Source of the DNA: Nitrospirillum viridazoti CBAmc
GTDB lineage: Bacteria > Pseudomonadota > Alphaproteobacteria > Azospirillales > Azospirillaceae
DNA length: 64,000 bases
Direction of reading: 5' to 3'
Assembly: GCF_000730165.1 (NCBI RefSeq)
Contig: NZ_CP022111.1
Location: 1,798,001 to 1,862,000 of the forward strand
Shown here: positions 1 through 64,000 of the stretch, piece after piece
Layout of the letters: each line of letters opens with the position of its first letter
Numbering within the stretch: position 1 is the stretch's first letter
The notes under the pieces: generated by a model
What the model was told of the DNA's origin: nothing
Database searches by the model: none
What the model saw: the letters and a program-made list of their open reading frames with translations, nothing else
Made by a program: the position numbers and the translations under genes

Positions 1-1520
1 ACACTGCGGGCGATTTCCGAGGTGGTGGCCGACTGTTCCTCGATGGCGGAGGCGATGGCCATGGCGATGTCCGACATCTCGTTGATGGTGCGGCTGACGC
101 TCTCGATGGCGGCCACCGCCTGGGTGGTCAGGCCCTGGATCTCGCCGATCTGGCTTTCGATGTCGCCGGTGGCCTTGGCGGTCTGGTTGGCCAGGCTTTT
201 CACCTCGCTGGCCACGACGGCGAAGCCCTTGCCCGCCTCGCCCGCCCGCGCCGCCTCGATGGTCGCGTTCAGCGCCAGCAGGTTGGTCTGCCCGGCGATG
301 GCGCTGATCAGCTGCACGATCTCGCCGATGCGCTGGGCGCTGTCGGCCAGGCGCCGGGCGGTGCCGCTGGTGTCGTTCGCCTCTTGGATGGCCTTGCTGG
401 CGATGGTGCGCGACTTTTCCACCTGGCTGCTGATCTCCTGCACCGTGGCCACCATCTCATCCGTGGCGGAGGCCACGGTCTGGACGTTGGCGGAGGCCTG
501 CTGGGCGGCGGCGGCCACGGCGCTGGACTGGGTGTTGGTCTGCTCCGCCGTGCTGGCCATGCTCTCGGCCGTGGCCTGCATTTCCGTCGCGGCGCCCGCC
601 AGGGCGTCCACCAACTGGGCCACCTTCGCCTCGAAGCCCTTGACCAGGCCTTCCAGCGCCACGGCGCGGCGTTCCTTGGCCTGGCGCTCCAGCTCCTGCG
701 CCTGGGCCAGGTCGCGGGCCTTGACCATGCCGTCGCGGAACACCTCCAGCGCGCGGGCCAGCGTGCCCACCTCGTCCCCCCGCTCGGTGTCGGTGACGGT
801 GATACCAAGGTTCCCGGCCGCCATGGTCTCGACCACGCCGGTGGTGCGGGCGATGGGATGGACGACACCCGAGACGATGACCACCGTGGCGCCGCCGCAC
901 AGCAGGGCGGTGACGGCGATGGCCACCCAGGTCGTCCACACGGCGCTGTCGGATAGGGCCTGGCCCGCGTCGGCGGCCTTCTTGCCCTCTTTCCCGTTGA
1001 AGTCGTTGTCCGCGATGATGGCATCGCGCGCCGCCTGGTATTGTTTCAGGCCGTCGCCCAGGTAGAGCGGCAACGCCCGCGCCCCCTCACCCTTGGCCAC
1101 CATGTCCTGGACCCGTGCGGCGATGGCCCTGTACTGCGCCCAATTGACGTCGAACTCCTTCATCAGCCGCTCGTCATCCGTGCCGGCGGTCACCAGCGGC
1201 TGATAATCGGCGCGCGCCTTTTCCACGGCGGCGGTCGCGCCGGCGTACTGCTTGACCGTGGCCTGTATCAGCGTCGTGTCGTTGGCGCTGGCGGCGATGA
1301 TCACCCGCCCCTCGACCACGCGGGCGTCGGCCACCGCCACACCCAGACGGCCCAGCAACGCCGTCGACGGCAGCCAATTGTCGCGCATGTCGGCGGCGGT
1401 GCCGCTTACCGCTTCCGTCCGGCTGAGGCCGAACAGCCCCAGGCCCAGCGTCGCCAGGAAGACCACCAGGAACGCCGTCAGGACCTTCAGGCGGATGGAG
1501 AGGTTGCGCCAGGCTGTCAT
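1..1520 (-). CDS. Methyl-accepting chemotaxis protein, 3' end outside the window
   Basis: Inner-membrane chemoreceptor that passes ligand binding to CheA/CheW. The visible 506 residues start with an N-terminal membrane segment (about residues 10-30). A periplasmic helical sensor region of the four-helix-bundle type follows, then a second membrane segment (about 196-219) and a HAMP linker (about 217-270). The cytoplasmic signalling coil contains the family hairpin motif [16 protein letters not shown] near residues 400-420. The ATG at 1518-1520 was chosen because it gives the short basic leader [12 protein letters not shown] directly before the first membrane segment. The C-terminal end of the signalling domain is cut by the window edge. 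The gene diverges from a periplasmic solute-binding-like gene at 1993, so a functional link is possible but unproven. The family is certain; the ligand is unknown. Confidence 0.95.
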
Positions 1521-1992
1521 GATAAGGGGGGTCCTTTCCTGGATGCGGCTTGCTGTGGACGGCCAATGGCGGTCCGATGAAATGACGCCCCCTTGATCCC
1601 CTTCCCTCCTTTAAAGAGGGATTAACAGACACTTGCCGGAACTCGCCATGTGGATCATGTTAACTGTTTGATTATTATGGATGTTTGTCATTTTTCTTTA
1701 GCTGTGCTGTGGGATAGCCAGCGGATCCGTGCGTAAATGTCGCACCTCCGCAAGATCGCCGCGCGCGGATAGGTCAGACGCCGCCAGGCGACCTAATGCT
1801 CAAGCCTTAACGACTGGTTAGGCCCGACGGCGTAGTCTTCGGTCCCTTGGGCAACCCTGATCCCTCGGGATCAGTGGTCGCCCTGGGAGAAGGCCGCCGA
1901 TAAGGTCGGCCGTACCAAGGCCCAGAAGGGCCCGCCACCACCAAGCGACAACGGCCCCTTGGCAGAAGGGGCCGAAGGGATGTGTTCGCGCC
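1521..1992. other. Intergenic region with divergent promoters and a hairpin
   Basis: No credible gene is seen in these 472 bases. The part at about 1640-1700 is clearly AT-rich compared with the rest of the window and probably holds the chemoreceptor promoter. A perfect inverted repeat CTGATCCC-TC-GGGATCAG lies at 1857-1874. A second, weaker pair (CCTAA near 1792, TTAGG near 1822) lies beside it. There is no T-run after either, so they look more like regulatory or structural elements than terminators. Confidence 0.5.
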
Positions 1993-2955
1993 ATGATGCC
2001 CGCCCCGCGGTTCAGCCAGCGGCAGCCCGTCTTGCGGCTGCCCCTCGCCTTCCTGATCCTCGCCTTCCTGATACCCACCTTCTGGGCTGTGCCCGCCCCG
2101 GCCGCCAGCGATGATCCCGTCGACGCGGGCGGCCTGGCCATCCCCGGCGCCTCCGTCCCAGCCCCGGCGCCGCTGGTGGTGCACGCCCTGAACCAGGGGA
2201 CAGCGCCCGCCTACGTGCTGAAGGTGCTGAAGCTGGCCCTGGACAAGAGCGGCCGGCCCTATGTGCTGAAGGTCGACAACCACACCCTGCCCACCGCACA
2301 GGTGCTGCGCCTGCTGGAACAGCCGGACAACGGCACGGTGGATGTCTATTGGCTGCCTACCGCCCCGGCGCTGGAGGCGCACTTCCAGCCAGTGCGGGTG
2401 CCGCTGGACCGGGGGCTGATGGGCTATCGCCTGCTGGCGGTGAATGAGGCGGCGCAGGCCAAGATCAACGCCGGCACGCCCCTGTCGCCGGGGCAGGTGT
2501 CGCTGGCGCAGGGGCCTGGCTGGCCCGAAGCCCGTCTGCTGCGCGCCGCCGGCCAGACGGTGCATGAGACGGCGGGCAACCTGTACAACGAGGTCGCCAC
2601 CGGCGGTGCCGACGCCGTGCCGCGCAGCAGCCTGGACATCGACCAGGAAGTGGAGCGGGCGCGTGAGGCCGGCGTGCCGGTGACGGTGGCCCGCGACGTC
2701 GCGCTGCTCTACCGCGACTTCTACCTCTACTTCTTCGTGGCCAAGCATAACGACCGGCTGGCCGACATGCTGCAGGACGGGCTGTATCAGGCCTACGCCG
2801 ACGGGTCCTTCATGGCGCTGTTCCGCAACGACCCGCAGATCCGCGCCGCCATGGCCTATACCCATCAGGGCCGCCGGGTACTGGTGCTGGCCAACCCCGA
2901 CGCCACCACACCCACCCGCACCATCGCCGCCAGCCTGACCGAAAGCCTGGACTAG
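1993..2955 (+). CDS. Periplasmic solute-binding-like protein
   Basis: A 320-residue exported protein. A hydrophobic signal sequence (about residues 12-38, ending near PAPAAS) is followed by a fold typical of the family-3 type extracellular solute-binding proteins. Its opening reads as a beta-strand 'LVVHALNQGTAPAYVLKVLKLAL', split here as LVVHALNQG and VLKVLKLAL, and the ending is a short helix after DGSFMALFRNDPQIRAAM. Such proteins either feed an ABC permease or act as stand-alone sensor partners. No permease or ATPase gene is next to it. It diverges from the chemoreceptor and could present a ligand to it; that is inference. Two ATG codons (1993 and 1996) are possible starts. Substrate unknown. 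Confidence 0.7.
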   Translation: MMPAPRFSQRQPVLRLPLAFLILAFLIPTFWAVPAPAASDDPVDAGGLAIPGASVPAPAPLVVHALNQGTAPAYVLKVLKLALDKSGRPYVLKVDNHTLPTAQVLRLLEQPDNGTVDVYWLPTAPALEAHFQPVRVPLDRGLMGYRLLAVNEAAQAKINAGTPLSPGQVSLAQGPGWPEARLLRAAGQTVHETAGNLYNEVATGGADAVPRSSLDIDQEVERAREAGVPVTVARDVALLYRDFYLYFFVAKHNDRLADMLQDGLYQAYADGSFMALFRNDPQIRAAMAYTHQGRRVLVLANPDATTPTRTIAASLTESLD

Positions 2956-2962
2956 GCGCCGG

Positions 2963-4357
2963 TTACTCCACCAACCCCATGGAAACGATGAAGATCAGGT
3001 AGAAGGTCAGCGCCAGCAGGGCCACCCACAGCAGCACCATGGTGCGCCACAGGGTGCCAAAGGTGCCGAGACGGTAGGCGCCCTTCAGGTGGGCGTACAT
3101 GTGGACGGGCGGGACGAAGCACATGAGGCTGCCGATGGCGGCCGCCCCCAGCCCGGCGCGGGAGCCCAGGGCCGCCACCGCCGTCAGCACGGCCATGAAA
3201 GACAGGGAGTGCAGCGCGAAGACCACATGGTCGTAGAGATAGATGCCGCGCCTGAACAGGAACATCAGCCAGATGAAGGGCACGGATAGCGGGACCAGCA
3301 GGAAGGACAGCTTGGAGGCCGATTCCTTCATCTTGTAGAGCGTCAGCTCGGGGTTGCGCAGGGCGTGGCGGATATGTTCCTCCAGCTTCGGCATGCCGAG
3401 GTCGATGTCGAACATCTCCTTGGAATCGGCCAGGCGCTTGGCCGCCCGCGCCCAGGACGGCTCATCCCCCGTGGCCGGCTCTTCGTCCGTGGCGCCGAAC
3501 AGCTTGGCCATCTGCTGCTGATGATGCTCTTCCTTGGTGGGTTTATGGGGCTGAGCCTCGGGTCCGGTTGAAGATGCCGCCGCGTCGGGGGCGGCCGTGG
3601 GCACTGGCAGCGGCGCCCCTTCCGCCGGAACCGCAGCGGGAGCCGGGGCGCTGGCCGGGGCCGGAGCTGAAGCGGTGGACGCCGCTTGGCCAACCTTCTC
3701 CGTCGCCTTAAGGCTGGCGGCCGCCGCCACGTCGAAGGCCTTCAGCACGGCCTCCGCCACCTTCAGTTCCTGCTGGCGCTTATCGCGCCGGGCGATGGCC
3801 TTGTCGACGTTGCCGCCATCCTGCCGCGCCTCGGCCAGGTCGTTTTCCGCATCCTGCAGTTCCGCCTTGGCGTCGTTCACCGCCGATTCCAGCTCGACCC
3901 GGCCATCGGCCATGGATCCGTGGTCCAGGTTCTTCAACGCGTTGCCGTTGATCACCTTGTTGGGCGTATCGATGAAGGATAGGGAGAAGAACATGAGGAA
4001 GACGCAGAACAGGAACAGCGCCAGGGGCGAGACATAGCGCACGCGGTGACCGTGGACATAGTTGCGCGTCAACTTGCCCGGCCGGAACGCCAGCATGGGA
4101 AAGGTGCGCCAGACCTTGCTGTCGAAATGCAGGATGCCGTGGAAGAACTCTTCCGCGATGTGCAGCATGGACCGGTGGACGTGCCCCGGCTGTCCGCAGG
4201 CATGGCAATAGGCCCCAGCCAAATGCGCGCCACAGTTGGCGCAACGGTGGTGCCCATCCTCATGGCTGACGGCCGTGTGGTGCCGTTCGCCCTCGATGGC
4301 GCTGGCGACCAGGCTGGCTTCCGCCAGGCCACCGGCCGCGTCGATCTCCCCACTCAT
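2963..4357 (-). CDS. DUF3667 domain membrane protein
   Basis: A 464-residue integral membrane protein. The N-terminus carries a zinc-ribbon-like block (CANCGAHLAG, CHACGQPGHV) followed by the conserved DUF3667 region with FRPGKLTRNYVHGHRVRYVSP leading into the first membrane helix. A long Ala/Pro-rich, probably coiled insert with many charged residues (about residues 140-290) separates helix 1 from four more helices in the last 150 residues. The start at 4357 (MSGEIDAAGG) is preferred over an ATG six codons upstream because a G-rich ribosome site lies just before it. It converges with the solute-binding gene, with only 7 bases between the stop codons. The family has no firm function; membrane-embedded and soluble parts are clear. 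Confidence 0.85.
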   Translation of the reverse strand: MSGEIDAAGGLAEASLVASAIEGERHHTAVSHEDGHHRCANCGAHLAGAYCHACGQPGHVHRSMLHIAEEFFHGILHFDSKVWRTFPMLAFRPGKLTRNYVHGHRVRYVSPLALFLFCVFLMFFSLSFIDTPNKVINGNALKNLDHGSMADGRVELESAVNDAKAELQDAENDLAEARQDGGNVDKAIARRDKRQQELKVAEAVLKAFDVAAAASLKATEKVGQAASTASAPAPASAPAPAAVPAEGAPLPVPTAAPDAAASSTGPEAQPHKPTKEEHHQQQMAKLFGATDEEPATGDEPSWARAAKRLADSKEMFDIDLGMPKLEEHIRHALRNPELTLYKMKESASKLSFLLVPLSVPFIWLMFLFRRGIYLYDHVVFALHSLSFMAVLTAVAALGSRAGLGAAAIGSLMCFVPPVHMYAHLKGAYRLGTFGTLWRTMVLLWVALLALTFYLIFIVSMGLVE

Positions 4358-4480
4358 CCCCGCCCCCCAAGGCATTCGCTCCGCCGCCGCGCGGCGCTGG
4401 CCCCCGCGGTTGCGCGGGGTCGGGGCCGAGGATGCGGGCGACCCGCCTTAATTGCAAGATTGACAGGCCGGCTTAAGGAT

Positions 4481-5176
4481 TTAGGGGATGAAGTAGTAGG
4501 GATTGGCCAGCTTGAAGGTGCGCTCGGCGTGGCCGCCGGCCAGGTCGCTGTCCTGGTCGCCCATGTTGGCGATGATGGTGTATCCCTGCGTCTCGATGCG
4601 CGCCCGCTCCCCCGTCTTATAATCCGCCGCCGAGCCGTGGGCGCCGGGTGCGCGCAGCACCAGGCCAGCCCAGCCCTCATACCCGGCAGCCACCAGGTTG
4701 CGGGCGGTGGCCTCGCGCTCCCCCTCCGGCCGGCCGGTGATGAAGAACACCGCGACGCCCGCCGCGCGCGCCTGGCGATAGAGCTCCAGCGTCGGCGCAA
4801 TCACGGCGGCGCGTCCCATCATCTCCCACGCCGGGGCCGCGCAGGGCCCCCGGTCCAGGTCGCAGCCGCCGGCCTTGATGTAGCCGAAGTCGTTGATCTT
4901 CAACTGCGGCCAGTTGCTGAGCGAGGTTTCGTCGATGTCCAGCACCAGGGCGGGGTGGGACCCGGCCGGCAGGGTGGCGGCGCGCGCCGTGATCCAGGCC
5001 CCCGCCTCTCCCGCCACGCGTGCCAGGTCGCGGTCATAGGCGCCACTGTCGTGATAGGCCACCAGCTGGGTCTTCACCACGCCCAGGTTGGGCAGGTCCG
5101 CCACCGGTGCCGCCTGGTGGGCGCAACCGGCCAGCACCGTCAGGGACAGGGCGAGGATGAGGGCGCGGACGGACAT
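4481..5176 (-). CDS. HAD-superfamily class III acid phosphatase lipoprotein
   Basis: A 231-residue lipoprotein phosphatase (HAD subfamily IIIB, acid phosphatase family). The lipobox LTVLAGC puts the lipidated cysteine at residue 18. The nucleophile motif is VLDIDET (Asp80, Asp82), motif II is FFITGR (Thr147), motif III lysine lies in DYKTGER (Lys187), and motif IV is GDQDSDL (Asp207, Asp211). All catalytic groups are present, so it should be an active phosphomonoesterase at the outer face of a membrane. The ATG at 5174-5176 was chosen for the GAAGGAGC ribosome site 6 bases upstream; an ATG 23 codons earlier lies inside the preceding gene's tail. It is the second gene of an operon with the phosphoesterase at 5187-6677 (10-base gap), suggesting stepwise release of phosphate from phosphoesters. 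Confidence 0.88.
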   Translation of the reverse strand: MSVRALILALSLTVLAGCAHQAAPVADLPNLGVVKTQLVAYHDSGAYDRDLARVAGEAGAWITARAATLPAGSHPALVLDIDETSLSNWPQLKINDFGYIKAGGCDLDRGPCAAPAWEMMGRAAVIAPTLELYRQARAAGVAVFFITGRPEGEREATARNLVAAGYEGWAGLVLRAPGAHGSAADYKTGERARIETQGYTIIANMGDQDSDLAGGHAERTFKLANPYYFIP

Positions 5177-5186
5177 GGTTGCTCCT

Positions 5187-6677
5187 TCAGGGGGCCGGGC
5201 AGGCGCAGCGGGTGTAGGCCTCCGCCAGGGTGTTATCCAGGGCACAGAGATACAGGGCTTGGTTATCCGGAATCATGGCGGAGGCCTGGGGCCGGGCGAC
5301 GCTGTAGATGCTGCGGTACAGCGCGCGGGCGGGGCCGCTGTCACGGATATGCGCGATGATGGCGCGCAGGGCATCGGGCGTCAGCGACTTGGCGCCCCAG
5401 GCCTGGGCGGTGTCATACTCCGGCACCCAGCGCGCCGTCTTGACGCTGGGCTGATCGCTGAGGTTGCTCAGGTAATAGGTGGTCAGGTGCGCGACCGAGC
5501 CGTCGGGGGCCGCCTGCCCCAACTTGAACGAGGGGCTCTGCTGATAGACCGGACTGACGGCCGGGGTCACCAGCACGGGCACGCCGGCACCCGGCGGCCC
5601 CACCAGACGCAGGTCGTCCATATGGATGTGGCCAGCGAACAGCACCTTGATGATGTCGTGATACTGCGCCAGCTCCGCCTCGAACCGCGCCTCCATGCCG
5701 GGGGCGAACAGTTCCACGGGCGCGGTGCAGGCGGGTATCGGTTGACCGGCCGCCGCCGCCGCCTTGGCCGCCTTGGACCAGTTGTTGGCGGTGGCGAAGC
5801 CATCGATGCCCGGCACCACATGGGTGATCAGCCAGACGCTGTCGCCGGCCGCCCTGGCGTCGGCCAGGGCCTGGTGCAGCCAGGCCAGCGTCGTGTCCTG
5901 TGGCGTGTCATCGGGCCGGCCGCAGCTGTTCTTGTACTTGCGGGTCAGCATCACCGTGTCGAAGGACAGGACGCGCACGCCCTTCAGGGTCGGATGCGGA
6001 ATGACGTAGTTGCCGGCCTGGCGCCAGTCGCGCCCGATGCCGGCCTGGTCGGCCCGGCCGTTTAGGGTGCGGCCGAAGCCTTGGGTCAGCAGCGGCAGGG
6101 TGTCGCCCAGGAACAGGCCGTTGGGCTGCACCGCGTAGTCGCCGCAATAGCTGTCGTTATTGCCCAGCGCCGTCAGCACCGGCACGCCGGGGAAGGTGGC
6201 GCGCAAGGTTTCCAACAGGGTGGTGACCGTCTTCAGGGTGAAGGCGCGGTAGGCTGCCTCATCCCCCTTGTGCGCCGGCAACGCCGCCTCGAACGTGTCG
6301 CGGAAATCGTGGGCCAGCATGTCGCCGGTGTGCAGGATATAGGCCGGGTGCGGCTGGGCCTGGCGCATGGCGGCCAGGGCGGAGCGCAGCACGAACCAGT
6401 TGCTGTCCCGGCCGAAAGGCGACAGGCGGCGGCCGGGGGTGGCATCCAGAATGGCCGGCCAGTCCTCGGCGGGCGCCGCGTCCAGCCGGGCGGCGAGGCT
6501 GGCGTCATCCAGCGGGTTGAGGTGCATGTCGCTGACGATCAGGAAGGGCGCCGATTCCCCCGCCGCCGGCCTGGCCGTCCCGGCCTGGGTCGCGCGGGCG
6601 CCGGTGGCCCCCAGCAGCGACAGCCCCATCGCCACCACCACGGCCATGACCGGCCAGGTCCTTGCCTTCACCACCAA
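5187..6677 (-). CDS. Sphingomyelinase-like secreted metallophosphoesterase
   Basis: A 496-residue exported calcineurin-type phosphoesterase of the acid-sphingomyelinase-like group. A signal sequence (about residues 10-29, ending GARA) precedes the two-metal site: SDMH (Asp50, His52), TGDM (Asp119), GNND (Asn173-Asn174), THVVPG (His286) and AGHIH (349-352). The GNND variant, in place of GNHD/E, is also known from endopolyphosphatase Ppn1-type relatives, so the substrate could be a choline-phosphate lipid, polyphosphate or another phosphodiester. It is the first gene of a two-gene operon with a HAD acid phosphatase lipoprotein; a pair that would cut a phosphodiester and then remove the phosphate. 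The biochemical class is firm, the substrate is not. Confidence 0.88.
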   Translation of the reverse strand: MVVKARTWPVMAVVVAMGLSLLGATGARATQAGTARPAAGESAPFLIVSDMHLNPLDDASLAARLDAAPAEDWPAILDATPGRRLSPFGRDSNWFVLRSALAAMRQAQPHPAYILHTGDMLAHDFRDTFEAALPAHKGDEAAYRAFTLKTVTTLLETLRATFPGVPVLTALGNNDSYCGDYAVQPNGLFLGDTLPLLTQGFGRTLNGRADQAGIGRDWRQAGNYVIPHPTLKGVRVLSFDTVMLTRKYKNSCGRPDDTPQDTTLAWLHQALADARAAGDSVWLITHVVPGIDGFATANNWSKAAKAAAAAGQPIPACTAPVELFAPGMEARFEAELAQYHDIIKVLFAGHIHMDDLRLVGPPGAGVPVLVTPAVSPVYQQSPSFKLGQAAPDGSVAHLTTYYLSNLSDQPSVKTARWVPEYDTAQAWGAKSLTPDALRAIIAHIRDSGPARALYRSIYSVARPQASAMIPDNQALYLCALDNTLAEAYTRCACPAP

Positions 6678-7048
6678 CCGCCCCCTTGGTTTCGCAACCG
6701 CAGTATCGCGCCCCGTTGATGGCGGGCCATCCCCGCCCTGTCAATGGCCCCCTGCCGCCCCACCGAAAAAACATGACCAAATGGACAGGATTTTACTCCA
6801 ATCCCAGATGATTATTTCTCGGAAGCCCTTGGCATTCCTGGTTGTATTCAATCGAATGGCTAGATACCGTTTCGTATTAACACCGCGTTTCAGTGAAGGC
6901 CGGCAAGCCGGCCTGTGAACGCCGAGGTCGCGGCGCCAGGAAAGTGGCGGTAACGATTATGGCGACAACGCCACGAATCTTCCGAAGATTCGCCACCATG
7001 AGTTCATAGGCTCCATCATCGTTCAATTTCTGCGATGGGGATCGTGGC
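6678..7048. other. Intergenic region upstream of the phosphoesterase operon and the DUF4349 gene
   Basis: These 371 bases separate two divergent transcripts and contain no credible gene. The middle (about 6770-6890) is AT-rich and is the likely promoter zone. A perfect inverted repeat GAATCTT-CCG-AAGATTC lies at 6975-6991, about 60 bases upstream of the DUF4349 start. A GCCGGC-AA-GCCGGC element lies near 6900. No T-run follows either repeat. Confidence 0.5.
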
Positions 7049-7936
7049 ATGTTGGGATGGAGGGACCAGCGGCGCCTGCTGCTGGTGACGGCCGCCTGCC
7101 TGGCGCTGGGGGCCTGCGGCAAGACAGCGGAGAAGAAGGAAATGGCGGCGGTATCCCGGCCGACGGGGCCCGTCCCAGGATCGAAGGAGGATTTCGTTCC
7201 CTCTTTTGGCATGGCGTCGCAGCAAGGCCTGGAGGCCATGAAGCGCCGATATGTGGCTCTCAGCCACAGCTATACCCTGCGCCTGCCGACCGAGGCGGTG
7301 GAGATGGCACAGCGCCGTGATCTGGACGCCTGCGCCAAGCTGGGGTGCGAGATCCTTGAGTCCCAGCTGAACCGCAACGGATTCCGGGGCCAAGTCAGCG
7401 CCCACACCAGCCTGCGCCTGCCACCGGCAGCCTTGGCCCCTTTCACCGCCGGCCTGGCGGCCCCGCCGGCGGAGATCGCCGCCCATTCCGAAACCAGCGA
7501 GGACAAGACGCTGGCCGTGCTGGATGTCGACAAGCGGCTGGAAACCAAGATTGCCCTGCGGGAACGGCTGACCACCCTGTTGCATCAGACCAACACCAAG
7601 AACGTCGGCGACCTGCTGAACGTGGAACACACCCTGGCCCAGGTGCAGGGCGATATCGAGAGCGCCACCGCCCAGCGTGACTACCTGCGCACCCAGACGG
7701 AGATGGTGAAGGTCGACATCCGGTACGAGGGCATTCAGCCGGATGAGCCCAAACCCAACGGTGTGGACTGGCGCCCCCTTAAAACCGCGGCCAAGGACTT
7801 CTGCGACATCCTGGTGGACTCGCTGGCCAACGTCATGACCTTCACCGCCCGCATCCTGCCCTGGCTGCCGCTGGCGGCTCTGGCCGGCTGGCTGCTGCGC
7901 CTGGTGTGGCGCCGCTGGCGACGCAAGGCCACCTAA
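7049..7936 (+). CDS. DUF4349 domain lipoprotein
   Basis: A 295-residue lipoprotein. The signal peptide ends in the lipobox LALGAC (Cys23). The central part matches the DUF4349 pattern: LDACAKLGCEILESQL, then a strand with LRLPPAALAPF, and a coiled-coil helix pair with RLETKIALRERLTTLL, NVGDLLNVEHTLAQVQGDIE and ATAQRDYLRTQTEMVKVDI. The protein ends with one membrane helix (about 262-285) and a strongly basic tail RLVWRRWRRKAT. This architecture suggests an envelope protein tethered at both ends. Its stop overlaps by 4 bases the stop of the converging SDR gene. Function of the family is unknown. Confidence 0.85.
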   Translation: MLGWRDQRRLLLVTAACLALGACGKTAEKKEMAAVSRPTGPVPGSKEDFVPSFGMASQQGLEAMKRRYVALSHSYTLRLPTEAVEMAQRRDLDACAKLGCEILESQLNRNGFRGQVSAHTSLRLPPAALAPFTAGLAAPPAEIAAHSETSEDKTLAVLDVDKRLETKIALRERLTTLLHQTNTKNVGDLLNVEHTLAQVQGDIESATAQRDYLRTQTEMVKVDIRYEGIQPDEPKPNGVDWRPLKTAAKDFCDILVDSLANVMTFTARILPWLPLAALAGWLLRLVWRRWRRKAT

Positions 7937-8682
7937 GCCAGCTTGGCCACCAGCGACAGGGGCAGCAGCCTCATGATCGGCGCCATGTAGGCCCAGGGCC
8001 AGGCAGGGACGTAGGCCTTGGCCGGCTCCCGCTCGATGGCGCGCACCAGCAGGCGGCTGCCCACGTCGCCGGGGATGGCGAAGGGCAGGCGCTTGGCGCC
8101 CTCGTTCAGTTCGGTGCGGATGTAGCCGGGCAGGATGCTGCTGACCCGGATGGGGCTGCGCAGCAGGTCGGCCTGGATACCTTCCGTCAGGGCGGCCAGG
8201 CCGGCCTTGGTGGCGGCGTAGGTGGTCATATGCTTGGGCAGGCCGCGCAAGGCGCTCATGGAGGAGATGACCACTAGATGGCCTCTATTCCGGGGTCGGA
8301 ACAATTCCAGTGCCGCCTCGCACTGCGCCAGGGCCGCCACGAAGTTGGTCTGGGCCGTGGCCAGATTGTCGGCGAAGTGCCCGGTGCCGATGCGCCGGCC
8401 GGAGCCGATGCCGGCGTTGACGATGATGCGATCCAGCCCACCCATTTCGGTATCGAAAGCACGGAAGGTCTCGAACACTGCCGCATGGTCGGTGACGTCC
8501 AGCGGGCGGATGGCGACGCGGATGCCGGGATGGGCCCGCAGCAGTTCGTCCCGCAGCGCCACCAGCCTGTCGGTGCGGCGGGCGCACAGGGCGAGGTCGC
8601 GGCCCAGGGCGGCGAATTCCCGGGCCATGCCCAGGCCCAAGCCGGAGCTGGCACCGGTGATGAGGATGGTCTTGGCTGGCAT
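7933..8682 (-). CDS. SDR family oxidoreductase (last gene of the acyl-CoA operon)
   Basis: A classical short-chain dehydrogenase of 249 residues: TGASSGLG cofactor motif at 9-16, NAG at 89-91, catalytic Ser141, Tyr155 and Lys159 (YAATK). It is the promoter-distal gene of a five-gene operon (acyl-CoA dehydrogenase, SDR, kinase, histidine phosphatase, this SDR), 9 bases after the phosphatase gene. The context suggests oxidation or reduction of a hydroxy/keto acyl-CoA or of the free hydroxy acid. Activity class is secure; substrate is inferred. Confidence 0.9.
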   Translation of the reverse strand: MPAKTILITGASSGLGLGMAREFAALGRDLALCARRTDRLVALRDELLRAHPGIRVAIRPLDVTDHAAVFETFRAFDTEMGGLDRIIVNAGIGSGRRIGTGHFADNLATAQTNFVAALAQCEAALELFRPRNRGHLVVISSMSALRGLPKHMTTYAATKAGLAALTEGIQADLLRSPIRVSSILPGYIRTELNEGAKRLPFAIPGDVGSRLLVRAIEREPAKAYVPAWPWAYMAPIMRLLPLSLVAKLA

Positions 8683-8691
8683 CTCTGTTCC

Positions 8692-9399
8692 TCAGCGATA
8701 TGTCAGCAGGCCGTCCGGCCCGTCCAGGCCCGCCTGCTCGTTCAGGCTGGACAGCGACCAGCCCGTCCCTACCCGGCCCACGGCCTTGGATGAGGCCAGC
8801 AGTTTGGTGACGCCGCCGTTGACCAGGGCCCAGTGCACCTGCCGGGCGCCGGCATCATCCAGACCCAGCACCGCCTGCACCGCCGCCATGATGGGGCCGC
8901 CGGAGGTGAAGACCAGGACGGTGTTGCCCAACTGGGCCGCCCGGGCCAAGCCGGCCAGCACACGGTTGCGGAAAACCGGCCAGCATTCGGCGTAGTCGGC
9001 ATCGTGCTGCCCGCCCATCCAGCGGGCCACCGCCTCGGCGAACAGGGCCTGGTAGGCGCGGCGGGGATCGGGCGCGGTGGCCAGTTCCGCCCTGAGCGCG
9101 GCGGCGTCAGCCAAATCGGGACGATGGCAGGCGACCACGTCGGCCGGGTCGTACTCATTCAGGTCGGGATCGATGGACAAGGCCGTGCCGCCCCGGCCCA
9201 TGGCCTCAAGGCAGGCGGCGGCGGTGTCGCGGTGACGGTTCAGGCTGCCGCTGACGGCGACGATGTCCGCCACCCCCAACCGGGCGCCCAGCTGCCGGCC
9301 CACCACCCGGCCCTGGGCGATGCCCAGCGCCGACAGCCGGTCGTAATCGTCCGCCCCGAAGGAGGCCTGGCCATGACGGATGAGGTGCAGCGCCACCAT
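8692..9399 (-). CDS. Histidine phosphatase family protein
   Basis: A 235-residue branch-1 histidine phosphatase (phosphoglycerate-mutase superfamily). The nucleophile motif RHGQ sits at residues 8-11, and the second-half histidine region VFTSGGPI is near residue 165. The family removes phosphate from small molecules through a phosphohistidine. The gene starts 4 bases after the stop of the kinase gene upstream and 9 bases before the SDR gene downstream, so it is translationally tied to a kinase that may phosphorylate 4-hydroxyacyl-CoA. It may remove dead-end phosphate esters in that pathway, which is inference. In the second motif Gly-Gly-Pro replaces the more usual His-Gly; the second catalytic histidine may be altered and deserves a check. 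Confidence 0.85.
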   Translation of the reverse strand: MVALHLIRHGQASFGADDYDRLSALGIAQGRVVGRQLGARLGVADIVAVSGSLNRHRDTAAACLEAMGRGGTALSIDPDLNEYDPADVVACHRPDLADAAALRAELATAPDPRRAYQALFAEAVARWMGGQHDADYAECWPVFRNRVLAGLARAAQLGNTVLVFTSGGPIMAAVQAVLGLDDAGARQVHWALVNGGVTKLLASSKAVGRVGTGWSLSSLNEQAGLDGPDGLLTYR

Positions 9400-9403
9400 G
9401 GGA

Positions 9404-10528
9404 TCAGCGCCCCGCCCGGCGCAGGATGCGGCGGCACCGCCAATCCAGATAGGTCACCAGCAGCCAGAAGCGCTTGAAAGCCGGGTTGCGGGTCTGGCGG
9501 TGGTGATAGCGGTAATAGATCTGCTGGGCGATGACGGCCAGGCGAAACAGGCCGAACACCTCATAGAAGGTCCAATCCACCGCCTTCGCGTCCAGCCGGT
9601 CGCCCATGGCCGCCAGGTAATGCGCCACCACCTGGTCCCGCGTCAGCATGCCCGGCAGGTGGGTGGGCTGACGGCGGATGGAACGCATGAAGAAGTCGTC
9701 GTCCGCCTGCACCCAGTAGGCCAGCGCCCCGCCCAGATCCATCAACGGGTCGCCGATGGTGGCCATTTCCCAGTCCAGCACGCCGATGACATGGGTGGGG
9801 TCAGCCGCGTCCAGCACCAGATTGTCGAAGCGCCAGTCGTTATGGATGACGCATGCGGCGCTGTCCGCCGGCGTGTTGGCGGCCAGCCAGGCCCGCACCT
9901 TGGCGAAGGAGGGCACGTTCCAGGTGCGCGCCTTCTGGTAGCGGCCGGACCAACCCTCCACCTGACGGCGGCAATAGCCGTCGCCCTTGCCCAAGGCCGA
10001 AAGGCCGGCGGCCTCCGGATCCACGCGATGCAGGGCCACCAGCTTATCCACCATGGCCAGGCACAGGCGGCGCACGGCATCCGGCCCCATGTCCAGGCCG
10101 CGCGGCAGGTTGGCCCGGGGGATGATGCCGGCGATGCGTTCCATGACATAGAAATCGGCGCCGATGACCCGGTCGTCCTGGCACAGCCCCACCATGGTGG
10201 GCACCCAGGGGAAGACGGGCTTCAGCGCCTGCTGCACACGGAATTCACGCGCCATGTCATGGGCGGACTTGGCCTTGGTGCCGGCCGGTGGCCGGCGCAG
10301 GATGAAGTCGCCCTCCGCCCCGTCCTCGCCATAGGCCAGGCGGTAAGTCCAGTTGCTGGCCCCGCCGGAATACTGCGTCACGGCCGGCAGGCCCCGCAGG
10401 TCCGGCCGCCGTTCCTTCAGCCAGCGGTCGACCACCGCAACGTCCAGATCCTCACCCGGCCGAACCGGGCCCGCCCGGTCGGTCACGGGACGGGGCGGCG
10501 CCTCCCCCGCCGCGGAAGCCGCCGTCAT
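9404..10528 (-). CDS. APH-family phosphotransferase, probable hydroxyacyl-CoA kinase
   Basis: A 374-residue protein with the aminoglycoside phosphotransferase / choline kinase fold. Nucleotide-loop residues lie in QYSGGASNWTYRL, the catalytic loop is HNDWRFDN (His229, Asp231, Asn236) and the metal-binding motif is LDWEMATIGDP (Asp252). Relatives next to or fused with acyl-CoA dehydrogenases (human ACAD10/11, Pseudomonas LvaA) phosphorylate the 4-hydroxyl of 4-hydroxyacyl-CoA. The start at 10526-10528 overlaps the stop of the preceding SDR gene as ATGA, typical of translational coupling. The same frame stays open further upstream, but that part lies over the SDR gene. It is unlikely to act on aminoglycosides, judging by its operon. 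Confidence 0.92.
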   Translation of the reverse strand: MTAASAAGEAPPRPVTDRAGPVRPGEDLDVAVVDRWLKERRPDLRGLPAVTQYSGGASNWTYRLAYGEDGAEGDFILRRPPAGTKAKSAHDMAREFRVQQALKPVFPWVPTMVGLCQDDRVIGADFYVMERIAGIIPRANLPRGLDMGPDAVRRLCLAMVDKLVALHRVDPEAAGLSALGKGDGYCRRQVEGWSGRYQKARTWNVPSFAKVRAWLAANTPADSAACVIHNDWRFDNLVLDAADPTHVIGVLDWEMATIGDPLMDLGGALAYWVQADDDFFMRSIRRQPTHLPGMLTRDQVVAHYLAAMGDRLDAKAVDWTFYEVFGLFRLAVIAQQIYYRYHHRQTRNPAFKRFWLLVTYLDWRCRRILRRAGR

Positions 10529-11415
10529 CCGCGCGACCCGGTCGAGGGGGCCGCCGGCTGCTGGGGCTGGCCGGCGGCGATGCGCGACGGTGTTGCCATG
10601 CTGCGCGCCCGCTTGTCGATCATGGCCACGTACCAGGCGCGCGGCATCAGCCGCTTCATCAGCCAGAAGCGGCGGCCTTCCTTGTGCGGCAGCAGGTGGC
10701 AGCGGCCTGCGGCCACGCCCTGGAACACGTACTCGGCCACATCCTCCGCCGTGATGCCGGGGCGGTTCAGCAGCTTGTCCACCCGGGCGCGCAGGCGGGG
10801 GTCGGTGGTGCGCAGGCTGCTGGCCAGGTTGGTCTTGAAGAAGGAGGGGCAGATGACGCTGACGCCGATGCCGCTGGGCGCCAGTTCGTGCTGCAGCGTC
10901 TCGGAAAGGGAGACCACCGCCGCCTTGGTGGCGTTGTAGGCGCTCATCGTCGGCATATCGAGCAGGCCAGCCATGGAGGCGGTGTTCACGAAATAGCCGT
11001 GGCCCTGCGCCTTGAACATCGGCGTAAAGGCCTTGCAGCCCCGCACCACGCCCATCAGGTTGATGTCGATGATCCAGCGCCAATCATCCAGCGGCGTGTC
11101 GTCGATGTTGCCGGCCTGGGCCACGCCGGCGTTGTTGACGACGATGTCGACCCCGCCCCAGCGTTGGGTCAGGGCCTGGGCGGCCGCGTCCAGCGCCGCG
11201 TCATCGCGCACGTCGCAGGGAATGGCGAAGGCGTCGGGCGCGATGGCCGACAGTTCCGCCACCGCCGCCGCCATGGCGTCGGGGTTTATATCGCCCACGG
11301 CCACGCGCCAGCCGGCCCGGGCGTAGCGCTTGCCCAGCGCCAGGCCCAGGCCGCTGGCCCCGCCCGTGATGAAGATACGCCCGCCCTGCGGCCCCGTCTT
11401 CGGCGTGATGCCCAT
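10525..11415 (-). CDS. SDR family NAD(P)-dependent oxidoreductase
   Basis: A 296-residue short-chain dehydrogenase. TGGASGLG at residues 17-24 binds the cofactor, NNAG is at 94-97 and the catalytic pair is Tyr160/Lys164 (YNATK). A C-terminal extension of about 60 residues beyond the core carries basic and aromatic residues (RRFWLMKRLMPRAWYVAM), a feature of membrane- or lipid-associated SDRs. Second gene of the acyl-CoA operon, 170 bases after the dehydrogenase gene and overlapping the kinase gene by 4 bases. It could interconvert a 4-oxo and a 4-hydroxy acyl-CoA before phosphorylation; this is inferred from gene order. Confidence 0.9.
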   Translation of the reverse strand: MGITPKTGPQGGRIFITGGASGLGLALGKRYARAGWRVAVGDINPDAMAAAVAELSAIAPDAFAIPCDVRDDAALDAAAQALTQRWGGVDIVVNNAGVAQAGNIDDTPLDDWRWIIDINLMGVVRGCKAFTPMFKAQGHGYFVNTASMAGLLDMPTMSAYNATKAAVVSLSETLQHELAPSGIGVSVICPSFFKTNLASSLRTTDPRLRARVDKLLNRPGITAEDVAEYVFQGVAAGRCHLLPHKEGRRFWLMKRLMPRAWYVAMIDKRARSMATPSRIAAGQPQQPAAPSTGSRG

Positions 11416-11585
11416 GCCGTCAATCCTCCCCTTATTTTCATTGGCCTTTAATCCAGGGATTAAAGGCCCCTCAGTCGCCGGGCGCGGCCATCCGGCCGCT
11501 TGGCTTCCTCGTTTCCCGTTCCGCTCCGCTTCCCGGACAACTCCGGCGGCGGCAGTCGCGGCCTACGCCGACAAGAGCCGATGGC

Positions 11586-12824
11586 TCATGCCGGTGTCTT
11601 TTTGTAGCCGCGCTTGGCCAGCTCAATGCGGGCAATCATGGCCTTGTGCACCTCATCCGGTCCATCGGCCAAGCGCAGGGACCGCGCCTGGGCGTAGAAG
11701 CCGGCCAGCGGCGTGTCGCCCGACACGCCGGCGCCGCCGTGCATCTGGATGGCGTCGTCCACCACCCGTTCCAGCACGCTGGGCGCCACCACCTTGATGG
11801 CGGAAATCTCGGTCAGGGCCGCCTGGGTTCCCACCTTGTCCATCTTCCAGGCGGCATAGAGGGTCAGCAGGCGGGCCTGGTCGATGGCCACGCGGGCCTC
11901 GGCCACGCGTTCGCGGTTGCCGCCCAGATCGATCAGGGGGCGGCCGAAGGCGGTGCGGCTGGTGCCCCGGCGGATCATGAGGTCCAACGCCGCCTCGGCC
12001 GCGCCCAGGCAGCGCATGCAGTGATGGATGCGGCCGGGCCCCAGGCGCCCCTGCGCGATCTCGAACCCCATCCCGGGGCCGGCGATCAGGTTGGATGCGG
12101 GCACGCGCACCCGGTCGAACACCACCTCGCCATGGCCGTGGGGGGCGTCCCAGGCGCCGAAGACGGGCAGCATGCGTTCGATGCGTACGCCCGGCGCGTC
12201 CAGGGGCACCAGCACCATGGAATGCTGGTGATGGCGGTCGCGGCTCTCATCCGGCGTGCGGGCCATGACGATGGCGATGCGGGCGCGGGGATCGCCGATG
12301 CCGCTGGACCACCATTTGCGCCCCGTGACCACCACCTCGTCCCCTTCGACCACCGCCGTGGCCGCCATGTTGGTAGCGTCGGACGAGGCCACCTCTGGCT
12401 CGGTCATGCTGAAGACGCTGCGGATTTCCCCGGCCAGCAGGGGTTTCAGCCACTGTTCCTGCTGGTCCTTGCTGCCGTAGCGCCACAGCACCTCCATATT
12501 GCCGGTGTCGGGGGCGTTGCAGTTGAACACCTCCGGCGCCATCAGGCTGTGGCCCGTGGCCTCGGCGATAGGGGCGTATTCCAGGGTGCTGAGGCCGGCG
12601 CCCAATTCCGCGTCGGGCAGAAACATGTTCCACAGGCCCTCGGCCTTGGCCCGGGCCTTCAGCTCTTCCATCTTGGGTGGCACGCGCCAGGCGGTCCAGT
12701 CGGGACCGTCATGGGCGGCCACGTCGTGCCAGTACTGGGCCTCCACCGGGGCGATGTGGTCGGCGATGAAGCGGCGGACACGATCCAGATAGTCCTGGCC
12801 GCGGGCGCTGGGCTGGAAGTCCAT
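11586..12824 (-). CDS. Acyl-CoA dehydrogenase of the ACAD10/11-like type
   Basis: A 412-residue flavoprotein of the acyl-CoA dehydrogenase family. Visible parts are the N-terminal helical domain, the FAD-binding strand with FSMTEPEVASSDATN, the WWSSG segment, and the C-terminal helical domain with QMHGGAGVSGDTPLAGFYAQ. The late motif ADGPDEVH (386-393) is characteristic of ACAD10/11-like proteins that act on phosphorylated hydroxyacyl-CoA. The start at 12822-12824 (MDFQPSARGQ) has a GGGAGAA ribosome site; a longer reading adds 16 residues without one. First gene of the five-gene operon; a LysR gene diverges 79 bases away. Product assignment to the family is firm, the elimination reaction is inferred. 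Confidence 0.92.
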   Translation of the reverse strand: MDFQPSARGQDYLDRVRRFIADHIAPVEAQYWHDVAAHDGPDWTAWRVPPKMEELKARAKAEGLWNMFLPDAELGAGLSTLEYAPIAEATGHSLMAPEVFNCNAPDTGNMEVLWRYGSKDQQEQWLKPLLAGEIRSVFSMTEPEVASSDATNMAATAVVEGDEVVVTGRKWWSSGIGDPRARIAIVMARTPDESRDRHHQHSMVLVPLDAPGVRIERMLPVFGAWDAPHGHGEVVFDRVRVPASNLIAGPGMGFEIAQGRLGPGRIHHCMRCLGAAEAALDLMIRRGTSRTAFGRPLIDLGGNRERVAEARVAIDQARLLTLYAAWKMDKVGTQAALTEISAIKVVAPSVLERVVDDAIQMHGGAGVSGDTPLAGFYAQARSLRLADGPDEVHKAMIARIELAKRGYKKTPA

Positions 12825-12865
12825 CGGCGTTCTCTCCCTTTTGTTGAGGGGAGTGTAGCGCCGGA

Positions 12866-12902
12866 TTGACATGAACGGATGGGAAGTTTATGCGCGATAA
12901 AC
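12866..12902 (+). promoter_or_regulatory. Promoter and palindromic operator of the LysR gene
   Basis: TTGACA (12866-12871) is spaced 17 bases from TATGCG (12889-12894). The perfect inverted repeat GTTTAT-GCGCG-ATAAAC (12886-12902) covers the -10 element and ends one base before the LysR start codon. It has the T-N11-A form of LysR sites. Predicted transcription would begin within a few bases of the ATG. Confidence 0.6.
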
Positions 12903-12903
12903 C

Positions 12904-13857
12904 ATGAATGATGTTCATGATATCCGCCTGCTTTCGCGGCTGGACCTGAACCTGCTGCGGGTGTTCGACGCCGTCTACCGGGCGCGTAGCTTGACGCGGG
13001 CGGCGGATGAGCTGGCGCTGTCGCAATCGGCCGTCAGCCATGCCCTGGCCCGCCTGCGCGACCAGTTGGGCCCGCATTTGGGCGCAGGTGATGAGCCCCT
13101 GTTCCCCCGCGATGGCCGGGGCGTGGCGCCCTCCGCCCTGGCCCGCCGCCTGGCCCCCCGGGTGCGCGAGGCGCTGGCGGCCCTGGGCCGGGCCCTGGCC
13201 GACGCCCAGGATTTCCAGCCGGACCGCGACCTGCGCCAGGCCGTCATCGCCATGCCGGAGGCGGTGGAACCCGCCCTGCTGCCGGCCATGATGGCCCGCC
13301 TGCGCCGGCACCTGGCGGAGGGATCCAGCCCCAGGCTGGACAGCGTGCGGCTGGACCGGGCCACCATGAAAGCCGATCTGGCGCGGGGCCGCATGGACCT
13401 GGCGGTGGATGTGACCCTGGCGCCCGACCCCGACCTGCGCCACCTGCCGCTGTTGAGCGACGACTACTGCCTGGTCGCGGCCGCAGGCCATGTCCCCGTT
13501 GATCTGGAGGGGTATATGGCGGCGGCGCACATCGCCGTCTCCTCCCGCCGCAGCGGTCCGGCGGTGGAGGACTACGCCCTGCTGCGCCTGGGCATACAGC
13601 GGAAAATTTCGCTGCGCTGCCAACGGTATGAGACCGCCTGCCGCGTGGTAGCGGAAGCGGGCCTGAAAGGCGGCGGCTTGCTGCTGACCATGGGTCGACA
13701 CCACAGCCAACCGCTGGTGGACGGCAGCCGGGGGGCCCTGGTCACCCTGCCCCTGCCTCTGGACATGCCGCCATTGGCGTTTAATCTCTACTGGCATCGC
13801 GCCAGTGACGATGACCCCGCCAACCGCTGGCTGCGCGACATTCTGCGCCCGACCTGA
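12904..13857 (+). CDS. LysR family transcriptional regulator
   Basis: A 317-residue LysR regulator. The winged-helix part opens with LDLNLLRVFDAVYRARSLTRAADELALSQSAVSHALARL (shown here only by its parts LDLNLLRVFDAV and SQSAVSHALARL), followed by the linker and a periplasmic-binding-like effector domain. It is divergent from the acyl-CoA dehydrogenase operon and is its likely activator. An in-frame TAA lies two codons before the ATG at 12904, so translation cannot start upstream, and there is no ribosome site; the mRNA may be leaderless. The effector is probably an intermediate of the neighbouring pathway (inference). Confidence 0.9.
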   Translation: MNDVHDIRLLSRLDLNLLRVFDAVYRARSLTRAADELALSQSAVSHALARLRDQLGPHLGAGDEPLFPRDGRGVAPSALARRLAPRVREALAALGRALADAQDFQPDRDLRQAVIAMPEAVEPALLPAMMARLRRHLAEGSSPRLDSVRLDRATMKADLARGRMDLAVDVTLAPDPDLRHLPLLSDDYCLVAAAGHVPVDLEGYMAAAHIAVSSRRSGPAVEDYALLRLGIQRKISLRCQRYETACRVVAEAGLKGGGLLLTMGRHHSQPLVDGSRGALVTLPLPLDMPPLAFNLYWHRASDDDPANRWLRDILRPT

Positions 13858-13890
13858 CGGGCCCCATTTTTCGGCCAAGGACCAGCCCCC

Positions 13891-14877
13891 ATGCCGCGAT
13901 TTCTGCGCCAAGCCGCCCACCACCTCTCGAAACTGGCCCTACCCCTGGCCCTTGCCGCCCTGCTGGCGTTCGGCGGAGGCGCCAGACCGGCCTGGGCCGA
14001 CAACGCGTCCGACCTGGCCATGGCGCGCCTGGCCATGGCCAGGCGCGATTACGCCGGGGCACTGCCCACGCTGACCCAGCTGGCGAACCAGGGTGACGCC
14101 GGCGCCATGGTGGAACTGACCAAAATTTACGGCCAGGGCCTGGGCGTGCCGGTGGACCAGGACAAGGCGCTGGCCTATCTGCGCCAGGCGGCGGAGAAGG
14201 GCAACGCCCAGGCCCAGGTGGGGCTGGCCGTACTGTACGACCAGGGCAGCAACGGCCTGCCCAAGGACCCGGCGGAGGCCGCGCGCCTGTACAAGCTGGC
14301 GGCCGACCAGGGCAACGCCCGTGGCCAGGTCAGCCTGGGCTGGCATTACGAGAACGGCAGCGGCGTGCCCAAGAACGTGGCCGAGGCGGTGCGTCTCTAT
14401 ACCCTGGGCGCCCGCCAGGGCGACCCCGCCGGCCAGACCAACCTGGGCTGGATGTATCAAAACGGCACCGGCGTGCCCCCCAACCCCACGGAGGCGGCGC
14501 GCCTGTACAAGCAGGCGGCCAGCCAGGGCTTCGTCCGCGCCCAGGGCCAGATGGGGGCCATCTACCTGGCCGGCGTGGGCGTCACCAAGGACCCGGTGGA
14601 GGCCGCGCGCTGGAACATGATGGCGGCTGAACGCGGTTGGGTTCCCGCCCAGTTCGCGCTGGGCTTCCAATATCGCCAGGGCGAGGGTGTCGCCCGCGAC
14701 GACGCCCAGGCGCTGCACTGGCTGCGCAAGGCGGCGGACGGCGGCGAACAGGGCGCCATAGCCCTGCTGGCGCAGATGTACGAGAACGGCGACGGCGCGC
14801 CCAAGGACCCGGCGGAGGCGCGGCGCCTGCGGGCCAAGCTGCCCCCTGACCAGCGGCCGGGGCCCAAGGCGCAATAG
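13891..14877 (+). CDS. Sel1-like repeat protein, exported
   Basis: A 328-residue protein made of Sel1/TPR-like repeats after a signal sequence (about residues 14-36, ending RPAWA). At least seven repeats of about 36 residues follow. Typical cores are GDAGAMVELTKIYGQG, GNAQAQVGLAVLYDQG, GNARGQVSLGWHYENG and GDPAGQTNLGWMYQNG, each continued by a VP/VxKDPxEAARLYK helix. Such solenoids mediate protein-protein contacts, often in envelope or secretion assembly. It stands alone between a LysR gene and a convergent gene; 33 bases separate it from the LysR stop. Partner unknown. Confidence 0.9.
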   Translation: MPRFLRQAAHHLSKLALPLALAALLAFGGGARPAWADNASDLAMARLAMARRDYAGALPTLTQLANQGDAGAMVELTKIYGQGLGVPVDQDKALAYLRQAAEKGNAQAQVGLAVLYDQGSNGLPKDPAEAARLYKLAADQGNARGQVSLGWHYENGSGVPKNVAEAVRLYTLGARQGDPAGQTNLGWMYQNGTGVPPNPTEAARLYKQAASQGFVRAQGQMGAIYLAGVGVTKDPVEAARWNMMAAERGWVPAQFALGFQYRQGEGVARDDAQALHWLRKAADGGEQGAIALLAQMYENGDGAPKDPAEARRLRAKLPPDQRPGPKAQ

Positions 14878-14905
14878 GGTCCGTCTCTTTTAAGAGCTCT
14901 GCTTT

Positions 14906-16489
14906 CTAAGAGGGCGGCTGCCGGGAATTGGCCAGTAGATCGACACGGGACATGCGCACGATGTGTTCCGGCGTTTCCGTCCAGCCGCCGATCAGGTCGC
15001 CGGCAATGAAGTCGGCGCCCACGCGGTCCACCAGTCCCTCCATCTCCACCGAGTCCACGCCCTCGACATAGAGTTTCAGGCGATGGCGCCGGGCCTCGGC
15101 CGCCACCAGACCCAGGTCGGTCGCCACCCGTTCCGGGCTGGGCCGCTCCGCCCCGGGGTGATCAATGGCTGTCCTGTCCCCGGCGCCGGGCAGGATGACG
15201 CCCACGCCCTTCACCCCCGCCGTCGCCAGCGTGGACATGTCCTGCCGGCCCAGGGCCACGCCCACCATCAGGTTTCGGCCAAAGGGACGCAGGGCGGTGA
15301 CGAAGTCCGCCAGCCGCCCGGTGGGCGTGCCCTCGGGCAGGCCCACCAGATGGTAGGTCAAGAAGGGGATCAGGTGGGACGGGATGCGGCTGGCCAGCGC
15401 CACGTAGGACCGACGGCGCTGCACCCCGGCCAGCGTCTCGTAATGCACCGGCAGGGAAAGGAAGAAGCGGAAGCGGTTGTCGTAGAGTTCCAGGTAGGCG
15501 GCGATGGCCTGGCGCATTGCTTCCTCATCCAGGTCCAGGATGGCGTTCAGGGTTTCGGCCGACAAGGTCGCGCCAACCGCCGCCTGGGGGATCGAGTCAT
15601 AGCCATAGACCGCCTGCCCGCCCCGGCGCATGCGCCGCCCCCGGGTGATATAAAGGCATAACGCCTGGTGGTTGGCGTCCCAGACGGGGCGGTAGACGAT
15701 TTCCAGCGGCCCGAGCTGGCCATGCGCCGCCCAGGCGGTCGTGACCTCACCCTGGCGGAAGCCCGCCGCGCCGCCGCCCGCCCGGCCGCCCTGGCTGGGC
15801 AAGGGCATCCAGCCGGGGGCGCCGGGAACGCCGGCCGCGTCCTGGATGAGGGTGCCGCCCCCGCCGCGGCCCGGCGAGCCGTGCAAATCGGTCCAGCCGG
15901 GCGCGGCCTTTCCCGACGCCGGTGCCTCCTCCTCCTCCTGCTCCCTGGCCACGGCCTCGGCGCGGGCGGTGCCGGCCAGCAGGTCGGCCAGGCGATGGGG
16001 CTTCAGCACCAGGTCGCCCGTGACCTGGCGCACGGCGGTGCGCACCACGATGGTGGCGGTGTCGGCATCGCCCAGAAGCAGGCGCTGCAGGTCCTGCAGC
16101 ACGCGGGCACAGAGTAGGCTGGCCGCGCGTTCATCCATCTGGGCGAAGACCACCAGATAGGTGTCGGGGCCATAGGGGAAAACCACGTCGCCGGGGCCCA
16201 GCGACTGGTTCAGCAGGCGTTCGGTCAACTGGTGTACGCGGTCGCGTACCGAGGGCCAGCGGGATCCCAGCTTTTCCTTCAAACTTTCCAGGCCCAGAAG
16301 CTGGACGGTTCCGGCACTGACCCGCGCCTGATGCTCCAGGATGGCGCCCAGCCTGTCCTGGATATCATCCGGGCCAGCGTCGGGCGTGATGGGCTCGACG
16401 GCACCGGGACGGGCGGGACGGGCAGGTGCCGCCGGCTGCTCACCCTCGCCCAGCCACCAGGTCGCAATTTTGTTGATCAGATTTGGCAT
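14906..16489 (-). CDS. Degenerate GGDEF/EAL-like protein, probably non-catalytic
   Basis: A 527-residue cytoplasmic protein. The N-terminal third contains a region like the GGDEF fold in which the signature is replaced by YGPDTYLVVF. A Pro/Gly-rich linker (about 190-250) follows. The C-terminal half aligns by eye with EAL domains: IVYRPVWDANHQALCLYI corresponds to the position of the EAL motif but lacks E-A-L, and YVEGVDSVEMEGLV with DFIAGDLIGGW corresponds to the late EGVE and QGYLIG motifs. Metal-binding residues are therefore missing, so a c-di-GMP-binding or scaffold role is more likely than phosphodiesterase activity. The ATG at 16487-16489 (MPNLINKIATWWLG) is preferred, because the frame upstream overlaps the end of the MFS gene. 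This reading is inferred; a fold prediction would test it. Confidence 0.6.
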   Translation of the reverse strand: MPNLINKIATWWLGEGEQPAAPARPARPGAVEPITPDAGPDDIQDRLGAILEHQARVSAGTVQLLGLESLKEKLGSRWPSVRDRVHQLTERLLNQSLGPGDVVFPYGPDTYLVVFAQMDERAASLLCARVLQDLQRLLLGDADTATIVVRTAVRQVTGDLVLKPHRLADLLAGTARAEAVAREQEEEEAPASGKAAPGWTDLHGSPGRGGGGTLIQDAAGVPGAPGWMPLPSQGGRAGGGAAGFRQGEVTTAWAAHGQLGPLEIVYRPVWDANHQALCLYITRGRRMRRGGQAVYGYDSIPQAAVGATLSAETLNAILDLDEEAMRQAIAAYLELYDNRFRFFLSLPVHYETLAGVQRRRSYVALASRIPSHLIPFLTYHLVGLPEGTPTGRLADFVTALRPFGRNLMVGVALGRQDMSTLATAGVKGVGVILPGAGDRTAIDHPGAERPSPERVATDLGLVAAEARRHRLKLYVEGVDSVEMEGLVDRVGADFIAGDLIGGWTETPEHIVRMSRVDLLANSRQPPS

Positions 16490-16560
16490 GCCGTCGCCAA
16501 CACTCCCGTTCGCACAGCGCCGAATGGCTATGGTGCCGTTACCGCAGGCCGGGGAGAACT

Positions 16561-16580
16561 CGAACGTTCGGGGTACCCCG
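16561..16580. promoter_or_regulatory. Two adjoining perfect palindromes upstream of the EAL-like gene
   Basis: CGAACGTTCG (16561-16570) and CGGGGTACCCCG (16569-16580) share two bases and lie between the MFS gene end (16596) and the EAL-like gene start (16489). The first has the central CG common in LacI-family operators. Function is unproven. Confidence 0.35.
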
Positions 16581-16595
16581 TTGGAGAAGGCAGCC

Positions 16596-18194
16596 TCAAG
16601 CGCCGCTGGTTTCCACCGCTGCGGCCGTCGATGGAGGATCCGCATCCCGCCGGCCAACCCGTGTTTCGGAGCCAAAATAGATGACCAGCAGAAGCGAGGC
16701 CGCCATCAGGCCGCAAATGGCCAGCGCCAGGGTTCCGAGGCCTGGTACCAGCGCCGCGATGGCAAGGCACTGGGTCACCAGGCCGCCGGCCTTGCTGCAT
16801 CCGGCGACCCAGCCGGTGGCGCGGCCGCGCAGGCCCACGGCGTAATTCTCGGCCGTATAGGGCAGCAGCACGGCCAGGATGCCGTTGCTGCCGACGATCA
16901 GCAGCGCCACCGGCGCCACCACGTCCAACAGGCCGGCCCCGTCGCCCAGGCGCATGACGCCGCCCAAGCCGGCGATGGCGACGACGATCATCAGCGCCAG
17001 CGTCCACTTCGTACTCCAGCGGAAATAGAGCAGCGCCGCCACCGCGATGGTCGGGCAAGCGATAAGGGCGGATGCCGCCAACAGGCGGCTGGACACGACC
17101 ACATCCATGCCCCGGGCCGTCAATTCGGCCGGCAGCCACAGCAGCAGCCCGAAATTGGTAAAGCTCCACGCCAGGGCGGTGACCGTCAGGGCCAGGGTGC
17201 GGCCGCTGAGAAAGTGGGTCTCGCCCCCCTTGGACGCGGGCGTGCCTTCCGCCCCGCGCGTCAGGGCGGCGCCGAAGCGGGCCAGCGTGCGCTCCGCCTC
17301 GCGCAGGCGGCCGCGCAGCAGCAGGAAATGGGGTGATTCCGGGATTTGGCCGTTGAGAAAAACCAGGATCAAGCCCGTGGGCAGGTTCAGCAGCCACATG
17401 ATGCGCCAGCCATACAAGGGCTGGAGCAGGGCCGACAGGCCACTGGCCGCCAGGTAGCCGCCTATGCCCCCCAGGCCGCCCACCAGCACCAGGTTCCAGC
17501 CGCGATGGCGCAGCGGCATGGTTTCCGCCAGCAGCGCGTAGGCCACCGGCAACATGCCGCCCGCCGCCGCCCCCATGAGGAAGCACATGGCCACGTTCCA
17601 CCAGAAATCGGGCATGGCCCCGCAGATGGAGGTGCCGACGAACATGACGGAAGACAGCAGGATGGAGGCGCGGCGGCCATAGACGTCCGCCAGCGCCCCC
17701 CAGATCAAGGAACCGACGACCGTGCCGGCCAGCGCCGCCATGGGCAGCCAGGCCACGGTCATCTTGTCCACGCCATATTCATCGCGCATGCCGGGCAGGA
17801 CGAAGCCCAGGCTGGCCGGCTTCATGACGTCGATGACCAGGGCCACGACGATGACCGCCATCAGCCGCCAGTGCGCCGCGCGCAACGGGCCGTCATCATG
17901 CACCACGGCAAGGTCGACTGCCGCCACCGCCGTCTTGCGCGGCAGCAGGCCATAGGCGGCGATGAGGACGCCCACGATGATCAGGCCCATGCCGATGGTC
18001 ATGCCCATGTCCATCGGCATGTCGGCCAGGCGATAGCCGACGTCCTTGGCCATCAGGAACATGGGCAGGTGCAGGACCACGCCCACGGTCACCACGGCGC
18101 ACCCGACCCAAAAGGCCAGCACCGCCCGCCGGTCGGCCAACACCCTGTCCCCGTCCCCGGGACCAGTCTCGAACAACGACGCCACCCGCACCAC
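16596..18194 (-). CDS. MFS transporter
   Basis: A 532-residue major-facilitator permease with an extra N-terminal pair of membrane helices (about 28-50 and 68-90) before the standard set. The loop 2-3 motif WGALADVYGRRASIL is present, and the charged central loop (about 300-335) separates the two halves. The general pattern resembles aromatic-acid or sugar-acid proton symporters; the cargo is unknown. It follows the sugar-porter gene by 89 bases on the same strand and may belong to the same transcript as the LacI regulator upstream. The tail after the last helix is acidic and Ala-rich. Confidence 0.88.
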   Translation of the reverse strand: MVRVASLFETGPGDGDRVLADRRAVLAFWVGCAVVTVGVVLHLPMFLMAKDVGYRLADMPMDMGMTIGMGLIIVGVLIAAYGLLPRKTAVAAVDLAVVHDDGPLRAAHWRLMAVIVVALVIDVMKPASLGFVLPGMRDEYGVDKMTVAWLPMAALAGTVVGSLIWGALADVYGRRASILLSSVMFVGTSICGAMPDFWWNVAMCFLMGAAAGGMLPVAYALLAETMPLRHRGWNLVLVGGLGGIGGYLAASGLSALLQPLYGWRIMWLLNLPTGLILVFLNGQIPESPHFLLLRGRLREAERTLARFGAALTRGAEGTPASKGGETHFLSGRTLALTVTALAWSFTNFGLLLWLPAELTARGMDVVVSSRLLAASALIACPTIAVAALLYFRWSTKWTLALMIVVAIAGLGGVMRLGDGAGLLDVVAPVALLIVGSNGILAVLLPYTAENYAVGLRGRATGWVAGCSKAGGLVTQCLAIAALVPGLGTLALAICGLMAASLLLVIYFGSETRVGRRDADPPSTAAAVETSGA

Positions 18195-18283
18195 CTTGCC
18201 GAAGAAAAGGAAGCGGCACGCCCCTGCCCTGGCGCGCCATCCAACCTATAGCTGTGAGCGCTATCAACCGCCAGAAGGAAGGC

Positions 18284-19738
18284 TCAGCGGCCGGTCGCTT
18301 TCCACACACCCTCCATCTCCTCCAGGCTGCGACCCTTGGTTTCGGGGACGAAGCGCCAGACGAACAGGCCGGCCAGGATGCTGAAGGCGCCGTAGAGGTA
18401 ATAGGCGAAGCCGTGGTTGAACATGGCGTTCAGCGTGGCGTTGCCGTCCAGCACCTTGAACGACCACGACACCACCCAATTGGCGACCCACTGGGCCGCC
18501 ACCGCGATGCTGAGCGCCTTGCCCTTGATGGGGTTGGGGAAGATCTCCGCCAGCAGCACCCAGACGACGGGGCCCCAGGAAAAGGCGAACCCGGCGACGT
18601 AGACCACCACCGCCACCAGGGCGCCGATGCCCATCTGATGCAGGTTCAGGAGGCAACCCAGGGCCAGCATGGCGACCGCCATGACGGCGGCGCCGGCGAT
18701 CAGCAGCGGCTTGCGTCCCAGCCGGTCCACCGTGAACATCGCCACCAGGGTGAACAGCACGTTCGCCGCCCCCACCACCACGGTCTGCAGCAGCGCGCTG
18801 TCGGTGCCCGCCCCCATGTTCTCGAACATCAGCGGGGCGTAATAAAGCACGGCGTTGATGCCCACCAGCTGCTGGAACAGCGACAGCATGATGCCCACCG
18901 CCAGCACCAGGACGCCGTAGGCCATCAGACGGTCGGTATGCTGCACCAGGCTGCCCTCGATCTCCCGCCGGGTGAGGGCGGCCTCGGCCGGGCCCATCAG
19001 CCGGGTCAGCGTGGCCTCCGCCTCCGCCGTGCGGCCCACCTTGATCAGCCAGCGCGGCGTGTCGGGCACGAAGGCCAGCAGCACCAGGAACAGGGCGGCG
19101 GGCAGCGCCTCCGATCCCAGCATCCAGCGCCAGCCGACGCTGTTCAGCCAGGCGGTGTCGCCCTGGGCGGCGATGGCCCAGTTGACGAAATAGACGCCGG
19201 CGATGCCCAGCACGATGGCCATCTGGTTGAAGGAGATGAGGCGGCCGCGGGCATGCGGCGGCGCGATCTCCGCGATGTACAGCGGCGACAGCATGCTGGC
19301 GATGCCCACACCGACGCCGCAGATGACGCGGTAGATGATGAAGGGCGTCAGCGCCGCCGGCCCCATACGGCCGATGGTGCCCAGCCCCAGTTCCGGCAGG
19401 GCCGACCCGATGGCGGAGATCAGGAACAGCACGGCCGCCAGGAACAGGCCGCGCTTGCGCCCGAAGCGATCGGCCACCCACCCGGCGATCATGCCGCCGA
19501 CAATGCAGCCGATGAGCGCGCTGGAGATGGTGAAGCCGGACAGGCTGTCGCGCGCCGTATCGGCCAAGCCCAAGGGGTCGATGAAGTTGGCGTCGATGGA
19601 CTTCACGGCACCCGAGATGACGGCGGTGTCGTAGCCGAACAGCAGGCCGCCCAGGGTGGCGACCAGGGTCAGCATCACCACCAGGCCGGAGCCGGCGTGC
19701 ACGTCATGCCCGCCCTTAAGTTTGACATCACTGGCCAT
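18284..19738 (-). CDS. Sugar porter family MFS transporter (XylE-like)
   Basis: A 484-residue proton/sugar symporter. Signatures of the sugar porter family are visible: LGGLLFGYDTAVISGA in helix 1, the RFGRKRG loop, PLYIAEIAPPHARGRL, the QQLVGINAVLYYAP helix-7 motif that binds hexoses, and the PETKGRSLEEME tail. The start at 19736-19738 gives MASDVKLKGG; the open frame runs much further upstream but covers the LacI gene. It lies 53 bases after the LacI gene stop and is probably co-transcribed with it. Likely imports a monosaccharide released outside or in the periplasm. Confidence 0.93.
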   Translation of the reverse strand: MASDVKLKGGHDVHAGSGLVVMLTLVATLGGLLFGYDTAVISGAVKSIDANFIDPLGLADTARDSLSGFTISSALIGCIVGGMIAGWVADRFGRKRGLFLAAVLFLISAIGSALPELGLGTIGRMGPAALTPFIIYRVICGVGVGIASMLSPLYIAEIAPPHARGRLISFNQMAIVLGIAGVYFVNWAIAAQGDTAWLNSVGWRWMLGSEALPAALFLVLLAFVPDTPRWLIKVGRTAEAEATLTRLMGPAEAALTRREIEGSLVQHTDRLMAYGVLVLAVGIMLSLFQQLVGINAVLYYAPLMFENMGAGTDSALLQTVVVGAANVLFTLVAMFTVDRLGRKPLLIAGAAVMAVAMLALGCLLNLHQMGIGALVAVVVYVAGFAFSWGPVVWVLLAEIFPNPIKGKALSIAVAAQWVANWVVSWSFKVLDGNATLNAMFNHGFAYYLYGAFSILAGLFVWRFVPETKGRSLEEMEGVWKATGR

Positions 19739-19791
19739 GACAGTCCTCCCGCACGAGACCGGTCCCCGCGCGCCTTGAGTGTTGGGTTGGA

Positions 19792-20859
19792 TCAGCGCCG
19801 AGCGCGGCCGAGGGACGGCACGCTGGACGGCGGGGCGGTCGATTCCCGCACAACCACCTCGAACTCCAGCAGCCGGCGGGGCATGGGATGGGTCCAGGGC
19901 TGGCGCCGCACCGCGCGGTCGATCAGCAGGTCGGCTGCCGCCGCCGCCATGCGGCTGATGGGCTGGCGGATGGTGGTCAGCTGCGGCCAGATGATGCGCG
20001 CCACCGGCGTGTCGTCGAAGCCCGCGACCGACAGGTCGGCCGGCACCGACAGGCCCAGGCGCTGCGCCACCGCGACGGACGCCGCCGCCATGTCGTCGTT
20101 GCTGGCGAAGATGGCGGTGGGACGATCGGCCAGGGTCAGCAGCTGTTCCGCGCAAGCCATGCCGATGCGGTAGGAGAAGTGGCCTGGGCGCACCAGCTCC
20201 GGATCCAGGGGGATGCGGTGTTCCGCCAGTTCATCCCGGAAGCCGCGGTAGCGCTGTTCGGTGGCACCGTGGTCGGGATGGCCCAGCAGGAAGCCGATGC
20301 GGCGGTGGCCCAGGCTGATGAGGTAGGCCGTCATCTGGCGGGAGGCCGCGTAGTCGTCCATGTAGACGAAGGGCGCCGTCTCGCGATCCGTGTCCGGCGC
20401 TATGCGTACCAGCGGAATGCGCGAGGCGCGCAGGGCCTCCAGCACACCGGCGTGGTCGACCAGCGGCGGCGTCAGGATGACCCCCTCCAGCCGCAGCTGG
20501 GAAATGAGGTTCAGGACCTGGTCACCCACGTTGGAGTCGGTGCTGTCCCAGGGCTCCACCAGCAGGTGGAAGCCGCCCTCGCGGCAGCGGGCCACGGCAC
20601 CGGCCTGCACGTCGCTCATATAGTGGGCGCTGGGGTTGTCATAGAACAGGCCGATGAGGAAGGAGCGGTCGCCGGCCAGGCCCCGGGCGTTCAGGTTGGG
20701 GCGGTAGTCCAGGCGGGCGATGGCGTCCATGACCCGGGCGTGCGTTTCGTGGGAAACGCCGGCCTCGCGGTTGATGACCCGTGACACGGTCTTGATGGAC
20801 ACCTTGGCCAGGTCCGCGACCTCCCGAATGGTGATCGACCGCTTCTCTGGCTGGGCCAA
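19792..20859 (-). CDS. LacI family transcriptional regulator
   Basis: A 355-residue LacI repressor. The helix-turn-helix reads ITIREVADLAKVSIKTVSRVIN at its core parts IREVADLAKVS and KTVSRVIN, followed by the hinge and a type-1 periplasmic-binding-like effector domain (ASNDDMAAA, GFDDTPVA). No ATG suits the N-terminus. A TTG at 20857-20859 with GGGAG 8 bases upstream gives MAQPEKRSITIREVA, the usual length before the first helix. It precedes the sugar porter and lies downstream of the TonB receptor terminator. It probably senses the imported sugar and binds palindromes such as those at 23496-23545 (inference). Confidence 0.9.
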   Translation of the reverse strand: MAQPEKRSITIREVADLAKVSIKTVSRVINREAGVSHETHARVMDAIARLDYRPNLNARGLAGDRSFLIGLFYDNPSAHYMSDVQAGAVARCREGGFHLLVEPWDSTDSNVGDQVLNLISQLRLEGVILTPPLVDHAGVLEALRASRIPLVRIAPDTDRETAPFVYMDDYAASRQMTAYLISLGHRRIGFLLGHPDHGATEQRYRGFRDELAEHRIPLDPELVRPGHFSYRIGMACAEQLLTLADRPTAIFASNDDMAAASVAVAQRLGLSVPADLSVAGFDDTPVARIIWPQLTTIRQPISRMAAAAADLLIDRAVRRQPWTHPMPRRLLEFEVVVRESTAPPSSVPSLGRARR

Positions 20860-20946
20860 TGGGGTCTCCCAAATCAGGGGCGAAATCAGGCGACGTGACG
20901 CGTTGTCATCGTGGCTTCGGACGGCGATGGCGACAGGGGGATAAAG

Positions 20947-20974
20947 GATGGGCGGTGCGGGGGCACCGCCCATC
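20947..20974 (-). terminator. Strong hairpin between the TonB receptor and LacI genes
   Basis: Perfect 12-bp arms GATGGGCGGTGC and GCACCGCCCATC flank a four-base loop. On the minus strand the stem is followed by CTTTATCC, so it may act as a second, weaker terminator, or as a transcript-end barrier ahead of the LacI gene. Confidence 0.45.
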
Positions 20975-21015
20975 AAGGTGCAGGATTCGGGGAGAGTGTA
21001 TCCTGCCAAGAAGGG

Positions 21016-21056
21016 AAAAACCGGGGCGCGGGAGAGGAGAGCCCCTCGCGCCCCGG
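21016..21056 (-). terminator. Rho-independent terminator of the TonB receptor gene
   Basis: On the minus strand a 10-bp stem (CCGGGGCGCG and CGCGCCCCGG, 21021-21056 with a 16-base loop) is followed at once by TTTTT (21016-21020). It begins 27 bases after the receptor stop codon. Confidence 0.85.
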
Positions 21057-21082
21057 GGGTCGAACAACGCGAACGAACCGGA

Positions 21083-23386
21083 TCAGAAGCTGGCGTGGGC
21101 CCGCACACCCCAGGTCTGGGGCGGCTGGTACACGGCCGTCCACACCGGGGTGGCCGGGCCGCCGAAAGCACCGGCATTGGACTTGATGTTGGCGTTTTCC
21201 ACGTTCTGGACGAAGCCTTCCAAGGACCACTTGCCGCTGGGCGCGTCGTAACGGACGGCCAGGTCGGTGCGGGTATAGGCCTTCTGCTCGTCGTACGTGC
21301 CGGCGTTGAAGAAGGACAGGTAGCTGCGGGTCTCGAAATGGGTGGAGACGCGCGGGGTCAGCGTGCCGCCGTTGGGCAGGTCGAACACGTGCTCGTACCC
21401 GACGGTGCCCGACAGGGCCGGGGCGTGGGGCAGCTCGTTGCCCTTCAGCTCGACCAGGTGGGACACATCGCCGCCGCTGTACAGGCGGGCGTCGATGCTC
21501 TGCAGCTCTTCCATCTCGGTGTGCTGGGCGGACAGCGACAGGTTGATCGTGTCACGCGGCGTGACCTTGGCGGCCAGTTCGGCTTCCAGGCCGTAGGCCT
21601 TGGCGCCCTGTGCGTTCTGGGTCACGATCTGCGAGCCGATGACATGGCCGGCGGCGTCACGGGTGGTGACCGCCTGGTTCACCTGATAACCCGTGAAGTC
21701 TTCATAGTAGGCCGCCACGTTGAAGGTGGCCCGGCCGCCGAACAGCGTCGTCTTGGCGCCGACTTCATAGTTGGTCAGCGTCTCGGGGCCGGCCAGTTTG
21801 CCGCCGTCCTCGATGTTGCCCGACTTGAAGCCCGTGCCGACGCTGGCATAGGTCATCAGCACGTCCTTGATGATGTCGGCATCGGCACGGACCAGCCAGG
21901 TGGCCTTGCTCCACTGGCCATAGACGTCGTTGGGCGACGCCGTGTAGCCGGGGATGGAGTAGGGATCGCGGCCGAAGATGCCCTGGGTGCAGCCGTTGCA
22001 GGTGACGTTGCGGCCGCCGATGTCTTCCTTGTCGTCGCGGGTGTAGCGCACGCCGCCCGTCAGGCGGATGTCATCGGTGACATGCCAGGTCGCCTGGCCG
22101 AAGCCGGCGGCGGACTCGATCTCACGGTCGGACTGGATGAAGCTGCCGGCCCAGCTGAAGGTGCCGAGGCGATAGCCGTTGGCCTGGTCGATGTCGAAGC
22201 GGATCTTGTTGGTTTCGTGCGAGTAGTACGCACCCAGGATCCAGTCGATGGTGTGCACGCCCGACGACTTCAGCTGCAGTTCGTGGCTGAAGAAGTCGTA
22301 GCTGGACCAGACGGTGCTGTTCTGCTCGAACGCGCCGGATGGCGTGGTGGCGCTGGTCGGCGGCAGCACGCCGCTGTCGGCGTCCACCTGGTTGTTGCCG
22401 CCCAGCCAGGACGCGCCGGCGATGTAGGACAACTGCAGGTAGTCGTTGATGTCGTAGTCCATCTTGCTGTGGACGGACTTCGCGGTGCGGTCCTGGAACG
22501 GCGCGGTGTCGGCCTGCACCGACCACAGGTTCGTGCCCGGACGCGGGGTCTGCATCAGCGGCTCGACCGGGGTGCCGGTGTCCTCATACCACTCGAAGTT
22601 CAGGTCCCAGCTGAAGCGGTCCGTCGGGCGCCAGGCGCCGCTGACGCGGAACGACTTCTGGTCGCCGGCGTAGTACTTCGGACCGCTGGTCACATAGGCG
22701 GCCGGGTTCACGCCCGGGACGTTCGGCGCCGGCTGGTAGTCGACGTAGCCGTCGTGCTTGTCCGTCACGAAGGCGACGCGGAACGCCAGCTTGTCGGAGA
22801 CCGGCAGGTTGAACATGCCGCGGGTGCCGAAGCGGCCGTAGGAGCCGGCGACGACCTCGGCGTTGCCGTATTCCTTGTCGAAGGTCGGCTTGGCGGAGAT
22901 CAGGCTGACGGCGCCGACGGTGGCGTTGCGGCCGAACAGGGTGCCCTGCGGGCCGCGCAGCACTTCCACGCGTTCCATGTCATACATCAGCACCGAGGCG
23001 CCCTGGGCGCGCGGCGAGTAGATGCCGTCGACGTACATGGCGACCTCGGGGTCGGCCACTTCGGTGTAGGCGCTGTCGTTGCCGATGCCGCGCAGGGTCA
23101 GGGTGATGGCGTTCTGGTCGCCCTGCTGGCCAAACTGCAGGCTGGGCACGAACTTGGACAGATCGGTGATGTCTTTGACCTGCTGCTTGTCCAGGCTTTC
23201 CTGGCTGAACGCCGACACGGCGATCGGGGTTTCCTGCAGCTTGGTCTCACGCTTGGTCGCGGTAACGACGATTTCGGCAATGGTGTCGGAGGGACCGGCC
23301 GGGGCCGTCGCGGTCTGCGCGTACGCGCCGCCGGACAGGGCAATCACAGCCGCTGCTTGCAGATAGAGTCCGAGTCTCGCCTTCAT
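21083..23386 (-). CDS. TonB-dependent outer-membrane receptor
   Basis: A 767-residue outer-membrane transporter. A signal peptide (about residues 5-23, ending GGAYA) is followed by the plug domain, which starts IAEIVVTATKRETKLQETPI and contains VEVLRGPQGTLFGRNATVG. The 22-strand barrel ends with the terminal aromatic motif WGVRAHASF. There is no N-terminal signalling domain, so it is a plain transporter of the type common in Caulobacter and sphingomonad carbohydrate loci. A GGGAGGAAG ribosome site precedes the ATG. It diverges from the halogenase gene across a region with three LacI-type palindromes and is followed by a strong terminator. Substrate is probably an oligosaccharide, judging only by neighbours. 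Confidence 0.95.
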   Translation of the reverse strand: MKARLGLYLQAAAVIALSGGAYAQTATAPAGPSDTIAEIVVTATKRETKLQETPIAVSAFSQESLDKQQVKDITDLSKFVPSLQFGQQGDQNAITLTLRGIGNDSAYTEVADPEVAMYVDGIYSPRAQGASVLMYDMERVEVLRGPQGTLFGRNATVGAVSLISAKPTFDKEYGNAEVVAGSYGRFGTRGMFNLPVSDKLAFRVAFVTDKHDGYVDYQPAPNVPGVNPAAYVTSGPKYYAGDQKSFRVSGAWRPTDRFSWDLNFEWYEDTGTPVEPLMQTPRPGTNLWSVQADTAPFQDRTAKSVHSKMDYDINDYLQLSYIAGASWLGGNNQVDADSGVLPPTSATTPSGAFEQNSTVWSSYDFFSHELQLKSSGVHTIDWILGAYYSHETNKIRFDIDQANGYRLGTFSWAGSFIQSDREIESAAGFGQATWHVTDDIRLTGGVRYTRDDKEDIGGRNVTCNGCTQGIFGRDPYSIPGYTASPNDVYGQWSKATWLVRADADIIKDVLMTYASVGTGFKSGNIEDGGKLAGPETLTNYEVGAKTTLFGGRATFNVAAYYEDFTGYQVNQAVTTRDAAGHVIGSQIVTQNAQGAKAYGLEAELAAKVTPRDTINLSLSAQHTEMEELQSIDARLYSGGDVSHLVELKGNELPHAPALSGTVGYEHVFDLPNGGTLTPRVSTHFETRSYLSFFNAGTYDEQKAYTRTDLAVRYDAPSGKWSLEGFVQNVENANIKSNAGAFGGPATPVWTAVYQPPQTWGVRAHASF

Positions 23387-23495
23387 CTCGCTTCCTCCCT
23401 TTTATTCTAGCCTGGTTGCTCTAGGCGGATATTCGACGGTCACCGCCCACATCCAATGGATGCGGCGCCGTTGTGGGTCGCATGTTTAGCGGGGC

Positions 23496-23509
23496 TGACA
23501 ATGCTGTCA
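23496..23509. promoter_or_regulatory. LacI-type operator candidate 1
   Basis: TGACAATGCTGTCA: five-base arms TGACA/TGTCA with a four-base centre. Centre lies 23 bases from that of candidate 2. Confidence 0.5.
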
Positions 23510-23518
23510 ACAAAATTA

Positions 23519-23532
23519 TGACAACGTTGTCG
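23519..23532. promoter_or_regulatory. LacI-type operator candidate 2 (best match)
   Basis: TGACAACGTTGTCG contains the perfect 12-bp palindrome GACAACGTTGTC with the central CG typical of LacI-family sites. The identical 12-mer recurs at 47971-47982. Confidence 0.65.
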
Positions 23533-23545
23533 CACAGCGCTGTCA
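23532..23545. promoter_or_regulatory. LacI-type operator candidate 3
   Basis: GCACAGCGCTGTCA contains the perfect 10-bp palindrome ACAGCGCTGT with central CG. It abuts candidate 2, centres 13 bases apart. Confidence 0.5.
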
Positions 23546-23742
23546 TATGGCGGCAACCGTGGTATTCTGGCCTCATGCGCAGGACGAAGCCTGCGGCAGC
23601 GCAACAAATCGACCGGCAACCCCTGGGTGACGAGGCTGGCGGGCGCTGCCCCAAAAAGCGACGATCCCGCCCTAAATGGTTTGAGAAACATAAGAACCGC
23701 CGCCGTTCCGCCAAGGGGCAGGCGGCCCTTAGGGAGGAAGTG

Positions 23743-25395
23743 ATGACCGCAGCGGAAGGCGCCCAGCGCCGTATCCTGATCGTGGGCGGGGGCACCGCCG
23801 GCTGGCTGACCGCCGCCTACCTGGCCAAGACCTTGGGCGCCAATCTGTCCGGCGGGACAGAAATCACCCTGATCGAATCGAGCGACATCGGCATCATCGG
23901 CGTGGGCGAGGGCACTTTCCCCACCATCCGTTCCACCCTGGCCGCCATCGGCATCGATGAGGCACGCTTCCTGCGGGAAAGCACCGCCACCTTCAAGCAG
24001 GGCGTCCATTTCGTGGACTGGGCGGAAACGCCCGCGCCCGACGCGTCGCCAACCCAAGCCTTGGGCGCCGTGGCCGGCCACACCCACTATTTCCATCCGT
24101 TCAACTTTCCCCACCAGGGCAACGGGCCGGAATTGCTGCCCTACTGGCTGCTGGGCGGGGCCGGCGACCTGGCCTTCGCCGAGGCGGTGACCCTGCAGAA
24201 GGCGGTGGCGGACGCCGCGCGCGGACCCAAGCGGCCCATCGACCCGCCCTATGCGGCGCCCCTGAACTACGCCTATCACTTCGACGCCAACCGCCTGGCC
24301 GTGTTGCTGCGCACTGTGGCCATCGAGCTGGGCGTACGCCACCGGGTGGGCACCGTCACCGACGTGGTGCTGGACGGCAGTGGCGCGGTGGCACGGGTGG
24401 AAACGCGCGAGCACGGCAGCCTGAGCGCCGACCTCTACATCGACTGCAGCGGTTTCCGGGCGGAGATCATCGGCCGGGCCCTCAAGGTGCCCTTCAAGTC
24501 CTATCAGGACGTGCTGTTCAACGACCGGGCGGTGGCGCTGCAGGTGCCCTATGACCGGCCGGACGCGCCCATCCCCTCCTACACCGTGGCCACCGCGCAT
24601 GAGGCGGGCTGGACCTGGGACATCGGCCTGAACGACCGCCGGGGCACCGGCTATGTCTATTCCAGCCGCCACACCGACGACGCCCGGGCGGAACAGGTGC
24701 TGCGCCGTTACCTGGGCCCGGCGGCCGAGGGGCGCGACGTCCGCCTGCTGAAGTTCGACTCGGGCTGCCGTACCGCCCAATGGGTGGGCAACTGCGTGGC
24801 CGTGGGCCTGTCCGGCGGCTTTTTCGAGCCGCTGGAATCAACCGGCATCATGCTGATCGAGGTGGCGGCCCACATGATCGCCCAGTATTTCCCCTGGGGC
24901 GAGACGGGGCTGGACAGCGCCCAGACGGCCGCGTCCATGGCCGCCACCGCCCGCACCTACAACGCGCTGATGGGCAAGCGGTATGAGCGGATCGTCGATT
25001 TCCTAAAGCTGCACTATTGCATCACCCGGCGTACCGACAGCGCCTATTGGCGGGACAACGCCGACCCGGCCACCATACCGGAGAGCCTGCGCGACCGCCT
25101 GGCCGTATGGGCGCACCGGCCGCCCGGACGCTTCGACTTCGTGGCCGACCACGAGACCTTCCTGCCGGCCAGCTACCAATACGTCCTGTACGGCATGGGC
25201 TTCAAAACCGACCTGGAGCCGGCGCGCGCCCTTCACCGCCGCATGGACGAGGCGGGGCACGAGTTCCGGGGCCTGCGCACCGTGGCCCCGCAGGCGGTGT
25301 CCAGCCTGCCCACCCACCGCGAGCTGGTGGAGGAGGTCTATCGCAACGGCTTCCGCCCGCCCCAGGCCGCGCCGGCCGTGGGCGGGCGCCGCTAG
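23743..25395 (+). CDS. Flavin-dependent tryptophan-halogenase family protein
   Basis: A 550-residue FADH2-dependent halogenase homologue. The dinucleotide motif GGGTAGW is at residues 15-21. The catalytic lysine that forms the hypohalous-acid-activating site in PrnA lies in ATFKQGV (Lys85). The WxWxI(P) motif reads WTWDIG (290-295), with Gly replacing the usual Pro. The active-site glutamate is in FEPLESTG (Glu365). Both key residues are kept, so halogenation is possible. The ATG at 23743 has a strong AGGGAGG ribosome site; the frame upstream lacks family sequence. The gene diverges from a TonB receptor and shares its operators. Similar placement is common in Caulobacterales and Xanthomonadales, and the Brevundimonas enzyme BrvH from such a setting halogenates free indole. 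Native substrate unknown. Confidence 0.92.
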   Translation: MTAAEGAQRRILIVGGGTAGWLTAAYLAKTLGANLSGGTEITLIESSDIGIIGVGEGTFPTIRSTLAAIGIDEARFLRESTATFKQGVHFVDWAETPAPDASPTQALGAVAGHTHYFHPFNFPHQGNGPELLPYWLLGGAGDLAFAEAVTLQKAVADAARGPKRPIDPPYAAPLNYAYHFDANRLAVLLRTVAIELGVRHRVGTVTDVVLDGSGAVARVETREHGSLSADLYIDCSGFRAEIIGRALKVPFKSYQDVLFNDRAVALQVPYDRPDAPIPSYTVATAHEAGWTWDIGLNDRRGTGYVYSSRHTDDARAEQVLRRYLGPAAEGRDVRLLKFDSGCRTAQWVGNCVAVGLSGGFFEPLESTGIMLIEVAAHMIAQYFPWGETGLDSAQTAASMAATARTYNALMGKRYERIVDFLKLHYCITRRTDSAYWRDNADPATIPESLRDRLAVWAHRPPGRFDFVADHETFLPASYQYVLYGMGFKTDLEPARALHRRMDEAGHEFRGLRTVAPQAVSSLPTHRELVEEVYRNGFRPPQAAPAVGGRR

Positions 25396-25414
25396 GGGTC
25401 CATGCTTCGGGGGA

Positions 25415-26464
25415 TCAGGCCTTGCCCGGCGGACGGGCGGTGGATTGGCGCAGCAGGATGGTGTGGGCCAGCACCTGGTGCGGCACGGGCTTGGGCCAGT
25501 CCACCTTGCCGCGCTGGGACAGCAGGCCGATCAGGATGTCGGCCGCCGTTTCCGCCATTTCCCGCACGGGCTGGCGCACCGTGGTCAGCGGCGGCCACAT
25601 CATCTCGGCCAGCGGCGTGTCGTCGAAGCCCACCACCGACAGGTTGGCCGGCAGGCTGAAGCCGCGGTTGTGCGCCTCCGCCACCACGGCGGCGGCCATT
25701 TCGTCGTTGCTGGCGAAGATGGCGGTGGGGCGGTGCGGCTGGTCCAGCAGGCGGCGGGCGCAGGCCACGGCGGAGGCGTAGGTGAACTCCCCCTGCTCCA
25801 CCAGCACCGGGTCCACCGTCACGCCGGCGTCGGTCAGCGCCTCGCAATAGCCGGTGTAGCGCAGGATGGTGGCGGTGTGGTTGGCCTTGCCCTTGATGAA
25901 GCCGATGCGACGGTGACCCAGGGCCAGCAGATGCTGGGTCAGCGTGTAGGCCGCCTGCCGCTCATCAATGCGGACGGAGGGGGAGGTTTCCGATTCCTGC
26001 TGCGGCGTGACGCGGACATAGGGCACGCCCGCCTCCTCCAAAATCCGCAGCACGATGGGGTTGTCGGTCACCGGGGCCGTCAGCACCACGCCGTCCAGGC
26101 GCATCTGGTTCACGATGGCGCTGGCCCGTTGTTCCACGTTGGGGCTGCGATAATCGATTTCCTCGATCATCAAATGATAGCCGTGGGCGCGGCAGCGGTT
26201 CAGCAGGCCCACCTGGATTTCCAGGGTGTAAGGGCCGCCGGCGTCGCCGTAGAGGTGGCCGATGAGGTTGGAGCGTTCGCTGGCCAGGCTGCGGGCCATC
26301 ATGTTGGGCTGATAGCCCAGCTCGGCCACCGCCTTCTCGATGCGCTCCTGCATGTCGGGGCTGACATAGCGTTCCTTGTTGATGACCCGCGACACCGTCT
26401 TGATGGACGCCCCCGCCAGGCGCGCCACATCGATGATCGTCGGCTTGCGGTCAGGCCCCGCCAT
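25415..26464 (-). CDS. LacI family transcriptional regulator (second)
   Basis: A 349-residue LacI repressor with HTH IIDVARLAGASIKTVSRVIN (residues about 9-28) and a sugar-binding effector domain (ASNDEMAAA, GFDDTPLAE). Its sequence resembles the LacI protein at 19792-20859 along its whole length, so the two are paralogues. It converges with the halogenase gene (19 bases between stops) and diverges from the GPH symporter. It most likely controls the symporter and possibly the receptor/halogenase promoter; the share between the two repressors cannot be told from the sequence. Confidence 0.93.
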   Translation of the reverse strand: MAGPDRKPTIIDVARLAGASIKTVSRVINKERYVSPDMQERIEKAVAELGYQPNMMARSLASERSNLIGHLYGDAGGPYTLEIQVGLLNRCRAHGYHLMIEEIDYRSPNVEQRASAIVNQMRLDGVVLTAPVTDNPIVLRILEEAGVPYVRVTPQQESETSPSVRIDERQAAYTLTQHLLALGHRRIGFIKGKANHTATILRYTGYCEALTDAGVTVDPVLVEQGEFTYASAVACARRLLDQPHRPTAIFASNDEMAAAVVAEAHNRGFSLPANLSVVGFDDTPLAEMMWPPLTTVRQPVREMAETAADILIGLLSQRGKVDWPKPVPHQVLAHTILLRQSTARPPGKA

Positions 26465-26594
26465 ATGTCACTCCCATCCCTGTATCGGTGCCGCCTCCCC
26501 ATCCCTGGGGCCGGCGCGCGCTCACAATCGCCCAAAGCGCCAGGCTGCGGCAATCCTGCATCGATGGCGCAAAAAAGCGCGCCCGTCCATCATT

Positions 26595-26637
26595 TGACCG
26601 CCACCGTCCGAAAGGCATGCTGGCGTGACCGCCACCG
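26595..26637. promoter_or_regulatory. Direct repeat upstream of the GPH symporter
   Basis: TGACCGCCACCG occurs twice (26595-26606 and 26626-26637), 31 bases apart, about three helical turns, in the divergent region between the second LacI gene and the symporter. No LacI-type palindrome like those at 23.5 kb was seen here. Confidence 0.4.
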
Positions 26638-26740
26638 GATGTTGTTTCCTGGGATTGGCCTGGGTCGGAAGCGGGAGGATGGCACCGCTGTCATTGCCGC
26701 CGCCACCCTGGCCCCAAGAGAAGAATTCCCCGGGGGGAAG

Positions 26741-28252
26741 ATGGCATACGGACAGGCGCCCGTCGCCTTGAAGACCAAGCTGGGCTACGCCATCGGTGAC
26801 TTGGGCCTGAACCTGCACTGGCAGGCGATGACCCTGTTCCTGGCCTATTTCCAGACGGATGTGCAGGGCGTGCCCCCGGTGTGGGTGGGCGTGGGTTTCC
26901 TGGTGGCCGCCATCGCCGATGGCCTGGCCAATCCCCTGATGGGCGTGTGGGCCGACCGCACCAGCACGCGATTGGGCCGGTACCGCCCCTTCATCCTGTG
27001 GGGCGGCGTGCCGCTGGGCGCCGTCATGGCGGCCTGCTTCACCGCGCCCGGCTTCGGCCAGGGCGGCCTGATCGCCTACGCCATCCTGAGCCACATGGCC
27101 TGGCGCGGCGTCTACACCATCGTCTCCATCCCCTACGCCTCGCTGTCCGCCCGCATCACCCAGGACGCGGAGGAACGCTCCAGCCTGACCGGCTACCGCA
27201 TGACCTGCGCCTTCATCGGCGGCATCACCGTGTCCTTCCTGCTGCCGGCCCTGGCCGCCCGCATCGACCGGATGGCGGCGGGGGGACACGGGGGTGCCTA
27301 TGCGGGTTTGGGCTACAGCATCAGCGGCCTGGTGGTGGGCACCCTGTCCGTCGCCCTGTTCTGGCTGTGCGCCAGCGTGGTCAAGGAAGAACCGTACCCG
27401 GCCCTGACGCCCGCCTCGCGCGCCACGCTTGACAGCGATGTCGTCGGCTTCCTGCGCACGTTGGCCCGCTCCGGCCCGCTGATGCGCCTGCTGGTCTCCA
27501 TCGGCTTCATCCAGGTGGCGGGCGCTTTGCAGTTCCGCAACCTGGTCTATTTCTTCAAGTATGACGTGGGCGACATGGACCTGGCCGCCTACGCCATGCC
27601 CGCCTTCTCCGCTGCCAGCGCCGTCAGCGTGCCCTTCTGGGTATGGCTGTCCCGCCGCACCAGCAAGAAGGTGTCGTGGCAGATGGGAACGGGCCTGGCG
27701 GCGCTGTCCTCCCTGGCCTTCCTGACGGCGCCCAGCGACCGGCCGGCCCTGGCGGTGGCAGCCATCGCCGCCCTGTTCGTGGGCTGCACCGTCCACGCGG
27801 TGGGCTTCTGGGCCATGCTGCCCGACCTGGTCGATTACAACGAATGGCGCTTCGGCCGCCGGGACGAGGCCAAGATATTCGGCGTGGCCTCGCTGGCGCA
27901 GAAGGTGGCGCTGGGCCTGGCCGGCGCCCTGCTGGGCTGGCTGCTGTCCGCCATCGGCTTCGTGCCCAACGCCGCCCAGTCGGCGGAAACCTTGAGCGGC
28001 CTGCGCCTGCTCATGTCCCTGCTGCCCTGCGGCCTGTTCATCGCCACCCTGGCGTTGATGGCGGGCTATCCCCTGGACGGCGCCCTGCACCGGCGCATCG
28101 TGGAGGAACTGGACGGGCGGGCGGGCGGCGGAACACCGCCCACCGCGCCTTTACCGGCCAACAATCCAGTCGCCGGCAGCCCAGCCCAAAGTGGGTCAGG
28201 CCTTGGGCGGCCGGGGGTCGAACACCAGGCACGTGGTGGTGCCGTGGGCTAA
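26741..28252 (+). CDS. GPH-family glycoside/pentoside/hexuronide:cation symporter
   Basis: A 503-residue MFS transporter of the MelB-like GPH family: KLGYAIGDLGLNLHWQ at the start, GVWADRTSTRLGRYRPFILWG in the first cytoplasmic loop (parts WADRTSTRLGR and RPFILWG), DYNEWRFGRRDEAKIFG in the late loop. Such proteins take up glycosides or uronides with a cation. The ATG at 26741 follows a GGGGGGAAG ribosome site. The last 19 codons (rich in Gly, Pro and Ala) overlap the 3' end of the convergent thioesterase gene by 57 bases. With the TonB receptor it would complete outer- and inner-membrane uptake of one carbohydrate. Confidence 0.9.
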   Translation: MAYGQAPVALKTKLGYAIGDLGLNLHWQAMTLFLAYFQTDVQGVPPVWVGVGFLVAAIADGLANPLMGVWADRTSTRLGRYRPFILWGGVPLGAVMAACFTAPGFGQGGLIAYAILSHMAWRGVYTIVSIPYASLSARITQDAEERSSLTGYRMTCAFIGGITVSFLLPALAARIDRMAAGGHGGAYAGLGYSISGLVVGTLSVALFWLCASVVKEEPYPALTPASRATLDSDVVGFLRTLARSGPLMRLLVSIGFIQVAGALQFRNLVYFFKYDVGDMDLAAYAMPAFSAASAVSVPFWVWLSRRTSKKVSWQMGTGLAALSSLAFLTAPSDRPALAVAAIAALFVGCTVHAVGFWAMLPDLVDYNEWRFGRRDEAKIFGVASLAQKVALGLAGALLGWLLSAIGFVPNAAQSAETLSGLRLLMSLLPCGLFIATLALMAGYPLDGALHRRIVEELDGRAGGGTPPTAPLPANNPVAGSPAQSGSGLGRPGVEHQARGGAVG

Positions 28253-28699
28253 CAGCCGGCCGTCGGCGTCGACAAGGCGGCCTTCGGAGGTGGCGGTGCG
28301 GCCGCCGGCGTGGATGATGCGACCCTCGGCCCGCACCGGGCCGGTGGCCGAGGTCACGGCCCGGATATAGTTGATCTTCAGTTCCAGCGTGGTATAGGCG
28401 CGCCCGCCGGTCAGCGTGGTCTGCACGGCGCAGGCCATGCAGCTGTCCAGCAGGGTGGCGATCCAGCCACCATGCACCGAACCGATGGGATTGTAGTAGG
28501 CGTGGGCCGGCGTACCGGTGAAGACGGCGTAGCCGTGTTCGGCATGGCTGAGCGTGAAGCCCAAGGTGTGAGAGATGGGCGGCGGCGGAAGGTCGCCCGC
28601 CATCATGGCACGCAGGAAATCCAGCCCGTCCATGCGGGCCAGCGCCGCCATGCGCTCCGCCTCGCCCACCTGCTTGTCGGCCTCACCCGGGACAACCAT
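28196..28699 (-). CDS. PaaI-type hotdog thioesterase
   Basis: A 167-residue hotdog-fold acyl-CoA thioesterase. The conserved helix reads NPIGSVHGGWIATLLDSCM, and the following strands (LELKINYIRAV, GRTATSEGRLVDADGRLLAHGTTTCLVF in part) fit the PaaI family, which hydrolyses aryl- or short acyl-CoA esters. A GAGGACC ribosome site lies just ahead of the ATG at 28697-28699. It is transcribed alone, and its 3' end overlaps the end of the GPH symporter gene. The substrate cannot be told. Confidence 0.9.
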   Translation of the reverse strand: MVVPGEADKQVGEAERMAALARMDGLDFLRAMMAGDLPPPPISHTLGFTLSHAEHGYAVFTGTPAHAYYNPIGSVHGGWIATLLDSCMACAVQTTLTGGRAYTTLELKINYIRAVTSATGPVRAEGRIIHAGGRTATSEGRLVDADGRLLAHGTTTCLVFDPRPPKA

Positions 28700-28882
28700 C
28701 GTTGGTCCTCTTGATCGTAGTGCGTCCCCGCCATCCTGCCCCAGTGACTTTCATTATGCAATCCTCATAACCGAAGGGCGCATTGACATGGCGCAAGGAT
28801 GGGGTGCCCATTCAGGGACAAGGTGCCTGGCAAGGAACCGCAACGGTTCACCCGCGCACATTACTGGGAGGCCTGAGACGCC

Positions 28883-29866
28883 ATGGCCGGCAAGTCCAAG
28901 AAGCATGCGAACCAGAACACGCAGCACACGAATGGCGCCGCCCAAGGCGGCGAGGCGGGCGAGCCCACACCGGAAGAGATGGCAGACATCAGCCCGGCCC
29001 CGCCGCTGGACGGCGAAATCCTGCGCAACGCCAAGGAACATAAGCGCATCGAGGACCGCTGGCACATCCTGGGACCGGGCAAGCCCGGCCGGCCGGCCAA
29101 GCACTACAAGTATATCGATGAGCTGGCGCGCTTGCAGTTCGAGTTGCTGAAGCTGCAGGAATGGGTGCGCATCCAGGGCCTGAAGGTGGTGGTGCTGTTC
29201 GAGGGCCGCGACGCCGCCGGCAAGGGCGGCGTGATCAAGCGCATCACCGAAAGCCTGAACCCCCGCATCTGCCGCGTGGTGGCCCTGGGCACGCCCACGG
29301 AGCGGGAAAAGGGCCAGTGGTACTTCCAGCGCTATGTCCAGCATCTGCCCGGCCCCGGCGAGATGATCCTGTTCGACCGCAGCTGGTACAACCGCGCCGG
29401 TGTCGAGAAGGTCATGGGCTTCTGCACCGAGGATGAGTATCAGGAGTTCCTGCGCGCCTGCCCGCTGTTCGAGGAGATGCTGGTGAAATCCGGCATCATC
29501 CTGATCAAGTACTGGTTCTCGGTCAGCGATGAGGAGCAGGAGAAGCGCTTCGTGGAGCGCATGCACAACCCCATGAAGCGCTGGAAGCTGTCGCCCATGG
29601 ACCTGGAGTCGCGCGGCCGCTGGGTGGAATATTCCAAGGCCAAGGACGTGATGCTGGCCCACACCGACCATGCCCATGCGCCCTGGTACATCGTCGACGC
29701 CGACAACAAAAAGAAGGCGCGCCTGAACTGCATCGCCCACCTGCTGCACCAGATTCCCTACAAGGATCTGAGCCCGGTGGAACTGCCCCTGCCCCCGCGC
29801 CAGCCGGACAACGGCTACAAGCGTCCCAAGAAGTCGACGCAACACTGGGTGAATGAGGGGTATTGA
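28883..29866 (+). CDS. ppk2: Polyphosphate kinase 2
   Basis: A 327-residue PPK2 enzyme, which transfers phosphate between polyphosphate and nucleotides. Walker A is EGRDAAGKGG, Walker B is FDRSWYNRAGVE, and the lid region contains RMHNPMKRWKLSPMDLESR. The N-terminal 50 residues are Lys/Asn/Gln-rich and probably flexible. The core length fits single-domain class I PPK2. A GGGAGG ribosome site precedes the ATG. It stands alone after a 183-base promoter region. Direction of the reaction (ATP or GTP formation, or polyphosphate synthesis) is not decided by the motifs. Confidence 0.95.
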   Translation: MAGKSKKHANQNTQHTNGAAQGGEAGEPTPEEMADISPAPPLDGEILRNAKEHKRIEDRWHILGPGKPGRPAKHYKYIDELARLQFELLKLQEWVRIQGLKVVVLFEGRDAAGKGGVIKRITESLNPRICRVVALGTPTEREKGQWYFQRYVQHLPGPGEMILFDRSWYNRAGVEKVMGFCTEDEYQEFLRACPLFEEMLVKSGIILIKYWFSVSDEEQEKRFVERMHNPMKRWKLSPMDLESRGRWVEYSKAKDVMLAHTDHAHAPWYIVDADNKKKARLNCIAHLLHQIPYKDLSPVELPLPPRQPDNGYKRPKKSTQHWVNEGY

Positions 29867-29939
29867 CGGCGAGCCGGCCTGGCGAAGCCCTACGGCCCCG
29901 CTCGACCGTGCAAGGCTGATTAATGTTCCGTCGCTTTCA

Positions 29940-29972
29940 TATAAAATGAGATTGGTCGATTCGACTGGTCGA
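29940..29972 (+). promoter_or_regulatory. Promoter and operator of the Phd/VapC module
   Basis: A TATAAA -10 element (29940-29945) is followed by the palindrome GTCGA-T-TCGAC (29955-29965) and by a TGGTCGA direct repeat (29953-29959, 29966-29972; 13-base period). The placement fits autorepression by the antitoxin. Confidence 0.5.
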
Positions 29973-29983
29973 AAGTGAAAGTT

Positions 29984-30229
29984 ATGCGCGAAGTTCAATC
30001 GTCGGAAGCCAAAACCCACCTGCCCCAAATCCTGGATGAGGTGGAGCGTGGGGAGACCATTATCATCACCCGGCACGGCCGCCCCATCGCGCGGCTCATT
30101 CCTGAAGCGGAGAGCCGGCAGGAGGAGATCGACCGGGCCATTGAGGGCATCCGCGGCCTTCAGCAGAAGACTGGCCGAATTTCCCTGGACGACCTGCTGT
30201 CGGCTCGTCACGAAGGGCACAAATATTAA
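29984..30229 (+). CDS. Phd/YefM-type antitoxin
   Basis: An 81-residue antitoxin of the prevent-host-death family: EVQSSEAKTHLPQILDEVERGETIIITRHGRPIAR (key parts SSEAKTHLPQILDEVE and ITRHGRPIARLIP) forms the DNA-binding half, and the acidic, flexible tail binds the toxin. A GTG three codons upstream (29975) is an alternative start. Its stop overlaps the start codon of the toxin gene as TAATG, the usual coupled arrangement. Because the toxin gene is frameshifted, this antitoxin may be an orphan that could still act on related toxins. Confidence 0.9.
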   Translation: MREVQSSEAKTHLPQILDEVERGETIIITRHGRPIARLIPEAESRQEEIDRAIEGIRGLQQKTGRISLDDLLSARHEGHKY

Positions 30230-30628
30230 TGCCCTTCGTGATCGACGCGTCTGTCGCCGCCTGTTGGGCCTTCAGAGATGAAGACCACCCCATCGCCACG
30301 CGCGCTTGAGCGAATTCGCACGGACCGCGCACATGCCCCCGCCCTCTGGTGTTTTGAAGTCCGCAATACGTTGATCGTCAGCGAGCGCCGCCGGCGGCTT
30401 ACTCCGGAGGATACGGCGGCCTTTCTGTATCGGCTCGCCAGGCTAGGCGTGATGGTGGAGCGTTCTCCGGATGAAACCGCCGTTCTAACTCTGGCGCGCC
30501 AGCACCGGCTGACCGTCTATGACGCGGCCTATCTGGAACTGGCGCAACGACAGGCTCTGCCTTTGGCCACCCTTGACCACGCCCTCGCCGAGGCCGCCGT
30601 CGCCGTTGGCCTGAACCTGATTTCCTGA
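30229..30628 (+). pseudogene. VapC-type PIN-domain toxin, frameshifted
   Basis: The first frame from the ATG at 30229 gives MPFVIDASVAACWAFRDED and then stops at 30307. A second frame continues the same protein with LERIRTDRAHAPALW, CFEVRNTLIVSERRRRL and LTVYDAAYLELAQRQ up to 30628. Joined, the parts form a complete VapC nuclease with its acidic residues (first Asp in VIDAS, Glu in FEVRN, Asp in YDAAY). The break lies in a CG repeat at about 30299-30304. By comparison with the usual spacing of this region two bases (one CG unit) are missing, as expected from slippage. Either the toxin is dead or the repeat varies; a sequencing error is also possible. Confidence 0.8.
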
Positions 30629-30651
30629 GCCGTACCCAACATTGCCTAGGA

Positions 30652-31440
30652 TCAGTCCTGATACCCCGGCATCTGTCGCGCCAGCCGGCGCAGCAGGGCC
30701 GGCCAGACCAGCAGGTTGGCGGCCTGGGACACGCCCATGCGGCTGATGTGGATATTACGCTCGATGGCTTCATGGGCGGCGGGGTAGAGCGGCCGGCCCA
30801 TGGTGAGCGTGCGCACCTGCATGGTGCAGGACCGTTCCAGGAAATACATGCGGGTGAACGCCTCCGCCACCGTGCGGCCCACCGTCAGGGTGCCGTGGTT
30901 GCGCAGCAGCATGGTGTTCTTGGTGCCCAGGTCGCGCTGCAGGCGCGGGCGCTCGTCATGCTCGAACGCCACCCCTTCGTAGTCATGATAGGCCAGGTCG
31001 TCGATCACCAGCTGCGCCGTCTGGTTCAGGGGTAGCAGCCCTTCTTCCAGAGTGGAGACCGCCGTGCCATCGGCGGTGTGCAGATGTAGGACGCAGCCCG
31101 CATCCTCGCGCACCTGGTGCACGGCGGAATGAATGGTGAAGCCCGCCGGATTGACAGGGAAGCCGGTGTCCAGCACCACCTTGCCGTCCATGTCCACCTT
31201 CACCAGGCTGCTGGCCGTGATCTCTTCGAACAGCATGCCGTAGGGATTGATGAGGAAGTGGTGCTCCGGCCCCGGTACCCGGGCCGAAATGTGGGTGAAC
31301 ACCAGATCGTCCCAGCCGAACAGGGCCACCAGGCGGTAGGCCGCCGCCAGGTCGACGCGCAGCCGCCATTCCTCGGCCGAGACGCGGTCACGCAGGGGCG
31401 GCTGGTCGGTGGGGGCCAGCCTGGGCGCGGTGTCGAACAT
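30652..31440 (-). CDS. Class II aldolase/adducin family protein
   Basis: A 262-residue protein of the class II aldolase/adducin fold. Metal ligands are visible as HLHTADG (His-x-His) and in the later RNHGTLTVG histidine; FTHISARVPG and HHFLINPYGMLFEEI mark the N-terminal part. Family members split or epimerise sugar phosphates or related hydroxy-keto acids, but many bacterial paralogues of this length and sequence type have no known reaction. It diverges from a Crp/Fnr regulator at 31547. The class is sure, the reaction is not. Confidence 0.88.
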   Translation of the reverse strand: MFDTAPRLAPTDQPPLRDRVSAEEWRLRVDLAAAYRLVALFGWDDLVFTHISARVPGPEHHFLINPYGMLFEEITASSLVKVDMDGKVVLDTGFPVNPAGFTIHSAVHQVREDAGCVLHLHTADGTAVSTLEEGLLPLNQTAQLVIDDLAYHDYEGVAFEHDERPRLQRDLGTKNTMLLRNHGTLTVGRTVAEAFTRMYFLERSCTMQVRTLTMGRPLYPAAHEAIERNIHISRMGVSQAANLLVWPALLRRLARQMPGYQD

Positions 31441-31546
31441 GGAATCCTCCCGATGCTTTTATGATGCGCACAGCCTACGCCTGGATGGTTGCCAAGAATG
31501 TCGCGGATTTGACAATCTGAGCCGAACCGTTTTGGGGGAGTGGAAG

Positions 31547-32242
31547 GTGGACAAGCGCGCGGTGGCCCAGGTGCTGGAGGGGCGGGGGTGGCTGGCGGAG
31601 CAACCGGCGGATCTGCGCGCCGAGATCCTGGCGCGGGGGCGACTGCGGACCTACGCCGACGGCCAAGCGGTCTATCGCGGCGGCGACGCGCCGGATGGGC
31701 TGTACGCCCTGGTCACGGGCCGCATGCGGCTGGCCACGGTGCAGGAGGATGGTCGGGAGGTGGTGATCCTGCACGCCGGGCCCGGCCATTGGTTCGGCGA
31801 GGTGTCCATGGTCGACGGCCTGCCCCGGGGGCAGACGGCGGTGGCGCGGGGGGAGAGCGTGGTGCTGCACCTGGCGGCCCAGGCCTTCGCGCAGATCGTC
31901 GGGGCCGATCCCCGCCGCTGGGCCAATTTCGCCGGCATCCTCAGCCGCCATCTGCGCCAGGCCACCCATTATCTGGGCGAGGTGCTGGCCCTGCCCACGC
32001 CCCAGCGCACCGCCCGCCTGCTGGCGCTGCTGTGCCGCCTGGAGGAGGCGCCGCCGGATGACACGGGATGCGCGCCCGTGCTTCTGCCGTTGTCGCAGGA
32101 GGATCTGGCCGGCATGCTGGGCCTCAGCCGCCAGACGGCCAACCGGGCGCTGGGCCGGCTGGAACGGGCCGGCTTGGTGCGCCGGGGCTATGGCGGCATT
32201 GAGGTGCGCGACGCTGGCGCGTTGGAGCGCTTTGTCGACTAG
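31547..32242 (+). CDS. Crp/Fnr family transcriptional regulator
   Basis: A 231-residue regulator. The cyclic-nucleotide-binding fold covers about residues 20-130 (GGDAPDGLYALVTGRMRL, GHWFGEVSMVDGLPRGQTAVA in part). The C-terminal helix-turn-helix reads LSQEDLAGMLGLSRQTANRALGRL in parts SQEDLAGMLGLS and RQTANRALGRL. There is no Fnr-type cysteine cluster, so it is unlikely to be an oxygen sensor. GTG at 31547-31549 is preferred because of the GGGGGAG site just upstream; an ATG at 31409 would lie inside the divergent gene and add a Cys-rich leader. It neighbours a LysR gene 29 bases downstream. Confidence 0.85.
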   Translation: MDKRAVAQVLEGRGWLAEQPADLRAEILARGRLRTYADGQAVYRGGDAPDGLYALVTGRMRLATVQEDGREVVILHAGPGHWFGEVSMVDGLPRGQTAVARGESVVLHLAAQAFAQIVGADPRRWANFAGILSRHLRQATHYLGEVLALPTPQRTARLLALLCRLEEAPPDDTGCAPVLLPLSQEDLAGMLGLSRQTANRALGRLERAGLVRRGYGGIEVRDAGALERFVD

Positions 32243-32271
32243 GGATGGGCGACCGAGGGCGGGAACCGGAT

Positions 32272-33183
32272 ATGGAAGTGGCGTGGCTGGAGGATTTTCT
32301 GGCGGTGGTGGCGCACGGCGGCTTCTCCCGCGCGGCGGAGAACCGCAACATCACCCAGCCCGCGTTGAGCCGCCGCATCCGCGCGCTGGAGGACTGGGTG
32401 GGCACACCCCTGTTCCACCGCACCACCCACACGGTGGAGCTGACCGCCGCCGGCGAATCCTTCCAGGTGACGGCGGAGGAGACGCTGCGCCGCCTGGCCA
32501 GCGGCCGGGATGAGGCGCGGGAGGTGGCGCAGGGCCATACCGAGCTGCTGCGCTTCGCCGCCACCAACGCCCTGTCGCTGACCTTCTTCCCCGCCTGGCT
32601 GCGCCGGGTGGAGGCAACGCTGCCCTTCAACATCAACGTCCAGATGGTGGCCAACCACATGGAAATCTGTGAACGCATGATGATCCAGGGCCAGTCGCAG
32701 TTCCTGCTGTGCCACCATTATCCGGCGGCCAGCACCCTGCTGGCGTCCGCGCAGTTCCGCTCCGTCCATATCGGCGACGACGTGTTGGTGCCGGTCAGCG
32801 CGCCCAACGCTGAGGGGCGGCCCCTGCACAGCCTGCCCGGCGACGCCGACGCGCCGGTGTCCTACGTCGCCTATCGCCCGGAGTCCGGCATGGGCCGCAT
32901 CGTGGCGGCGGCGCTGGAGACGGCTCTGCCCGCCACCCACCTGAAGCCCACCTTCACCTCGCACCTGGCCAAGCTGCTGGTGACCATGGCGCTGGACGGG
33001 CGGGGCCTGGGCTGGTCGCCCCTGAGCCTGGTGGCGGAGCATCTGGAGCGCGGCGAGTTGGTCCGGGCGGGCGACGCCGGCTGGGACATCCCGATGGAAA
33101 TCCACCTCTACCGGTCGCGCGCGCGCCAATCCGCCGTGGCGGAAAAGTTCTGGGCGCACGTGGCCGGGGGTACCGCCGCATAA
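32272..33183 (+). CDS. LysR family transcriptional regulator
   Basis: A 303-residue LysR protein: winged helix with WLEDFLAVVAHGGFSRAAE and TQPALSRRIRALEDWVG, then an effector domain. The ATG at 32272 (MEVAWLEDF) sits at the usual distance from the first helix; an ATG nine codons earlier (32245) is an alternative. It lies 70 bases upstream of leuC on the same strand and may activate leuCD, as is often seen for LysR genes next to dehydratases. It could also belong to the Crp gene upstream. Confidence 0.88.
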   Translation: MEVAWLEDFLAVVAHGGFSRAAENRNITQPALSRRIRALEDWVGTPLFHRTTHTVELTAAGESFQVTAEETLRRLASGRDEAREVAQGHTELLRFAATNALSLTFFPAWLRRVEATLPFNINVQMVANHMEICERMMIQGQSQFLLCHHYPAASTLLASAQFRSVHIGDDVLVPVSAPNAEGRPLHSLPGDADAPVSYVAYRPESGMGRIVAAALETALPATHLKPTFTSHLAKLLVTMALDGRGLGWSPLSLVAEHLERGELVRAGDAGWDIPMEIHLYRSRARQSAVAEKFWAHVAGGTAA

Positions 33184-33253
33184 GCTTATAACCAGACGGC
33201 ATTGGGCGAAGGCTGGGGCGGCCGCCATAGTGGTTTCCATAGGGAGAAGCCGC

Positions 33254-34708
33254 ATGCCGCGCACGCTGTACGACAAGATCATCGACGCCCATACCGTCTG
33301 CCGCCTGGATGACGGCGGCCCCCGCCCGGAAAGTGAGCGGGCAGGGGAACAGCTGCTGCTGTACGTCGACCGCACCATCCTGAACGAGTACACCAGCCCC
33401 CAGGCCTTCAGCGGCCTGCGTGAGGCGGGACGGCCGGTGTGGAACCCGGCGGCCGCATTGATGGTGGTGGACCACGTGAACCCCACCGCCAGCCACCGCA
33501 CCCTGGAGGTGGCGGACAGAGAGGCGGCGGCGCAGATCGCCTATTTCCGCGAGAACGCTCGCGATTTCGGCATCGAGCTGTTCGACATCCTGGATCCGCG
33601 CCAGGGGATCGAGCATGTGGTGGCACCGGAGCAGGGGCTGGTCATGCCGGGCATGGTGGTGGCGGCCGGCGACAGCCACACCACGGCCTATGGCGCCCTG
33701 GGCGCCCTGGGCTTCGGCATCGGCACCTCGGACATCGAGCATTACCTGGCGACCCAGACCCTGGTGTACCGCCGGCTGAAGACCCTGCGCATCGCGGTGA
33801 ACGGGGCGCTGGCCCCCGGCGTGACGCCCAAGGATCTGGTGATGGAGGTCATCCGCCGCATCGGCGCCGATGGCGCCACCGGCTACGCCGTGGAGTTCGC
33901 CGGCCCCGCCATCGCCGCCATGGGCGTGGAGGGGCGCATGACCGTCTGCACCATGATTGTGGAGGCCGGGGCCCGCGGTGCCGTCATCGCGGCGGATGAG
34001 AAGGTGCTGGCCTACATCCACGGCCGGCCCCGGGCCCCCAAAGGGGCGCTGTGGGACCAAGCGGCGGAGGCCTGGCTGGCGCTCAAGACTGACGAGGGCG
34101 CCCTCTTCGACCGCGAGGTCCACCTGGCTGCGGAAGACGTGGCGCCCATGGTCACCTGGGGCACCAGTCCCGACCAGGCGGGCGTCATCACGGCGACAGT
34201 GCCGGCGCCGGAGGGCGAAGCCGAACCCGGCCGCCGCGCCGCCCTGACCCGCGCCCTGGATTATATGGGCCTGGCGCCGGGGACGGCGCTGGACGGCATC
34301 GCCATCAGCCATGCCTTCATCGGGTCCTGCACCAATGCCCGCATCGAGGATTTGCGCGACGCCGCCCGTGTCCTGCGCGGCCGGCGGGTGGCGGCGGGGG
34401 TGAGGGCCATCATCGTGCCGGGGTCGACCCAGGTACGGGCGCAGGCGGAACGCGAGGGGCTGGACCGGGTGTTCACCGACGCCGGCTTCGAATGGCGACA
34501 GTCCGGCTGTTCCATGTGCCTGGCCATGAACGACGACGTGCTGCGGCCGGGCGACCGCTGCGCCTCCAGCACCAACCGCAATTTCGAGGGCCGACAGGGC
34601 AAGGGCGCCCGTACCCACCTGATGAGCCCCGCCATGGTGGCCGCCGCCGCCGTCGCCGGCCACCTGGCCGACGTCCGTACGTTCAGCACCCAGGAGGAGG
34701 TCGCCTGA
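33254..34708 (+). CDS. leuC: 3-isopropylmalate dehydratase large subunit (LeuC family)
   Basis: A 484-residue aconitase-superfamily subunit that binds a [4Fe-4S] cluster. Cluster cysteines are Cys359 (GSCTNARIEDL), Cys419 and Cys422 (GCSMC). AGDSHTTAYGALG and SSTNRNFEGRQG are further signatures. The AGGGAGAA ribosome site supports the ATG at 33254. Its stop overlaps the leuD start by one base (TGATG). The pair isomerises 2- to 3-isopropylmalate in leucine synthesis. The absence of leuA/leuB nearby and the LysR neighbour leave room for a related substrate, such as methylmalate or citramalate. Confidence 0.93.
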   Translation: MPRTLYDKIIDAHTVCRLDDGGPRPESERAGEQLLLYVDRTILNEYTSPQAFSGLREAGRPVWNPAAALMVVDHVNPTASHRTLEVADREAAAQIAYFRENARDFGIELFDILDPRQGIEHVVAPEQGLVMPGMVVAAGDSHTTAYGALGALGFGIGTSDIEHYLATQTLVYRRLKTLRIAVNGALAPGVTPKDLVMEVIRRIGADGATGYAVEFAGPAIAAMGVEGRMTVCTMIVEAGARGAVIAADEKVLAYIHGRPRAPKGALWDQAAEAWLALKTDEGALFDREVHLAAEDVAPMVTWGTSPDQAGVITATVPAPEGEAEPGRRAALTRALDYMGLAPGTALDGIAISHAFIGSCTNARIEDLRDAARVLRGRRVAAGVRAIIVPGSTQVRAQAEREGLDRVFTDAGFEWRQSGCSMCLAMNDDVLRPGDRCASSTNRNFEGRQGKGARTHLMSPAMVAAAAVAGHLADVRTFSTQEEVA

Positions 34709-35322
34709 TGCAGCCCTTCATCCGTGTCACCGGCCCGGCCGCCCCCTTTCCCCAGCCCAATGTCGACACCGACGTCATCATGCCCAAGCAGTTCCTGAAG
34801 GGCGTGGACCGCAAGGGACTGGACCGGGGCGCGTTCTATGACTTGCGCTTTGGCGCCGACGGCCAGCCGCGCCCCGACTTCATCCTGAACCGCCCCGGCT
34901 GGCAGGACGCCCGCTTCCTGGTGGTGGGGCCCAATTTCGGCTGCGGCTCTTCCCGCGAGCACGCCGTGTGGGGCTTGGCCCAACTGGGCATCCGCGCCCT
35001 GATCGGCACCAGCTTCGCCGGCATTTTCAACGACAACTGCCAGCGCAACGGCATCCTGACGGTGACCCTGGACGCCGCCGTGATCAATGACCTTATGGCC
35101 CGAATCAGCCGGCCGGGCGCCAACGGCCTGACCGTCGACCTTCCCGCGCAAACCATCACCGTGGACGCCGACGGCCACACCATCCCCTTCGCCGTCGAGG
35201 CCTTGCGCCGTGACGCTCTGATCCAGGGCCTGGATGGCGTCAGCGCCACGCTGGCCCGCCACGCCCAGGCCATCCGCGCGTTCGAGGCCAGCCACCGCCA
35301 GGCCAACCCCTGGTTCTACTGA
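34708..35322 (+). CDS. leuD: 3-isopropylmalate dehydratase small subunit (LeuD family)
   Basis: A 204-residue partner of LeuC carrying the swivelling domain. Signatures: NVDTDVIMPKQFLK near the N-terminus, FLVVGPNFGCGSSREHAVW in its parts VGPNFGCGSSREHA, and the length normal for LeuD. Its start codon overlaps the stop of leuC, so the subunits should be made in equal amounts. The substrate question is the same as for LeuC. Confidence 0.94.
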   Translation: MQPFIRVTGPAAPFPQPNVDTDVIMPKQFLKGVDRKGLDRGAFYDLRFGADGQPRPDFILNRPGWQDARFLVVGPNFGCGSSREHAVWGLAQLGIRALIGTSFAGIFNDNCQRNGILTVTLDAAVINDLMARISRPGANGLTVDLPAQTITVDADGHTIPFAVEALRRDALIQGLDGVSATLARHAQAIRAFEASHRQANPWFY

Positions 35323-35460
35323 GCCGCTGATCCGTGCGCGCGGCGGCCTGGGAGGCATCCTGAAGGGTGCGTGGGGAGGTCATCCCGACCGTGTAGGATG
35401 GTTGGCGCCGGTCAAGGGACAGCTGGCCGGCCACGACACCGAACCGGGAGGAGACCAGCC

Positions 35461-35928
35461 ATGACCGAGCCCAATCCGCGCCACCCCTTGCCCCACCTGA
35501 CGGTGGACAACGCTGCCGCCGCCATCGACTTCTACACCCGCGCCTTCGGCGCCACCGAGGCCAGCCGCCATCTGACACCGGACGGCCGGGTGCTGCACGC
35601 CAGCCTGGTGTTCCCCGACGGCGGCGTGCTGATGCTGAACGACGACTTTCCGGAATATGCCGGCGGCCGCAGCCGTAGCCCGAGAGCCGTCGGCATCTGT
35701 TCCATCACCCTGCACATCACCGTGGCCGACGTGGACGCCGCGTGGGAACGGGCCGTGGCGGCCGGCGCCACCATCGCCATGCCCCTGGCCGATCAGTTCT
35801 GGGGCGACCGGTATGGCAAGCTGACCGATCCCTTCGGTCAGGATTGGTCGCTGTCCAGTCCGCGCCGCAAGCCCTCGGCGGAAGAAATGGCCGAGGTCAC
35901 GGCCCAGATGTTCCCGGCCAAGGGCTGA
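35461..35928 (+). CDS. VOC family (glyoxalase/bleomycin-resistance-like) protein
   Basis: A 155-residue protein with two beta-alpha-beta-beta-beta modules: LPHLTVDNAAAAIDFYTRAFGA and ITLHITVADVDAAWERAVAAGA (shown only as AAAAIDFYTRAFGA and DVDAAWERAVAAGA) with GDRYGKLTDPFGQDWSL at the end. It belongs to the PhnB-like group of VOC proteins. GGGAGGAGACC precedes the ATG at 35461. It lies 138 bases after leuD and is probably a separate transcript. The reaction is unknown. Confidence 0.88.
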   Translation: MTEPNPRHPLPHLTVDNAAAAIDFYTRAFGATEASRHLTPDGRVLHASLVFPDGGVLMLNDDFPEYAGGRSRSPRAVGICSITLHITVADVDAAWERAVAAGATIAMPLADQFWGDRYGKLTDPFGQDWSLSSPRRKPSAEEMAEVTAQMFPAKG

Positions 35929-36039
35929 TCGCCGCCTCGCAAATCCCTGGTGCTGCCGGGGCCGTGCCGTACTATCCTGGCGCCAGAAACCGGCGCCTGG
36001 GGCGCGCCGGCCCCGGTGAACGGGGATTGGGGGGCATAT

Positions 36040-37125
36040 ATGGTTCTGACTGCAAGGGGTGCGGGCCCGGCCGCGGTGGCGGGCCCCGCGGCGGTATGGC
36101 GTCGGCTCATCATGCTGGCCAAGGTCGGTGGCCTGTTGTGCCTGGGCTTGGCGGCGTCACCCGCCGCGGCCGAAAAGTCCAAATGCCAGCTGCAGCCGGT
36201 GAGCAACCTTGCCATCACCATGGACCGGAACATGCCCCTGGTGGACGTGGGCATCAACGGCCAGCAGGTTCACATGCTGCTGGACACCGGCGCCGATACC
36301 AACTTCATCACCAGGCCGGCCGCCGAACGGCTGAAGCTCCGCCATGGGTGGGAGCCCGGCCTGCATGTCGAGGGTGTGGGCGGCCGCGTCGCCCTGTATT
36401 CCAGCCAGATCGACGACATGACGCTGGGCAACTGGCTGGTCCATCGGGTGGAGATGCCGGTCTTAAGCAACCACGACATTGGCGACGGGCCGGACGTCGT
36501 CGGCGTGTTGGGCGAACGCTTCCTGTCGAATTTCGACCTGGACATCGACATCGCCCACAACCGCCTGGTCCTCTTCCATGCCGAGGATTGCGAGCATACC
36601 GCCCTGGCGTCCTATTGGGGCGTCCCCTACGACTACACGAAGATCGAGCGCATGCGGGAGGATGGGTCGCCGATCTGGCTGACCGTCCTGGTCAACGGAC
36701 AGCCGGTGCGCGCCATCCTGGATACGGGCGCCGAGACATCGGTTATGACCTTGCAAACGGCGGCGCGGGTGGGCATGACGCCGCAAACTCCCGGCGTCAC
36801 GCACGCCGGCAAGTCCGGCGGCATCGGCAATGACGCGGTCGACGATTACGTTGGCCTGTTCGACAGCTTCAAGCTGGGGGATGAGGAAATCCGCCGCGTG
36901 CACCTGCGCTTCGGCGAAATGTTCGGCAACGGAGGATGGGACGTGCCCGAGATGCTGCTGGGCCTGGACTTCCTGCGCGCCCACCGCGTGTTCATCTCGC
37001 ACAGCCAGCACCGGCTCTATTTCGCCTATGTCGGCAGCGGGCCCATCTTCCAGGTCATGGGCCCCCGGCTGCCTCGCGCCGACCAGGCGGCCGATACGGC
37101 GCCGGCGGAGACGGAAGGGCACTGA
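36040..37125 (+). CDS. Two-lobed retropepsin-like aspartic protease, exported
   Basis: A 361-residue protein with a signal-like segment (about residues 25-45, ending SPAAA) and two retroviral-protease-like lobes. Lobe 1 holds MLLDTGADTNFIT and lobe 2 holds AILDTGAETSVMT; both keep Asp-Thr-Gly. Each lobe is followed by the strand-rich flap region and the GLDFLRAH / GERFLSNFD type motif. With both catalytic aspartates in one chain it could form a pepsin-like site without dimerising. The ATG at 36040 is chosen for a signal of normal length; 36112 (MLAKVGGLLCLG) is an alternative. A close paralogue follows 360 bases later. Periplasmic substrates are unknown. Confidence 0.85.
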   Translation: MVLTARGAGPAAVAGPAAVWRRLIMLAKVGGLLCLGLAASPAAAEKSKCQLQPVSNLAITMDRNMPLVDVGINGQQVHMLLDTGADTNFITRPAAERLKLRHGWEPGLHVEGVGGRVALYSSQIDDMTLGNWLVHRVEMPVLSNHDIGDGPDVVGVLGERFLSNFDLDIDIAHNRLVLFHAEDCEHTALASYWGVPYDYTKIERMREDGSPIWLTVLVNGQPVRAILDTGAETSVMTLQTAARVGMTPQTPGVTHAGKSGGIGNDAVDDYVGLFDSFKLGDEEIRRVHLRFGEMFGNGGWDVPEMLLGLDFLRAHRVFISHSQHRLYFAYVGSGPIFQVMGPRLPRADQAADTAPAETEGH

Positions 37126-37484
37126 AGCCCGCCAGACTGACCCTAACGAGTGATGTCACGTCGTTCCTGGCGCTGGATCATCGGGACCAGCGACATAATT
37201 GCATTTCAATATGTTCCACCTTCCACAACCAGCAGGGGTCGTGGCACTGTTTTCGCAATGGCCGCGCGTGGTGCGATGGCCTAGGGGATAGTCTGACTGT
37301 GACGATGGGGAAACCGGCCCCGGCTGGGGATCGGCATGGTCCCGGTGCCGGCGCGCCGGGCGGAATGCTTGAAGGCCGCACCAGCGCGAACCCGCCCGGT
37401 GGTGAAGCCCATGGATTCGATGGCCGGCCCCAGCGCAGCAACCACCCGACCAAACCGCCCGAAGCCATCAATGCAGGAAGAAGC
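37126..37484. other. Intergenic region between the two protease genes
   Basis: These 359 bases contain no credible gene. The part at 37180-37260 is relatively AT-rich and may hold the promoter of the second protease copy; the rest is GC-rich and shows no clear repeat or hairpin. Confidence 0.5.
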
Positions 37485-38574
37485 ATGACCATGACGACGC
37501 GCCGCCGTCGCACCCTCCGCCACCTGGCGGTGGCGACCCTGGGCCTGACCCTGGCCTGCGCCACGGTGGGCGCGCACAGCAACGCCCAGGCGGGCGAAGA
37601 CAAGCACAAGTGCCAATTGCTGCGAGTCGGCACCCTAGGCTTGACCATGGACGCCAACATGCCCTTGCTGGACGTGGGTGTGAATGGCCAGGACGGCTAT
37701 CTGATCATGGACACCGGCGCCACTTTCGGCACGATCACCAAGCCGGCGGCGAAAAGGTTGCAGTTGTCCGGGCATTGGGTGCCGGGAATTTTACATGGAA
37801 GGCGTCGGGGGCCGGGTCAGCGTCGAGGAAGCCAGGATCGACGAACTGCGGCTGGGCGATTGGAAAGCCCATCACATCGACTATCCGGTATTCACCAATC
37901 ATGACCTGTCGGACAATGAGAAGATATTCGGGCTCATGGGGGAGAATTTCCTTTCCAAGTTCGACCTGGATATCGATATAGTCCATAATAAAGTCAGTCT
38001 TTTTCAACCCCAGAACTGCGACGACGTCGCCTTGGCCTATTGGACTGATACTTACAACGAGGCGGAAATCAGCCGCTTCTCAAAAGAGAATCCGAAGATC
38101 TGGTTGAAGGTCCTGCTCAACGGTGAGGAAATCCGCGCCATTCTCGACACCGGCGCATCCACTTCGGTGATAACAGAACGGGCAGCGGCCCGGGCAGGGT
38201 TGACACCGGAAAGCCCCGGCGTGACGCGCAGCGGCAAATCAGCGGGCATCGGCGACGATCAGGTCCAAGACTATATCGGCGTGTTCGACAGCTTCCGCCT
38301 CGGGGATGAGGAGATTAAACACGTCCGCCTGCGCTTCGGCGAATTGTTCAGCCATGGCGGTCGCGAGGTACCGGAAATGCTTCTGGGCCTGGACTTTTTA
38401 CGTGCCCACCGCATGTTCGTCTCCCACAGCCAACGCAAGATTTATTTCTCGTATGTCGGCGGTCCGGTTTTCCAGGTGATGGGTCCACGCCTGCGCCGGG
38501 TGACGCCGGAGGCGGAACCAGCGGCGGAGGGCGAATCCCCCGCACCCCAGGCGGATGATAAAAAGCAGCCCTGA
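37485..38574 (+). pseudogene. Second two-lobed retropepsin-like protease, frameshifted
   Basis: A paralogue of the protease at 36040-37125. The ATG at 37485, behind AGGAAGAAGC, starts MTMTTRRRRTLRHLAV, a signal peptide and lobe 1 with LIMDTGATFGTIT. At 37785-37788 (GGGAATTTTAC) the frame breaks: the first frame reads GHWVPG and then unrelated residues, the next frame resumes with FYMEGVGGRVSVEEARIDEL, exactly where the paralogue has PGLHVEGVGGRV. One extra base explains it. Lobe 2, with AILDTGASTSVIT, is intact in the second frame to 38574. A shorter lobe-2 product from the ATG at 37795 would lack a signal peptide. Either a recent pseudogene or a sequencing error; the rest is well kept. Confidence 0.8.
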
Positions 38575-39013
38575 GCCGTGTGCCCATCACGACGCCAGGG
38601 CCCTGCCCACCCTGGTGATTATGGCGAGCCGCCCGCAATGCCCCCTCGGGAATTGAAATGCGCTGACCCAGGGCGCCAGGACGTTGTGCGAACCGTCACA
38701 ACTCGTCACAAGTCGCCGTGCAGTCAACAAATCGTAACGCTCACCCCCTTGCCCTATTGGAGAGAGAGTGATAAGAGTCGCCACACAATAATCACAGCGC
38801 CATTTACTTGGGATGAACGGCCAATTAACTCGGCAAACCATCCTGATTTAACGTAAACGGCGCTTTAATGGCGATAATATTTCAGGCACTGCCGCCGCCT
38901 TCACCGGCCCCGTCTCATTCAAGACGGTGACACTTGTTGTGGCGGCATTGTCCACATGCTCCGATGGGCCTACCCTCATGGACCCACCCCTCAACCAACG
39001 GACAAGAGGGACC
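38575..39013. promoter_or_regulatory. AT-rich intergenic region upstream of the RDD genes
   Basis: These 439 bases have no credible gene and are AT-rich for this genome. A 10-base direct repeat CGTCACAACT / CGTCACAAGT starts at 38694 and 38704. An inverted half-site TTGTG (38684-38688) precedes it. Repeats of about one helical turn suit OmpR-type response regulators (inference). A GATAATATTT stretch near 38872 is a likely -10 zone. Confidence 0.45.
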
Positions 39014-39589
39014 ATGAGCGTCGAGACGGCCGTCCCCACCCTTCCCTTACAAAACAGCACCATCCCCGTTGGCTGGACCTACGGCGGCTTTTGGCGCCGG
39101 GCGCTCGCGGCCCTCATCGACACATTAATCCTGTTCGTCGTCTCCCTGACCCTGGCCGTGGCTTTCGGCTATCCGCTCGCGCCGCAGATGTCGGCCGGAT
39201 CCGGGGCTCCACCGGTGGCCCTAGGCACGGCGACGGTGGTGAACATCGCGCTGTACCTCACCTACCATACGCTGTTCGTCGCCAGCGGCATGCGGGCGAC
39301 GCCGGGCAAGCGCTTCATGACCCTGGTCGTGGCCCGGCCTGATGGTGGACGGGTGGGCCCCGGCATCGCCTTCGCCCGCATCGGCGTGCAGGAACTGCTG
39401 ACCCTGCCGCTGCTGCTGATGCAATCCCAGGCCAAGACAGCACCGCTGTTGTATCTGGCGGTGGCACTGGTCGTCTGCGTGGCCCTGCTGGTCAACTACC
39501 TGATGGTGGCCTTCACCGACCAAAAAACCGCCGGCCATGACCGCATCTGCGGCACCCGGGTATTCAAGACCCCGGATGAGGGGATATAA
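39014..39589 (+). CDS. RDD family membrane protein
   Basis: A 191-residue RDD-domain protein with three membrane segments. The first starts after GFWRRALAALIDTLIL, with the conserved Arg and Asp of the family; the loop after helix 2 reads ATPGKRFMTLVVARPDGGRVG, split here as ATPGKRFMTL and VARPDGGRVG; the end is AGHDRICGTRVF. The start at 39014 has an AGAGGG ribosome site; earlier ATG codons (38927, 38978) lack one. A second RDD gene follows 27 bases later. The family is linked to ion or solute transport in a few cases but has no general function. Confidence 0.88.
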   Translation: MSVETAVPTLPLQNSTIPVGWTYGGFWRRALAALIDTLILFVVSLTLAVAFGYPLAPQMSAGSGAPPVALGTATVVNIALYLTYHTLFVASGMRATPGKRFMTLVVARPDGGRVGPGIAFARIGVQELLTLPLLLMQSQAKTAPLLYLAVALVVCVALLVNYLMVAFTDQKTAGHDRICGTRVFKTPDEGI

Positions 39590-39616
39590 TTTGAAGACTG
39601 CCCCCTTCCAATCAGC

Positions 39617-40300
39617 GTGCTCGGAGCCGTATTGACCATCTTGGTACCAAACCCCCAGGCGTCCTCAGATGCAATGGAATGGGCGGGGTTTTGGCCACGT
39701 GCCGGCGCCCTAGCGCTCGATTTGCTTATTCTTTTCCCGCCAATGTGGGCACTATCGCTCCTCTTTGGTTATCCAATATTTGGGCAGCGATCGCCAGACG
39801 GCCAAGTCGATTTTCCATTGACAGCCTCTATTACTAATTCTCTGATATGGCTTCTTTATTCTACTATTTTTATTAGTAGCCCCCTAAAAGCAACGCCGGG
39901 CAAGCGCCTTATGAGGTTGACGGTGGGCCGTCCCGATGGCGGACGTCTGTCATTTTCCCAAGCCTTCGCGCGAATTGGCGTCCTATTTCCGCTGAATCTT
40001 CCCTTTTGGCTGGAGCATGCCAATCTTGGCGTTCATCAGTCTTTCCATTGGGCCGTTCTCTTGGCCGATTTTGTCTTGGGCATAGACGTTCTACTGCTGA
40101 TCTTCACGCGAAGGAACACAGCAGGTCATGACCTTCTGTGCGGCACTCGGGTTTTCCGCGGGCCCCCCCACGTCCGCCACTTCAAGCGCCTGACACCCCA
40201 CCTTCCGCTGGTTTTCCCCGCCCCCGCCGCTAAGGTTAATGGCGGCGGGGGAGACCCGCGTGGAGGACACGTGAATGGCAATCAACAAGATGGCCGGTAA
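39617..40300 (+). CDS. RDD family membrane protein (second copy)
   Basis: A 227-residue RDD protein in tandem with the previous one; shared features are the ATPGKRLMRLTVGRPDGGR loop and AGHDLLCGTRVF near the end. Codon use is more AT-rich than its neighbours. The start is uncertain: GTG 39617, TTG 39635 or ATG 39674 (MEWAGFWPRAGAL). After GTRVF it runs on for about 40 residues of low-complexity sequence (PAPAAKVNGGGGDPRGGH) into the next gene, whereas the sister protein ends soon after GTRVF. The natural stop may have been lost. It overlaps the transporter gene by 26 bases. Confidence 0.8.
   Translation: MLGAVLTILVPNPQASSDAMEWAGFWPRAGALALDLLILFPPMWALSLLFGYPIFGQRSPDGQVDFPLTASITNSLIWLLYSTIFISSPLKATPGKRLMRLTVGRPDGGRLSFSQAFARIGVLFPLNLPFWLEHANLGVHQSFHWAVLLADFVLGIDVLLLIFTRRNTAGHDLLCGTRVFRGPPHVRHFKRLTPHLPLVFPAPAAKVNGGGGDPRGGHVNGNQQDGR
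40221..40251 (+). promoter_or_regulatory. GC-rich hairpin just upstream of the fatty-acid transporter start
   Basis: Perfect 10-bp arms CCCCCGCCGC and GCGGCGGGGG around an 11-base loop end 23 bases before the transporter ATG. No T-run follows, so it is not a classical terminator; it may influence translation start of the transporter or be the relic of one. Confidence 0.4.
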
Positions 40301-41705
40301 GACGGCAGGTGACGCCGGGGCGGGCGACGAAGGGGTGCTGGCGCGTTGCGCCGTTGCCTTCACCCGCTGGGCGGAGAAATGGTTCCCCGACGCCTTCGTG
40401 TTCGTCGTCCTGGGGGTCATCATCGTCGCCGCCGGCAACCTGGCAACGGGCGCGCCGGTGGGTGCCGTCGCCACCGGCGTGGGCGATGGGTTCTGGTCCC
40501 TGATCCCCTTCACCATCCAGATGTCCATGGTGGTGATCACCGGCTATGTCGTGGCCAGCTCGCCGCCCGTGCTGCGGCTGATCGAATGGCTGGCGCGGGT
40601 GCCGGCCACCGGCCGGGGGGCGGTCGCCTTCACCGCCTTCGTCAGTATGGCGGCCTCCTACCTCAACTACGCCCTCAGCCTGGTGCTGGGCGCCCTGCTG
40701 GTGCGGGCGCTGGCCCGGCGCCAGGACATCCGCGTGGATTACCGCGCGGCGGGGGCGGCGGCTTACCTGGGCCTGGGCGCCACCTGGGCCCTGGGCCTGA
40801 GCTCGTCCGCCGCCATGCTGCAGGCCAACCCGGCCAGCCTACCCAAGGCGGTGGCGGACATCACCGGCATCATCCCCCTGAGCCAGACCATCTTTCTGTG
40901 GCAGTCCATGGTCATGGGCCTGGTGATTCTGCTGGTGTCCGTCGCCATCGCCTATTATTCCGCCCCCGGCGACGCGCAGGCCCGCACCGCCGCCGACCTG
41001 GGCGTGGACGTGACGGAGGCCGCCGCCGAGACAGGTGCCGCCACCCGGCCGGGCGATTGGCTGGAGCTGACGCCCATCCTGCCGCTGGTCATCGTGGCGC
41101 TGGGCGCCGGCTTCCTGGTACACGAGTTCCAGAACAAGCCGGCCCTCGGCGTCATCTCCAACCTCAACACCTACAACTTCTTCTTCATCATGCTGGGCCT
41201 GCTGCTGCACGGGCGGCTGCGCAGCTTCCTGAACGCGGTGTCGAAGGCCGTGCCCAGCACCGCCGGCGTGCTGATCCAGTTCCCCTTCTATGGCGCCATC
41301 GCCCAGCTGCTGACCCAGGTGCCGGGGTCGGATGGGCAGTCCATCTCCCATCACCTGGCGCATCTGTTCGTCAGCCTGGCCAGCGGCGGCACCTTCCCCG
41401 TGGTCATCGGCATCTATTCCGCCATCCTGGGCTTCCTGGTGCCCTCGGGCGGCGGCAAGTGGATCATCGAGGCGCCCTACGTCATGCAGGCCGCCATCGA
41501 TGTGAACGCCCACAAGGGCTGGGCGGTGCAGGTCTACAACGCGGCCGAGGCCCTGCCCAACCTGATCAACCCTTTCTGGATGCTGCCGCTGCTGGGCGTG
41601 CTGGGCCTGAAGGCCAAGGATATTGTGGGCTTCAGCTTTACCCAGCTGCTGTTCCACCTACCTTTGGTGCTGTTCCTGTTGTGGCTGCTGGCGCCGGCGG
41701 CCTGA
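40275..41705 (+). CDS. Short-chain fatty-acid transporter (AtoE family)
   Basis: A 476-residue integral membrane protein of the AtoE short-chain fatty-acid transporter family: EKWFPDAFVFVVLGVII, GFWSLIPFTIQMSMVVITGY, the central WALGLSSSAAML and the late FLVPSGGGKWIIEAPYVM motif are typical. About 11-12 membrane helices span nearly the whole chain. GGAGGACACGTGA before the ATG at 40275 is a good ribosome site. It may bring acetoacetate, butyrate or similar acids into the cell. It overlaps the second RDD gene, but a shared role is not evident. Confidence 0.9.
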   Translation: MAINKMAGKTAGDAGAGDEGVLARCAVAFTRWAEKWFPDAFVFVVLGVIIVAAGNLATGAPVGAVATGVGDGFWSLIPFTIQMSMVVITGYVVASSPPVLRLIEWLARVPATGRGAVAFTAFVSMAASYLNYALSLVLGALLVRALARRQDIRVDYRAAGAAAYLGLGATWALGLSSSAAMLQANPASLPKAVADITGIIPLSQTIFLWQSMVMGLVILLVSVAIAYYSAPGDAQARTAADLGVDVTEAAAETGAATRPGDWLELTPILPLVIVALGAGFLVHEFQNKPALGVISNLNTYNFFFIMLGLLLHGRLRSFLNAVSKAVPSTAGVLIQFPFYGAIAQLLTQVPGSDGQSISHHLAHLFVSLASGGTFPVVIGIYSAILGFLVPSGGGKWIIEAPYVMQAAIDVNAHKGWAVQVYNAAEALPNLINPFWMLPLLGVLGLKAKDIVGFSFTQLLFHLPLVLFLLWLLAPAA

Positions 41706-41815
41706 CAGCGCCACCGGCCCGGTTGCAAAAACGCCGCAGGGTCGCCGTGAAATTGAAGGAAGGCGCCGGCCTGGGGTATCCTGCCGGCGCGCCTCATCTT
41801 GCCAGGGACATCGCC

Positions 41816-42247
41816 ATGAAGACCGCCGCGCTGCTGCTTCTCGGTTCCACGCTTCTCGCTGCCGGTTGCGCCACCCAGCCGCTGACTCCTGAGGACGCCA
41901 TCCACTACGCCGCCGCCGTGGCGCCGGACGTCTATTCCGACACCTACATCCTGGATGTGGTCGCGACCGGCCGGCAGAACGGCCGCATCTTCCTGAATTC
42001 GCAGGCGGATTATCGCGACCCGCACAATCTTTCGATCGAGATCCTGCCGGGCGCCCTGCCCGCCTTCAAACAGGCCTACGGCGAGGATGCCGACGCCCAT
42101 TTCAAGGGCCACCGCATCACCGTGCTGGGTGAGGCGCGGCGCGTCACCATCTGGTACCTGAACCAGAGCGGTGAACGCACCGGCCAATCCTACTACCAGA
42201 CCCACATCGTGGTGTCCGACCCGGATCAGATCAAGATCGAGTCCTGA
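41816..42247 (+). CDS. Small lipoprotein of unknown function
   Basis: A 143-residue lipoprotein: signal MKTAALLLLGSTLLAAGC with the lipidated cysteine at residue 18. The mature part begins TQPLTPEDAIHYAAAVAPDV, then predicts beta strands (DVVATGRQNGRIFLNSQ, HRITVLGEARRVTIWYLN, HIVVSDPDQIKI) resembling a small OB-like or beta-barrel fold. No family is recognised. It is 110 bases after the transporter gene, preceded by a GCGCCGGC/GCCGGCGC hairpin (41763-41790), and probably has its own promoter. Confidence 0.75.
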   Translation: MKTAALLLLGSTLLAAGCATQPLTPEDAIHYAAAVAPDVYSDTYILDVVATGRQNGRIFLNSQADYRDPHNLSIEILPGALPAFKQAYGEDADAHFKGHRITVLGEARRVTIWYLNQSGERTGQSYYQTHIVVSDPDQIKIES

Positions 42248-42345
42248 CGGACCTATATCGCCTTCCTATTCCGCCTGACGCCTTGCCATTCCCGCATCCC
42301 TTCGGGGAAGCTGGACGCGGGACTTGGTGACGGAAGGATGCCCTC

Positions 42346-42963
42346 ATGGCGGATGCGGATGCGATACCCGCCCCAATGATTGTGCCCACCCTGGGCGACG
42401 GCGTCGTCATCCTGCGGCCCTTGCGCCTGGACGATGTCGTCGCCCGCCTGGCCCTGGGCCGCGATCTGGAAATCCACCGCCTGATGGGCTGGGACGGCAG
42501 CGGCGCACCGGCGGGCTACACCCAGGCCGACGCCGACCTGTGGATGGCCGACCAGTTGAAGTTCCCCTACAGCTGGGCCATCGCCCTGCCGGAGCCGGGG
42601 GTGAAGGGCCCGGACGGCTCCTTGCCGGATCGGATGATCGGCAGCGTGCGCCTGGGCGGGGTGAACGACGCGCTGGCACCAGGCCTGCGCACCGCCAGCC
42701 TGGGGATAGGGCTGCTGGATCCGGGCGTGCTGGACCGGGGCCTGGGCATGCGGGCCATGCGCCTGCTGTTTCCCTATGCCTTTGGCCCTCTGGGCCTGCA
42801 CCGCATCGGCCTGCGGGTGCTGGCCATCAACACCCGCGCCGTCCATTGCTATGAAAAGCTGGGCTTCCAGATCGAGGGGCGGGAGCGGCAGACCTATTCC
42901 CTGCTGGGCCAGTGGCACGACAGCCTGGTCATGGGCCTGCTGGCTCAGGAATACCGGGTCTAA
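42346..42963 (+). CDS. GNAT family N-acetyltransferase (RimJ/RimL-like)
   Basis: A 205-residue acetyltransferase. The fold starts with VILRPLRLDDVVARLALG; the acetyl-CoA loop is in the region GIGLLDPGVLDRGLGMRAMRLL (parts LDRGLGMRAMRLL), and the C-terminal strand-helix reads LGLHRIGLRVLAINTRAVHCYEKLGF in parts NTRAVHCYEKLGF. RimJ/L-type enzymes acetylate amino ends of proteins or small amines. GGAAGGATGCCC precedes the ATG. It converges with the glutathione peroxidase gene; a G10 tract lies between them. Substrate unknown. Confidence 0.88.
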   Translation: MADADAIPAPMIVPTLGDGVVILRPLRLDDVVARLALGRDLEIHRLMGWDGSGAPAGYTQADADLWMADQLKFPYSWAIALPEPGVKGPDGSLPDRMIGSVRLGGVNDALAPGLRTASLGIGLLDPGVLDRGLGMRAMRLLFPYAFGPLGLHRIGLRVLAINTRAVHCYEKLGFQIEGRERQTYSLLGQWHDSLVMGLLAQEYRV

Positions 42964-42991
42964 CGCCAAATCTCATGCCGCTGGCACCCCC

Positions 42992-43001
42992 GGGGGGGGG
43001 G
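42992..43001. repeat. G10 homopolymer between convergent genes
   Basis: Ten consecutive G preceded by CCCCC, in the 42-base gap between the acetyltransferase and peroxidase stops. Such tracts vary in length, but this one lies outside coding sequence. Confidence 0.8.
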
Positions 43002-43005
43002 AGGT

Positions 43006-43488
43006 TCAAGCCCCCAACGCCGCCTGGATGGCCTTTTCCAGCTGTTCCGGCTTGGCCAGGGGGGCGTAGCGCTTCACCTTGCCATCCTTGCCCACCAGGA
43101 ACTTGGTGAAGTTCCACTTGATGGACTTGCTGCCCAGGAAGCCGCGGGCGCGGGCCTTCAGGTGTTCATACAGCGGCTCGGCCTTGTCACCGTTAACCTC
43201 GACCTTGGCCAGCACCGGGAAGGTCACATCGTAGGTCAGGGAGCAGAAGTTCTGGATTTCCTGAGCATCGCCCGGTTCCTGCTGGCCGAACTGGTTGCAG
43301 GGGAAGCCCAGGATGACCAAGCCCTGGTCCTTGTACTTGCGGTACAGGGCTTCCAGCCCCTTGTACTGCGGTGTGAAGCCGCACTTGCTGGCGACGTTGA
43401 CCACCAGCACGACCTTGCCCTTGTAGGCCGCCATGTCCACCGGGCCGCCGGCCGCGTCCCGCACCGTGTAGTCGTAAACCGTGGCCAT
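43006..43488 (-). CDS. Glutathione peroxidase family protein
   Basis: A 160-residue cysteine-type glutathione/thioredoxin peroxidase. The catalytic cysteine is in NVASKCGFT (Cys36), glutamine in GFPCNQFG, and Trp/Asn in IKWNFTKFLV, giving the complete tetrad. Length is standard for monomeric bacterial GPx, which mostly use thioredoxin and reduce hydroperoxides. The ribosome site GGGGGAAGG precedes the ATG at 43486-43488. Single gene, opposite to the acetyltransferase. Confidence 0.95.
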   Translation of the reverse strand: MATVYDYTVRDAAGGPVDMAAYKGKVVLVVNVASKCGFTPQYKGLEALYRKYKDQGLVILGFPCNQFGQQEPGDAQEIQNFCSLTYDVTFPVLAKVEVNGDKAEPLYEHLKARARGFLGSKSIKWNFTKFLVGKDGKVKRYAPLAKPEQLEKAIQAALGA

Positions 43489-43603
43489 GGCCTTCCCCCG
43501 TTTTCCGCGCTGGCGGGAAGCCCCCGGAGTTCTGCGCCCCTAGGGATTCCCGATCGTCCCGCGAGGCTACAGGAATAATTATATTGTGCGCAAGGTAATT
43601 TGA

Positions 43604-43996
43604 TTACACCAGCATGTTGACGGAGCTGATCTGCCCGCCCTGGCCGCCACCGTTGCTGGCGCCGCTGGCGTCGCTGTCCTGCTGAACCGCTCTTCCCGGA
43701 GATCCGCTGCCGCTGGCCGACTGGGTGGCCGACTGAGTAGCCGGTGTGGTGGTCGTGGTGGTGGAGCCGTCGGAATAGGTGACGGTGGTCGTGGTCGATC
43801 CGTCTGACGCCGTGGTGGTGACCGTGCTGGTTACCGTCTTGGTCGAGGAACTGCCGCTGGCGCCGCCAGCCGACCCGCTGCCGTCGGAGGACGCCGCGGA
43901 CGACGAAGACGATGCGCCGCTGGACGCCGCCCCACCACCCTGCAGCAGGGAGCTGAGCGAGACGGTCATGTTGGTGCCGGACGAAATGCTGGTCAT
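43604..43996 (-). CDS. Ser/Thr/Gly-rich low-complexity small protein
   Basis: A 130-residue protein of almost only Ser, Thr, Gly, Ala and Val, with runs such as SSSSSAASSDGSGS and TTTTVTYSDGSTTTTTT. It begins MTSISSGTNMTVSLSSLLQGGG and ends GGQISSVNMLV; there is no classical signal peptide and no membrane segment. The composition resembles secreted linkers or adhesins but no family is recognised. The ATG at 43994-43996 was chosen because the upstream frame has a different, Arg/Pro-rich composition and overlaps the divergent region. Reading frame reality is moderately supported by the uniform composition. Confidence 0.55.
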   Translation of the reverse strand: MTSISSGTNMTVSLSSLLQGGGAASSGASSSSSAASSDGSGSAGGASGSSSTKTVTSTVTTTASDGSTTTTVTYSDGSTTTTTTPATQSATQSASGSGSPGRAVQQDSDASGASNGGGQGGQISSVNMLV

Positions 43997-44226
43997 GGCG
44001 TTAGCCCCCAATTGGACATGAGATAGGCGCGGAAGACGTCTCCGCAGAATCACAGGGGGCCAGGGTGATGCCGCCCCGGAGCCGCCGCCAGCGGCAAGAG
44101 GGCATGCAGTCCGCTTGCAAATCGCGCGACAGCCTTTGGCCCGTTCGCCGTTGCGGACGGCGATCGTTTGCATCACCGCGATGAAATGATCGATCCAGGC
44201 GGCGGATACGCGTGGCGATGGCCCCA

Positions 44227-44262
44227 GTCACACGCTATATTCATCAGGATATAGCGTGTGAC
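44227..44262 (+). promoter_or_regulatory. ModE-type operator upstream of modA
   Basis: Perfect 14-base arms GTCACACGCTATAT and ATATAGCGTGTGAC with an 8-base spacer. The inner CGCTATAT...ATATAGCG matches the known ModE operator pattern. It ends 22 bases before the chosen modA start, ideal for repression by molybdate-bound ModE. Confidence 0.85.
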
Positions 44263-44284
44263 TGCAACGCGAGGGGGCAAGACA

Positions 44285-45100
44285 ATGCATGAAATGTGGA
44301 GCCGGCGGATGCTGGGTCGGCTGGCTATGGCCGGCGCGGTGGCGGCGGTGATGGCCCTGGGCCCCCATACCGCCCTGGCCCAGGGCACCGGCCCCCTGGT
44401 GTTCGCCGCCGCCAGCCTGAAGAACGCGCTGGACAACGCCAACGCGGCTTTCGTCGCCGGCGGCGGGGCCAAGGCCACCGTCACCTATGCCGCCAGTTCC
44501 GCGCTGGCCAAGCAGATCGAAGCAGGCGCCCCCGCCGACGTGTTCATCTCGGCCGATGATGACTGGATGGACTATCTGGCGGGCAAGGGGCTGGTCCAGC
44601 CGGCCACCCGGCGGGACCTGCTGGGTAACGACCTGGTGCTGGTGGCCCCCGCCGATGCCAAGACCACCATCGAGATCAAGCCCGGCTTCGCCCTGGACCA
44701 GGCGCTGGATGCCGCACAGAAGGGGGGCCGCCTGGCGGTGGGCGACCCGGCCGCCGTGCCCGCCGGCAAGTACGCCAAGGCCGCCCTGCAAAAGCTGGGC
44801 GCCTGGGACAAGGTGCAGGACCGATTGGCCCCGGCGGAGAATGTGCGCGCCGCCCTGGCGCTGGTGGCCCGGGGGGAAGCGCCGCTGGGCATCGTGTACA
44901 AGACCGACGCGGTGGCGGAACCGGGCGTGCGCATCGTCGCCACCTTCCCCGCCGACAGCCACGCGCCCATCCTCTATCCCATCGCCCTGGCCAAGGAGGC
45001 CACCAACGCCCAGGCGCGGGCCTTCCTGGATTTCTTGGCCGGCCCCAAGGCGCGACCCCTGTTCGAGGCCCAGGGTTTCACCGTACTGTCGGCGAAGTGA
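44285..45100 (+). CDS. modA: Molybdate ABC transporter substrate-binding protein
   Basis: A 271-residue periplasmic molybdate/tungstate-binding protein. The signal peptide ends near HTALAQ (about residue 31). The ligand pocket starts with VFAAASLKNALD, continues with YAASSALAKQIEAGAPADVFISADD and includes the late ALVARGEAPLGIVYKTDA (each part shown under 20 residues: AASSALAKQIEAGAP, VARGEAPLGIVYKTDA). ATG 44285 is behind GAGGGGG; a GTG at 44258 lies inside the operator. First gene of modABC under a perfect ModE palindrome. Confidence 0.93.
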   Translation: MHEMWSRRMLGRLAMAGAVAAVMALGPHTALAQGTGPLVFAAASLKNALDNANAAFVAGGGAKATVTYAASSALAKQIEAGAPADVFISADDDWMDYLAGKGLVQPATRRDLLGNDLVLVAPADAKTTIEIKPGFALDQALDAAQKGGRLAVGDPAAVPAGKYAKAALQKLGAWDKVQDRLAPAENVRAALALVARGEAPLGIVYKTDAVAEPGVRIVATFPADSHAPILYPIALAKEATNAQARAFLDFLAGPKARPLFEAQGFTVLSAK

Positions 45101-45124
45101 TTCCTTCCTGACCACTCGGCCCTC

Positions 45125-45826
45125 ATGAACGACTTCGGTTTTGGTCCGGACGAGGTGGCGGCCATCCATCTCAGCCTGAAGGTGGCCATCTGGGCCACCT
45201 TGGCGTCGCTGCCCCCCGGCATCGCCGTGGCCCTGGCGCTGGCCCGCGGCCGGTTCTGGGGACGGGACCTGCTGAATGGTGTCGTCCACCTGCCCTTGAT
45301 CCTGCCCCCTGTGGTGACGGGCTATGCCCTGTTGCTGCTGATGGGGCGCCAGGGCTGGGTGGGCAAGCCCCTGGCCAGCATCGGCATCGTCTTCGCCTTC
45401 AATTGGACGGGCGCGGCGCTGGCCGCCGGCGTCATGGGCTTCCCCCTGATGGTGCGGGCCATCCGCCTGTCCATCGAGGCGGTGGACACCAGGCTGGAGC
45501 AGGCGGCCGGCACCCTTGGGGCCCCACCGCTGTGGGTGTTCGCCACCGTGACCCTGCCCCTGATGCTGCCCGGTGTGCTGGCCGGCGCGGTGCTGGCCTT
45601 CGCCAAGGCGCTGGGCGAATTCGGCGCCACCATCACCTTCGTCTCCAATATCCCCGGCCGCACCCAGACCCTGTCGGGCGCCATCTACGCCTATACCCAG
45701 TCGCCCGGCGGCGACGCCGGCGCCCTGCGCCTGGTGGCGGTCTCGGTGGTGCTATCGCTGATGGCGTTGCTGCTGTCGGAAGCGCTGGCGCGCAGCGTCA
45801 GCCGGCGCATCAGCGGGGTGGCGTGA
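45125..45826 (+). CDS. modB: Molybdate ABC transporter permease
   Basis: A 233-residue inner-membrane permease with five to six helices. The ABC-contact loop is EQAAGTLGAPPLWVFATVTLP (parts EQAAGTLGAPPLWVF). It is the size and shape of ModB-type permeases. The gene starts 24 bases after modA and its stop abuts the modC start codon without a spacer, so translation is coupled. Confidence 0.94.
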   Translation: MNDFGFGPDEVAAIHLSLKVAIWATLASLPPGIAVALALARGRFWGRDLLNGVVHLPLILPPVVTGYALLLLMGRQGWVGKPLASIGIVFAFNWTGAALAAGVMGFPLMVRAIRLSIEAVDTRLEQAAGTLGAPPLWVFATVTLPLMLPGVLAGAVLAFAKALGEFGATITFVSNIPGRTQTLSGAIYAYTQSPGGDAGALRLVAVSVVLSLMALLLSEALARSVSRRISGVA

Positions 45827-46927
45827 ATGAGCGCGCCGCCCGCCCTTGACCTTGATGTCACCCTGCGCCAAGGCGCTTTCGACCTGGTGGCGCAAGTGAC
45901 GGCCGGCCGGGGCCTGACCGTGCTGTTCGGCCAGTCAGGCTCAGGCAAAAGCACCCTCATCGACCTGGTGGCGGGGCTGAAGCGCCCGGATAGGGGCCGC
46001 ATCGCCGTGGACGGCGTGCCGCTGGTGCACACCGCGGCCGGCCTGTGGCTGCCACCCCACCGCCGCCGCGTCGGCTATGTCTTCCAGGAGGCGCGGCTGC
46101 TGCCCCACCTGACGGTGCGGCAGAACCTGCTCTATGGCCGCTGGTTCGCCCGCCGCCATGTGACGGCGGAGGCGCCAACGTTGGACTCGGTGACCGACCT
46201 GCTGGGCATCGGCCCCTTGCTAGGCCGCCGCCCGGCCGGCCTGTCGGGCGGGGAAAAGGCGCGCGTGGCCCTGGGCCGCGCCCTGCTGGCCGCCCCGCGC
46301 ATCCTGCTGATGGACGAACCGCTGGCAGCCTTGGATGAGGCGCGCAAGGCCGAGATCCTGCCCTATCTGGAACGGCTGCGCGACCATGCCGGCCTGCCCA
46401 TCCTGTACGTCACGCATGCGGTGGCGGAAGTGGCGCGCCTAGCCACCACTGTGGTGATGGTGGACCAGGGGCGGGTACGCGCGGTGGGTGCCCCCGGCAC
46501 CCTATGGTCCCGCCCCGACCTGATGGACCTGACGGGCGGGGCGGAGGCGGGGTCGCTGCTGGACGCCGTGGTGGGGGGACGTACCGCCGACGGGCTGTTC
46601 CATCTGGACACGGCCGCGGGTCGCATCCTGGTCCCCCACCTGCCGCCCCACCTGACGTCGGGCGCCCGCACCCGCCTGCGCATTCCCGCCCGCGACGTGC
46701 TGCTGTCCGACAGGGCGCCGCAGGGCCTGTCGGCCCTGAACATCCTGCCCGGCATCGTCGCCGACGTGCGGGATGACGCGGACGGCAGCCGGGTGGTGCG
46801 CCTGGAATGCGTGGGCGCCCCGGTGCTGGCCCGCGTCACCCGCACCAGCGCCGACGCACTGAGCATCACCCCCGGCCAACCGCTGTGGGCCATCGTCAAG
46901 GCGGTTGCCCTCGACCAGGGAAGTTAA
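45827..46927 (+). CDS. modC: Molybdate ABC transporter ATPase
   Basis: A 366-residue ATPase. Walker A is GQSGSGKST (35-43), the signature is LSGGEKARVALGRAL, and Walker B is ILLMDEPLAALD. The C-terminal third is the TOBE (molybdate-binding) domain, with ARTRLRIPARDVLLSD and RLECVGAPVLARVTRTSADAL segments. It follows modB directly. The stop overlaps the stop of the convergent PD40 gene by 4 bases. Confidence 0.95.
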   Translation: MSAPPALDLDVTLRQGAFDLVAQVTAGRGLTVLFGQSGSGKSTLIDLVAGLKRPDRGRIAVDGVPLVHTAAGLWLPPHRRRVGYVFQEARLLPHLTVRQNLLYGRWFARRHVTAEAPTLDSVTDLLGIGPLLGRRPAGLSGGEKARVALGRALLAAPRILLMDEPLAALDEARKAEILPYLERLRDHAGLPILYVTHAVAEVARLATTVVMVDQGRVRAVGAPGTLWSRPDLMDLTGGAEAGSLLDAVVGGRTADGLFHLDTAAGRILVPHLPPHLTSGARTRLRIPARDVLLSDRAPQGLSALNILPGIVADVRDDADGSRVVRLECVGAPVLARVTRTSADALSITPGQPLWAIVKAVALDQGS

Positions 46928-47907
46928 GGCAAGGGTTCGTAGCTGACGAAGGCGAAGCGCTGGCTGTCCGGCGACCATGAATTGACGTTGAGGGAGCCCT
47001 GGCCGCCGAAAAAGGTCAGCAGGCTGCGGATTGGGGCATCGGCCTTGGGCGCGCCGTCGCCCGGCAGGTCCATCAGGCGCAACTGCACGCCCGGAATGCG
47101 CCCATCATGCGTCCTGGTGCCGGCGGGGAAGGACAGCATCAGCAGATGGCGTCCATCCGGCGAAGGGTGGGGAAACCAATCCTCCAGCGCGTCGTGCGTC
47201 ACCCGCTGTGCCCGCGACTCCTTGGGACCCGCGCCATCGGCCGGCAGGCGCCAGATGTCCCAGCCGCCCTGCCGGTCGGAGTTGATGTAGATCCAGCGCC
47301 CGTCGGGGCTGTAGTCCGGGCCGTCGTCGCTGGCGGCGATGTTGGTCAGGCGCTGTTCGGCGCTTCCATCCACCGGGCCGTCCACCGGCACGCGGTAAAG
47401 GTTGTAGGTCTGCGCGCCGTCGCGCTTGGCGACGAAAGACAGCCACTGGCCGTCCGGCGACCAGCCGTGGAAATAGCTGGGTGTCGCGGGCGTCATGCGC
47501 CGCGCTTCCCCGGTCCTGGCCACGCCGTCCTTGCCCACGACATAGACGAAGCTGTCGCGCATGGATCCCACCCCGCAGGATGCGGCGATCTTGTCCCCAA
47601 TGCGGGTATAGGCCTTGTCGTTGTTGCAGCGCAGGTCGCCCATGGAGATGGCCTTCGGATGACCGGCATCCGGCCCCGCCACCGGGATGCGGTAGAGGAC
47701 GCCCTGGCTGTTGGCCAGCAGCGACTGGCCATCCGGCGCCCAGTTCGGCGCTTCCCACACCGTATCGTCGGTGAACAGCACCGTGGTCTTGCCGCTGGCG
47801 ACGTCGAACAGGGTGATGCGGCTGCGGAAATGATCATTGTCGTCCGCATGGGCGATGACGGCCGTGGCCATGGCGGCGACGAATGTCGCGAAGCCGGCGA
47901 AACGCAT
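46924..47907 (-). CDS. PD40/TolB-like beta-propeller protein, exported
   Basis: A 327-residue periplasmic propeller. Signal peptide MRFAGFATFVAAMATAVIAHA is followed by at least four WD40-like PD40 blades: APNWAPDGQSLLANSQG, FHGWSPDGQWLSFVAKRDG, GPDYSPDGRWIYINSDRQG and FPHPSPDGRHLLMLS, ending with SWSPDSQRFAFVSYE. The start at 47905-47907 has the ribosome site GGAGGT. Proteins of this type often sit beside TonB receptors or peptidases in carbohydrate loci and may bind or relay ligands. A GACAACGTTGTC palindrome lies 63 bases upstream. It is in a convergent pair with modC. Confidence 0.85.
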   Translation of the reverse strand: MRFAGFATFVAAMATAVIAHADDNDHFRSRITLFDVASGKTTVLFTDDTVWEAPNWAPDGQSLLANSQGVLYRIPVAGPDAGHPKAISMGDLRCNNDKAYTRIGDKIAASCGVGSMRDSFVYVVGKDGVARTGEARRMTPATPSYFHGWSPDGQWLSFVAKRDGAQTYNLYRVPVDGPVDGSAEQRLTNIAASDDGPDYSPDGRWIYINSDRQGGWDIWRLPADGAGPKESRAQRVTHDALEDWFPHPSPDGRHLLMLSFPAGTRTHDGRIPGVQLRLMDLPGDGAPKADAPIRSLLTFFGGQGSLNVNSWSPDSQRFAFVSYEPLP

Positions 47908-47969
47908 GGGTGTACCTCCTGCCAATTCTTATGGTGGGAGGGATAGCACGAGGGCCGCGCGGCGTCTTC

Positions 47970-47983
47970 TGACAACGTTGTCC
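47970..47983 (-). promoter_or_regulatory. LacI-type operator upstream of the PD40 gene
   Basis: TGACAACGTTGTCC contains the same perfect 12-bp palindrome GACAACGTTGTC as the TonB-receptor/halogenase promoter at 23520-23531. Confidence 0.6.
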
Positions 47984-48001
47984 AGCTGGCCGCTTGCGAC
48001 C

Positions 48002-48349
48002 TTAGGCGCCGGGTGGCCGCAGGCGGCCGGCCAAGCCGGCGCGGATGTCGGCCGTGGCCTCGGCCGCCGCCTTTTCCATGGCGCGATAGGCCGCCACCAA
48101 TTCCTGCCCGAACTCGGTCAGGGCGGCGCCGCCGCCCCCGCCGCCGCCCACCTGGGTGGTGACCGAGGGCTGGGCGAAGGTTTGGTTCAGGGCGTCCACC
48201 AGCTGCCAGGCGCGGCGGTAGGACATGCCCATGGCCCGCCCGGCGGCGGAGATGGAGTGGTGCTCGGCGATGGCTTCCAGCAGACGAATCTTGCCGGGGC
48301 CGACGGCGCCCTGGTCACCGAAATCAATGCGGAGGGTGAGGCGGTTCAT
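48002..48349 (-). CDS. ModE-type DNA-binding protein without molybdate-binding domain
   Basis: A 115-residue winged-helix protein matching the N-terminal half of ModE: RIDFGDQGAVGPGKIRLLEAI, helix-turn-helix HSISAAGRAMGMSYRRAWQL (residues about 31-50), and the wing GGGGGGGAALTEFGQELV. The C-terminal TOBE domains of full ModE are absent, so molybdate sensing must come from elsewhere. It is the natural candidate to bind the palindrome at 44227-44262. The gene is about 4 kb from that site and read in the opposite direction to modABC. Annotated widely as ModE-like or LysR-type HTH. Confidence 0.9.
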   Translation of the reverse strand: MNRLTLRIDFGDQGAVGPGKIRLLEAIAEHHSISAAGRAMGMSYRRAWQLVDALNQTFAQPSVTTQVGGGGGGGAALTEFGQELVAAYRAMEKAAAEATADIRAGLAGRLRPPGA

Positions 48350-48447
48350 GGGTGCGCATTGAATCGCGGGTGGCGCCCGCCCGCAAGGGGCATGCGCGGG
48401 GCCGAACGGAAAACCGTCACGGCCATAAAACCCGGGTAAAAAGCCGA

Positions 48448-48487
48448 TTGATAGTTTAATCCAACTATATTAGTTTGTTTAAACTAT
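48448..48487 (+). promoter_or_regulatory. PadR promoter with tandem operators
   Basis: Two sites of the form TAGTT-N6-AACTA lie at 48452-48467 and 48471-48486, 19 bases apart; the second overlaps the padR start codon (48486). Nested within a larger inverted repeat ATAGTTTAA...TTAAACTAT. TTGATA (48448-48453) is a candidate -35 element. Confidence 0.6.
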
Positions 48488-49196
48488 GAAAGCGGAACTC
48501 CTCATCCTGGGCGTGCTGCAGGGCGGCGACCTGCACCCCTATGAAATCAAGCGGCGGCTGACGGCGGCCCATGTCGACCATTACATCGACGTGGACGTGG
48601 GCACGCTGTACTACGCCGTGCGCAGCCTGGCGCGCGACGGCCTGATCGAGGCCAAGGGCGTGGAGGCGGTGGCCCGTGGGGGCGAACGCACCACCTATGG
48701 GCTGACGCCCGCCGGCCGCGCCCGGTTCCACGCCCTGATGGCGGAACGGCTGGCCGACGTCTCGCCCCGCTATCACCCGCTCTATCCCGCGCTGATGTTC
48801 CTGCACCACGCCGATCCCGACGCGGTGGCGGACGCGCTGCGCCACCGCCTGGCGGTGCAGCGGGACTATCACCGTCCCCTGAAGGCGTTGGCGGACTATC
48901 TGGCGCCCGTCCAATCCACGGGCATGCGGGCCATCCTGGAAAACGGCCTTGCCCACCTGGAAACGGAGAACGCATGGCTGGCCAAGCTGGTGGAAACCAT
49001 CGAGGCGGGCGACATCCGGCCGCCCGACTATGACCGGGCACGCCTGATGGGACTGTTTCCGACGGGCCAGCCGCCCCTGCCCCCGGAATACACCCAGGCG
49101 CCACCACCAGCACCCCCGCCGCCGGTACCCCCACCACCGGCGGCCAAGACCAGACGTTCCCGGGCGGCCAAGACCGCCAAACCCCCGTTGTCCTGA
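48486..49196 (+). CDS. PadR family transcriptional regulator
   Basis: A 236-residue PadR regulator: winged helix with LLILGVLQGGDLHPYEIKRRL (parts LGVLQGGDLHPYEIKRRL), VDVGTLYYAVRSLARDGLIEA, and TYGLTPAGRARFHALM. The C-terminal helical dimer domain follows, then an unusual Pro-rich, Lys/Arg-rich tail (PPPAPPPPVPPPPAA, KTRRSRAAKTAK). No ribosome site is seen before the ATG, which lies inside an operator. It precedes an MFS efflux gene by 9 bases and is probably its repressor. Confidence 0.9.
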   Translation: MKAELLILGVLQGGDLHPYEIKRRLTAAHVDHYIDVDVGTLYYAVRSLARDGLIEAKGVEAVARGGERTTYGLTPAGRARFHALMAERLADVSPRYHPLYPALMFLHHADPDAVADALRHRLAVQRDYHRPLKALADYLAPVQSTGMRAILENGLAHLETENAWLAKLVETIEAGDIRPPDYDRARLMGLFPTGQPPLPPEYTQAPPPAPPPPVPPPPAAKTRRSRAAKTAKPPLS

Positions 49197-49205
49197 GGCA
49201 AGCGC

Positions 49206-50573
49206 ATGTCCGCCACGACAAAGCCGAAGCGTCCGCCCAATCCCCTGATGCGCAACCGCAATTTCCTATGGCTGCTGGGTGGTGGCATCATTTCCATGCT
49301 GGGCGACCAGTTCAGCCTGCTGGCCATGCCGTGGCTGGTGCTGGCCGTTACCAACGACACCCTGGCCATGGGCCTGGTGCTGGGCTTGATCAGCCTGCCG
49401 CGCGCCGTGTTCCTGCTGGTGGGCGGCGCCCTGGTGGACCGCTATCCCGCGCGCAGCGTGCTGCTGCTGACCAAGTACGTGAACGCCGTCCTGCTCGGCG
49501 GATTGGGCACCGGGGTGCTGACCGGCACCCTGACCATTCCCGTGCTGTGCGGGGTGGCCTTCGGCATCGGCCTGGCCAGCGCCTTCAGCATCCCCGCCGG
49601 TACCACCATCCTGCCCCGGGTGGTCCCGGGCGACCAGCTGCAGGCCGCCAACGGCATGATGATGGGCCTGCGCCAGGCCACCCTGCTGCTGGGCCCGCTC
49701 ATGGCCGGCGGCCTGATCGCCGTGGTGGGCGGCAGCGGCAAGGCTGCCGCGTCGGGGGCGCCCAGCGACCTGGCCGGCCTGGGCGCCGCCTTCCTGGTGG
49801 ATTGCGCCACCTTCGTCATCTCCGCCCTGACCCTGTACCAGGTGCGCATGCTGACCCTGCCCGGCGACGGCCCAGCGCGGAAGGGGGAAAGCCTGGGCGC
49901 CGTCTTCCGCTCCATCGGCGACGGCATCCTCCATTTCTGGCGGGATCCGGAGCTCAGGGCCCTGTGCCTGTATTTCTCGGCCACCACCTTTTTCATTGGC
50001 GGCCCTTTGCAGGCGGTGCTGCCCGTCTTCGCCCGCGACCGGTTGGCGGACGGCGCCGACGGGTTCGGGCTGATGATGGGGCTGCACGGCGTGGGCACCC
50101 TGGTGGGCATGACGGTGTCGGGCGCACGGCCCAACTTCCGCCTGCGCACCCTGGGTTCCACCATCCTGTTGATCGACAGCCTGGTGGCCCTGGTGTTCAT
50201 GCCCATGGGCCTGGCCCAGCACACCTGGCAGGCGGCCCTGCTGATGGCCATCGCCGGCTGCCTGGCGGGCTTCATCCAGATCGGCGTCTTCACCTGGATC
50301 CAGCGCCGCATACCGCCCGCCATGCTGGGCCGGGGCATGAGCCTGTTCATGTTCATCGTCATGAGCCTGGCGCCCCTGTCGTCCGCCCTGTGCGGCTGGC
50401 TCATGCGCTACATCCCGCCGCAGGTCATGTTCCTGGGCAGCGGCTTGGCGCTGTGGGGCATCGTCGCCCTGGGCCTGACGTCGAAGTCGCTGCGCGCCAT
50501 CGCCATGCCGGTCCGCACCCCGCCGGCGGCGGCACCGGCGGAGACGCCCATCGAAAACCCCGCAGCGGTGTAG
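49206..50573 (+). CDS. MFS efflux transporter
   Basis: A 455-residue exporter of the MFS_3 / enterobactin-exporter-like type. Helix 1 begins NRNFLWLLGGGIISMLGDQF, the loop has PRAVFLLVGGALVDRYPARSV, in parts FLLVGGALVDRYPARS; twelve helices are predicted. The short Ala/Pro-rich tail is acidic. It follows padR by 9 bases and shares its promoter. Expected to export a toxic small molecule sensed by PadR. Confidence 0.9.
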   Translation: MSATTKPKRPPNPLMRNRNFLWLLGGGIISMLGDQFSLLAMPWLVLAVTNDTLAMGLVLGLISLPRAVFLLVGGALVDRYPARSVLLLTKYVNAVLLGGLGTGVLTGTLTIPVLCGVAFGIGLASAFSIPAGTTILPRVVPGDQLQAANGMMMGLRQATLLLGPLMAGGLIAVVGGSGKAAASGAPSDLAGLGAAFLVDCATFVISALTLYQVRMLTLPGDGPARKGESLGAVFRSIGDGILHFWRDPELRALCLYFSATTFFIGGPLQAVLPVFARDRLADGADGFGLMMGLHGVGTLVGMTVSGARPNFRLRTLGSTILLIDSLVALVFMPMGLAQHTWQAALLMAIAGCLAGFIQIGVFTWIQRRIPPAMLGRGMSLFMFIVMSLAPLSSALCGWLMRYIPPQVMFLGSGLALWGIVALGLTSKSLRAIAMPVRTPPAAAPAETPIENPAAV

Positions 50574-50698
50574 CGCCCCGCCGGCGAGCGGCTAGCCCGA
50601 ACGGCCCTCTCCGTTTGGCAGCCTCCCCCCGGCGGGGGGCCGATGTTAGGGTATCCGACGTCCCGACCGACCTCTTCTTCCCCGAAGGAACCGGCCAG

Positions 50699-51028
50699 AT
50701 GACGCCACCCGACATCCCCGATACCGACCTTCAGGTCACCGATCCGGCCCGCCCCTTGTACAGCCAGGATCCCGATGGGGCGGCCGCCCGCATGCGCCAT
50801 CTGTTCCAGGCCGGCACGGCGGGCCAGGCGGCGGACTGCCGCGCGCTGGCGGAACTGCTGCTGAACGCCGCCACCGACATGACGGCGGGCGACGCGCTGG
50901 CGGTGGAGGCCATCCTGGATCGCCAGCCGCCGGAAATGCGCGGCTGGCTGTTGCAGCGCGCGGCGGCGCTGGCGGCGGCCAGCGGCGTCGTGCGGCACAA
51001 GATCGCCAGCGCCGCAAACCTGCAATGA
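50699..51028 (+). CDS. Small helical protein of unknown function
   Basis: A 109-residue soluble protein, MTPPDIPDTDLQVTD..., largely helical and Ala-rich (CRALAELLLNAATDMTAG, GWLLQRAAALAAASG). There is no signal peptide or cysteine motif. A GAAGGAACC ribosome site lies 10 bases before the ATG at 50699. Codon use matches the genome. It stands alone between the MFS gene and a solute-binding-protein gene; no family recognised. Confidence 0.65.
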   Translation: MTPPDIPDTDLQVTDPARPLYSQDPDGAAARMRHLFQAGTAGQAADCRALAELLLNAATDMTAGDALAVEAILDRQPPEMRGWLLQRAAALAAASGVVRHKIASAANLQ

Positions 51029-51182
51029 CGCGGGCGGCAGCCGCGCCCCGTCATCGTTAAGAAATTGGGCCATCGTTAAGAAATTAGAAGGTAATCCGGG
51101 CGGACAATGCCTTTTTCCGCCCGGCCCCTCGTTCGCCCTTTCCCGGCGCGGATCTTCCCCGCAGCGCCGCCGCCAGGAAGCG

Positions 51183-52034
51183 ATGTCCCATCCCCCCGCC
51201 GCAGTCCGTTTCCCCCAAGTCCGTTCCCCGCGTGCGCGCCGCCCCATGCGGCTGGCGGCGCTGTGCCTGGGCGCCTTGCTGGGGACAGCGCCGCCGGCGG
51301 CCCGGGCGGGGGAGGCGGCGGTGTCCCTGACGCTGATCACCGAGGAAAACCCGCCGCTGAACTATACCGACCCTGCCACCGGACGGTTGACGGGCATCAT
51401 GGGCGATTTGCTGCCGTCGCTGATGACGGCGGCGGGCATCGCCTACCAGGTGCAGGTCATGCCGTGGCGCCGCGGCTATCACACAGTGCAGGAGGTGCCG
51501 GGAACCTGCCTGTTCGCGGCGAACGAGACGCCGGAGCGGCAAACCCAATTCCAGTGGGTGGCGCCCATCGCGCAAGGTGGCGCCGCCCTGTTCGCCCGGG
51601 CGGATTGGTTGCACTACCATCGCGCCCATCCCGACGGCACCCACACCCTGGCCAGCCTGGACGAGGTGAAGACCCTGGCGGCCGAGGCCCAGGCGCGGGG
51701 GACACCGCTGTCCATCCTGGTGCCGGTGGGCACCATGCTTGCCACCACCCTGCGCGACCAGGGGCTGGACATCACCGAGGTGTCGCTGGCGAACCAGATG
51801 CCCATGCTGGCCGCCGGGCGCGCCGACCTGGCCGCCGCCGGCGCCATCAGCGGCCGCTGGCTGGCCCGCCAGGCGGGGGTGGCGATCGAGCCGGTGCTGA
51901 CCTTCAGCGTGGCGCCGGTGGGCATCGCCTGCAACCTGGGCACCGACCCCACCCTGGTGGCCCGTCTGCGCACGGCGCTGGAGGGCTTGCGGCGCGACGG
52001 CACGCTGGACCGCGTTATCCGGAACTATCAGTAA
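51183..52034 (+). CDS. Family-3-type periplasmic solute-binding protein
   Basis: A 283-residue exported protein. The opening strand LTLITEENPPLNYTDPATG and the closing helix ALEGLRRDGTLDRVIRNYQ are typical for SBP family 3 (amino-acid-type). A long basic leader precedes the signal segment; ATG 51246 (MRLAALCLGALLGT) would give a more usual signal peptide than 51183. No ABC permease is nearby, so it may act as an orphan sensor subunit. Ligand unknown. Confidence 0.8.
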   Translation: MSHPPAAVRFPQVRSPRARRPMRLAALCLGALLGTAPPAARAGEAAVSLTLITEENPPLNYTDPATGRLTGIMGDLLPSLMTAAGIAYQVQVMPWRRGYHTVQEVPGTCLFAANETPERQTQFQWVAPIAQGGAALFARADWLHYHRAHPDGTHTLASLDEVKTLAAEAQARGTPLSILVPVGTMLATTLRDQGLDITEVSLANQMPMLAAGRADLAAAGAISGRWLARQAGVAIEPVLTFSVAPVGIACNLGTDPTLVARLRTALEGLRRDGTLDRVIRNYQ

Positions 52035-52117
52035 AGCTTGGCGGTTTCCTCCGTTGCCCTGCCGCCCGCGTCCGTGTCATTGAGGCGGAATCCAAGGGCA
52101 GGCACGAGGAAACGGAC

Positions 52118-53071
52118 ATGGCCAAGATCGTGGTGACCGGGGCCACTGGGTTCGTGGGCCGCGCCTTGCTGCCCCGGCTGCTGGCCGGCGGGCACGAGGT
52201 CATCGCGGTGGTGCGCAACGCCGGCGTAGGCCTGCCTGCGGGCGTGACCCCGGTAGCCGTGGGTGACCTGGCCGGCCCGGTGGACTGGGCCCCGGTGCTG
52301 GAGGGGGCGCAGGCCCTGGTCCACCTGGCGGGCCTGGCGCATCAGCGCAACGTCACGCCGACCGCGCTGCAGGCCCTGAACGTCACCGCTACCGTACGCT
52401 TGGCCCAGGCAGCGCAGGCGGCGGGGTTGCGTCGCCTGGTCTATGTCAGCAGCGTGAAGGCCCAGGGCGACCACAGCCCCGGCCGTCCCCTGACGGAACT
52501 GGATCCCGCCCTGCCGGAGGACGCCTACGGGCAGTCCAAGCGCGCGGCGGAGGAGGCGCTGACCACCCTATGCCCGCCGGACAGCCCCCTGTCGCTGGCC
52601 ATCCTGCGGCCGCCCTTGGTTCATGGGCCGGGGGTGAAGGCCAACATGGCGGCCTTGCTGCGCCTGGCCACGCGCTGGCCCGTGGTGCCCCTGGGTGGCA
52701 TCGCCAACCGGCGCAGCCTGGTCAGCCTGGATACCCTGGCCGATGCCATCACCCGGGCGGTGGAACGGGTCGAGATCACCGGCACCTTCCTGATCGCCGA
52801 CCAGCCCGCCCTGTCCACCAGCGGCTTGGTGACCACCTTGGCCGCCGCCGCCGGCAGGCGGCCGTGGCTGGTCCCCCTGCCCGCAGCGTTCTGGAGCCTG
52901 GCCAGCCACCTTCCCCGCCTGTCCGGCATCGCCGACCGGCTGACGGGATCGCTGGAGATCGACGACAGCGCCTTTCGCGCCGCCTTCGACTGGCAGCCGC
53001 CCCTGAATCAGAACGAGGCCCTGGCCCGCACGGTGCGGGCCTATTTGCACGAGACCCGCGCTACCCTTTAA
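52118..53071 (+). CDS. NAD-dependent epimerase/dehydratase-like protein
   Basis: A 317-residue extended SDR. TGATGFVGRALL (residues 7-18) binds the cofactor, YVSSVKAQGD holds the catalytic serine region, and YGQSKRAAEE gives the Tyr-x-x-x-Lys pair. The C-terminal substrate domain is shorter than in UDP-glucose epimerase. It resembles the UDP-N-acetylglucosamine/quinovosamine type epimerases of envelope polysaccharide genes. GAGGAAACGG lies before the ATG at 52118. The exact reaction is not known. Confidence 0.88.
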   Translation: MAKIVVTGATGFVGRALLPRLLAGGHEVIAVVRNAGVGLPAGVTPVAVGDLAGPVDWAPVLEGAQALVHLAGLAHQRNVTPTALQALNVTATVRLAQAAQAAGLRRLVYVSSVKAQGDHSPGRPLTELDPALPEDAYGQSKRAAEEALTTLCPPDSPLSLAILRPPLVHGPGVKANMAALLRLATRWPVVPLGGIANRRSLVSLDTLADAITRAVERVEITGTFLIADQPALSTSGLVTTLAAAAGRRPWLVPLPAAFWSLASHLPRLSGIADRLTGSLEIDDSAFRAAFDWQPPLNQNEALARTVRAYLHETRATL

Positions 53072-53189
53072 GCGGCATCCATGCCGCTAGGACGCGACCG
53101 CGTCCGCCGCAGCATTTCGGGGAGCGTCAAGCGGACTGAAATGCGAGGAAGCCAAGGCCACGGATGTGGCCGCCCGGCGCCTGAGGGAA

Positions 53190-54074
53190 TTAACGGAAGA
53201 GTCCCCCGGCCCAGTCGACGAATACCCGCACGCGCGGCGACAGCTGCCGATTGTGGGGATAAAGGACGGAGACGGGAATGGGCGGCGGCGGATAGAGGGA
53301 CAGCACCTCCACCAGCCGTCCCGACGCCAAGTCCGGGCCCAGGTGATAGCGCGGCGTCTGGATCAGGCCCAGCCCCAGGCGGGCCACCTCGGTGAAGCTT
53401 TCCGCACTGGCCACACTGACCCGCCCCGGCAGGGTCAGGCTGCGCCTCTCTTCCCCGACCATGAATTCAAAGGGGAAGGGCCGGCCGGTGGTGGACGAAA
53501 CGAAGTTCACCGCCTGATGGCCATTGGCCAAGTCATCCGGCGTGACGGGCACGCCGTGGCGCTCCAGATAGGCGGGGCTGGCCACCGTGGCCTGGGGCAT
53601 CAGGCCGACGCGGCGGGCGATCAGGGCGCTGTCGCGCGGCTCGCCCGCGCGCAACACGCAGTCCACGCCTTCGCGCACCAGGTCCACCAGGCGGTCGCCC
53701 TCGCTGATGTTCAGGTCCAGGCCGGGATGGCGGGTCAGGAATTCCGGCAGGGCGGGGAACAGGAAGTGCCGCGCCAGCTTGCCATGCACGTCCACCCGCA
53801 GCAGGCCCTTGGGATCGGTGGCGCGAAAGGCGCCCTCCGCCTCTTCCACATCGGCCAGCAGGCGCAGGCAACGCTGGTAGAAGGCCTCGCCATCCAGCGT
53901 GGGGCTGACGTGCCGCGTGGTACGGTTCAGCAGCCGCGTGCCCAGCCGCCCCTCCAGCTGTTGCAGGGTGTGGGTCACCGTCGCCCGGGGCATGCCCAGA
54001 TCCTCCGCCGCCGCGGTGAAGCTGCGCCGTTCCACGATGCGGGTGAAGACGCGCATGGCGTCGAAGCGGTCCAT
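53190..54074 (-). CDS. LysR family transcriptional regulator
   Basis: A 294-residue LysR protein of the AaeR/DsdC-like group: FDAMRVFTRIVERRSFTAAAEDLGMPRATVTHTLQQLEGRLG (read in parts RVFTRIVERRSFTAAAE and RATVTHTLQQLEGRLG), LTRHPGLDLNISEGDRLVDL in the effector domain. It diverges from the SDR gene at 54220, with a compound palindrome between them. It probably controls the two SDR genes. Confidence 0.9.
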   Translation of the reverse strand: MDRFDAMRVFTRIVERRSFTAAAEDLGMPRATVTHTLQQLEGRLGTRLLNRTTRHVSPTLDGEAFYQRCLRLLADVEEAEGAFRATDPKGLLRVDVHGKLARHFLFPALPEFLTRHPGLDLNISEGDRLVDLVREGVDCVLRAGEPRDSALIARRVGLMPQATVASPAYLERHGVPVTPDDLANGHQAVNFVSSTTGRPFPFEFMVGEERRSLTLPGRVSVASAESFTEVARLGLGLIQTPRYHLGPDLASGRLVEVLSLYPPPPIPVSVLYPHNRQLSPRVRVFVDWAGGLFR

Positions 54075-54103
54075 GGGTTGCCAACGGATTGTTGATGATT
54101 TTT

Positions 54104-54135
54104 GGATAATGATGGCAAATATACGCCATTTATCC
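54104..54135. promoter_or_regulatory. Palindromic operator between LysR and SDR genes
   Basis: ATGGC-N8-GCCAT (54112-54129) is nested in GGATAA (54104-54109) ... TTATCC (54130-54135). The arms differ by two bases in spacing. Placement and symmetry fit a LysR site. Confidence 0.5.
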
Positions 54136-54219
54136 AGAATCAGCTAGGGCGCACCTTTCCTTCATCGACTGCAGCAGCCCGCGACAATCCGGGCCCGAAC
54201 CGAAGGAAAGGATCACGTC

Positions 54220-54966
54220 ATGACCACGAACACGAACGGCAAGAAGGTCGCGCTGGTGACCGGTGCCTCCCGCGGCATCGGCGCCGCCATCGCCGAGCGG
54301 CTGGGCCGCGACGGCCACACCGTCATCATCAACTACGCCGGCAGCGCCACCGCCGCCGAGGCCGTCGCCGCCAAGATCGAGGCCGCCGGCGGCCGCGCCC
54401 TGACCGTGCAGGCCGACGTGGCCGACGCCGACGCCGTGAAGACCATGTTCGACCGGGTGGAGGCCGCGTTCGGCGGCGTCGACATCCTGGTCAACAACGC
54501 CGGCATCATGACCCTGGGCACCATCGCCGACATGGCCGACGACGCCTTCGGCAAGCTGATGGACGTCAACCTGAGGGGCACCTTCAACACCCTGCGCGAG
54601 GCGGCGCAGCGCCTGCGCGAGGGCGGCCGGGTCATCAACTTCTCCTCCAGCATCGTGGGGCTGTACCCGCCCACGTACGGCGTGTACGCGGCCACCAAGG
54701 CGGCGGTGGAGGCCCTGACCGTGGTCATGGCGCGGGAAATGCGCGGCCGGTCCATCACCGTCAACGCCATCGCCCCCGGCCCCACCGCCACCGAACTGTT
54801 CCTGAACGGCAAGCCGCAGGAAGTGGTGGACCGCCTGGCCAAGCAGGCCCCGCTGGAGCGGCTGGGCCAGCCGGAGGACATCGCCGCCGCCGTTGCCTTC
54901 CTGGCGGGCCCGGATGGCGCCTGGATCAATGGCCAGGTGCTGCGCGCCAACGGCGGCATCATCTGA
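54220..54966 (+). CDS. SDR family oxidoreductase (3-ketoacyl reductase-like)
   Basis: A 248-residue short-chain dehydrogenase: TGASRGIG cofactor motif (15-22), NNAG, the active site YGVYAATKAAVE (Tyr, Lys) and APGPTATELF after it. Very similar to the FabG-like SDRs used in secondary metabolism and detoxification. Divergent from the LysR gene; the next SDR gene starts 33 bases later on the same strand. Substrate unknown. Confidence 0.92.
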   Translation: MTTNTNGKKVALVTGASRGIGAAIAERLGRDGHTVIINYAGSATAAEAVAAKIEAAGGRALTVQADVADADAVKTMFDRVEAAFGGVDILVNNAGIMTLGTIADMADDAFGKLMDVNLRGTFNTLREAAQRLREGGRVINFSSSIVGLYPPTYGVYAATKAAVEALTVVMAREMRGRSITVNAIAPGPTATELFLNGKPQEVVDRLAKQAPLERLGQPEDIAAAVAFLAGPDGAWINGQVLRANGGII

Positions 54967-54999
54967 ACCGGCACCAGAGGGAATGAGGAGCATGCGATC

Positions 55000-55896
55000 A
55001 TGAGCCAAGTCATCGTCATCACCGGCGCCTCCAGCGGGTTCGGCGCCCTGGCCGCCCGCGCCCTGGCCCAGGCCGGCCACACCGTCTACGCCACCATGCG
55101 GGACACCCGGGACCGCAACGCCCCACAGGTGGAAAAGGCCAAGGCCTACGCCGCCGAACATGGCGTGGATCTGCGCACGGCGGAGATGGACGTGCAGTCC
55201 GACGCCTCGGTCGAGGCCGCCGTCGCCCAGATCATCAAGGAAGCAGGCCGCCTGGACGTCATCGTGCACAACGCCGGCCACATGTCCTTCGGCCCGGCCG
55301 AGGCCTTCACCCCGGAACAGTACGCCCAGTTGTTCGACATCAACGTGCTGAGCACCCAGCGGCTGAACCGGGCGGCGCTGCCGCACCTGCGCCGCCAGGC
55401 CAAGGGCCTGGTGGTGTGGGTGTCCAGCAGCAGCACCCGGGGCGGTACCCCGCCCTATCTGGCGCCCTACTTCGCCGCCAAGGCCGCCATGGACAGCCTG
55501 GCCGTCAGTTACGCCTCGGAACTGACCCGCTGGGGCATCGAGACGGCCATCATCGTCCCGGGCGCCTTCACCAAGGGCACCAACCACTTCGCCCATTCGG
55601 GATCGCCGGCCGACACGGACCGCGCCACCGAATACAACCAGGGGCCCTATGCCGATGTGCCGGATCGCGCGCTGAAGGGCCTGGCGGCGCTGGAGCCGCC
55701 GGATGCCGACGCCGCCAGCGTGGCCGAGGCCATCGTGCGGGTGGTGGACCTGCCCCACGGCAAGCGCCCCTTCCGCACCCATATCGACCCGTCGCAGGAC
55801 GGGGCGGAGGTGGTGAACGGCGTCGCCGACCGGGTGCGGGCCGAGATGTTCCGCCGCATCGGGCTGGAGGACCTGCTGTCGCCCAAGGTGGCGTGA
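55000..55896 (+). CDS. SDR family oxidoreductase
   Basis: A 298-residue short-chain dehydrogenase with TGASSGFG (residues 8-15), NAGHMSFG and the active site YFAAKAAMD. The larger C-terminal part (PGAFTKGTNHFAHSG and following) matches the SDR group related to carbonyl and retinol-type dehydrogenases. It is co-directional with the SDR gene before it and followed by a terminator at 55955. GAGGAGCATGCGATC precedes the ATG. Confidence 0.92.
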   Translation: MSQVIVITGASSGFGALAARALAQAGHTVYATMRDTRDRNAPQVEKAKAYAAEHGVDLRTAEMDVQSDASVEAAVAQIIKEAGRLDVIVHNAGHMSFGPAEAFTPEQYAQLFDINVLSTQRLNRAALPHLRRQAKGLVVWVSSSSTRGGTPPYLAPYFAAKAAMDSLAVSYASELTRWGIETAIIVPGAFTKGTNHFAHSGSPADTDRATEYNQGPYADVPDRALKGLAALEPPDADAASVAEAIVRVVDLPHGKRPFRTHIDPSQDGAEVVNGVADRVRAEMFRRIGLEDLLSPKVA

Positions 55897-55954
55897 ACCT
55901 GAGGCACCTGACCCGGTGCTGTCGTTTCCTAAACCAACCCGCGTAGGCCGGATG

Positions 55955-55984
55955 GGGGTGCCTTAGTACTAGGGCACCCCTTTT
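55955..55984 (+). terminator. Rho-independent terminator after the SDR pair
   Basis: Arms GGGGTGCC (55955-55962) and GGCACCCC (55973-55980), 10-base loop, followed by TTTT. It ends the SDR transcript 58 bases after the stop. Confidence 0.75.
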
Positions 55985-56165
55985 CGTCGTGGGCAAGCAG
56001 AACCCTAGAATTCACCCGCCTTTCCGCCTACGTCGGACTGCTTCATGACAGGTGGCGGTGCCCATGCTAGCGTTCCACCTGTGATTGGTGATTTGCGGGC
56101 CTATTTCCTGATCCGTGAAAAAGACTTGGGGGCGTCGTTGAAACCCTTGCTGACCGGAGGAAATC

Positions 56166-56447
56166 TTGAAAAATAATCGTCACCGTTTCCTGTGGCGCGG
56201 CCTGCTGGCCGCCGCCGCCCTGACCACCGTCGCCGCCTGCGGGACGTCCCGGCCCGAGCGGGTGGACCTCAGCCACAGTTACCGCATGGTGGATGAGCGC
56301 GGCCGTACCGCCGGCCAGGTGGTGTTTTATCCGGCCGGCGGCGGTGCCGTTTACGACGCCGACAACAACCTGATCGGCAGTGTCGCCCCGCCCAATTCCA
56401 GCACCATGGCGCCGCCCCCGGCGCCGGTGCCGCGCAACTATCCCTAA
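56166..56447 (+). CDS. Small lipoprotein of unknown function
   Basis: A 93-residue lipoprotein: MKNNRHRFLWRGLLAAAALTTVAAC places the lipidated cysteine at residue 25 (parts LAAAALTTVAAC). The mature part has a YRMVDERGRTAGQVVFYPAGGGAVYDADNNLIGSV stretch of two short strands (parts YRMVDERGRTAGQVVFY and AVYDADNNLIGSV) and a Pro-rich end. GGAGGAAATCTT lies before the ATG and a strong terminator follows at 56515, so it is a monocistronic gene. No family recognised. Confidence 0.8.
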   Translation: MKNNRHRFLWRGLLAAAALTTVAACGTSRPERVDLSHSYRMVDERGRTAGQVVFYPAGGGAVYDADNNLIGSVAPPNSSTMAPPPAPVPRNYP

Positions 56448-56514
56448 AGTTCTCTCAGCTCCTAAAGTTCTCCCGGCCCTCAGACACGTGGTTCCCCTCC
56501 CGCCTGAGGCTCCT

Positions 56515-56555
56515 TGGGTGGGGACCGGCTGCCCCCGGTCCCCACCCATTTTCTT
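56515..56555 (+). terminator. Rho-independent terminator of the small lipoprotein gene
   Basis: A 14-bp perfect stem TGGGTGGGGACCGG / CCGGTCCCCACCCA (56515-56548) with a 6-base loop is followed by TTTTCTT. One of the strongest hairpins in the window. Confidence 0.85.
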
Positions 56556-56741
56556 GCGCCGGTGCCGTTAAAAATTTCTTGGCGCACGGCAGTGGGCTGC
56601 GCCTGGGCTTTAAGCTTTTCGGCGGAAAACGGCCCCGTCCCCCGCATTGACGGCCCTCCGACCCCATGGCATTGAGGCTGGACCGGCCCTGCGCGGCCGC
56701 TCAAGAAATACAGGCCAAGAACTTAGGGGAGACGCCGTTCC

Positions 56742-57704
56742 ATGAGCCTGCCGCCCGTCCTTGCCCAGAACCTGGCGCTGCCGGTCATCGCCTCGCCCAT
56801 GTTCATCGTGTCCAACCCGGATCTGGTCATCGCCCAGTGCCTGGGCGGCATCGTCGGATCCTTCCCCGCGCTGAACGCCCGGCCGAAGGAAGCGCTGGAT
56901 GAGTGGCTGACGCGCATCGACACCACCCTGGCCGACGCCCGCGCCGCCAATCCGGACGCCAAGATCGCGCCTTATGCCGTGAACCAGATCATCCACCAGT
57001 CCAACGACCGGCTGGAGCACGACATGGAAGTGTGCGTGCGCCACAAGGTGCCGATCATCATCACCTCACTGCGGGCGCCGGGCGACATCGTGCCCCATGT
57101 CCACAGCTATGGCGGCCTGGTGTTCCATGACGTCATCAGCCTGCGCCATGCGGAAAAGGCGCTGGAGGCCGGTGTGGACGGGCTGATCCTGGTGGCCACC
57201 GGCGCCGGTGGCCATGCCGGGGCGCTGAGCCCCTTCGCCCTGGTGGGGGAGGTGCGGCGTTTCTACGATGGCCCCATCATCCTGTCCGGCGCCATCGCCA
57301 CCGGCGACGCCATCCTGGCGGCCCAGGCGATGGGGGCGGACCTGGCCTACATGGGCACCCGCTTCATCGCCACGACCGAGGCCAACGCCGCCGCCGGCTA
57401 CAAGCAGGCCATCGTGGAGGCCAGCGCGTCCGACATCGTCTACACGCCCTTCTTCACCGGCGTCGCCGGCAACTACCTGAAGTCCAGCATCGTCGCCGCC
57501 GGCATGGATCCGGACAACCTGCCCCAGGTGGACCGCAGCAAGATGAACTTCGGCGCGGCCGCCTCGGGCGCCAAGGCATGGAAGGACATCTGGGGCGCCG
57601 GCCAGGGCGTGGGCGCCATCGGCGACGTCTTGCCCACCGCCGACCTGATCGCGAAGCTTAAAGACGAATACGCGGCCGCCAGGAAGCGCCTGCTGGGCCT
57701 GTAA
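56742..57704 (+). CDS. Nitronate monooxygenase family FMN enzyme
   Basis: A 320-residue TIM-barrel flavoenzyme of the nitronate monooxygenase / 2-nitropropane dioxygenase family. LPVIASPMFIVSNPDLVIA opens the barrel, the FMN site includes ATGAGGHAG with the catalytic His, and ILSGAIATGDAILAAQAMGADLAYMGTRF is the phosphate-binding strand (parts LSGAIATGDAILAAQ and ADLAYMGTRF). Such enzymes detoxify alkyl nitronates with oxygen; some paralogues act as enoyl reductases. It is transcribed alone and ends at a terminator (57724). Confidence 0.92.
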   Translation: MSLPPVLAQNLALPVIASPMFIVSNPDLVIAQCLGGIVGSFPALNARPKEALDEWLTRIDTTLADARAANPDAKIAPYAVNQIIHQSNDRLEHDMEVCVRHKVPIIITSLRAPGDIVPHVHSYGGLVFHDVISLRHAEKALEAGVDGLILVATGAGGHAGALSPFALVGEVRRFYDGPIILSGAIATGDAILAAQAMGADLAYMGTRFIATTEANAAAGYKQAIVEASASDIVYTPFFTGVAGNYLKSSIVAAGMDPDNLPQVDRSKMNFGAAASGAKAWKDIWGAGQGVGAIGDVLPTADLIAKLKDEYAAARKRLLGL

Positions 57705-57723
57705 GCGGCCGTTAAATGAAGAA

Positions 57724-57757
57724 GGGGCGCGCCGGCCGGACCGGCGCGCCCCTTTTT
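57724..57757 (+). terminator. Rho-independent terminator after the nitronate monooxygenase gene
   Basis: 12-bp arms GGGGCGCGCCGG (57724-57735) and CCGGCGCGCCCC (57741-57752) with a 5-base loop and TTTTT (57753-57757). It also separates the gene from the convergent small gene at 57772. Confidence 0.9.
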
Positions 57758-57771
57758 GCTTTCAAGCGGCC

Positions 57772-58116
57772 TTAGTGGTCGGAGCCGTGCAGGATTTGGC
57801 CACGGATGCCAGTGTCGTAGGCCAGGCCCGCCTCGGTCACGATGGCGGCGTTGGGGAACTGCGACTTGATCAGGCCCTTGCGCTCCAGCGCCACCCAGGC
57901 GGCCTCGTTGGACAGGCCGGTGGCATCGGCCGACATCACGGTGTAAGGCCCCAGGTGGAAGTGGTTGCCGTGCGCGTGGGGGAAGCGATCGACCATCACG
58001 CCGCCCTCGACCACCGGCTGGCCCACGCCCTCAAGCCCGGCCAGGACCTGAAGCAGGGTCAGGGTCTTCAGCTGCAGGGCATTCAGGTTCAGCGGGTTCT
58101 TTTTCACGGGCGGCAT
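57772..58116 (-). CDS. Conserved small protein of unknown function
   Basis: A 114-residue cytoplasmic protein: MPPVKKNPLNLNALQLKTL at the start, a histidine-rich stretch FPHAHGNHFHLGPYTV near residues 45-60, and NEAAWVALERKGLIKSQFP in the helical end. It looks like a small winged-helix or metal-binding fold and is conserved in style, but no function is recognised. Start 58116 has the ribosome site GAGGA; the frame runs 17 codons further upstream to 58167. Confidence 0.75.
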   Translation of the reverse strand: MPPVKKNPLNLNALQLKTLTLLQVLAGLEGVGQPVVEGGVMVDRFPHAHGNHFHLGPYTVMSADATGLSNEAAWVALERKGLIKSQFPNAAIVTEAGLAYDTGIRGQILHGSDH

Positions 58117-58221
58117 GGGCGGGTCCTCAAAGGAAGGGCGGTTGGGCAATGGATATGGGGTTGCCATTTACCCCCGCCAGCCCGCCGGGGGCAAGCCGTC
58201 AGCAATGCCGGCCCGCCCGCG

Positions 58222-59625
58222 TCAGGCCTTGCCGGTCCGCGTCCACCATCCCGCCGGCAGGTTCAGTTCCAGCAGGCCCGCCGCCAGCATGACGCCGCAC
58301 AGCCACCAGGTCTGCCACACGCCGTAGGAGAAACAGCCCACCGCGACGGTGGCGGCGATGGCCGCCAGCGCCGTGGCCTGGGCATAGGCCGGGAGGCGCC
58401 GCGTGCCCCAGGCCAGCCCCACGCCCAGCCATGTGTAGAGCACGCTGCCCACCACCCCCAGCTCCAGCAGCACCTGCAGGAATATGTTGTGCGGATGCAG
58501 GGGGATGATGGGGGATTCGGGGTGAAATTTGGAGACCTCGCCCTCATCCGGGATGTTGCGGGAACTGTCCAGTCCCCAGCCGACCAGGGGCTTTTCCAGG
58601 ATGCGGCGGGCGGCCACGTCCCAGATTTCCACCCGGTGGCGGAAGCTCCACGGCATGCGCGCCTCTTCCGTCAGGCCGGCGCGGTGCAAGGCCAGCGAGA
58701 TGGGAATGGACAGGGTGGGACCGGCCACCAGCGCCACGATCAGCACCACCCGGGCGGCGCGCGCGGAAAGCCGCGCCAGGCCGTAGAATACCAGGCCCAT
58801 GCCCAGGCCCACCTTGGCCGAGGCGCTGGTGCCGCCCAGCGCCGCCAGGAAGAAGGCCGCCGGCATCACCCAGGCCCACGGCATGGCCCGACCCGCCGGG
58901 GGCAACCGCATCGCCGCCAGCGCCGGCAGGCGGGCGACGGCCCCCCGGCCCGTGACCCAGGCCAGGCGCGCCAGGCCCAGCCCCAGGGGCCAAGCCAGCG
59001 TGGCGAACAGCACGGCGGGCCGGTTCAGCGCCCGGTCATGGTCGACTTTCGTGCCTTCAAGCGCCTTTTCCAGGCGGTAGATGGGCTGGTCGCCGACCAC
59101 CTCGACGGCGAAGATGGCCAGGCCCACCAGCATGCCGATGACGGCCCAGCGGATGAGGAGCCAGCGTCGCTGCTCATCCACCTCGCGCAGGGTGCCGATC
59201 CAGAACAGGAAGGGCACGACGGTGTAGAGGAAGGTCAGCAGCTGACCCACGCCGTCCTTGCGCACGGGCGTCCACAGCACGGATACCGCCCCCAGCAGCA
59301 GGCACAGCGCCAGGGGCAGCAGCGGCGTGGCGCGCCAGGTCGCGCGGGCGGTCAGCAGGGCGGGCAGCCGGCGGGCAGTGAGCGCGTAGAGGATGCCGCC
59401 CAGGAAGGACAGGCTGATCAATGCGGGCGCCGTGCCCAGGGGCAGCAGGGCGCAGACGAAGCCCAGCACGGTCAGCAGGAACAGCGTCAGGCCCGTCCAT
59501 GCCAGGCTGAAGGGCGCCGCTTTCCGGGAGACGGCGGTGGGCCCGGCCGCAGGCGTAGCGGCGGGCAAGGGGGACATGACCGGTGCACTGGTCCGCAGTT
59601 CGCGCGTGGTCTGGGTTGACGACAT
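58222..59625 (-). CDS. O-antigen ligase/polymerase family protein
   Basis: A 467-residue integral membrane protein with about 11 helices and the large periplasmic loop typical of O-antigen ligases and Wzy-like polymerases. The family motif is present: FRHRVEIWDVAARRILEKP then LVGWGLDSSRNIPDEG and HPHNIFLQVLLELGVVG. Such proteins join a lipid-carried glycan to LPS or another acceptor. An O-antigen role fits the two glycosyltransferases nearby (59732 and 61776) although they are not in one operon with it. Confidence 0.9.
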   Translation of the reverse strand: MSSTQTTRELRTSAPVMSPLPAATPAAGPTAVSRKAAPFSLAWTGLTLFLLTVLGFVCALLPLGTAPALISLSFLGGILYALTARRLPALLTARATWRATPLLPLALCLLLGAVSVLWTPVRKDGVGQLLTFLYTVVPFLFWIGTLREVDEQRRWLLIRWAVIGMLVGLAIFAVEVVGDQPIYRLEKALEGTKVDHDRALNRPAVLFATLAWPLGLGLARLAWVTGRGAVARLPALAAMRLPPAGRAMPWAWVMPAAFFLAALGGTSASAKVGLGMGLVFYGLARLSARAARVVLIVALVAGPTLSIPISLALHRAGLTEEARMPWSFRHRVEIWDVAARRILEKPLVGWGLDSSRNIPDEGEVSKFHPESPIIPLHPHNIFLQVLLELGVVGSVLYTWLGVGLAWGTRRLPAYAQATALAAIAATVAVGCFSYGVWQTWWLCGVMLAAGLLELNLPAGWWTRTGKA

Positions 59626-59731
59626 CTTGCTCCAGCGTATCTCTCCGGTGGCCCAAGGCCCCCCAGCCTGGCCACCAAGGCCCCCACCTTTTACTCGGGA
59701 ACGGCGATGGTCCTAGCGCTTTTTCATCAGG

Positions 59732-60700
59732 TCACAGGATAGGCATGGGCCGGCCCGTTACCTGGACCAGCAATTCTGCCGCGGCGTCCGCCACCTGGCC
59801 AAGGGAAAGTGCCGCCATCCGGGCCTCGGGCGATGCGCCCGGCTCGGCTGCCGGCGCCACCACGGCCCGGGCCTGGGAACCCCACGGCGCATAGAGATGC
59901 GAGGGGGTGGGCCCGAACAGCCCCAGCGTGGGCGTGCCGGCCGCGGCGGCCACGTGCATCAGGCCGCTGTCGTTGCCGACGAACAGCCGCGCCCGTTCCA
60001 GGCAGGCGCCCGCCAGCAGCGGATCGGTGCGGCCCACCAGGTCGATGACCCGGCCAGCACCCAGCGCGGCCCTCAGAGCGTCCAGCACCGGCGCGCAGCG
60101 CGGCCGTTCCGCTTCCGCCGCCAGGACCATGACCCGGGCGGGACAGGGACCGGCCGCGAGCGGGCCGGCCACCAACCGCAAGGCCAGCGCGGCGAAGCGA
60201 TCCGCCGGCCATTCCTTACCCGTCCAGTTGGCGGCGGGGCCCAGCGCCAGGATCGGGGGCCCGGTGTCGGGCCCTAAAAGGACGCGCGCTTCGTCGCGGA
60301 TGGCCTCATTCAGAAACAAGCGGGGGTTGGGCGGCGGCTCCAGCCCCAGCACCAGGCCCAGGGACACGACCTTGGGCTGGCGATCGTCACCGCCCCGGAA
60401 GGTGGCGCGGCGGCGGGCCAGGATCAGGCGGGACACGGCGCTGTCGCGCAGATCCACCACCAAATCCCAGCGGCGGCCCGCCACCTGCCGCCACAGGTCC
60501 AGCCAGTGCCCGGCCAGGCGCCGCTTGGGCATGGCGATGATCTCGTCCAGGCGGGGCACGGCGCGGAACAGGGGGGCGGCGATGGGACCGCAGGCGATGG
60601 TGAAGCGCGCGTCCGGCAGCTGGTCCACCAGATGCCCCAGCAAGCCGGTTGTCAGCACCGCGTCGCCCAGACGGGTGGAGGTGATGAACAAAACCCGCAA
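59732..60700 (-). CDS. Glycosyltransferase family 9 protein (heptosyltransferase-like)
   Basis: A 322-residue ADP-heptose-type GT-B glycosyltransferase: RVLFITSTRLGDAVLTTGLL at the N-terminus, FTIACGPIAAPLF, and the C-terminal donor-site strand FVGNDSGLMHVAAAAGTPTLGLFGPT (parts NDSGLMHVAAAAG and LGLFGP). The start is taken as TTG (60698-60700), giving MRVLFITSTRLG, with GGGGG upstream; no ATG fits, as the open frame to 61342 lies over YgfZ. It likely adds a heptose or related sugar to the LPS core. Confidence 0.88.
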   Translation of the reverse strand: MRVLFITSTRLGDAVLTTGLLGHLVDQLPDARFTIACGPIAAPLFRAVPRLDEIIAMPKRRLAGHWLDLWRQVAGRRWDLVVDLRDSAVSRLILARRRATFRGGDDRQPKVVSLGLVLGLEPPPNPRLFLNEAIRDEARVLLGPDTGPPILALGPAANWTGKEWPADRFAALALRLVAGPLAAGPCPARVMVLAAEAERPRCAPVLDALRAALGAGRVIDLVGRTDPLLAGACLERARLFVGNDSGLMHVAAAAGTPTLGLFGPTPSHLYAPWGSQARAVVAPAAEPGASPEARMAALSLGQVADAAAELLVQVTGRPMPIL

Positions 60701-60883
60701 CAGACTGGCCCCCAACCCACGGCATGACCCCGGCGACCGGCCCCTTATACAAGTGCCCTCAGACGCTTGCCAATGCGGCGATGGCGGTTGACCCCTGCAT
60801 ACGGGTGGGAACCCTTGCGGCGGGACGCGCCACCCCTTACCTGTTGAAGCACCCCGATGGGAAAACTGTTCAGGTCCGGCATC

Positions 60884-61807
60884 ATGACTGAAGGCGTCGC
60901 ATTTTCCTGGCCACTGCTCGCGCACGGGGCGGCGGGCCGGCTTGCCGACCGGGGCGTGCTGGCGCTGACCGGGTCTGACGCCCGCACCTTCCTGCAGGGG
61001 CTGATCACCAACGACGTCCGCCGCGTCAGCCCTTCCCACGCCATCTACGCCTTGTTCCTGACCGCCCAAGGCAAGTTCCTGCACGAGTTGTTCGTGACCG
61101 CCCAGGTGGATGCCGATGGCGACGAAACCCTGCTGATCGAGACGGAGGCGGCGCGGGCGCCCGACTTGCTGCGCCGCCTGTCGATGTACAAGCTGCGGTC
61201 CAAGGTGACCCTGGCCGATGCCAGCGCCCGGTGGGCGGTAGGCGTGGCCCTGGATGGGGCCGCGGCGGGCGCCGCGCCAGGTGCTGCGGGGATCATGGAA
61301 ACGCCGGAGGGCCCAGCCATCGCCTATGTCGACCCGCGCCATGCCGGCCTGGGCCTGCGCCTGCTGCTGCCCCGCCCGGTGGCGGAGAGCCTGCCCGACG
61401 CGGCCGACGCCTATGCCCGGCGCCGGCTGGACCTGGGCGTGCCGGATGGCAGCCGGGACCTGGTGCCGGAAAAATCCATTCCCCTCGAGAACGGCATGGA
61501 CAACCTATCCGCCGTGGCGTTCGACAAGGGCTGCTACATGGGTCAGGAACTGACCGCCCGCACCCACTATCGCGCCCTGATCCGCAAGCGCCTGATGCGG
61601 GTGACGGCAACCGACGGGCAGGCCCTGCCCGCCGCCGGCACGCCGGTGCTGTGGGGGGAGCGCGAGGTGGGCGAAATGCGCAGCAGCCTGGGGCCCCTGG
61701 GCCTCGCGGTTCTGCGGATCGAGGACGTGGAAAAGCCCGACGTGGCCCTGAGCTGCGGCGGCGTGCCGCTGACGGTCAGTGGCCCGGTGCCGGCGCCCCG
61801 GCCTTGA
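60884..61807 (+). CDS. YgfZ-family folate-binding protein
   Basis: A 307-residue homologue of YgfZ/GcvT-like proteins, which use tetrahydrofolate in Fe-S cluster repair and maintenance. The diagnostic motif KGCYMGQE is present (about residue 216), with ARTHYRALIRKRLMRV after it; the N-terminal part matches ALTGSDARTFLQGLITNDV. ATG at 60884 (MTEGVAFSW) or 60857 (MGKLFRSGIM) is the start; no ribosome site decides it. The 3' end overlaps by 32 bases the end of the convergent GT4 gene. Confidence 0.9.
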   Translation: MTEGVAFSWPLLAHGAAGRLADRGVLALTGSDARTFLQGLITNDVRRVSPSHAIYALFLTAQGKFLHELFVTAQVDADGDETLLIETEAARAPDLLRRLSMYKLRSKVTLADASARWAVGVALDGAAAGAAPGAAGIMETPEGPAIAYVDPRHAGLGLRLLLPRPVAESLPDAADAYARRRLDLGVPDGSRDLVPEKSIPLENGMDNLSAVAFDKGCYMGQELTARTHYRALIRKRLMRVTATDGQALPAAGTPVLWGEREVGEMRSSLGPLGLAVLRIEDVEKPDVALSCGGVPLTVSGPVPAPRP

Positions 61808-62960
61808 GCGCGGCGGCCGCGGCGGCCTCGGCCGAGGCGACCAGTTCGGCATAGAGCCGCTCCAGCGCTTCCAGGCTGGTGGCCTGGTTGTAGGCGGGCA
61901 GCTCCGGCCGGTGACGCAGGCGGAGCCCCGCCCCACGGGCCTGCGCCACCGCCTCCAGCGCCACGCTCAACTGCTCCGCCAGATCATCGGCATCGCCCAG
62001 GGCCGCCAGCGGGGCCAGCGCCAACCCGTTGCCCGTTCGCGCGCCGTCGGCCGCGCTGAACGCGTCCCCTCCGTCCTGCGACGGGGGCTGCAGGATGGTG
62101 CGGGCCCCTTCCGAGGCGGAGGCCACCACAGGCACGCCGGCGTCCAGCGCCTCCAGGAACACCAGGCCGAACGGTTCGAACCGGGAAGGGGAACAGAACA
62201 GATCGGCGGCGTGGTAGAAATCCTTCACATCGCCCCGGAAGCCCAGGAAGCGGATGGCCGGGCAGTCGGTCGCCTGCTGGCGCAAGGCGCCCATCTCGGG
62301 CCCATCGCCAACGATTGCCAGCTTGAGGTGCGGGTGGTCCAACCCGCGCACCGCGCTGACCAAGAGGTCGAAACCCTTTTCCCGGATCAGCGGCCCCACA
62401 CCCAAGGCCAGCACGTCGCCCGGCAGTTCCGCACCCATTTCCGCGCGCAGTGCGGCGATGCGGCCGGCATGCGGGACCGGATGTGCCTGCCGCCACAGGT
62501 TCACGCGGGCGATGCGCCCCTCGAACCCGCCCAGCTTGGCCTCCTGCGCCTGCCAATCGGTGGTGGCGACCACGGCGTCGTGGTTCTGGTACCACCGGCG
62601 GCGGTAGTCGGGGTGCATGGTGGCCAGCAGGGACGGGCGGCCCGGCAACAGCGGCCGCAGCCGGCCCACGGTCTGACCCGCGCGGCCGCCATGGCAATGG
62701 ATGACATCCGGCCGGAAGCGGCGGATATGGCCCCAGATCCCAGGCGCCATGAGGCCGGGCCCCACCGTCACCACCCGCAGTCCCGGCAGCGCGCCCGAGG
62801 GCGGCAGCTGGTCGCGGATGGAACGACCGCCCGCGTCGGCGCAGTCAGCCCGAACGATCAGCAGAACGTCGTGGTGGCGCGCCTGGGCCATCGCCAGTTC
62901 CGCGACGTGGCGCTCCGCCCCCCGGAACCCTTTGGACAATATGATCTGGACGATACGCAT
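61776..62960 (-). CDS. Glycosyltransferase family 4 protein
   Basis: A 394-residue GT-B glycosyltransferase: MRIVQIILSKGFRGAERHVAEL at the start, IHCHGGRAGQTVGRL, the donor-site GVGPLIREKGFDLLVSAV with AIVGDGPEMGALRQQA, and the E-x7-E motif in PSRFEPFGLVFLEALDAG. The ATG at 62958-62960 has GAGGG close upstream; the open frame further on lacks family sequence. It probably transfers a sugar in LPS or exopolysaccharide assembly, along with the O-antigen ligase and GT9 genes. It overlaps YgfZ tail to tail. Confidence 0.92.
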   Translation of the reverse strand: MRIVQIILSKGFRGAERHVAELAMAQARHHDVLLIVRADCADAGGRSIRDQLPPSGALPGLRVVTVGPGLMAPGIWGHIRRFRPDVIHCHGGRAGQTVGRLRPLLPGRPSLLATMHPDYRRRWYQNHDAVVATTDWQAQEAKLGGFEGRIARVNLWRQAHPVPHAGRIAALRAEMGAELPGDVLALGVGPLIREKGFDLLVSAVRGLDHPHLKLAIVGDGPEMGALRQQATDCPAIRFLGFRGDVKDFYHAADLFCSPSRFEPFGLVFLEALDAGVPVVASASEGARTILQPPSQDGGDAFSAADGARTGNGLALAPLAALGDADDLAEQLSVALEAVAQARGAGLRLRHRPELPAYNQATSLEALERLYAELVASAEAAAAAALKAGAPAPGH

Positions 62961-63378
62961 ACAGGCCCTCGATACGAAACCCGCGCAGCCACAACGGCGC
63001 AGACAACCGGGCCTCCTCACCCAGGATCCAGGCGCACCAACCTCGCCCGACCTGATCCTTCCTACGCCCTGCCCGGCGTGGGGGCAAGCCCCCGCCCCGC
63101 GCCCGGCATTAAGGTCGCAATCCCCACACCCTGGTCGCGCGGTCTTGGTACGCGCCCGACGACGCCAACCCATCATCGTGCCAGCCGGCGCAAGGTGCTT
63201 AAGTACAAAGTGATTGACGAAGATGGGGCGCCTTCCCACACCATGCGCCTTAGGCTCGGGGGCGCCTCGGGCCGGGGCGCCTTAAACCGGGGCACCCTGG
63301 GCCGGGGCCGACGTCGCCGGGGCACGGCGCCCCTGGCGACTGGCGTGTATGGAATAGGACGACAGGCGGGTGGGGGGT
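62961..63378. other. Intergenic region with a 15-bp tandem repeat
   Basis: These 418 bases between divergent genes have no credible gene. The middle (63180-63225) is more AT-rich and may hold promoters. A five-copy 15-bp tandem repeat lies at 63259-63333 (listed separately). A sixth, out-of-phase GGGGCGCC element lies at 63225. Confidence 0.55.
63259..63333 (+). repeat. Five-copy 15-bp tandem repeat
   Basis: Units begin with GGGGC at 63259, 63274, 63289, 63304 and 63319, exactly 15 bases apart; most end in CC. The first three are GGGGCGCCTCGGGCC, GGGGCGCCTTAAACC and GGGGCACCCTGGGCC. Copies four and five are more diverged. Confidence 0.8.
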
Positions 63379-64000
63379 ATGAGGTCAGGGGTCAGTTCAT
63401 CGCACGGCGCCGCCAGTGGGGGCCACGCCGGCAGCCTGCGGCGCGCCAGCGGCTGGATCGCCGCCCTGGTCGTTGCCGCATCGGTCGCCCTGGTGGCGGC
63501 CGCGACCTACAACATGGCCCTGTTCAGCCGCGTCGATCGGTCGCTGGATGAGACGCCGGCCGCAGCCGCCGCCAAATCCCGCGCCCTGGATGAGGCGCGG
63601 TCGGCCCTGGGCAACGGCGGGCTCCTGAACGCGCTGGCCGTGTATGCCGAAACCGGGAGCGCCCAGGCGCGGGCCGACATCGCCCAGGCGCTGGAAACGG
63701 CGGACCGCAACGTCCGCGCCTTCGAAGGCAACCGCCTGACCACGGCCGAATCAGATCTGGCGCGCGATCTGCACCGCCTCATCGACCGCTATCGCGCGGC
63801 GGTGAATGCCGCCGGCGACAAGCCGCAGGCCCTGTCCGGCGCCACCGGCCTGTCGCTGATGACCCTTCATGCCGCCGTGGCCGACCGCATCGCCCAACTG
63901 CGCCGGCAGGAGGTGCAGACCACGGCCGACGTGCTGGCCGGCCCCGCCCGCGCCGGCTTCTGGCTGGGAATCGCCGCCGTGGGCGCCATGCTGGCCACCG
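63379..64000 (+). CDS. N-terminal part of a membrane sensor-like protein, cut by window end
   Basis: A 207-residue fragment starting at ATG 63379 behind GGTGGGGGG. A short cytoplasmic leader precedes a membrane helix (about 27-45, WIAALVVAASVALVAAATY). A roughly 130-residue periplasmic helical region follows, with DRSLDETPAAAAAKSR and ETADRNVRAFEGN. A second membrane helix begins at the window end (GFWLGIAAVGAMLAT). The two-helix, helical-sensor layout is typical of chemoreceptors, histidine kinases and diguanylate cyclases. The output domain lies beyond the window. Confidence 0.75.
   Translation, partial: MRSGVSSSHGAASGGHAGSLRRASGWIAALVVAASVALVAAATYNMALFSRVDRSLDETPAAAAAKSRALDEARSALGNGGLLNALAVYAETGSAQARADIAQALETADRNVRAFEGNRLTTAESDLARDLHRLIDRYRAAVNAAGDKPQALSGATGLSLMTLHAAVADRIAQLRRQEVQTTADVLAGPARAGFWLGIAAVGAMLAT

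Follow-up and report, generated by a model that had tools for sequence, protein, structure and literature searches.

Lipid peroxidation, gamma-lactones, and levulinate from biomass all give rise to 4-hydroxy fatty acids, and the kinase-eliminase route was linked to genes as late as 2017–2025. The lva operon of Pseudomonas putida encodes a separate kinase, an ACAD10/11-type acyl-CoA dehydrogenase (ACAD), and an SDR reductase, with a proposed 4-phosphoacyl-CoA intermediate, together with LvaB, an LvaE-type CoA ligase, a transporter (LvaF/G), and the sigma-54 regulator LvaR. In the levulinate cluster of P. citronellolis LA18T, published in 2019, a gene assigned by family name to the histidine phosphatases adjoins lvaA; the order is kinase-histidine phosphatase-ACAD-SDR, and the cluster has its own LvaR-type regulator, CoA ligase, and transporter (PMC6692424). 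Mammalian ACAD10 and ACAD11 combine kinase and ACAD chemistry in one fused protein. Stand-alone LvaA/LvaC orthologues of Burkholderia pseudomallei (Q63VL0/Q63VL1) were shown to process 4-hydroxyhexanoyl-CoA, and this kinase and ACAD substitute for the ACAD10 domains in vitro (PMC11342911).

The operon described here lies in a window of 64,000 nucleotides, the whole stretch of Nitrospirillum viridazoti CBAmc DNA that was analysed. Like the lva operon it has a separate kinase, an ACAD10/11-type dehydrogenase, and an SDR, but it lacks LvaB, the CoA ligase, the transporter, and LvaR, whereas a LysR regulator, a histidine-phosphatase-fold protein (HP), and a second SDR belong to it. The features are as follows.

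12904..13857, plus strand: LysR-family gene, divergent from the operon (PF00126/PF03466)
11586..12824, minus strand: ACAD10/11-type acyl-CoA dehydrogenase, 412 aa, signature GRLGPGRIHHCMR with R260, R265, H268, and R271, catalytic D387 (ADGPDEVH)
11416..11585, minus strand: dispersed repeat copy between ACAD and SDR1 (44 matches in its own genome at E ≤ 1e-5)
10525..11415, minus strand: SDR1, PRK05650-like, NAD-type (NF004196, 380 bits, above the cut-off)
9404..10528, minus strand: APH-family kinase, lineage I, putative 4-hydroxyacyl-CoA kinase (PF01636, 161 bits)
8692..9399, minus strand: HP, with Ser166 replacing the second active-site His (PF00300, 55 bits)
7933..8682, minus strand: SDR2, PRK08251-like, NADP-type (NF006099, 390 bits, above the cut-off)

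The first-pass annotation had described five genes of these families on one strand, the last four overlapping or 4–9 bases apart, and this layout was confirmed. The genes run from 12824 down to 7933 in the order ACAD-SDR1-kinase-HP-SDR2 and match the Pfam families Acyl-CoA_dh, adh_short, APH, His_Phos_1, and adh_short, respectively. SDR1 and the kinase overlap by 4 nt (ATGA), and gaps of 4 and 9 nt separate the kinase from HP and HP from SDR2. No further gene interrupts the operon; its neighbours are the LysR gene and, in convergent orientation, an unrelated ORF. The LysR gene is divergent from the ACAD in most related clusters as well, and its product is probably the regulator of the operon.

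The 170-nt gap between the ACAD and SDR1 holds a repeat insertion that was overlooked in the first reading. The repeat copy contains a perfect inverted repeat, GGCCTTTAATCC-CT-GGATTAAAGGCC, at 11443–11468, and an Rfam search of the intergenic region gave no match. The insertion is present in one of six sister genomes (L032) and absent from the other five (L033–L037), and is thus lineage-specific. In L033–L037 the ACAD gene finishes a few nt upstream of SDR1, indicating that the five genes were ancestrally contiguous.

The order ACAD-SDR-kinase-HP-SDR with a divergent LysR gene was found again in many families of Proteobacteria, a recurrence far beyond chance. Related clusters are present in Actinomycetota and Deinococcota, where the neighbouring genes differ; that of Deinococcus radiodurans additionally has a MaoC dehydratase and a PaaI thioesterase. 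For mycobacterial FadE2 as a neighbour of the phosphatase PtpB, and for FadE36 as a kinase like that of the operon, literature searches gave no support.

By sequence, the operon ACAD resembles ACAD11 more closely than it does other ACADs. Its best PDB match is 4hr3 (557 bits), followed by mouse and human ACAD11 (8v3u/8v3v/2wbi), and these four are the sole PDB matches at E ≤ 1e-40; the next best ACAD of its own genome shares 33% identity with it. R260, H268, R271, and D387 align with R626, H634, R637, and D753 of mouse ACAD11, substitution of any of which abolishes activity (PMC12440821). D387, in the ADGPDEVH motif located, as first noted, at residues 386–393, is a catalytic Asp where other ACADs have Glu, and the HCMR motif and the upstream Arg supply the residues that bind the 4-phosphate (R260, H268, and R271). 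Among 126 ACADs from the two lineages described below, nearly all keep these phosphate and catalytic motifs. The assignment as an ACAD10/11-type dehydrogenase is thus upheld by the presence of every residue essential in ACAD11.

The kinase, which had been annotated as catalytically complete, indeed retains D231 and N236 (HNDxxxxN) and D252 (LDWE), as well as the CoA-contact arginines R94 (AREF) and R188 (CRRQV). It is 31% identical to the mouse ACAD11 kinase domain and 40% identical to PDB 9o56, and its best PDB matches are 9o56, ACAD11, and 3dxp. A role in aminoglycoside resistance was also considered for the APH protein and rejected; resistance models match it weakly (28 bits to Mph(F)). The residue-level match of both enzymes argues well for a 4-hydroxyacyl-CoA phosphorylation-elimination module, the pathway originally assigned, and we consider it highly probable that the pair carries out kinase and eliminase chemistry on 4-hydroxyacyl-CoA.

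Phylogenetic trees showed that this pair does not belong to the same lineage as ACAD10/11. In the kinase tree, the operon kinase groups with 9o56, apart from the ACAD11 kinase clade (support 0.98/1.0). In the ACAD tree, all 59 ACADs linked to kinases of the operon's type (lineage I) are split on one branch from all 27 linked to kinases of the mouse ACAD11 type (lineage II), with support of 1.0. On these sequence trees, kinase and dehydrogenase have co-diverged into two lineages, that of the operon pair standing as sister to ACAD10/11; of the likeness first drawn to these proteins, the chemistry is supported by the residues kept, but common lineage is not. The ACAD active-site residues of the mammalian proteins are all shared with the operon ACAD, whereas both parts of ACAD11, kinase and dehydrogenase, fall in lineage II. 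The B. pseudomallei pair is stand-alone, as here, but probably also of lineage II, since its resemblance to ACAD10 is described as greater than that of LvaA (PMC11342911). An lva cluster for direct comparison with LvaA and LvaC was not found in the Pseudomonas-like genomes examined; the second ACADs in four of these have no kinase nearby and are not lva.

The two SDRs carry opposite, conserved cofactor signatures. SDR1 has Asp42 at the end of beta2 (51/51 orthologues) with invariant catalytic S147/Y160/K164, and SDR2 has Arg35-Arg36 at the same place (42/42 orthologues) with invariant S141/Y155/K159, which by sequence makes the former NAD-type and the latter NADP-type. The opposite signatures would fit oxidation and re-reduction of the 4-hydroxyl group, correcting its stereochemistry. 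From cofactor-motif rules, we propose that SDR1 oxidises the 4-hydroxyl group and SDR2 reduces 4-oxoacyl-CoA.

The HP had been taken for an ordinary histidine phosphatase, a reading that fails at the second active-site His, one of the four residues characteristic of all members of the superfamily (PMC12051542). This position is Ser166 in the operon HP and Ser in all 155 homologous ORFs examined; homologues have TSGG or SSGG where HGG is expected. In the profile alignment, Ser166 stands opposite the His of the four top PDB matches (9mmh, 3hjg, 1qhf, and 4ij5). These matches came from a profile search, a single-sequence search having given one chance match. The two other HPs of the same genome keep the second His, and no paper on a pseudo-histidine-phosphatase with Ser for this His was found in the literature. 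In other respects the protein resembles the branch-1 histidine phosphatases (PhoE, PGAM5, RosC, and the Aquifex riboflavin-pathway HFP), to which its modelled fold and motifs assign it: it keeps the RHG nucleophile motif (R8, H9, and G10), the second Arg (R55), and the Glu donor (E82), and its AlphaFold2 model (pLDDT 94.4) is nearest in the PDB to PGAM5, PhoE, and RosC (Z ~21). Neither curated alignment shows any variation at R8, H9, R55, or E82, which fits an enzyme still binding and probably transferring phosphate; the HP may also hydrolyse nothing, given the missing hallmark residue.

Across genomes, the HP family tracks the ACAD10/11-type dehydrogenase. The latter was found in 67 of 70 genomes with HP versus 62 of 328 without it (p ~1e-35, not corrected for kinship). 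Outside Alphaproteobacteria, all 48 HP genomes are ACAD-positive; the three HP-positive genomes with no ACAD at E ≤ 1e-80 are alphaproteobacterial. HP lies within 60 nt of a lineage-I kinase in 44 named loci, adjoins the ACAD instead of the kinase in several lineage-II clusters, and is unlinked to both in 21 of 52 sampled loci. A search of 25 genomes of the genus of genome G115 found one HP apiece and no additional lva-type HP. The P. citronellolis cluster likewise unites a gene of the histidine phosphatase family with those for a kinase, an ACAD, and an SDR, so the arrangement is not entirely undescribed (PMC6692424).

From the observed gene order, residues, fold, linkage, and co-occurrence, we infer the reactions, the direction in which each SDR works, and the role of the HP. 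As a whole, the best explanation (probability about 0.72) is that the operon channels 4-hydroxyacyl-CoAs into beta-oxidation, their sources being oxidised lipids, gamma-lactones, or 4-hydroxy or 4-oxo acids. The kinase would phosphorylate the 4-hydroxyl group of the CoA thioester, and the flavoenzyme would eliminate the phosphate to give 2-enoyl-CoA. SDR1 and SDR2 would oxidise and re-reduce the 4-position, converting both stereoisomers and 4-oxo acids to the isomer accepted by the kinase, a role to which we give even odds. The HP would act on a phosphorylated intermediate, and its most likely role, suggested here tentatively, is that of a slow or specialised editing phosphatase clearing 4-phosphoacyl-CoA that has stalled or is of the wrong isomer, or the corresponding free acid.

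The same chemistry might instead remove a hydroxyl group from a different acyl-CoA, at another position or on a branched, cyclic, or secondary-metabolite chain. The predicted substrate could indeed differ, since the kinase is only 31% identical to the ACAD11 kinase domain and falls in a separate clade with its ACAD; the absence of a CoA ligase or transporter suggestive of levulinate and the differing neighbours in Actinomycete and Deinococcus clusters point the same way. We nevertheless think this unlikely, because the ACAD has the same phosphate-binding and catalytic residues as ACAD11, and elimination to 2-enoyl-CoA in such an active site fits a phosphate on the gamma carbon. Far less credible is an ordinary fatty-acid dehydrogenase with chance neighbours and an aminoglycoside-modifying APH enzyme. 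The family names alone would suggest it, but the conserved operon, the co-divergence of kinase and ACAD, and the residues confined to ACAD10/11 contradict it, as do the PDB matches of the kinase.

As for the HP, it is possible, though doubtful, that it serves the kinase as a partner or regulator rather than being a phosphatase, its phosphate pocket sensing the phospho-intermediate. The invariant Ser and the tight linkage to lineage-I kinases favour such a role, and two precedents exist: LvaB binds LvaA, and the P. citronellolis lva cluster has its HP gene at the position of lvaB in KT2440 (PMC6692424); ACAD10 bears, instead of an HP, a degenerate HAD domain in which a catalytic Asp is missing and which inhibits the kinase while showing next to no phosphatase activity (PMC11342911). 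However, invariance of the nucleophile H9, of R8 and R55, and of the proton donor E82 would be unusual in a dead enzyme, several lineage-II clusters place HP by the ACAD, and in many genomes its gene is far from the kinase. A broader proposal, which we hold to be rather unlikely, is that in three or more phyla the Ser-type HP was recruited to accompany 4-hydroxyacyl-CoA kinase/eliminase modules almost obligately, limiting the build-up of phosphorylated acyl-CoA in the role of a sensor or regulatory subunit. If true, it would be a counterpart, with an unrelated fold, to the ACAD10 HAD domain and LvaB.

The operon thus very probably encodes a variant of the known 4-hydroxyacyl-CoA phosphorylation-elimination pathway, and its HP belongs to a conserved Ser-type group. 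Bacteria hold two ancient, co-diverging kinase-dehydrogenase lineages, and the module is much wider than the lva operon; alongside it stands a dedicated HP companion with an invariantly altered active site. These features raise the questions of whether a cell producing phosphorylated acyl-CoA intermediates requires a protein for editing or limiting, and whether human ACAD10, with its degenerate phosphatase domain, may be another case of this requirement.

The operon occupies 12824 to 7933 on the minus strand. This placement, made by the first-pass annotation, was confirmed together with the spacing: SDR1 and the kinase overlap by 4 nt, and gaps of 4 and 9 nt separate the kinase from HP and HP from SDR2.

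12824-11586, minus: ACAD, an acyl-CoA dehydrogenase of the ACAD10/11 type
11415-10525, minus: SDR1, a reductase
10528-9404, minus: the kinase
9399-8692, minus: HP, a histidine-phosphatase-fold protein
8682-7933, minus: SDR2, a second reductase
12904-13857, divergent from ACAD: a LysR regulator gene
11416-11585: GC-rich dispersed repeat (about 100-165 nt; genomic matches 75-90% identical), one copy of which lies inside the operon
11443-11468: perfect inverted repeat of 12 bp with 2 nt between its arms, where the inserted copy ends

Searches of Pfam and NCBIfam placed all five operon genes and LysR in the expected families. The window comes from contig 2 (2.0 Mb) of a four-contig, 7.38-Mb alphaproteobacterial genome. 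A convergent 295-aa ORF on the plus strand (7049-7936) overlaps the end of SDR2 by 4 nt, at 7933-7936.

The only PDB sequences matching ACAD at E<=1e-40 were 4hr3 and the ACAD11 entries. In mouse ACAD11, phosphate elimination from 4-phosphoacyl-CoA requires R626, H634, R637, and D753 (PMC12440821), and the alignment gives R260, H268, R271, and D387 of ACAD as their counterparts; here the PDB chain numbering is that of the paper minus one, as verified on fixed motifs, and the α-C arginine R86 of the paper is equated with the Arg of the REF motif. The genome contains no second dehydrogenase of this type. Some Pseudomonas-like genomes (L204-L207) carry a further ACAD with about 50% identity, an incomplete GRxGPGRxHHxMR motif, and no kinase nearby. 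The alignment of the kinase with the kinase domain of ACAD11 spans 320 residues; the kinase keeps the catalytic D231 and N236, the second metal-binding D252, R94 (beside the α-C Glu), and R188 (in the RQV segment).

In a tree of 100 kinases, the operon kinase groups with PDB 9o56 (clade I), and mouse ACAD11 lies in a separate clade (clade II). In the tree of 126 dehydrogenases, one branch with a support of 1.0 parts all 59 clade-I-linked ACADs from all 27 clade-II-linked ones, mouse ACAD11 included. The matching splits indicate that each kinase diverged together with its own dehydrogenase, an independent line of evidence that the two act together.

LvaA and LvaC, the kinase and dehydrogenase of the Pseudomonas levulinate operon (lva), and ACAD10/11 share the chemistry predicted here. 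The present operon is nevertheless not the lva operon, because it has no LvaB (the partner of LvaA), LvaE, LvaF/G, or LvaR and does contain HP, SDR2, and LysR. That it is a new variant of a known pathway is well supported. In P. citronellolis, a histidine phosphatase gene adjoins the lvaA homologue in the place of lvaB (PMC6692424), and thus the arrangement has a published precedent at the gene-family level; the authors proposed that this histidine phosphatase removes phosphate and asked for functional work. A search of the accessible literature found no paper on the altered HP active site, the two-lineage structure, or the strict HP-ACAD co-occurrence.

Among 398 sampled genomes of the phylum, a profile search (limit 1e-20) detected HP in 70, the weakest match being 3e-43, with a clear gap to all else. 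An ACAD10/11-type dehydrogenase was present in 67 of these 70 genomes versus 62 of the 328 others (Fisher p ~1e-35, a value inflated by kinship, of which the family spread is independent); it was not detected in the HP-positive G261, G282, and G291. Outside Alphaproteobacteria, all 48 HP genomes, from eleven families, were ACAD-positive, and 48 of 50 ACAD genomes were HP-positive. Of 52 sampled loci, 31 have HP near the kinase or ACAD; in the others it is unlinked.

The HP model is confident (pLDDT 94.4) and shows an unadorned histidine phosphatase fold of branch 1, with PGAM5, PhoE, and RosC as the nearest structures (Z ~21). Both curated alignments show R8, H9, R55, and E82 without exception, and the second active-site histidine is replaced by Ser166; in the profile alignment, the four best PDB matches have His opposite this serine. 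Ser is present in all 155 homologous ORFs (126 TSGG, 28 SSGG, and 1 SSTG) and also in four copies carried on plasmids of Pseudomonadota, Actinomycetota, and Deinococcota. The serine is thus a fixed trait of the subfamily and not the decay of one gene. The genome's other two histidine phosphatases retain the second His. Ser-type HP also occurs with neither kinase nor ACAD nearby at L070, L072-L077, L079, L080, L082, and L085-L088, and in the alphaproteobacterial family f23 (L211-L216, L218-L220, and L223).

The role of HP is uncertain between two readings. It may be an editing phosphatase still using H9: the retained H9, R8, R55, and E82 lean to catalysis. Alternatively, HP may be a partner of the kinase that hydrolyses nothing; leaning to such regulation are the fixed Ser, the exchange with LvaB in P. 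citronellolis, and ACAD10's degenerate HAD domain.

The 170-nt gap between ACAD and SDR1 is a recent repeat insertion, since the extra sequence is present in the window and the sister genome L032 only, whereas in L033-L037 the ACAD stop lies only a few nt ahead of the SDR1 start codon, and it has at least 44 matches across the genome at E<=1e-5 (a lower bound, since scoring covered only 40 of the 140 candidates). The five genes were therefore ancestrally contiguous. The inverted repeat is the sole such site in the window, and its arms differ in step between the window and L032 (GGCCTTTAATCC/GGATTAAAGGCC versus GGCCTTTGATCC/GGATCAAAGGCC). Rfam gave no match in 11300-13000. A weaker repeat copy lies at 53088-53187 (72% over 100 nt).

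The order LysR / ACAD-SDR1-kinase-HP-SDR2 recurs, among named genera, in Solimonas, Alteromonas, Shewanella, Zhongshania, Pseudoalteromonas, and Perlucidibaca; in Marinobacter the order is kept, but the final gene is another SDR. Plasmids carry related clusters in Azospirillum, Ideonella, Streptomyces, and Deinococcus radiodurans. The D. radiodurans cluster lies on a secondary replicon, plasmid 3 (L231, NZ_OV024759.1), and joins MaoC dehydratase, PaaI thioesterase, and SDR genes to a kinase, a Ser-type HP, and a gene of the ACAD10/11 type. Within the Pseudomonas-like family f67, presumably Pseudomonadaceae, one genus has the clade-I ACAD in 145 of its 149 genomes. Among the f67 genomes at L048-L061 and L096-L098, many cluster HP, clade-I kinase, and SDR, with the cognate ACAD apart, beside a LysR gene.

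Both reductases keep the Ser-Tyr-Lys triad among their orthologues. At the end of β-2, SDR1 orthologues have Asp (51/51) and SDR2 orthologues Arg-Arg (42/42). Asp at this position usually marks NAD-type and Arg-Arg NADP-type SDRs; by this rule SDR1 would be NAD-type and SDR2 NADP-type, which suggests that the two work in opposite directions. Because the kinase of ACAD10 has a roughly fourfold preference for the R isomer (PMC11342911), a pair that oxidises and then reduces would allow both isomers, as well as 4-oxo acids, to enter the pathway.
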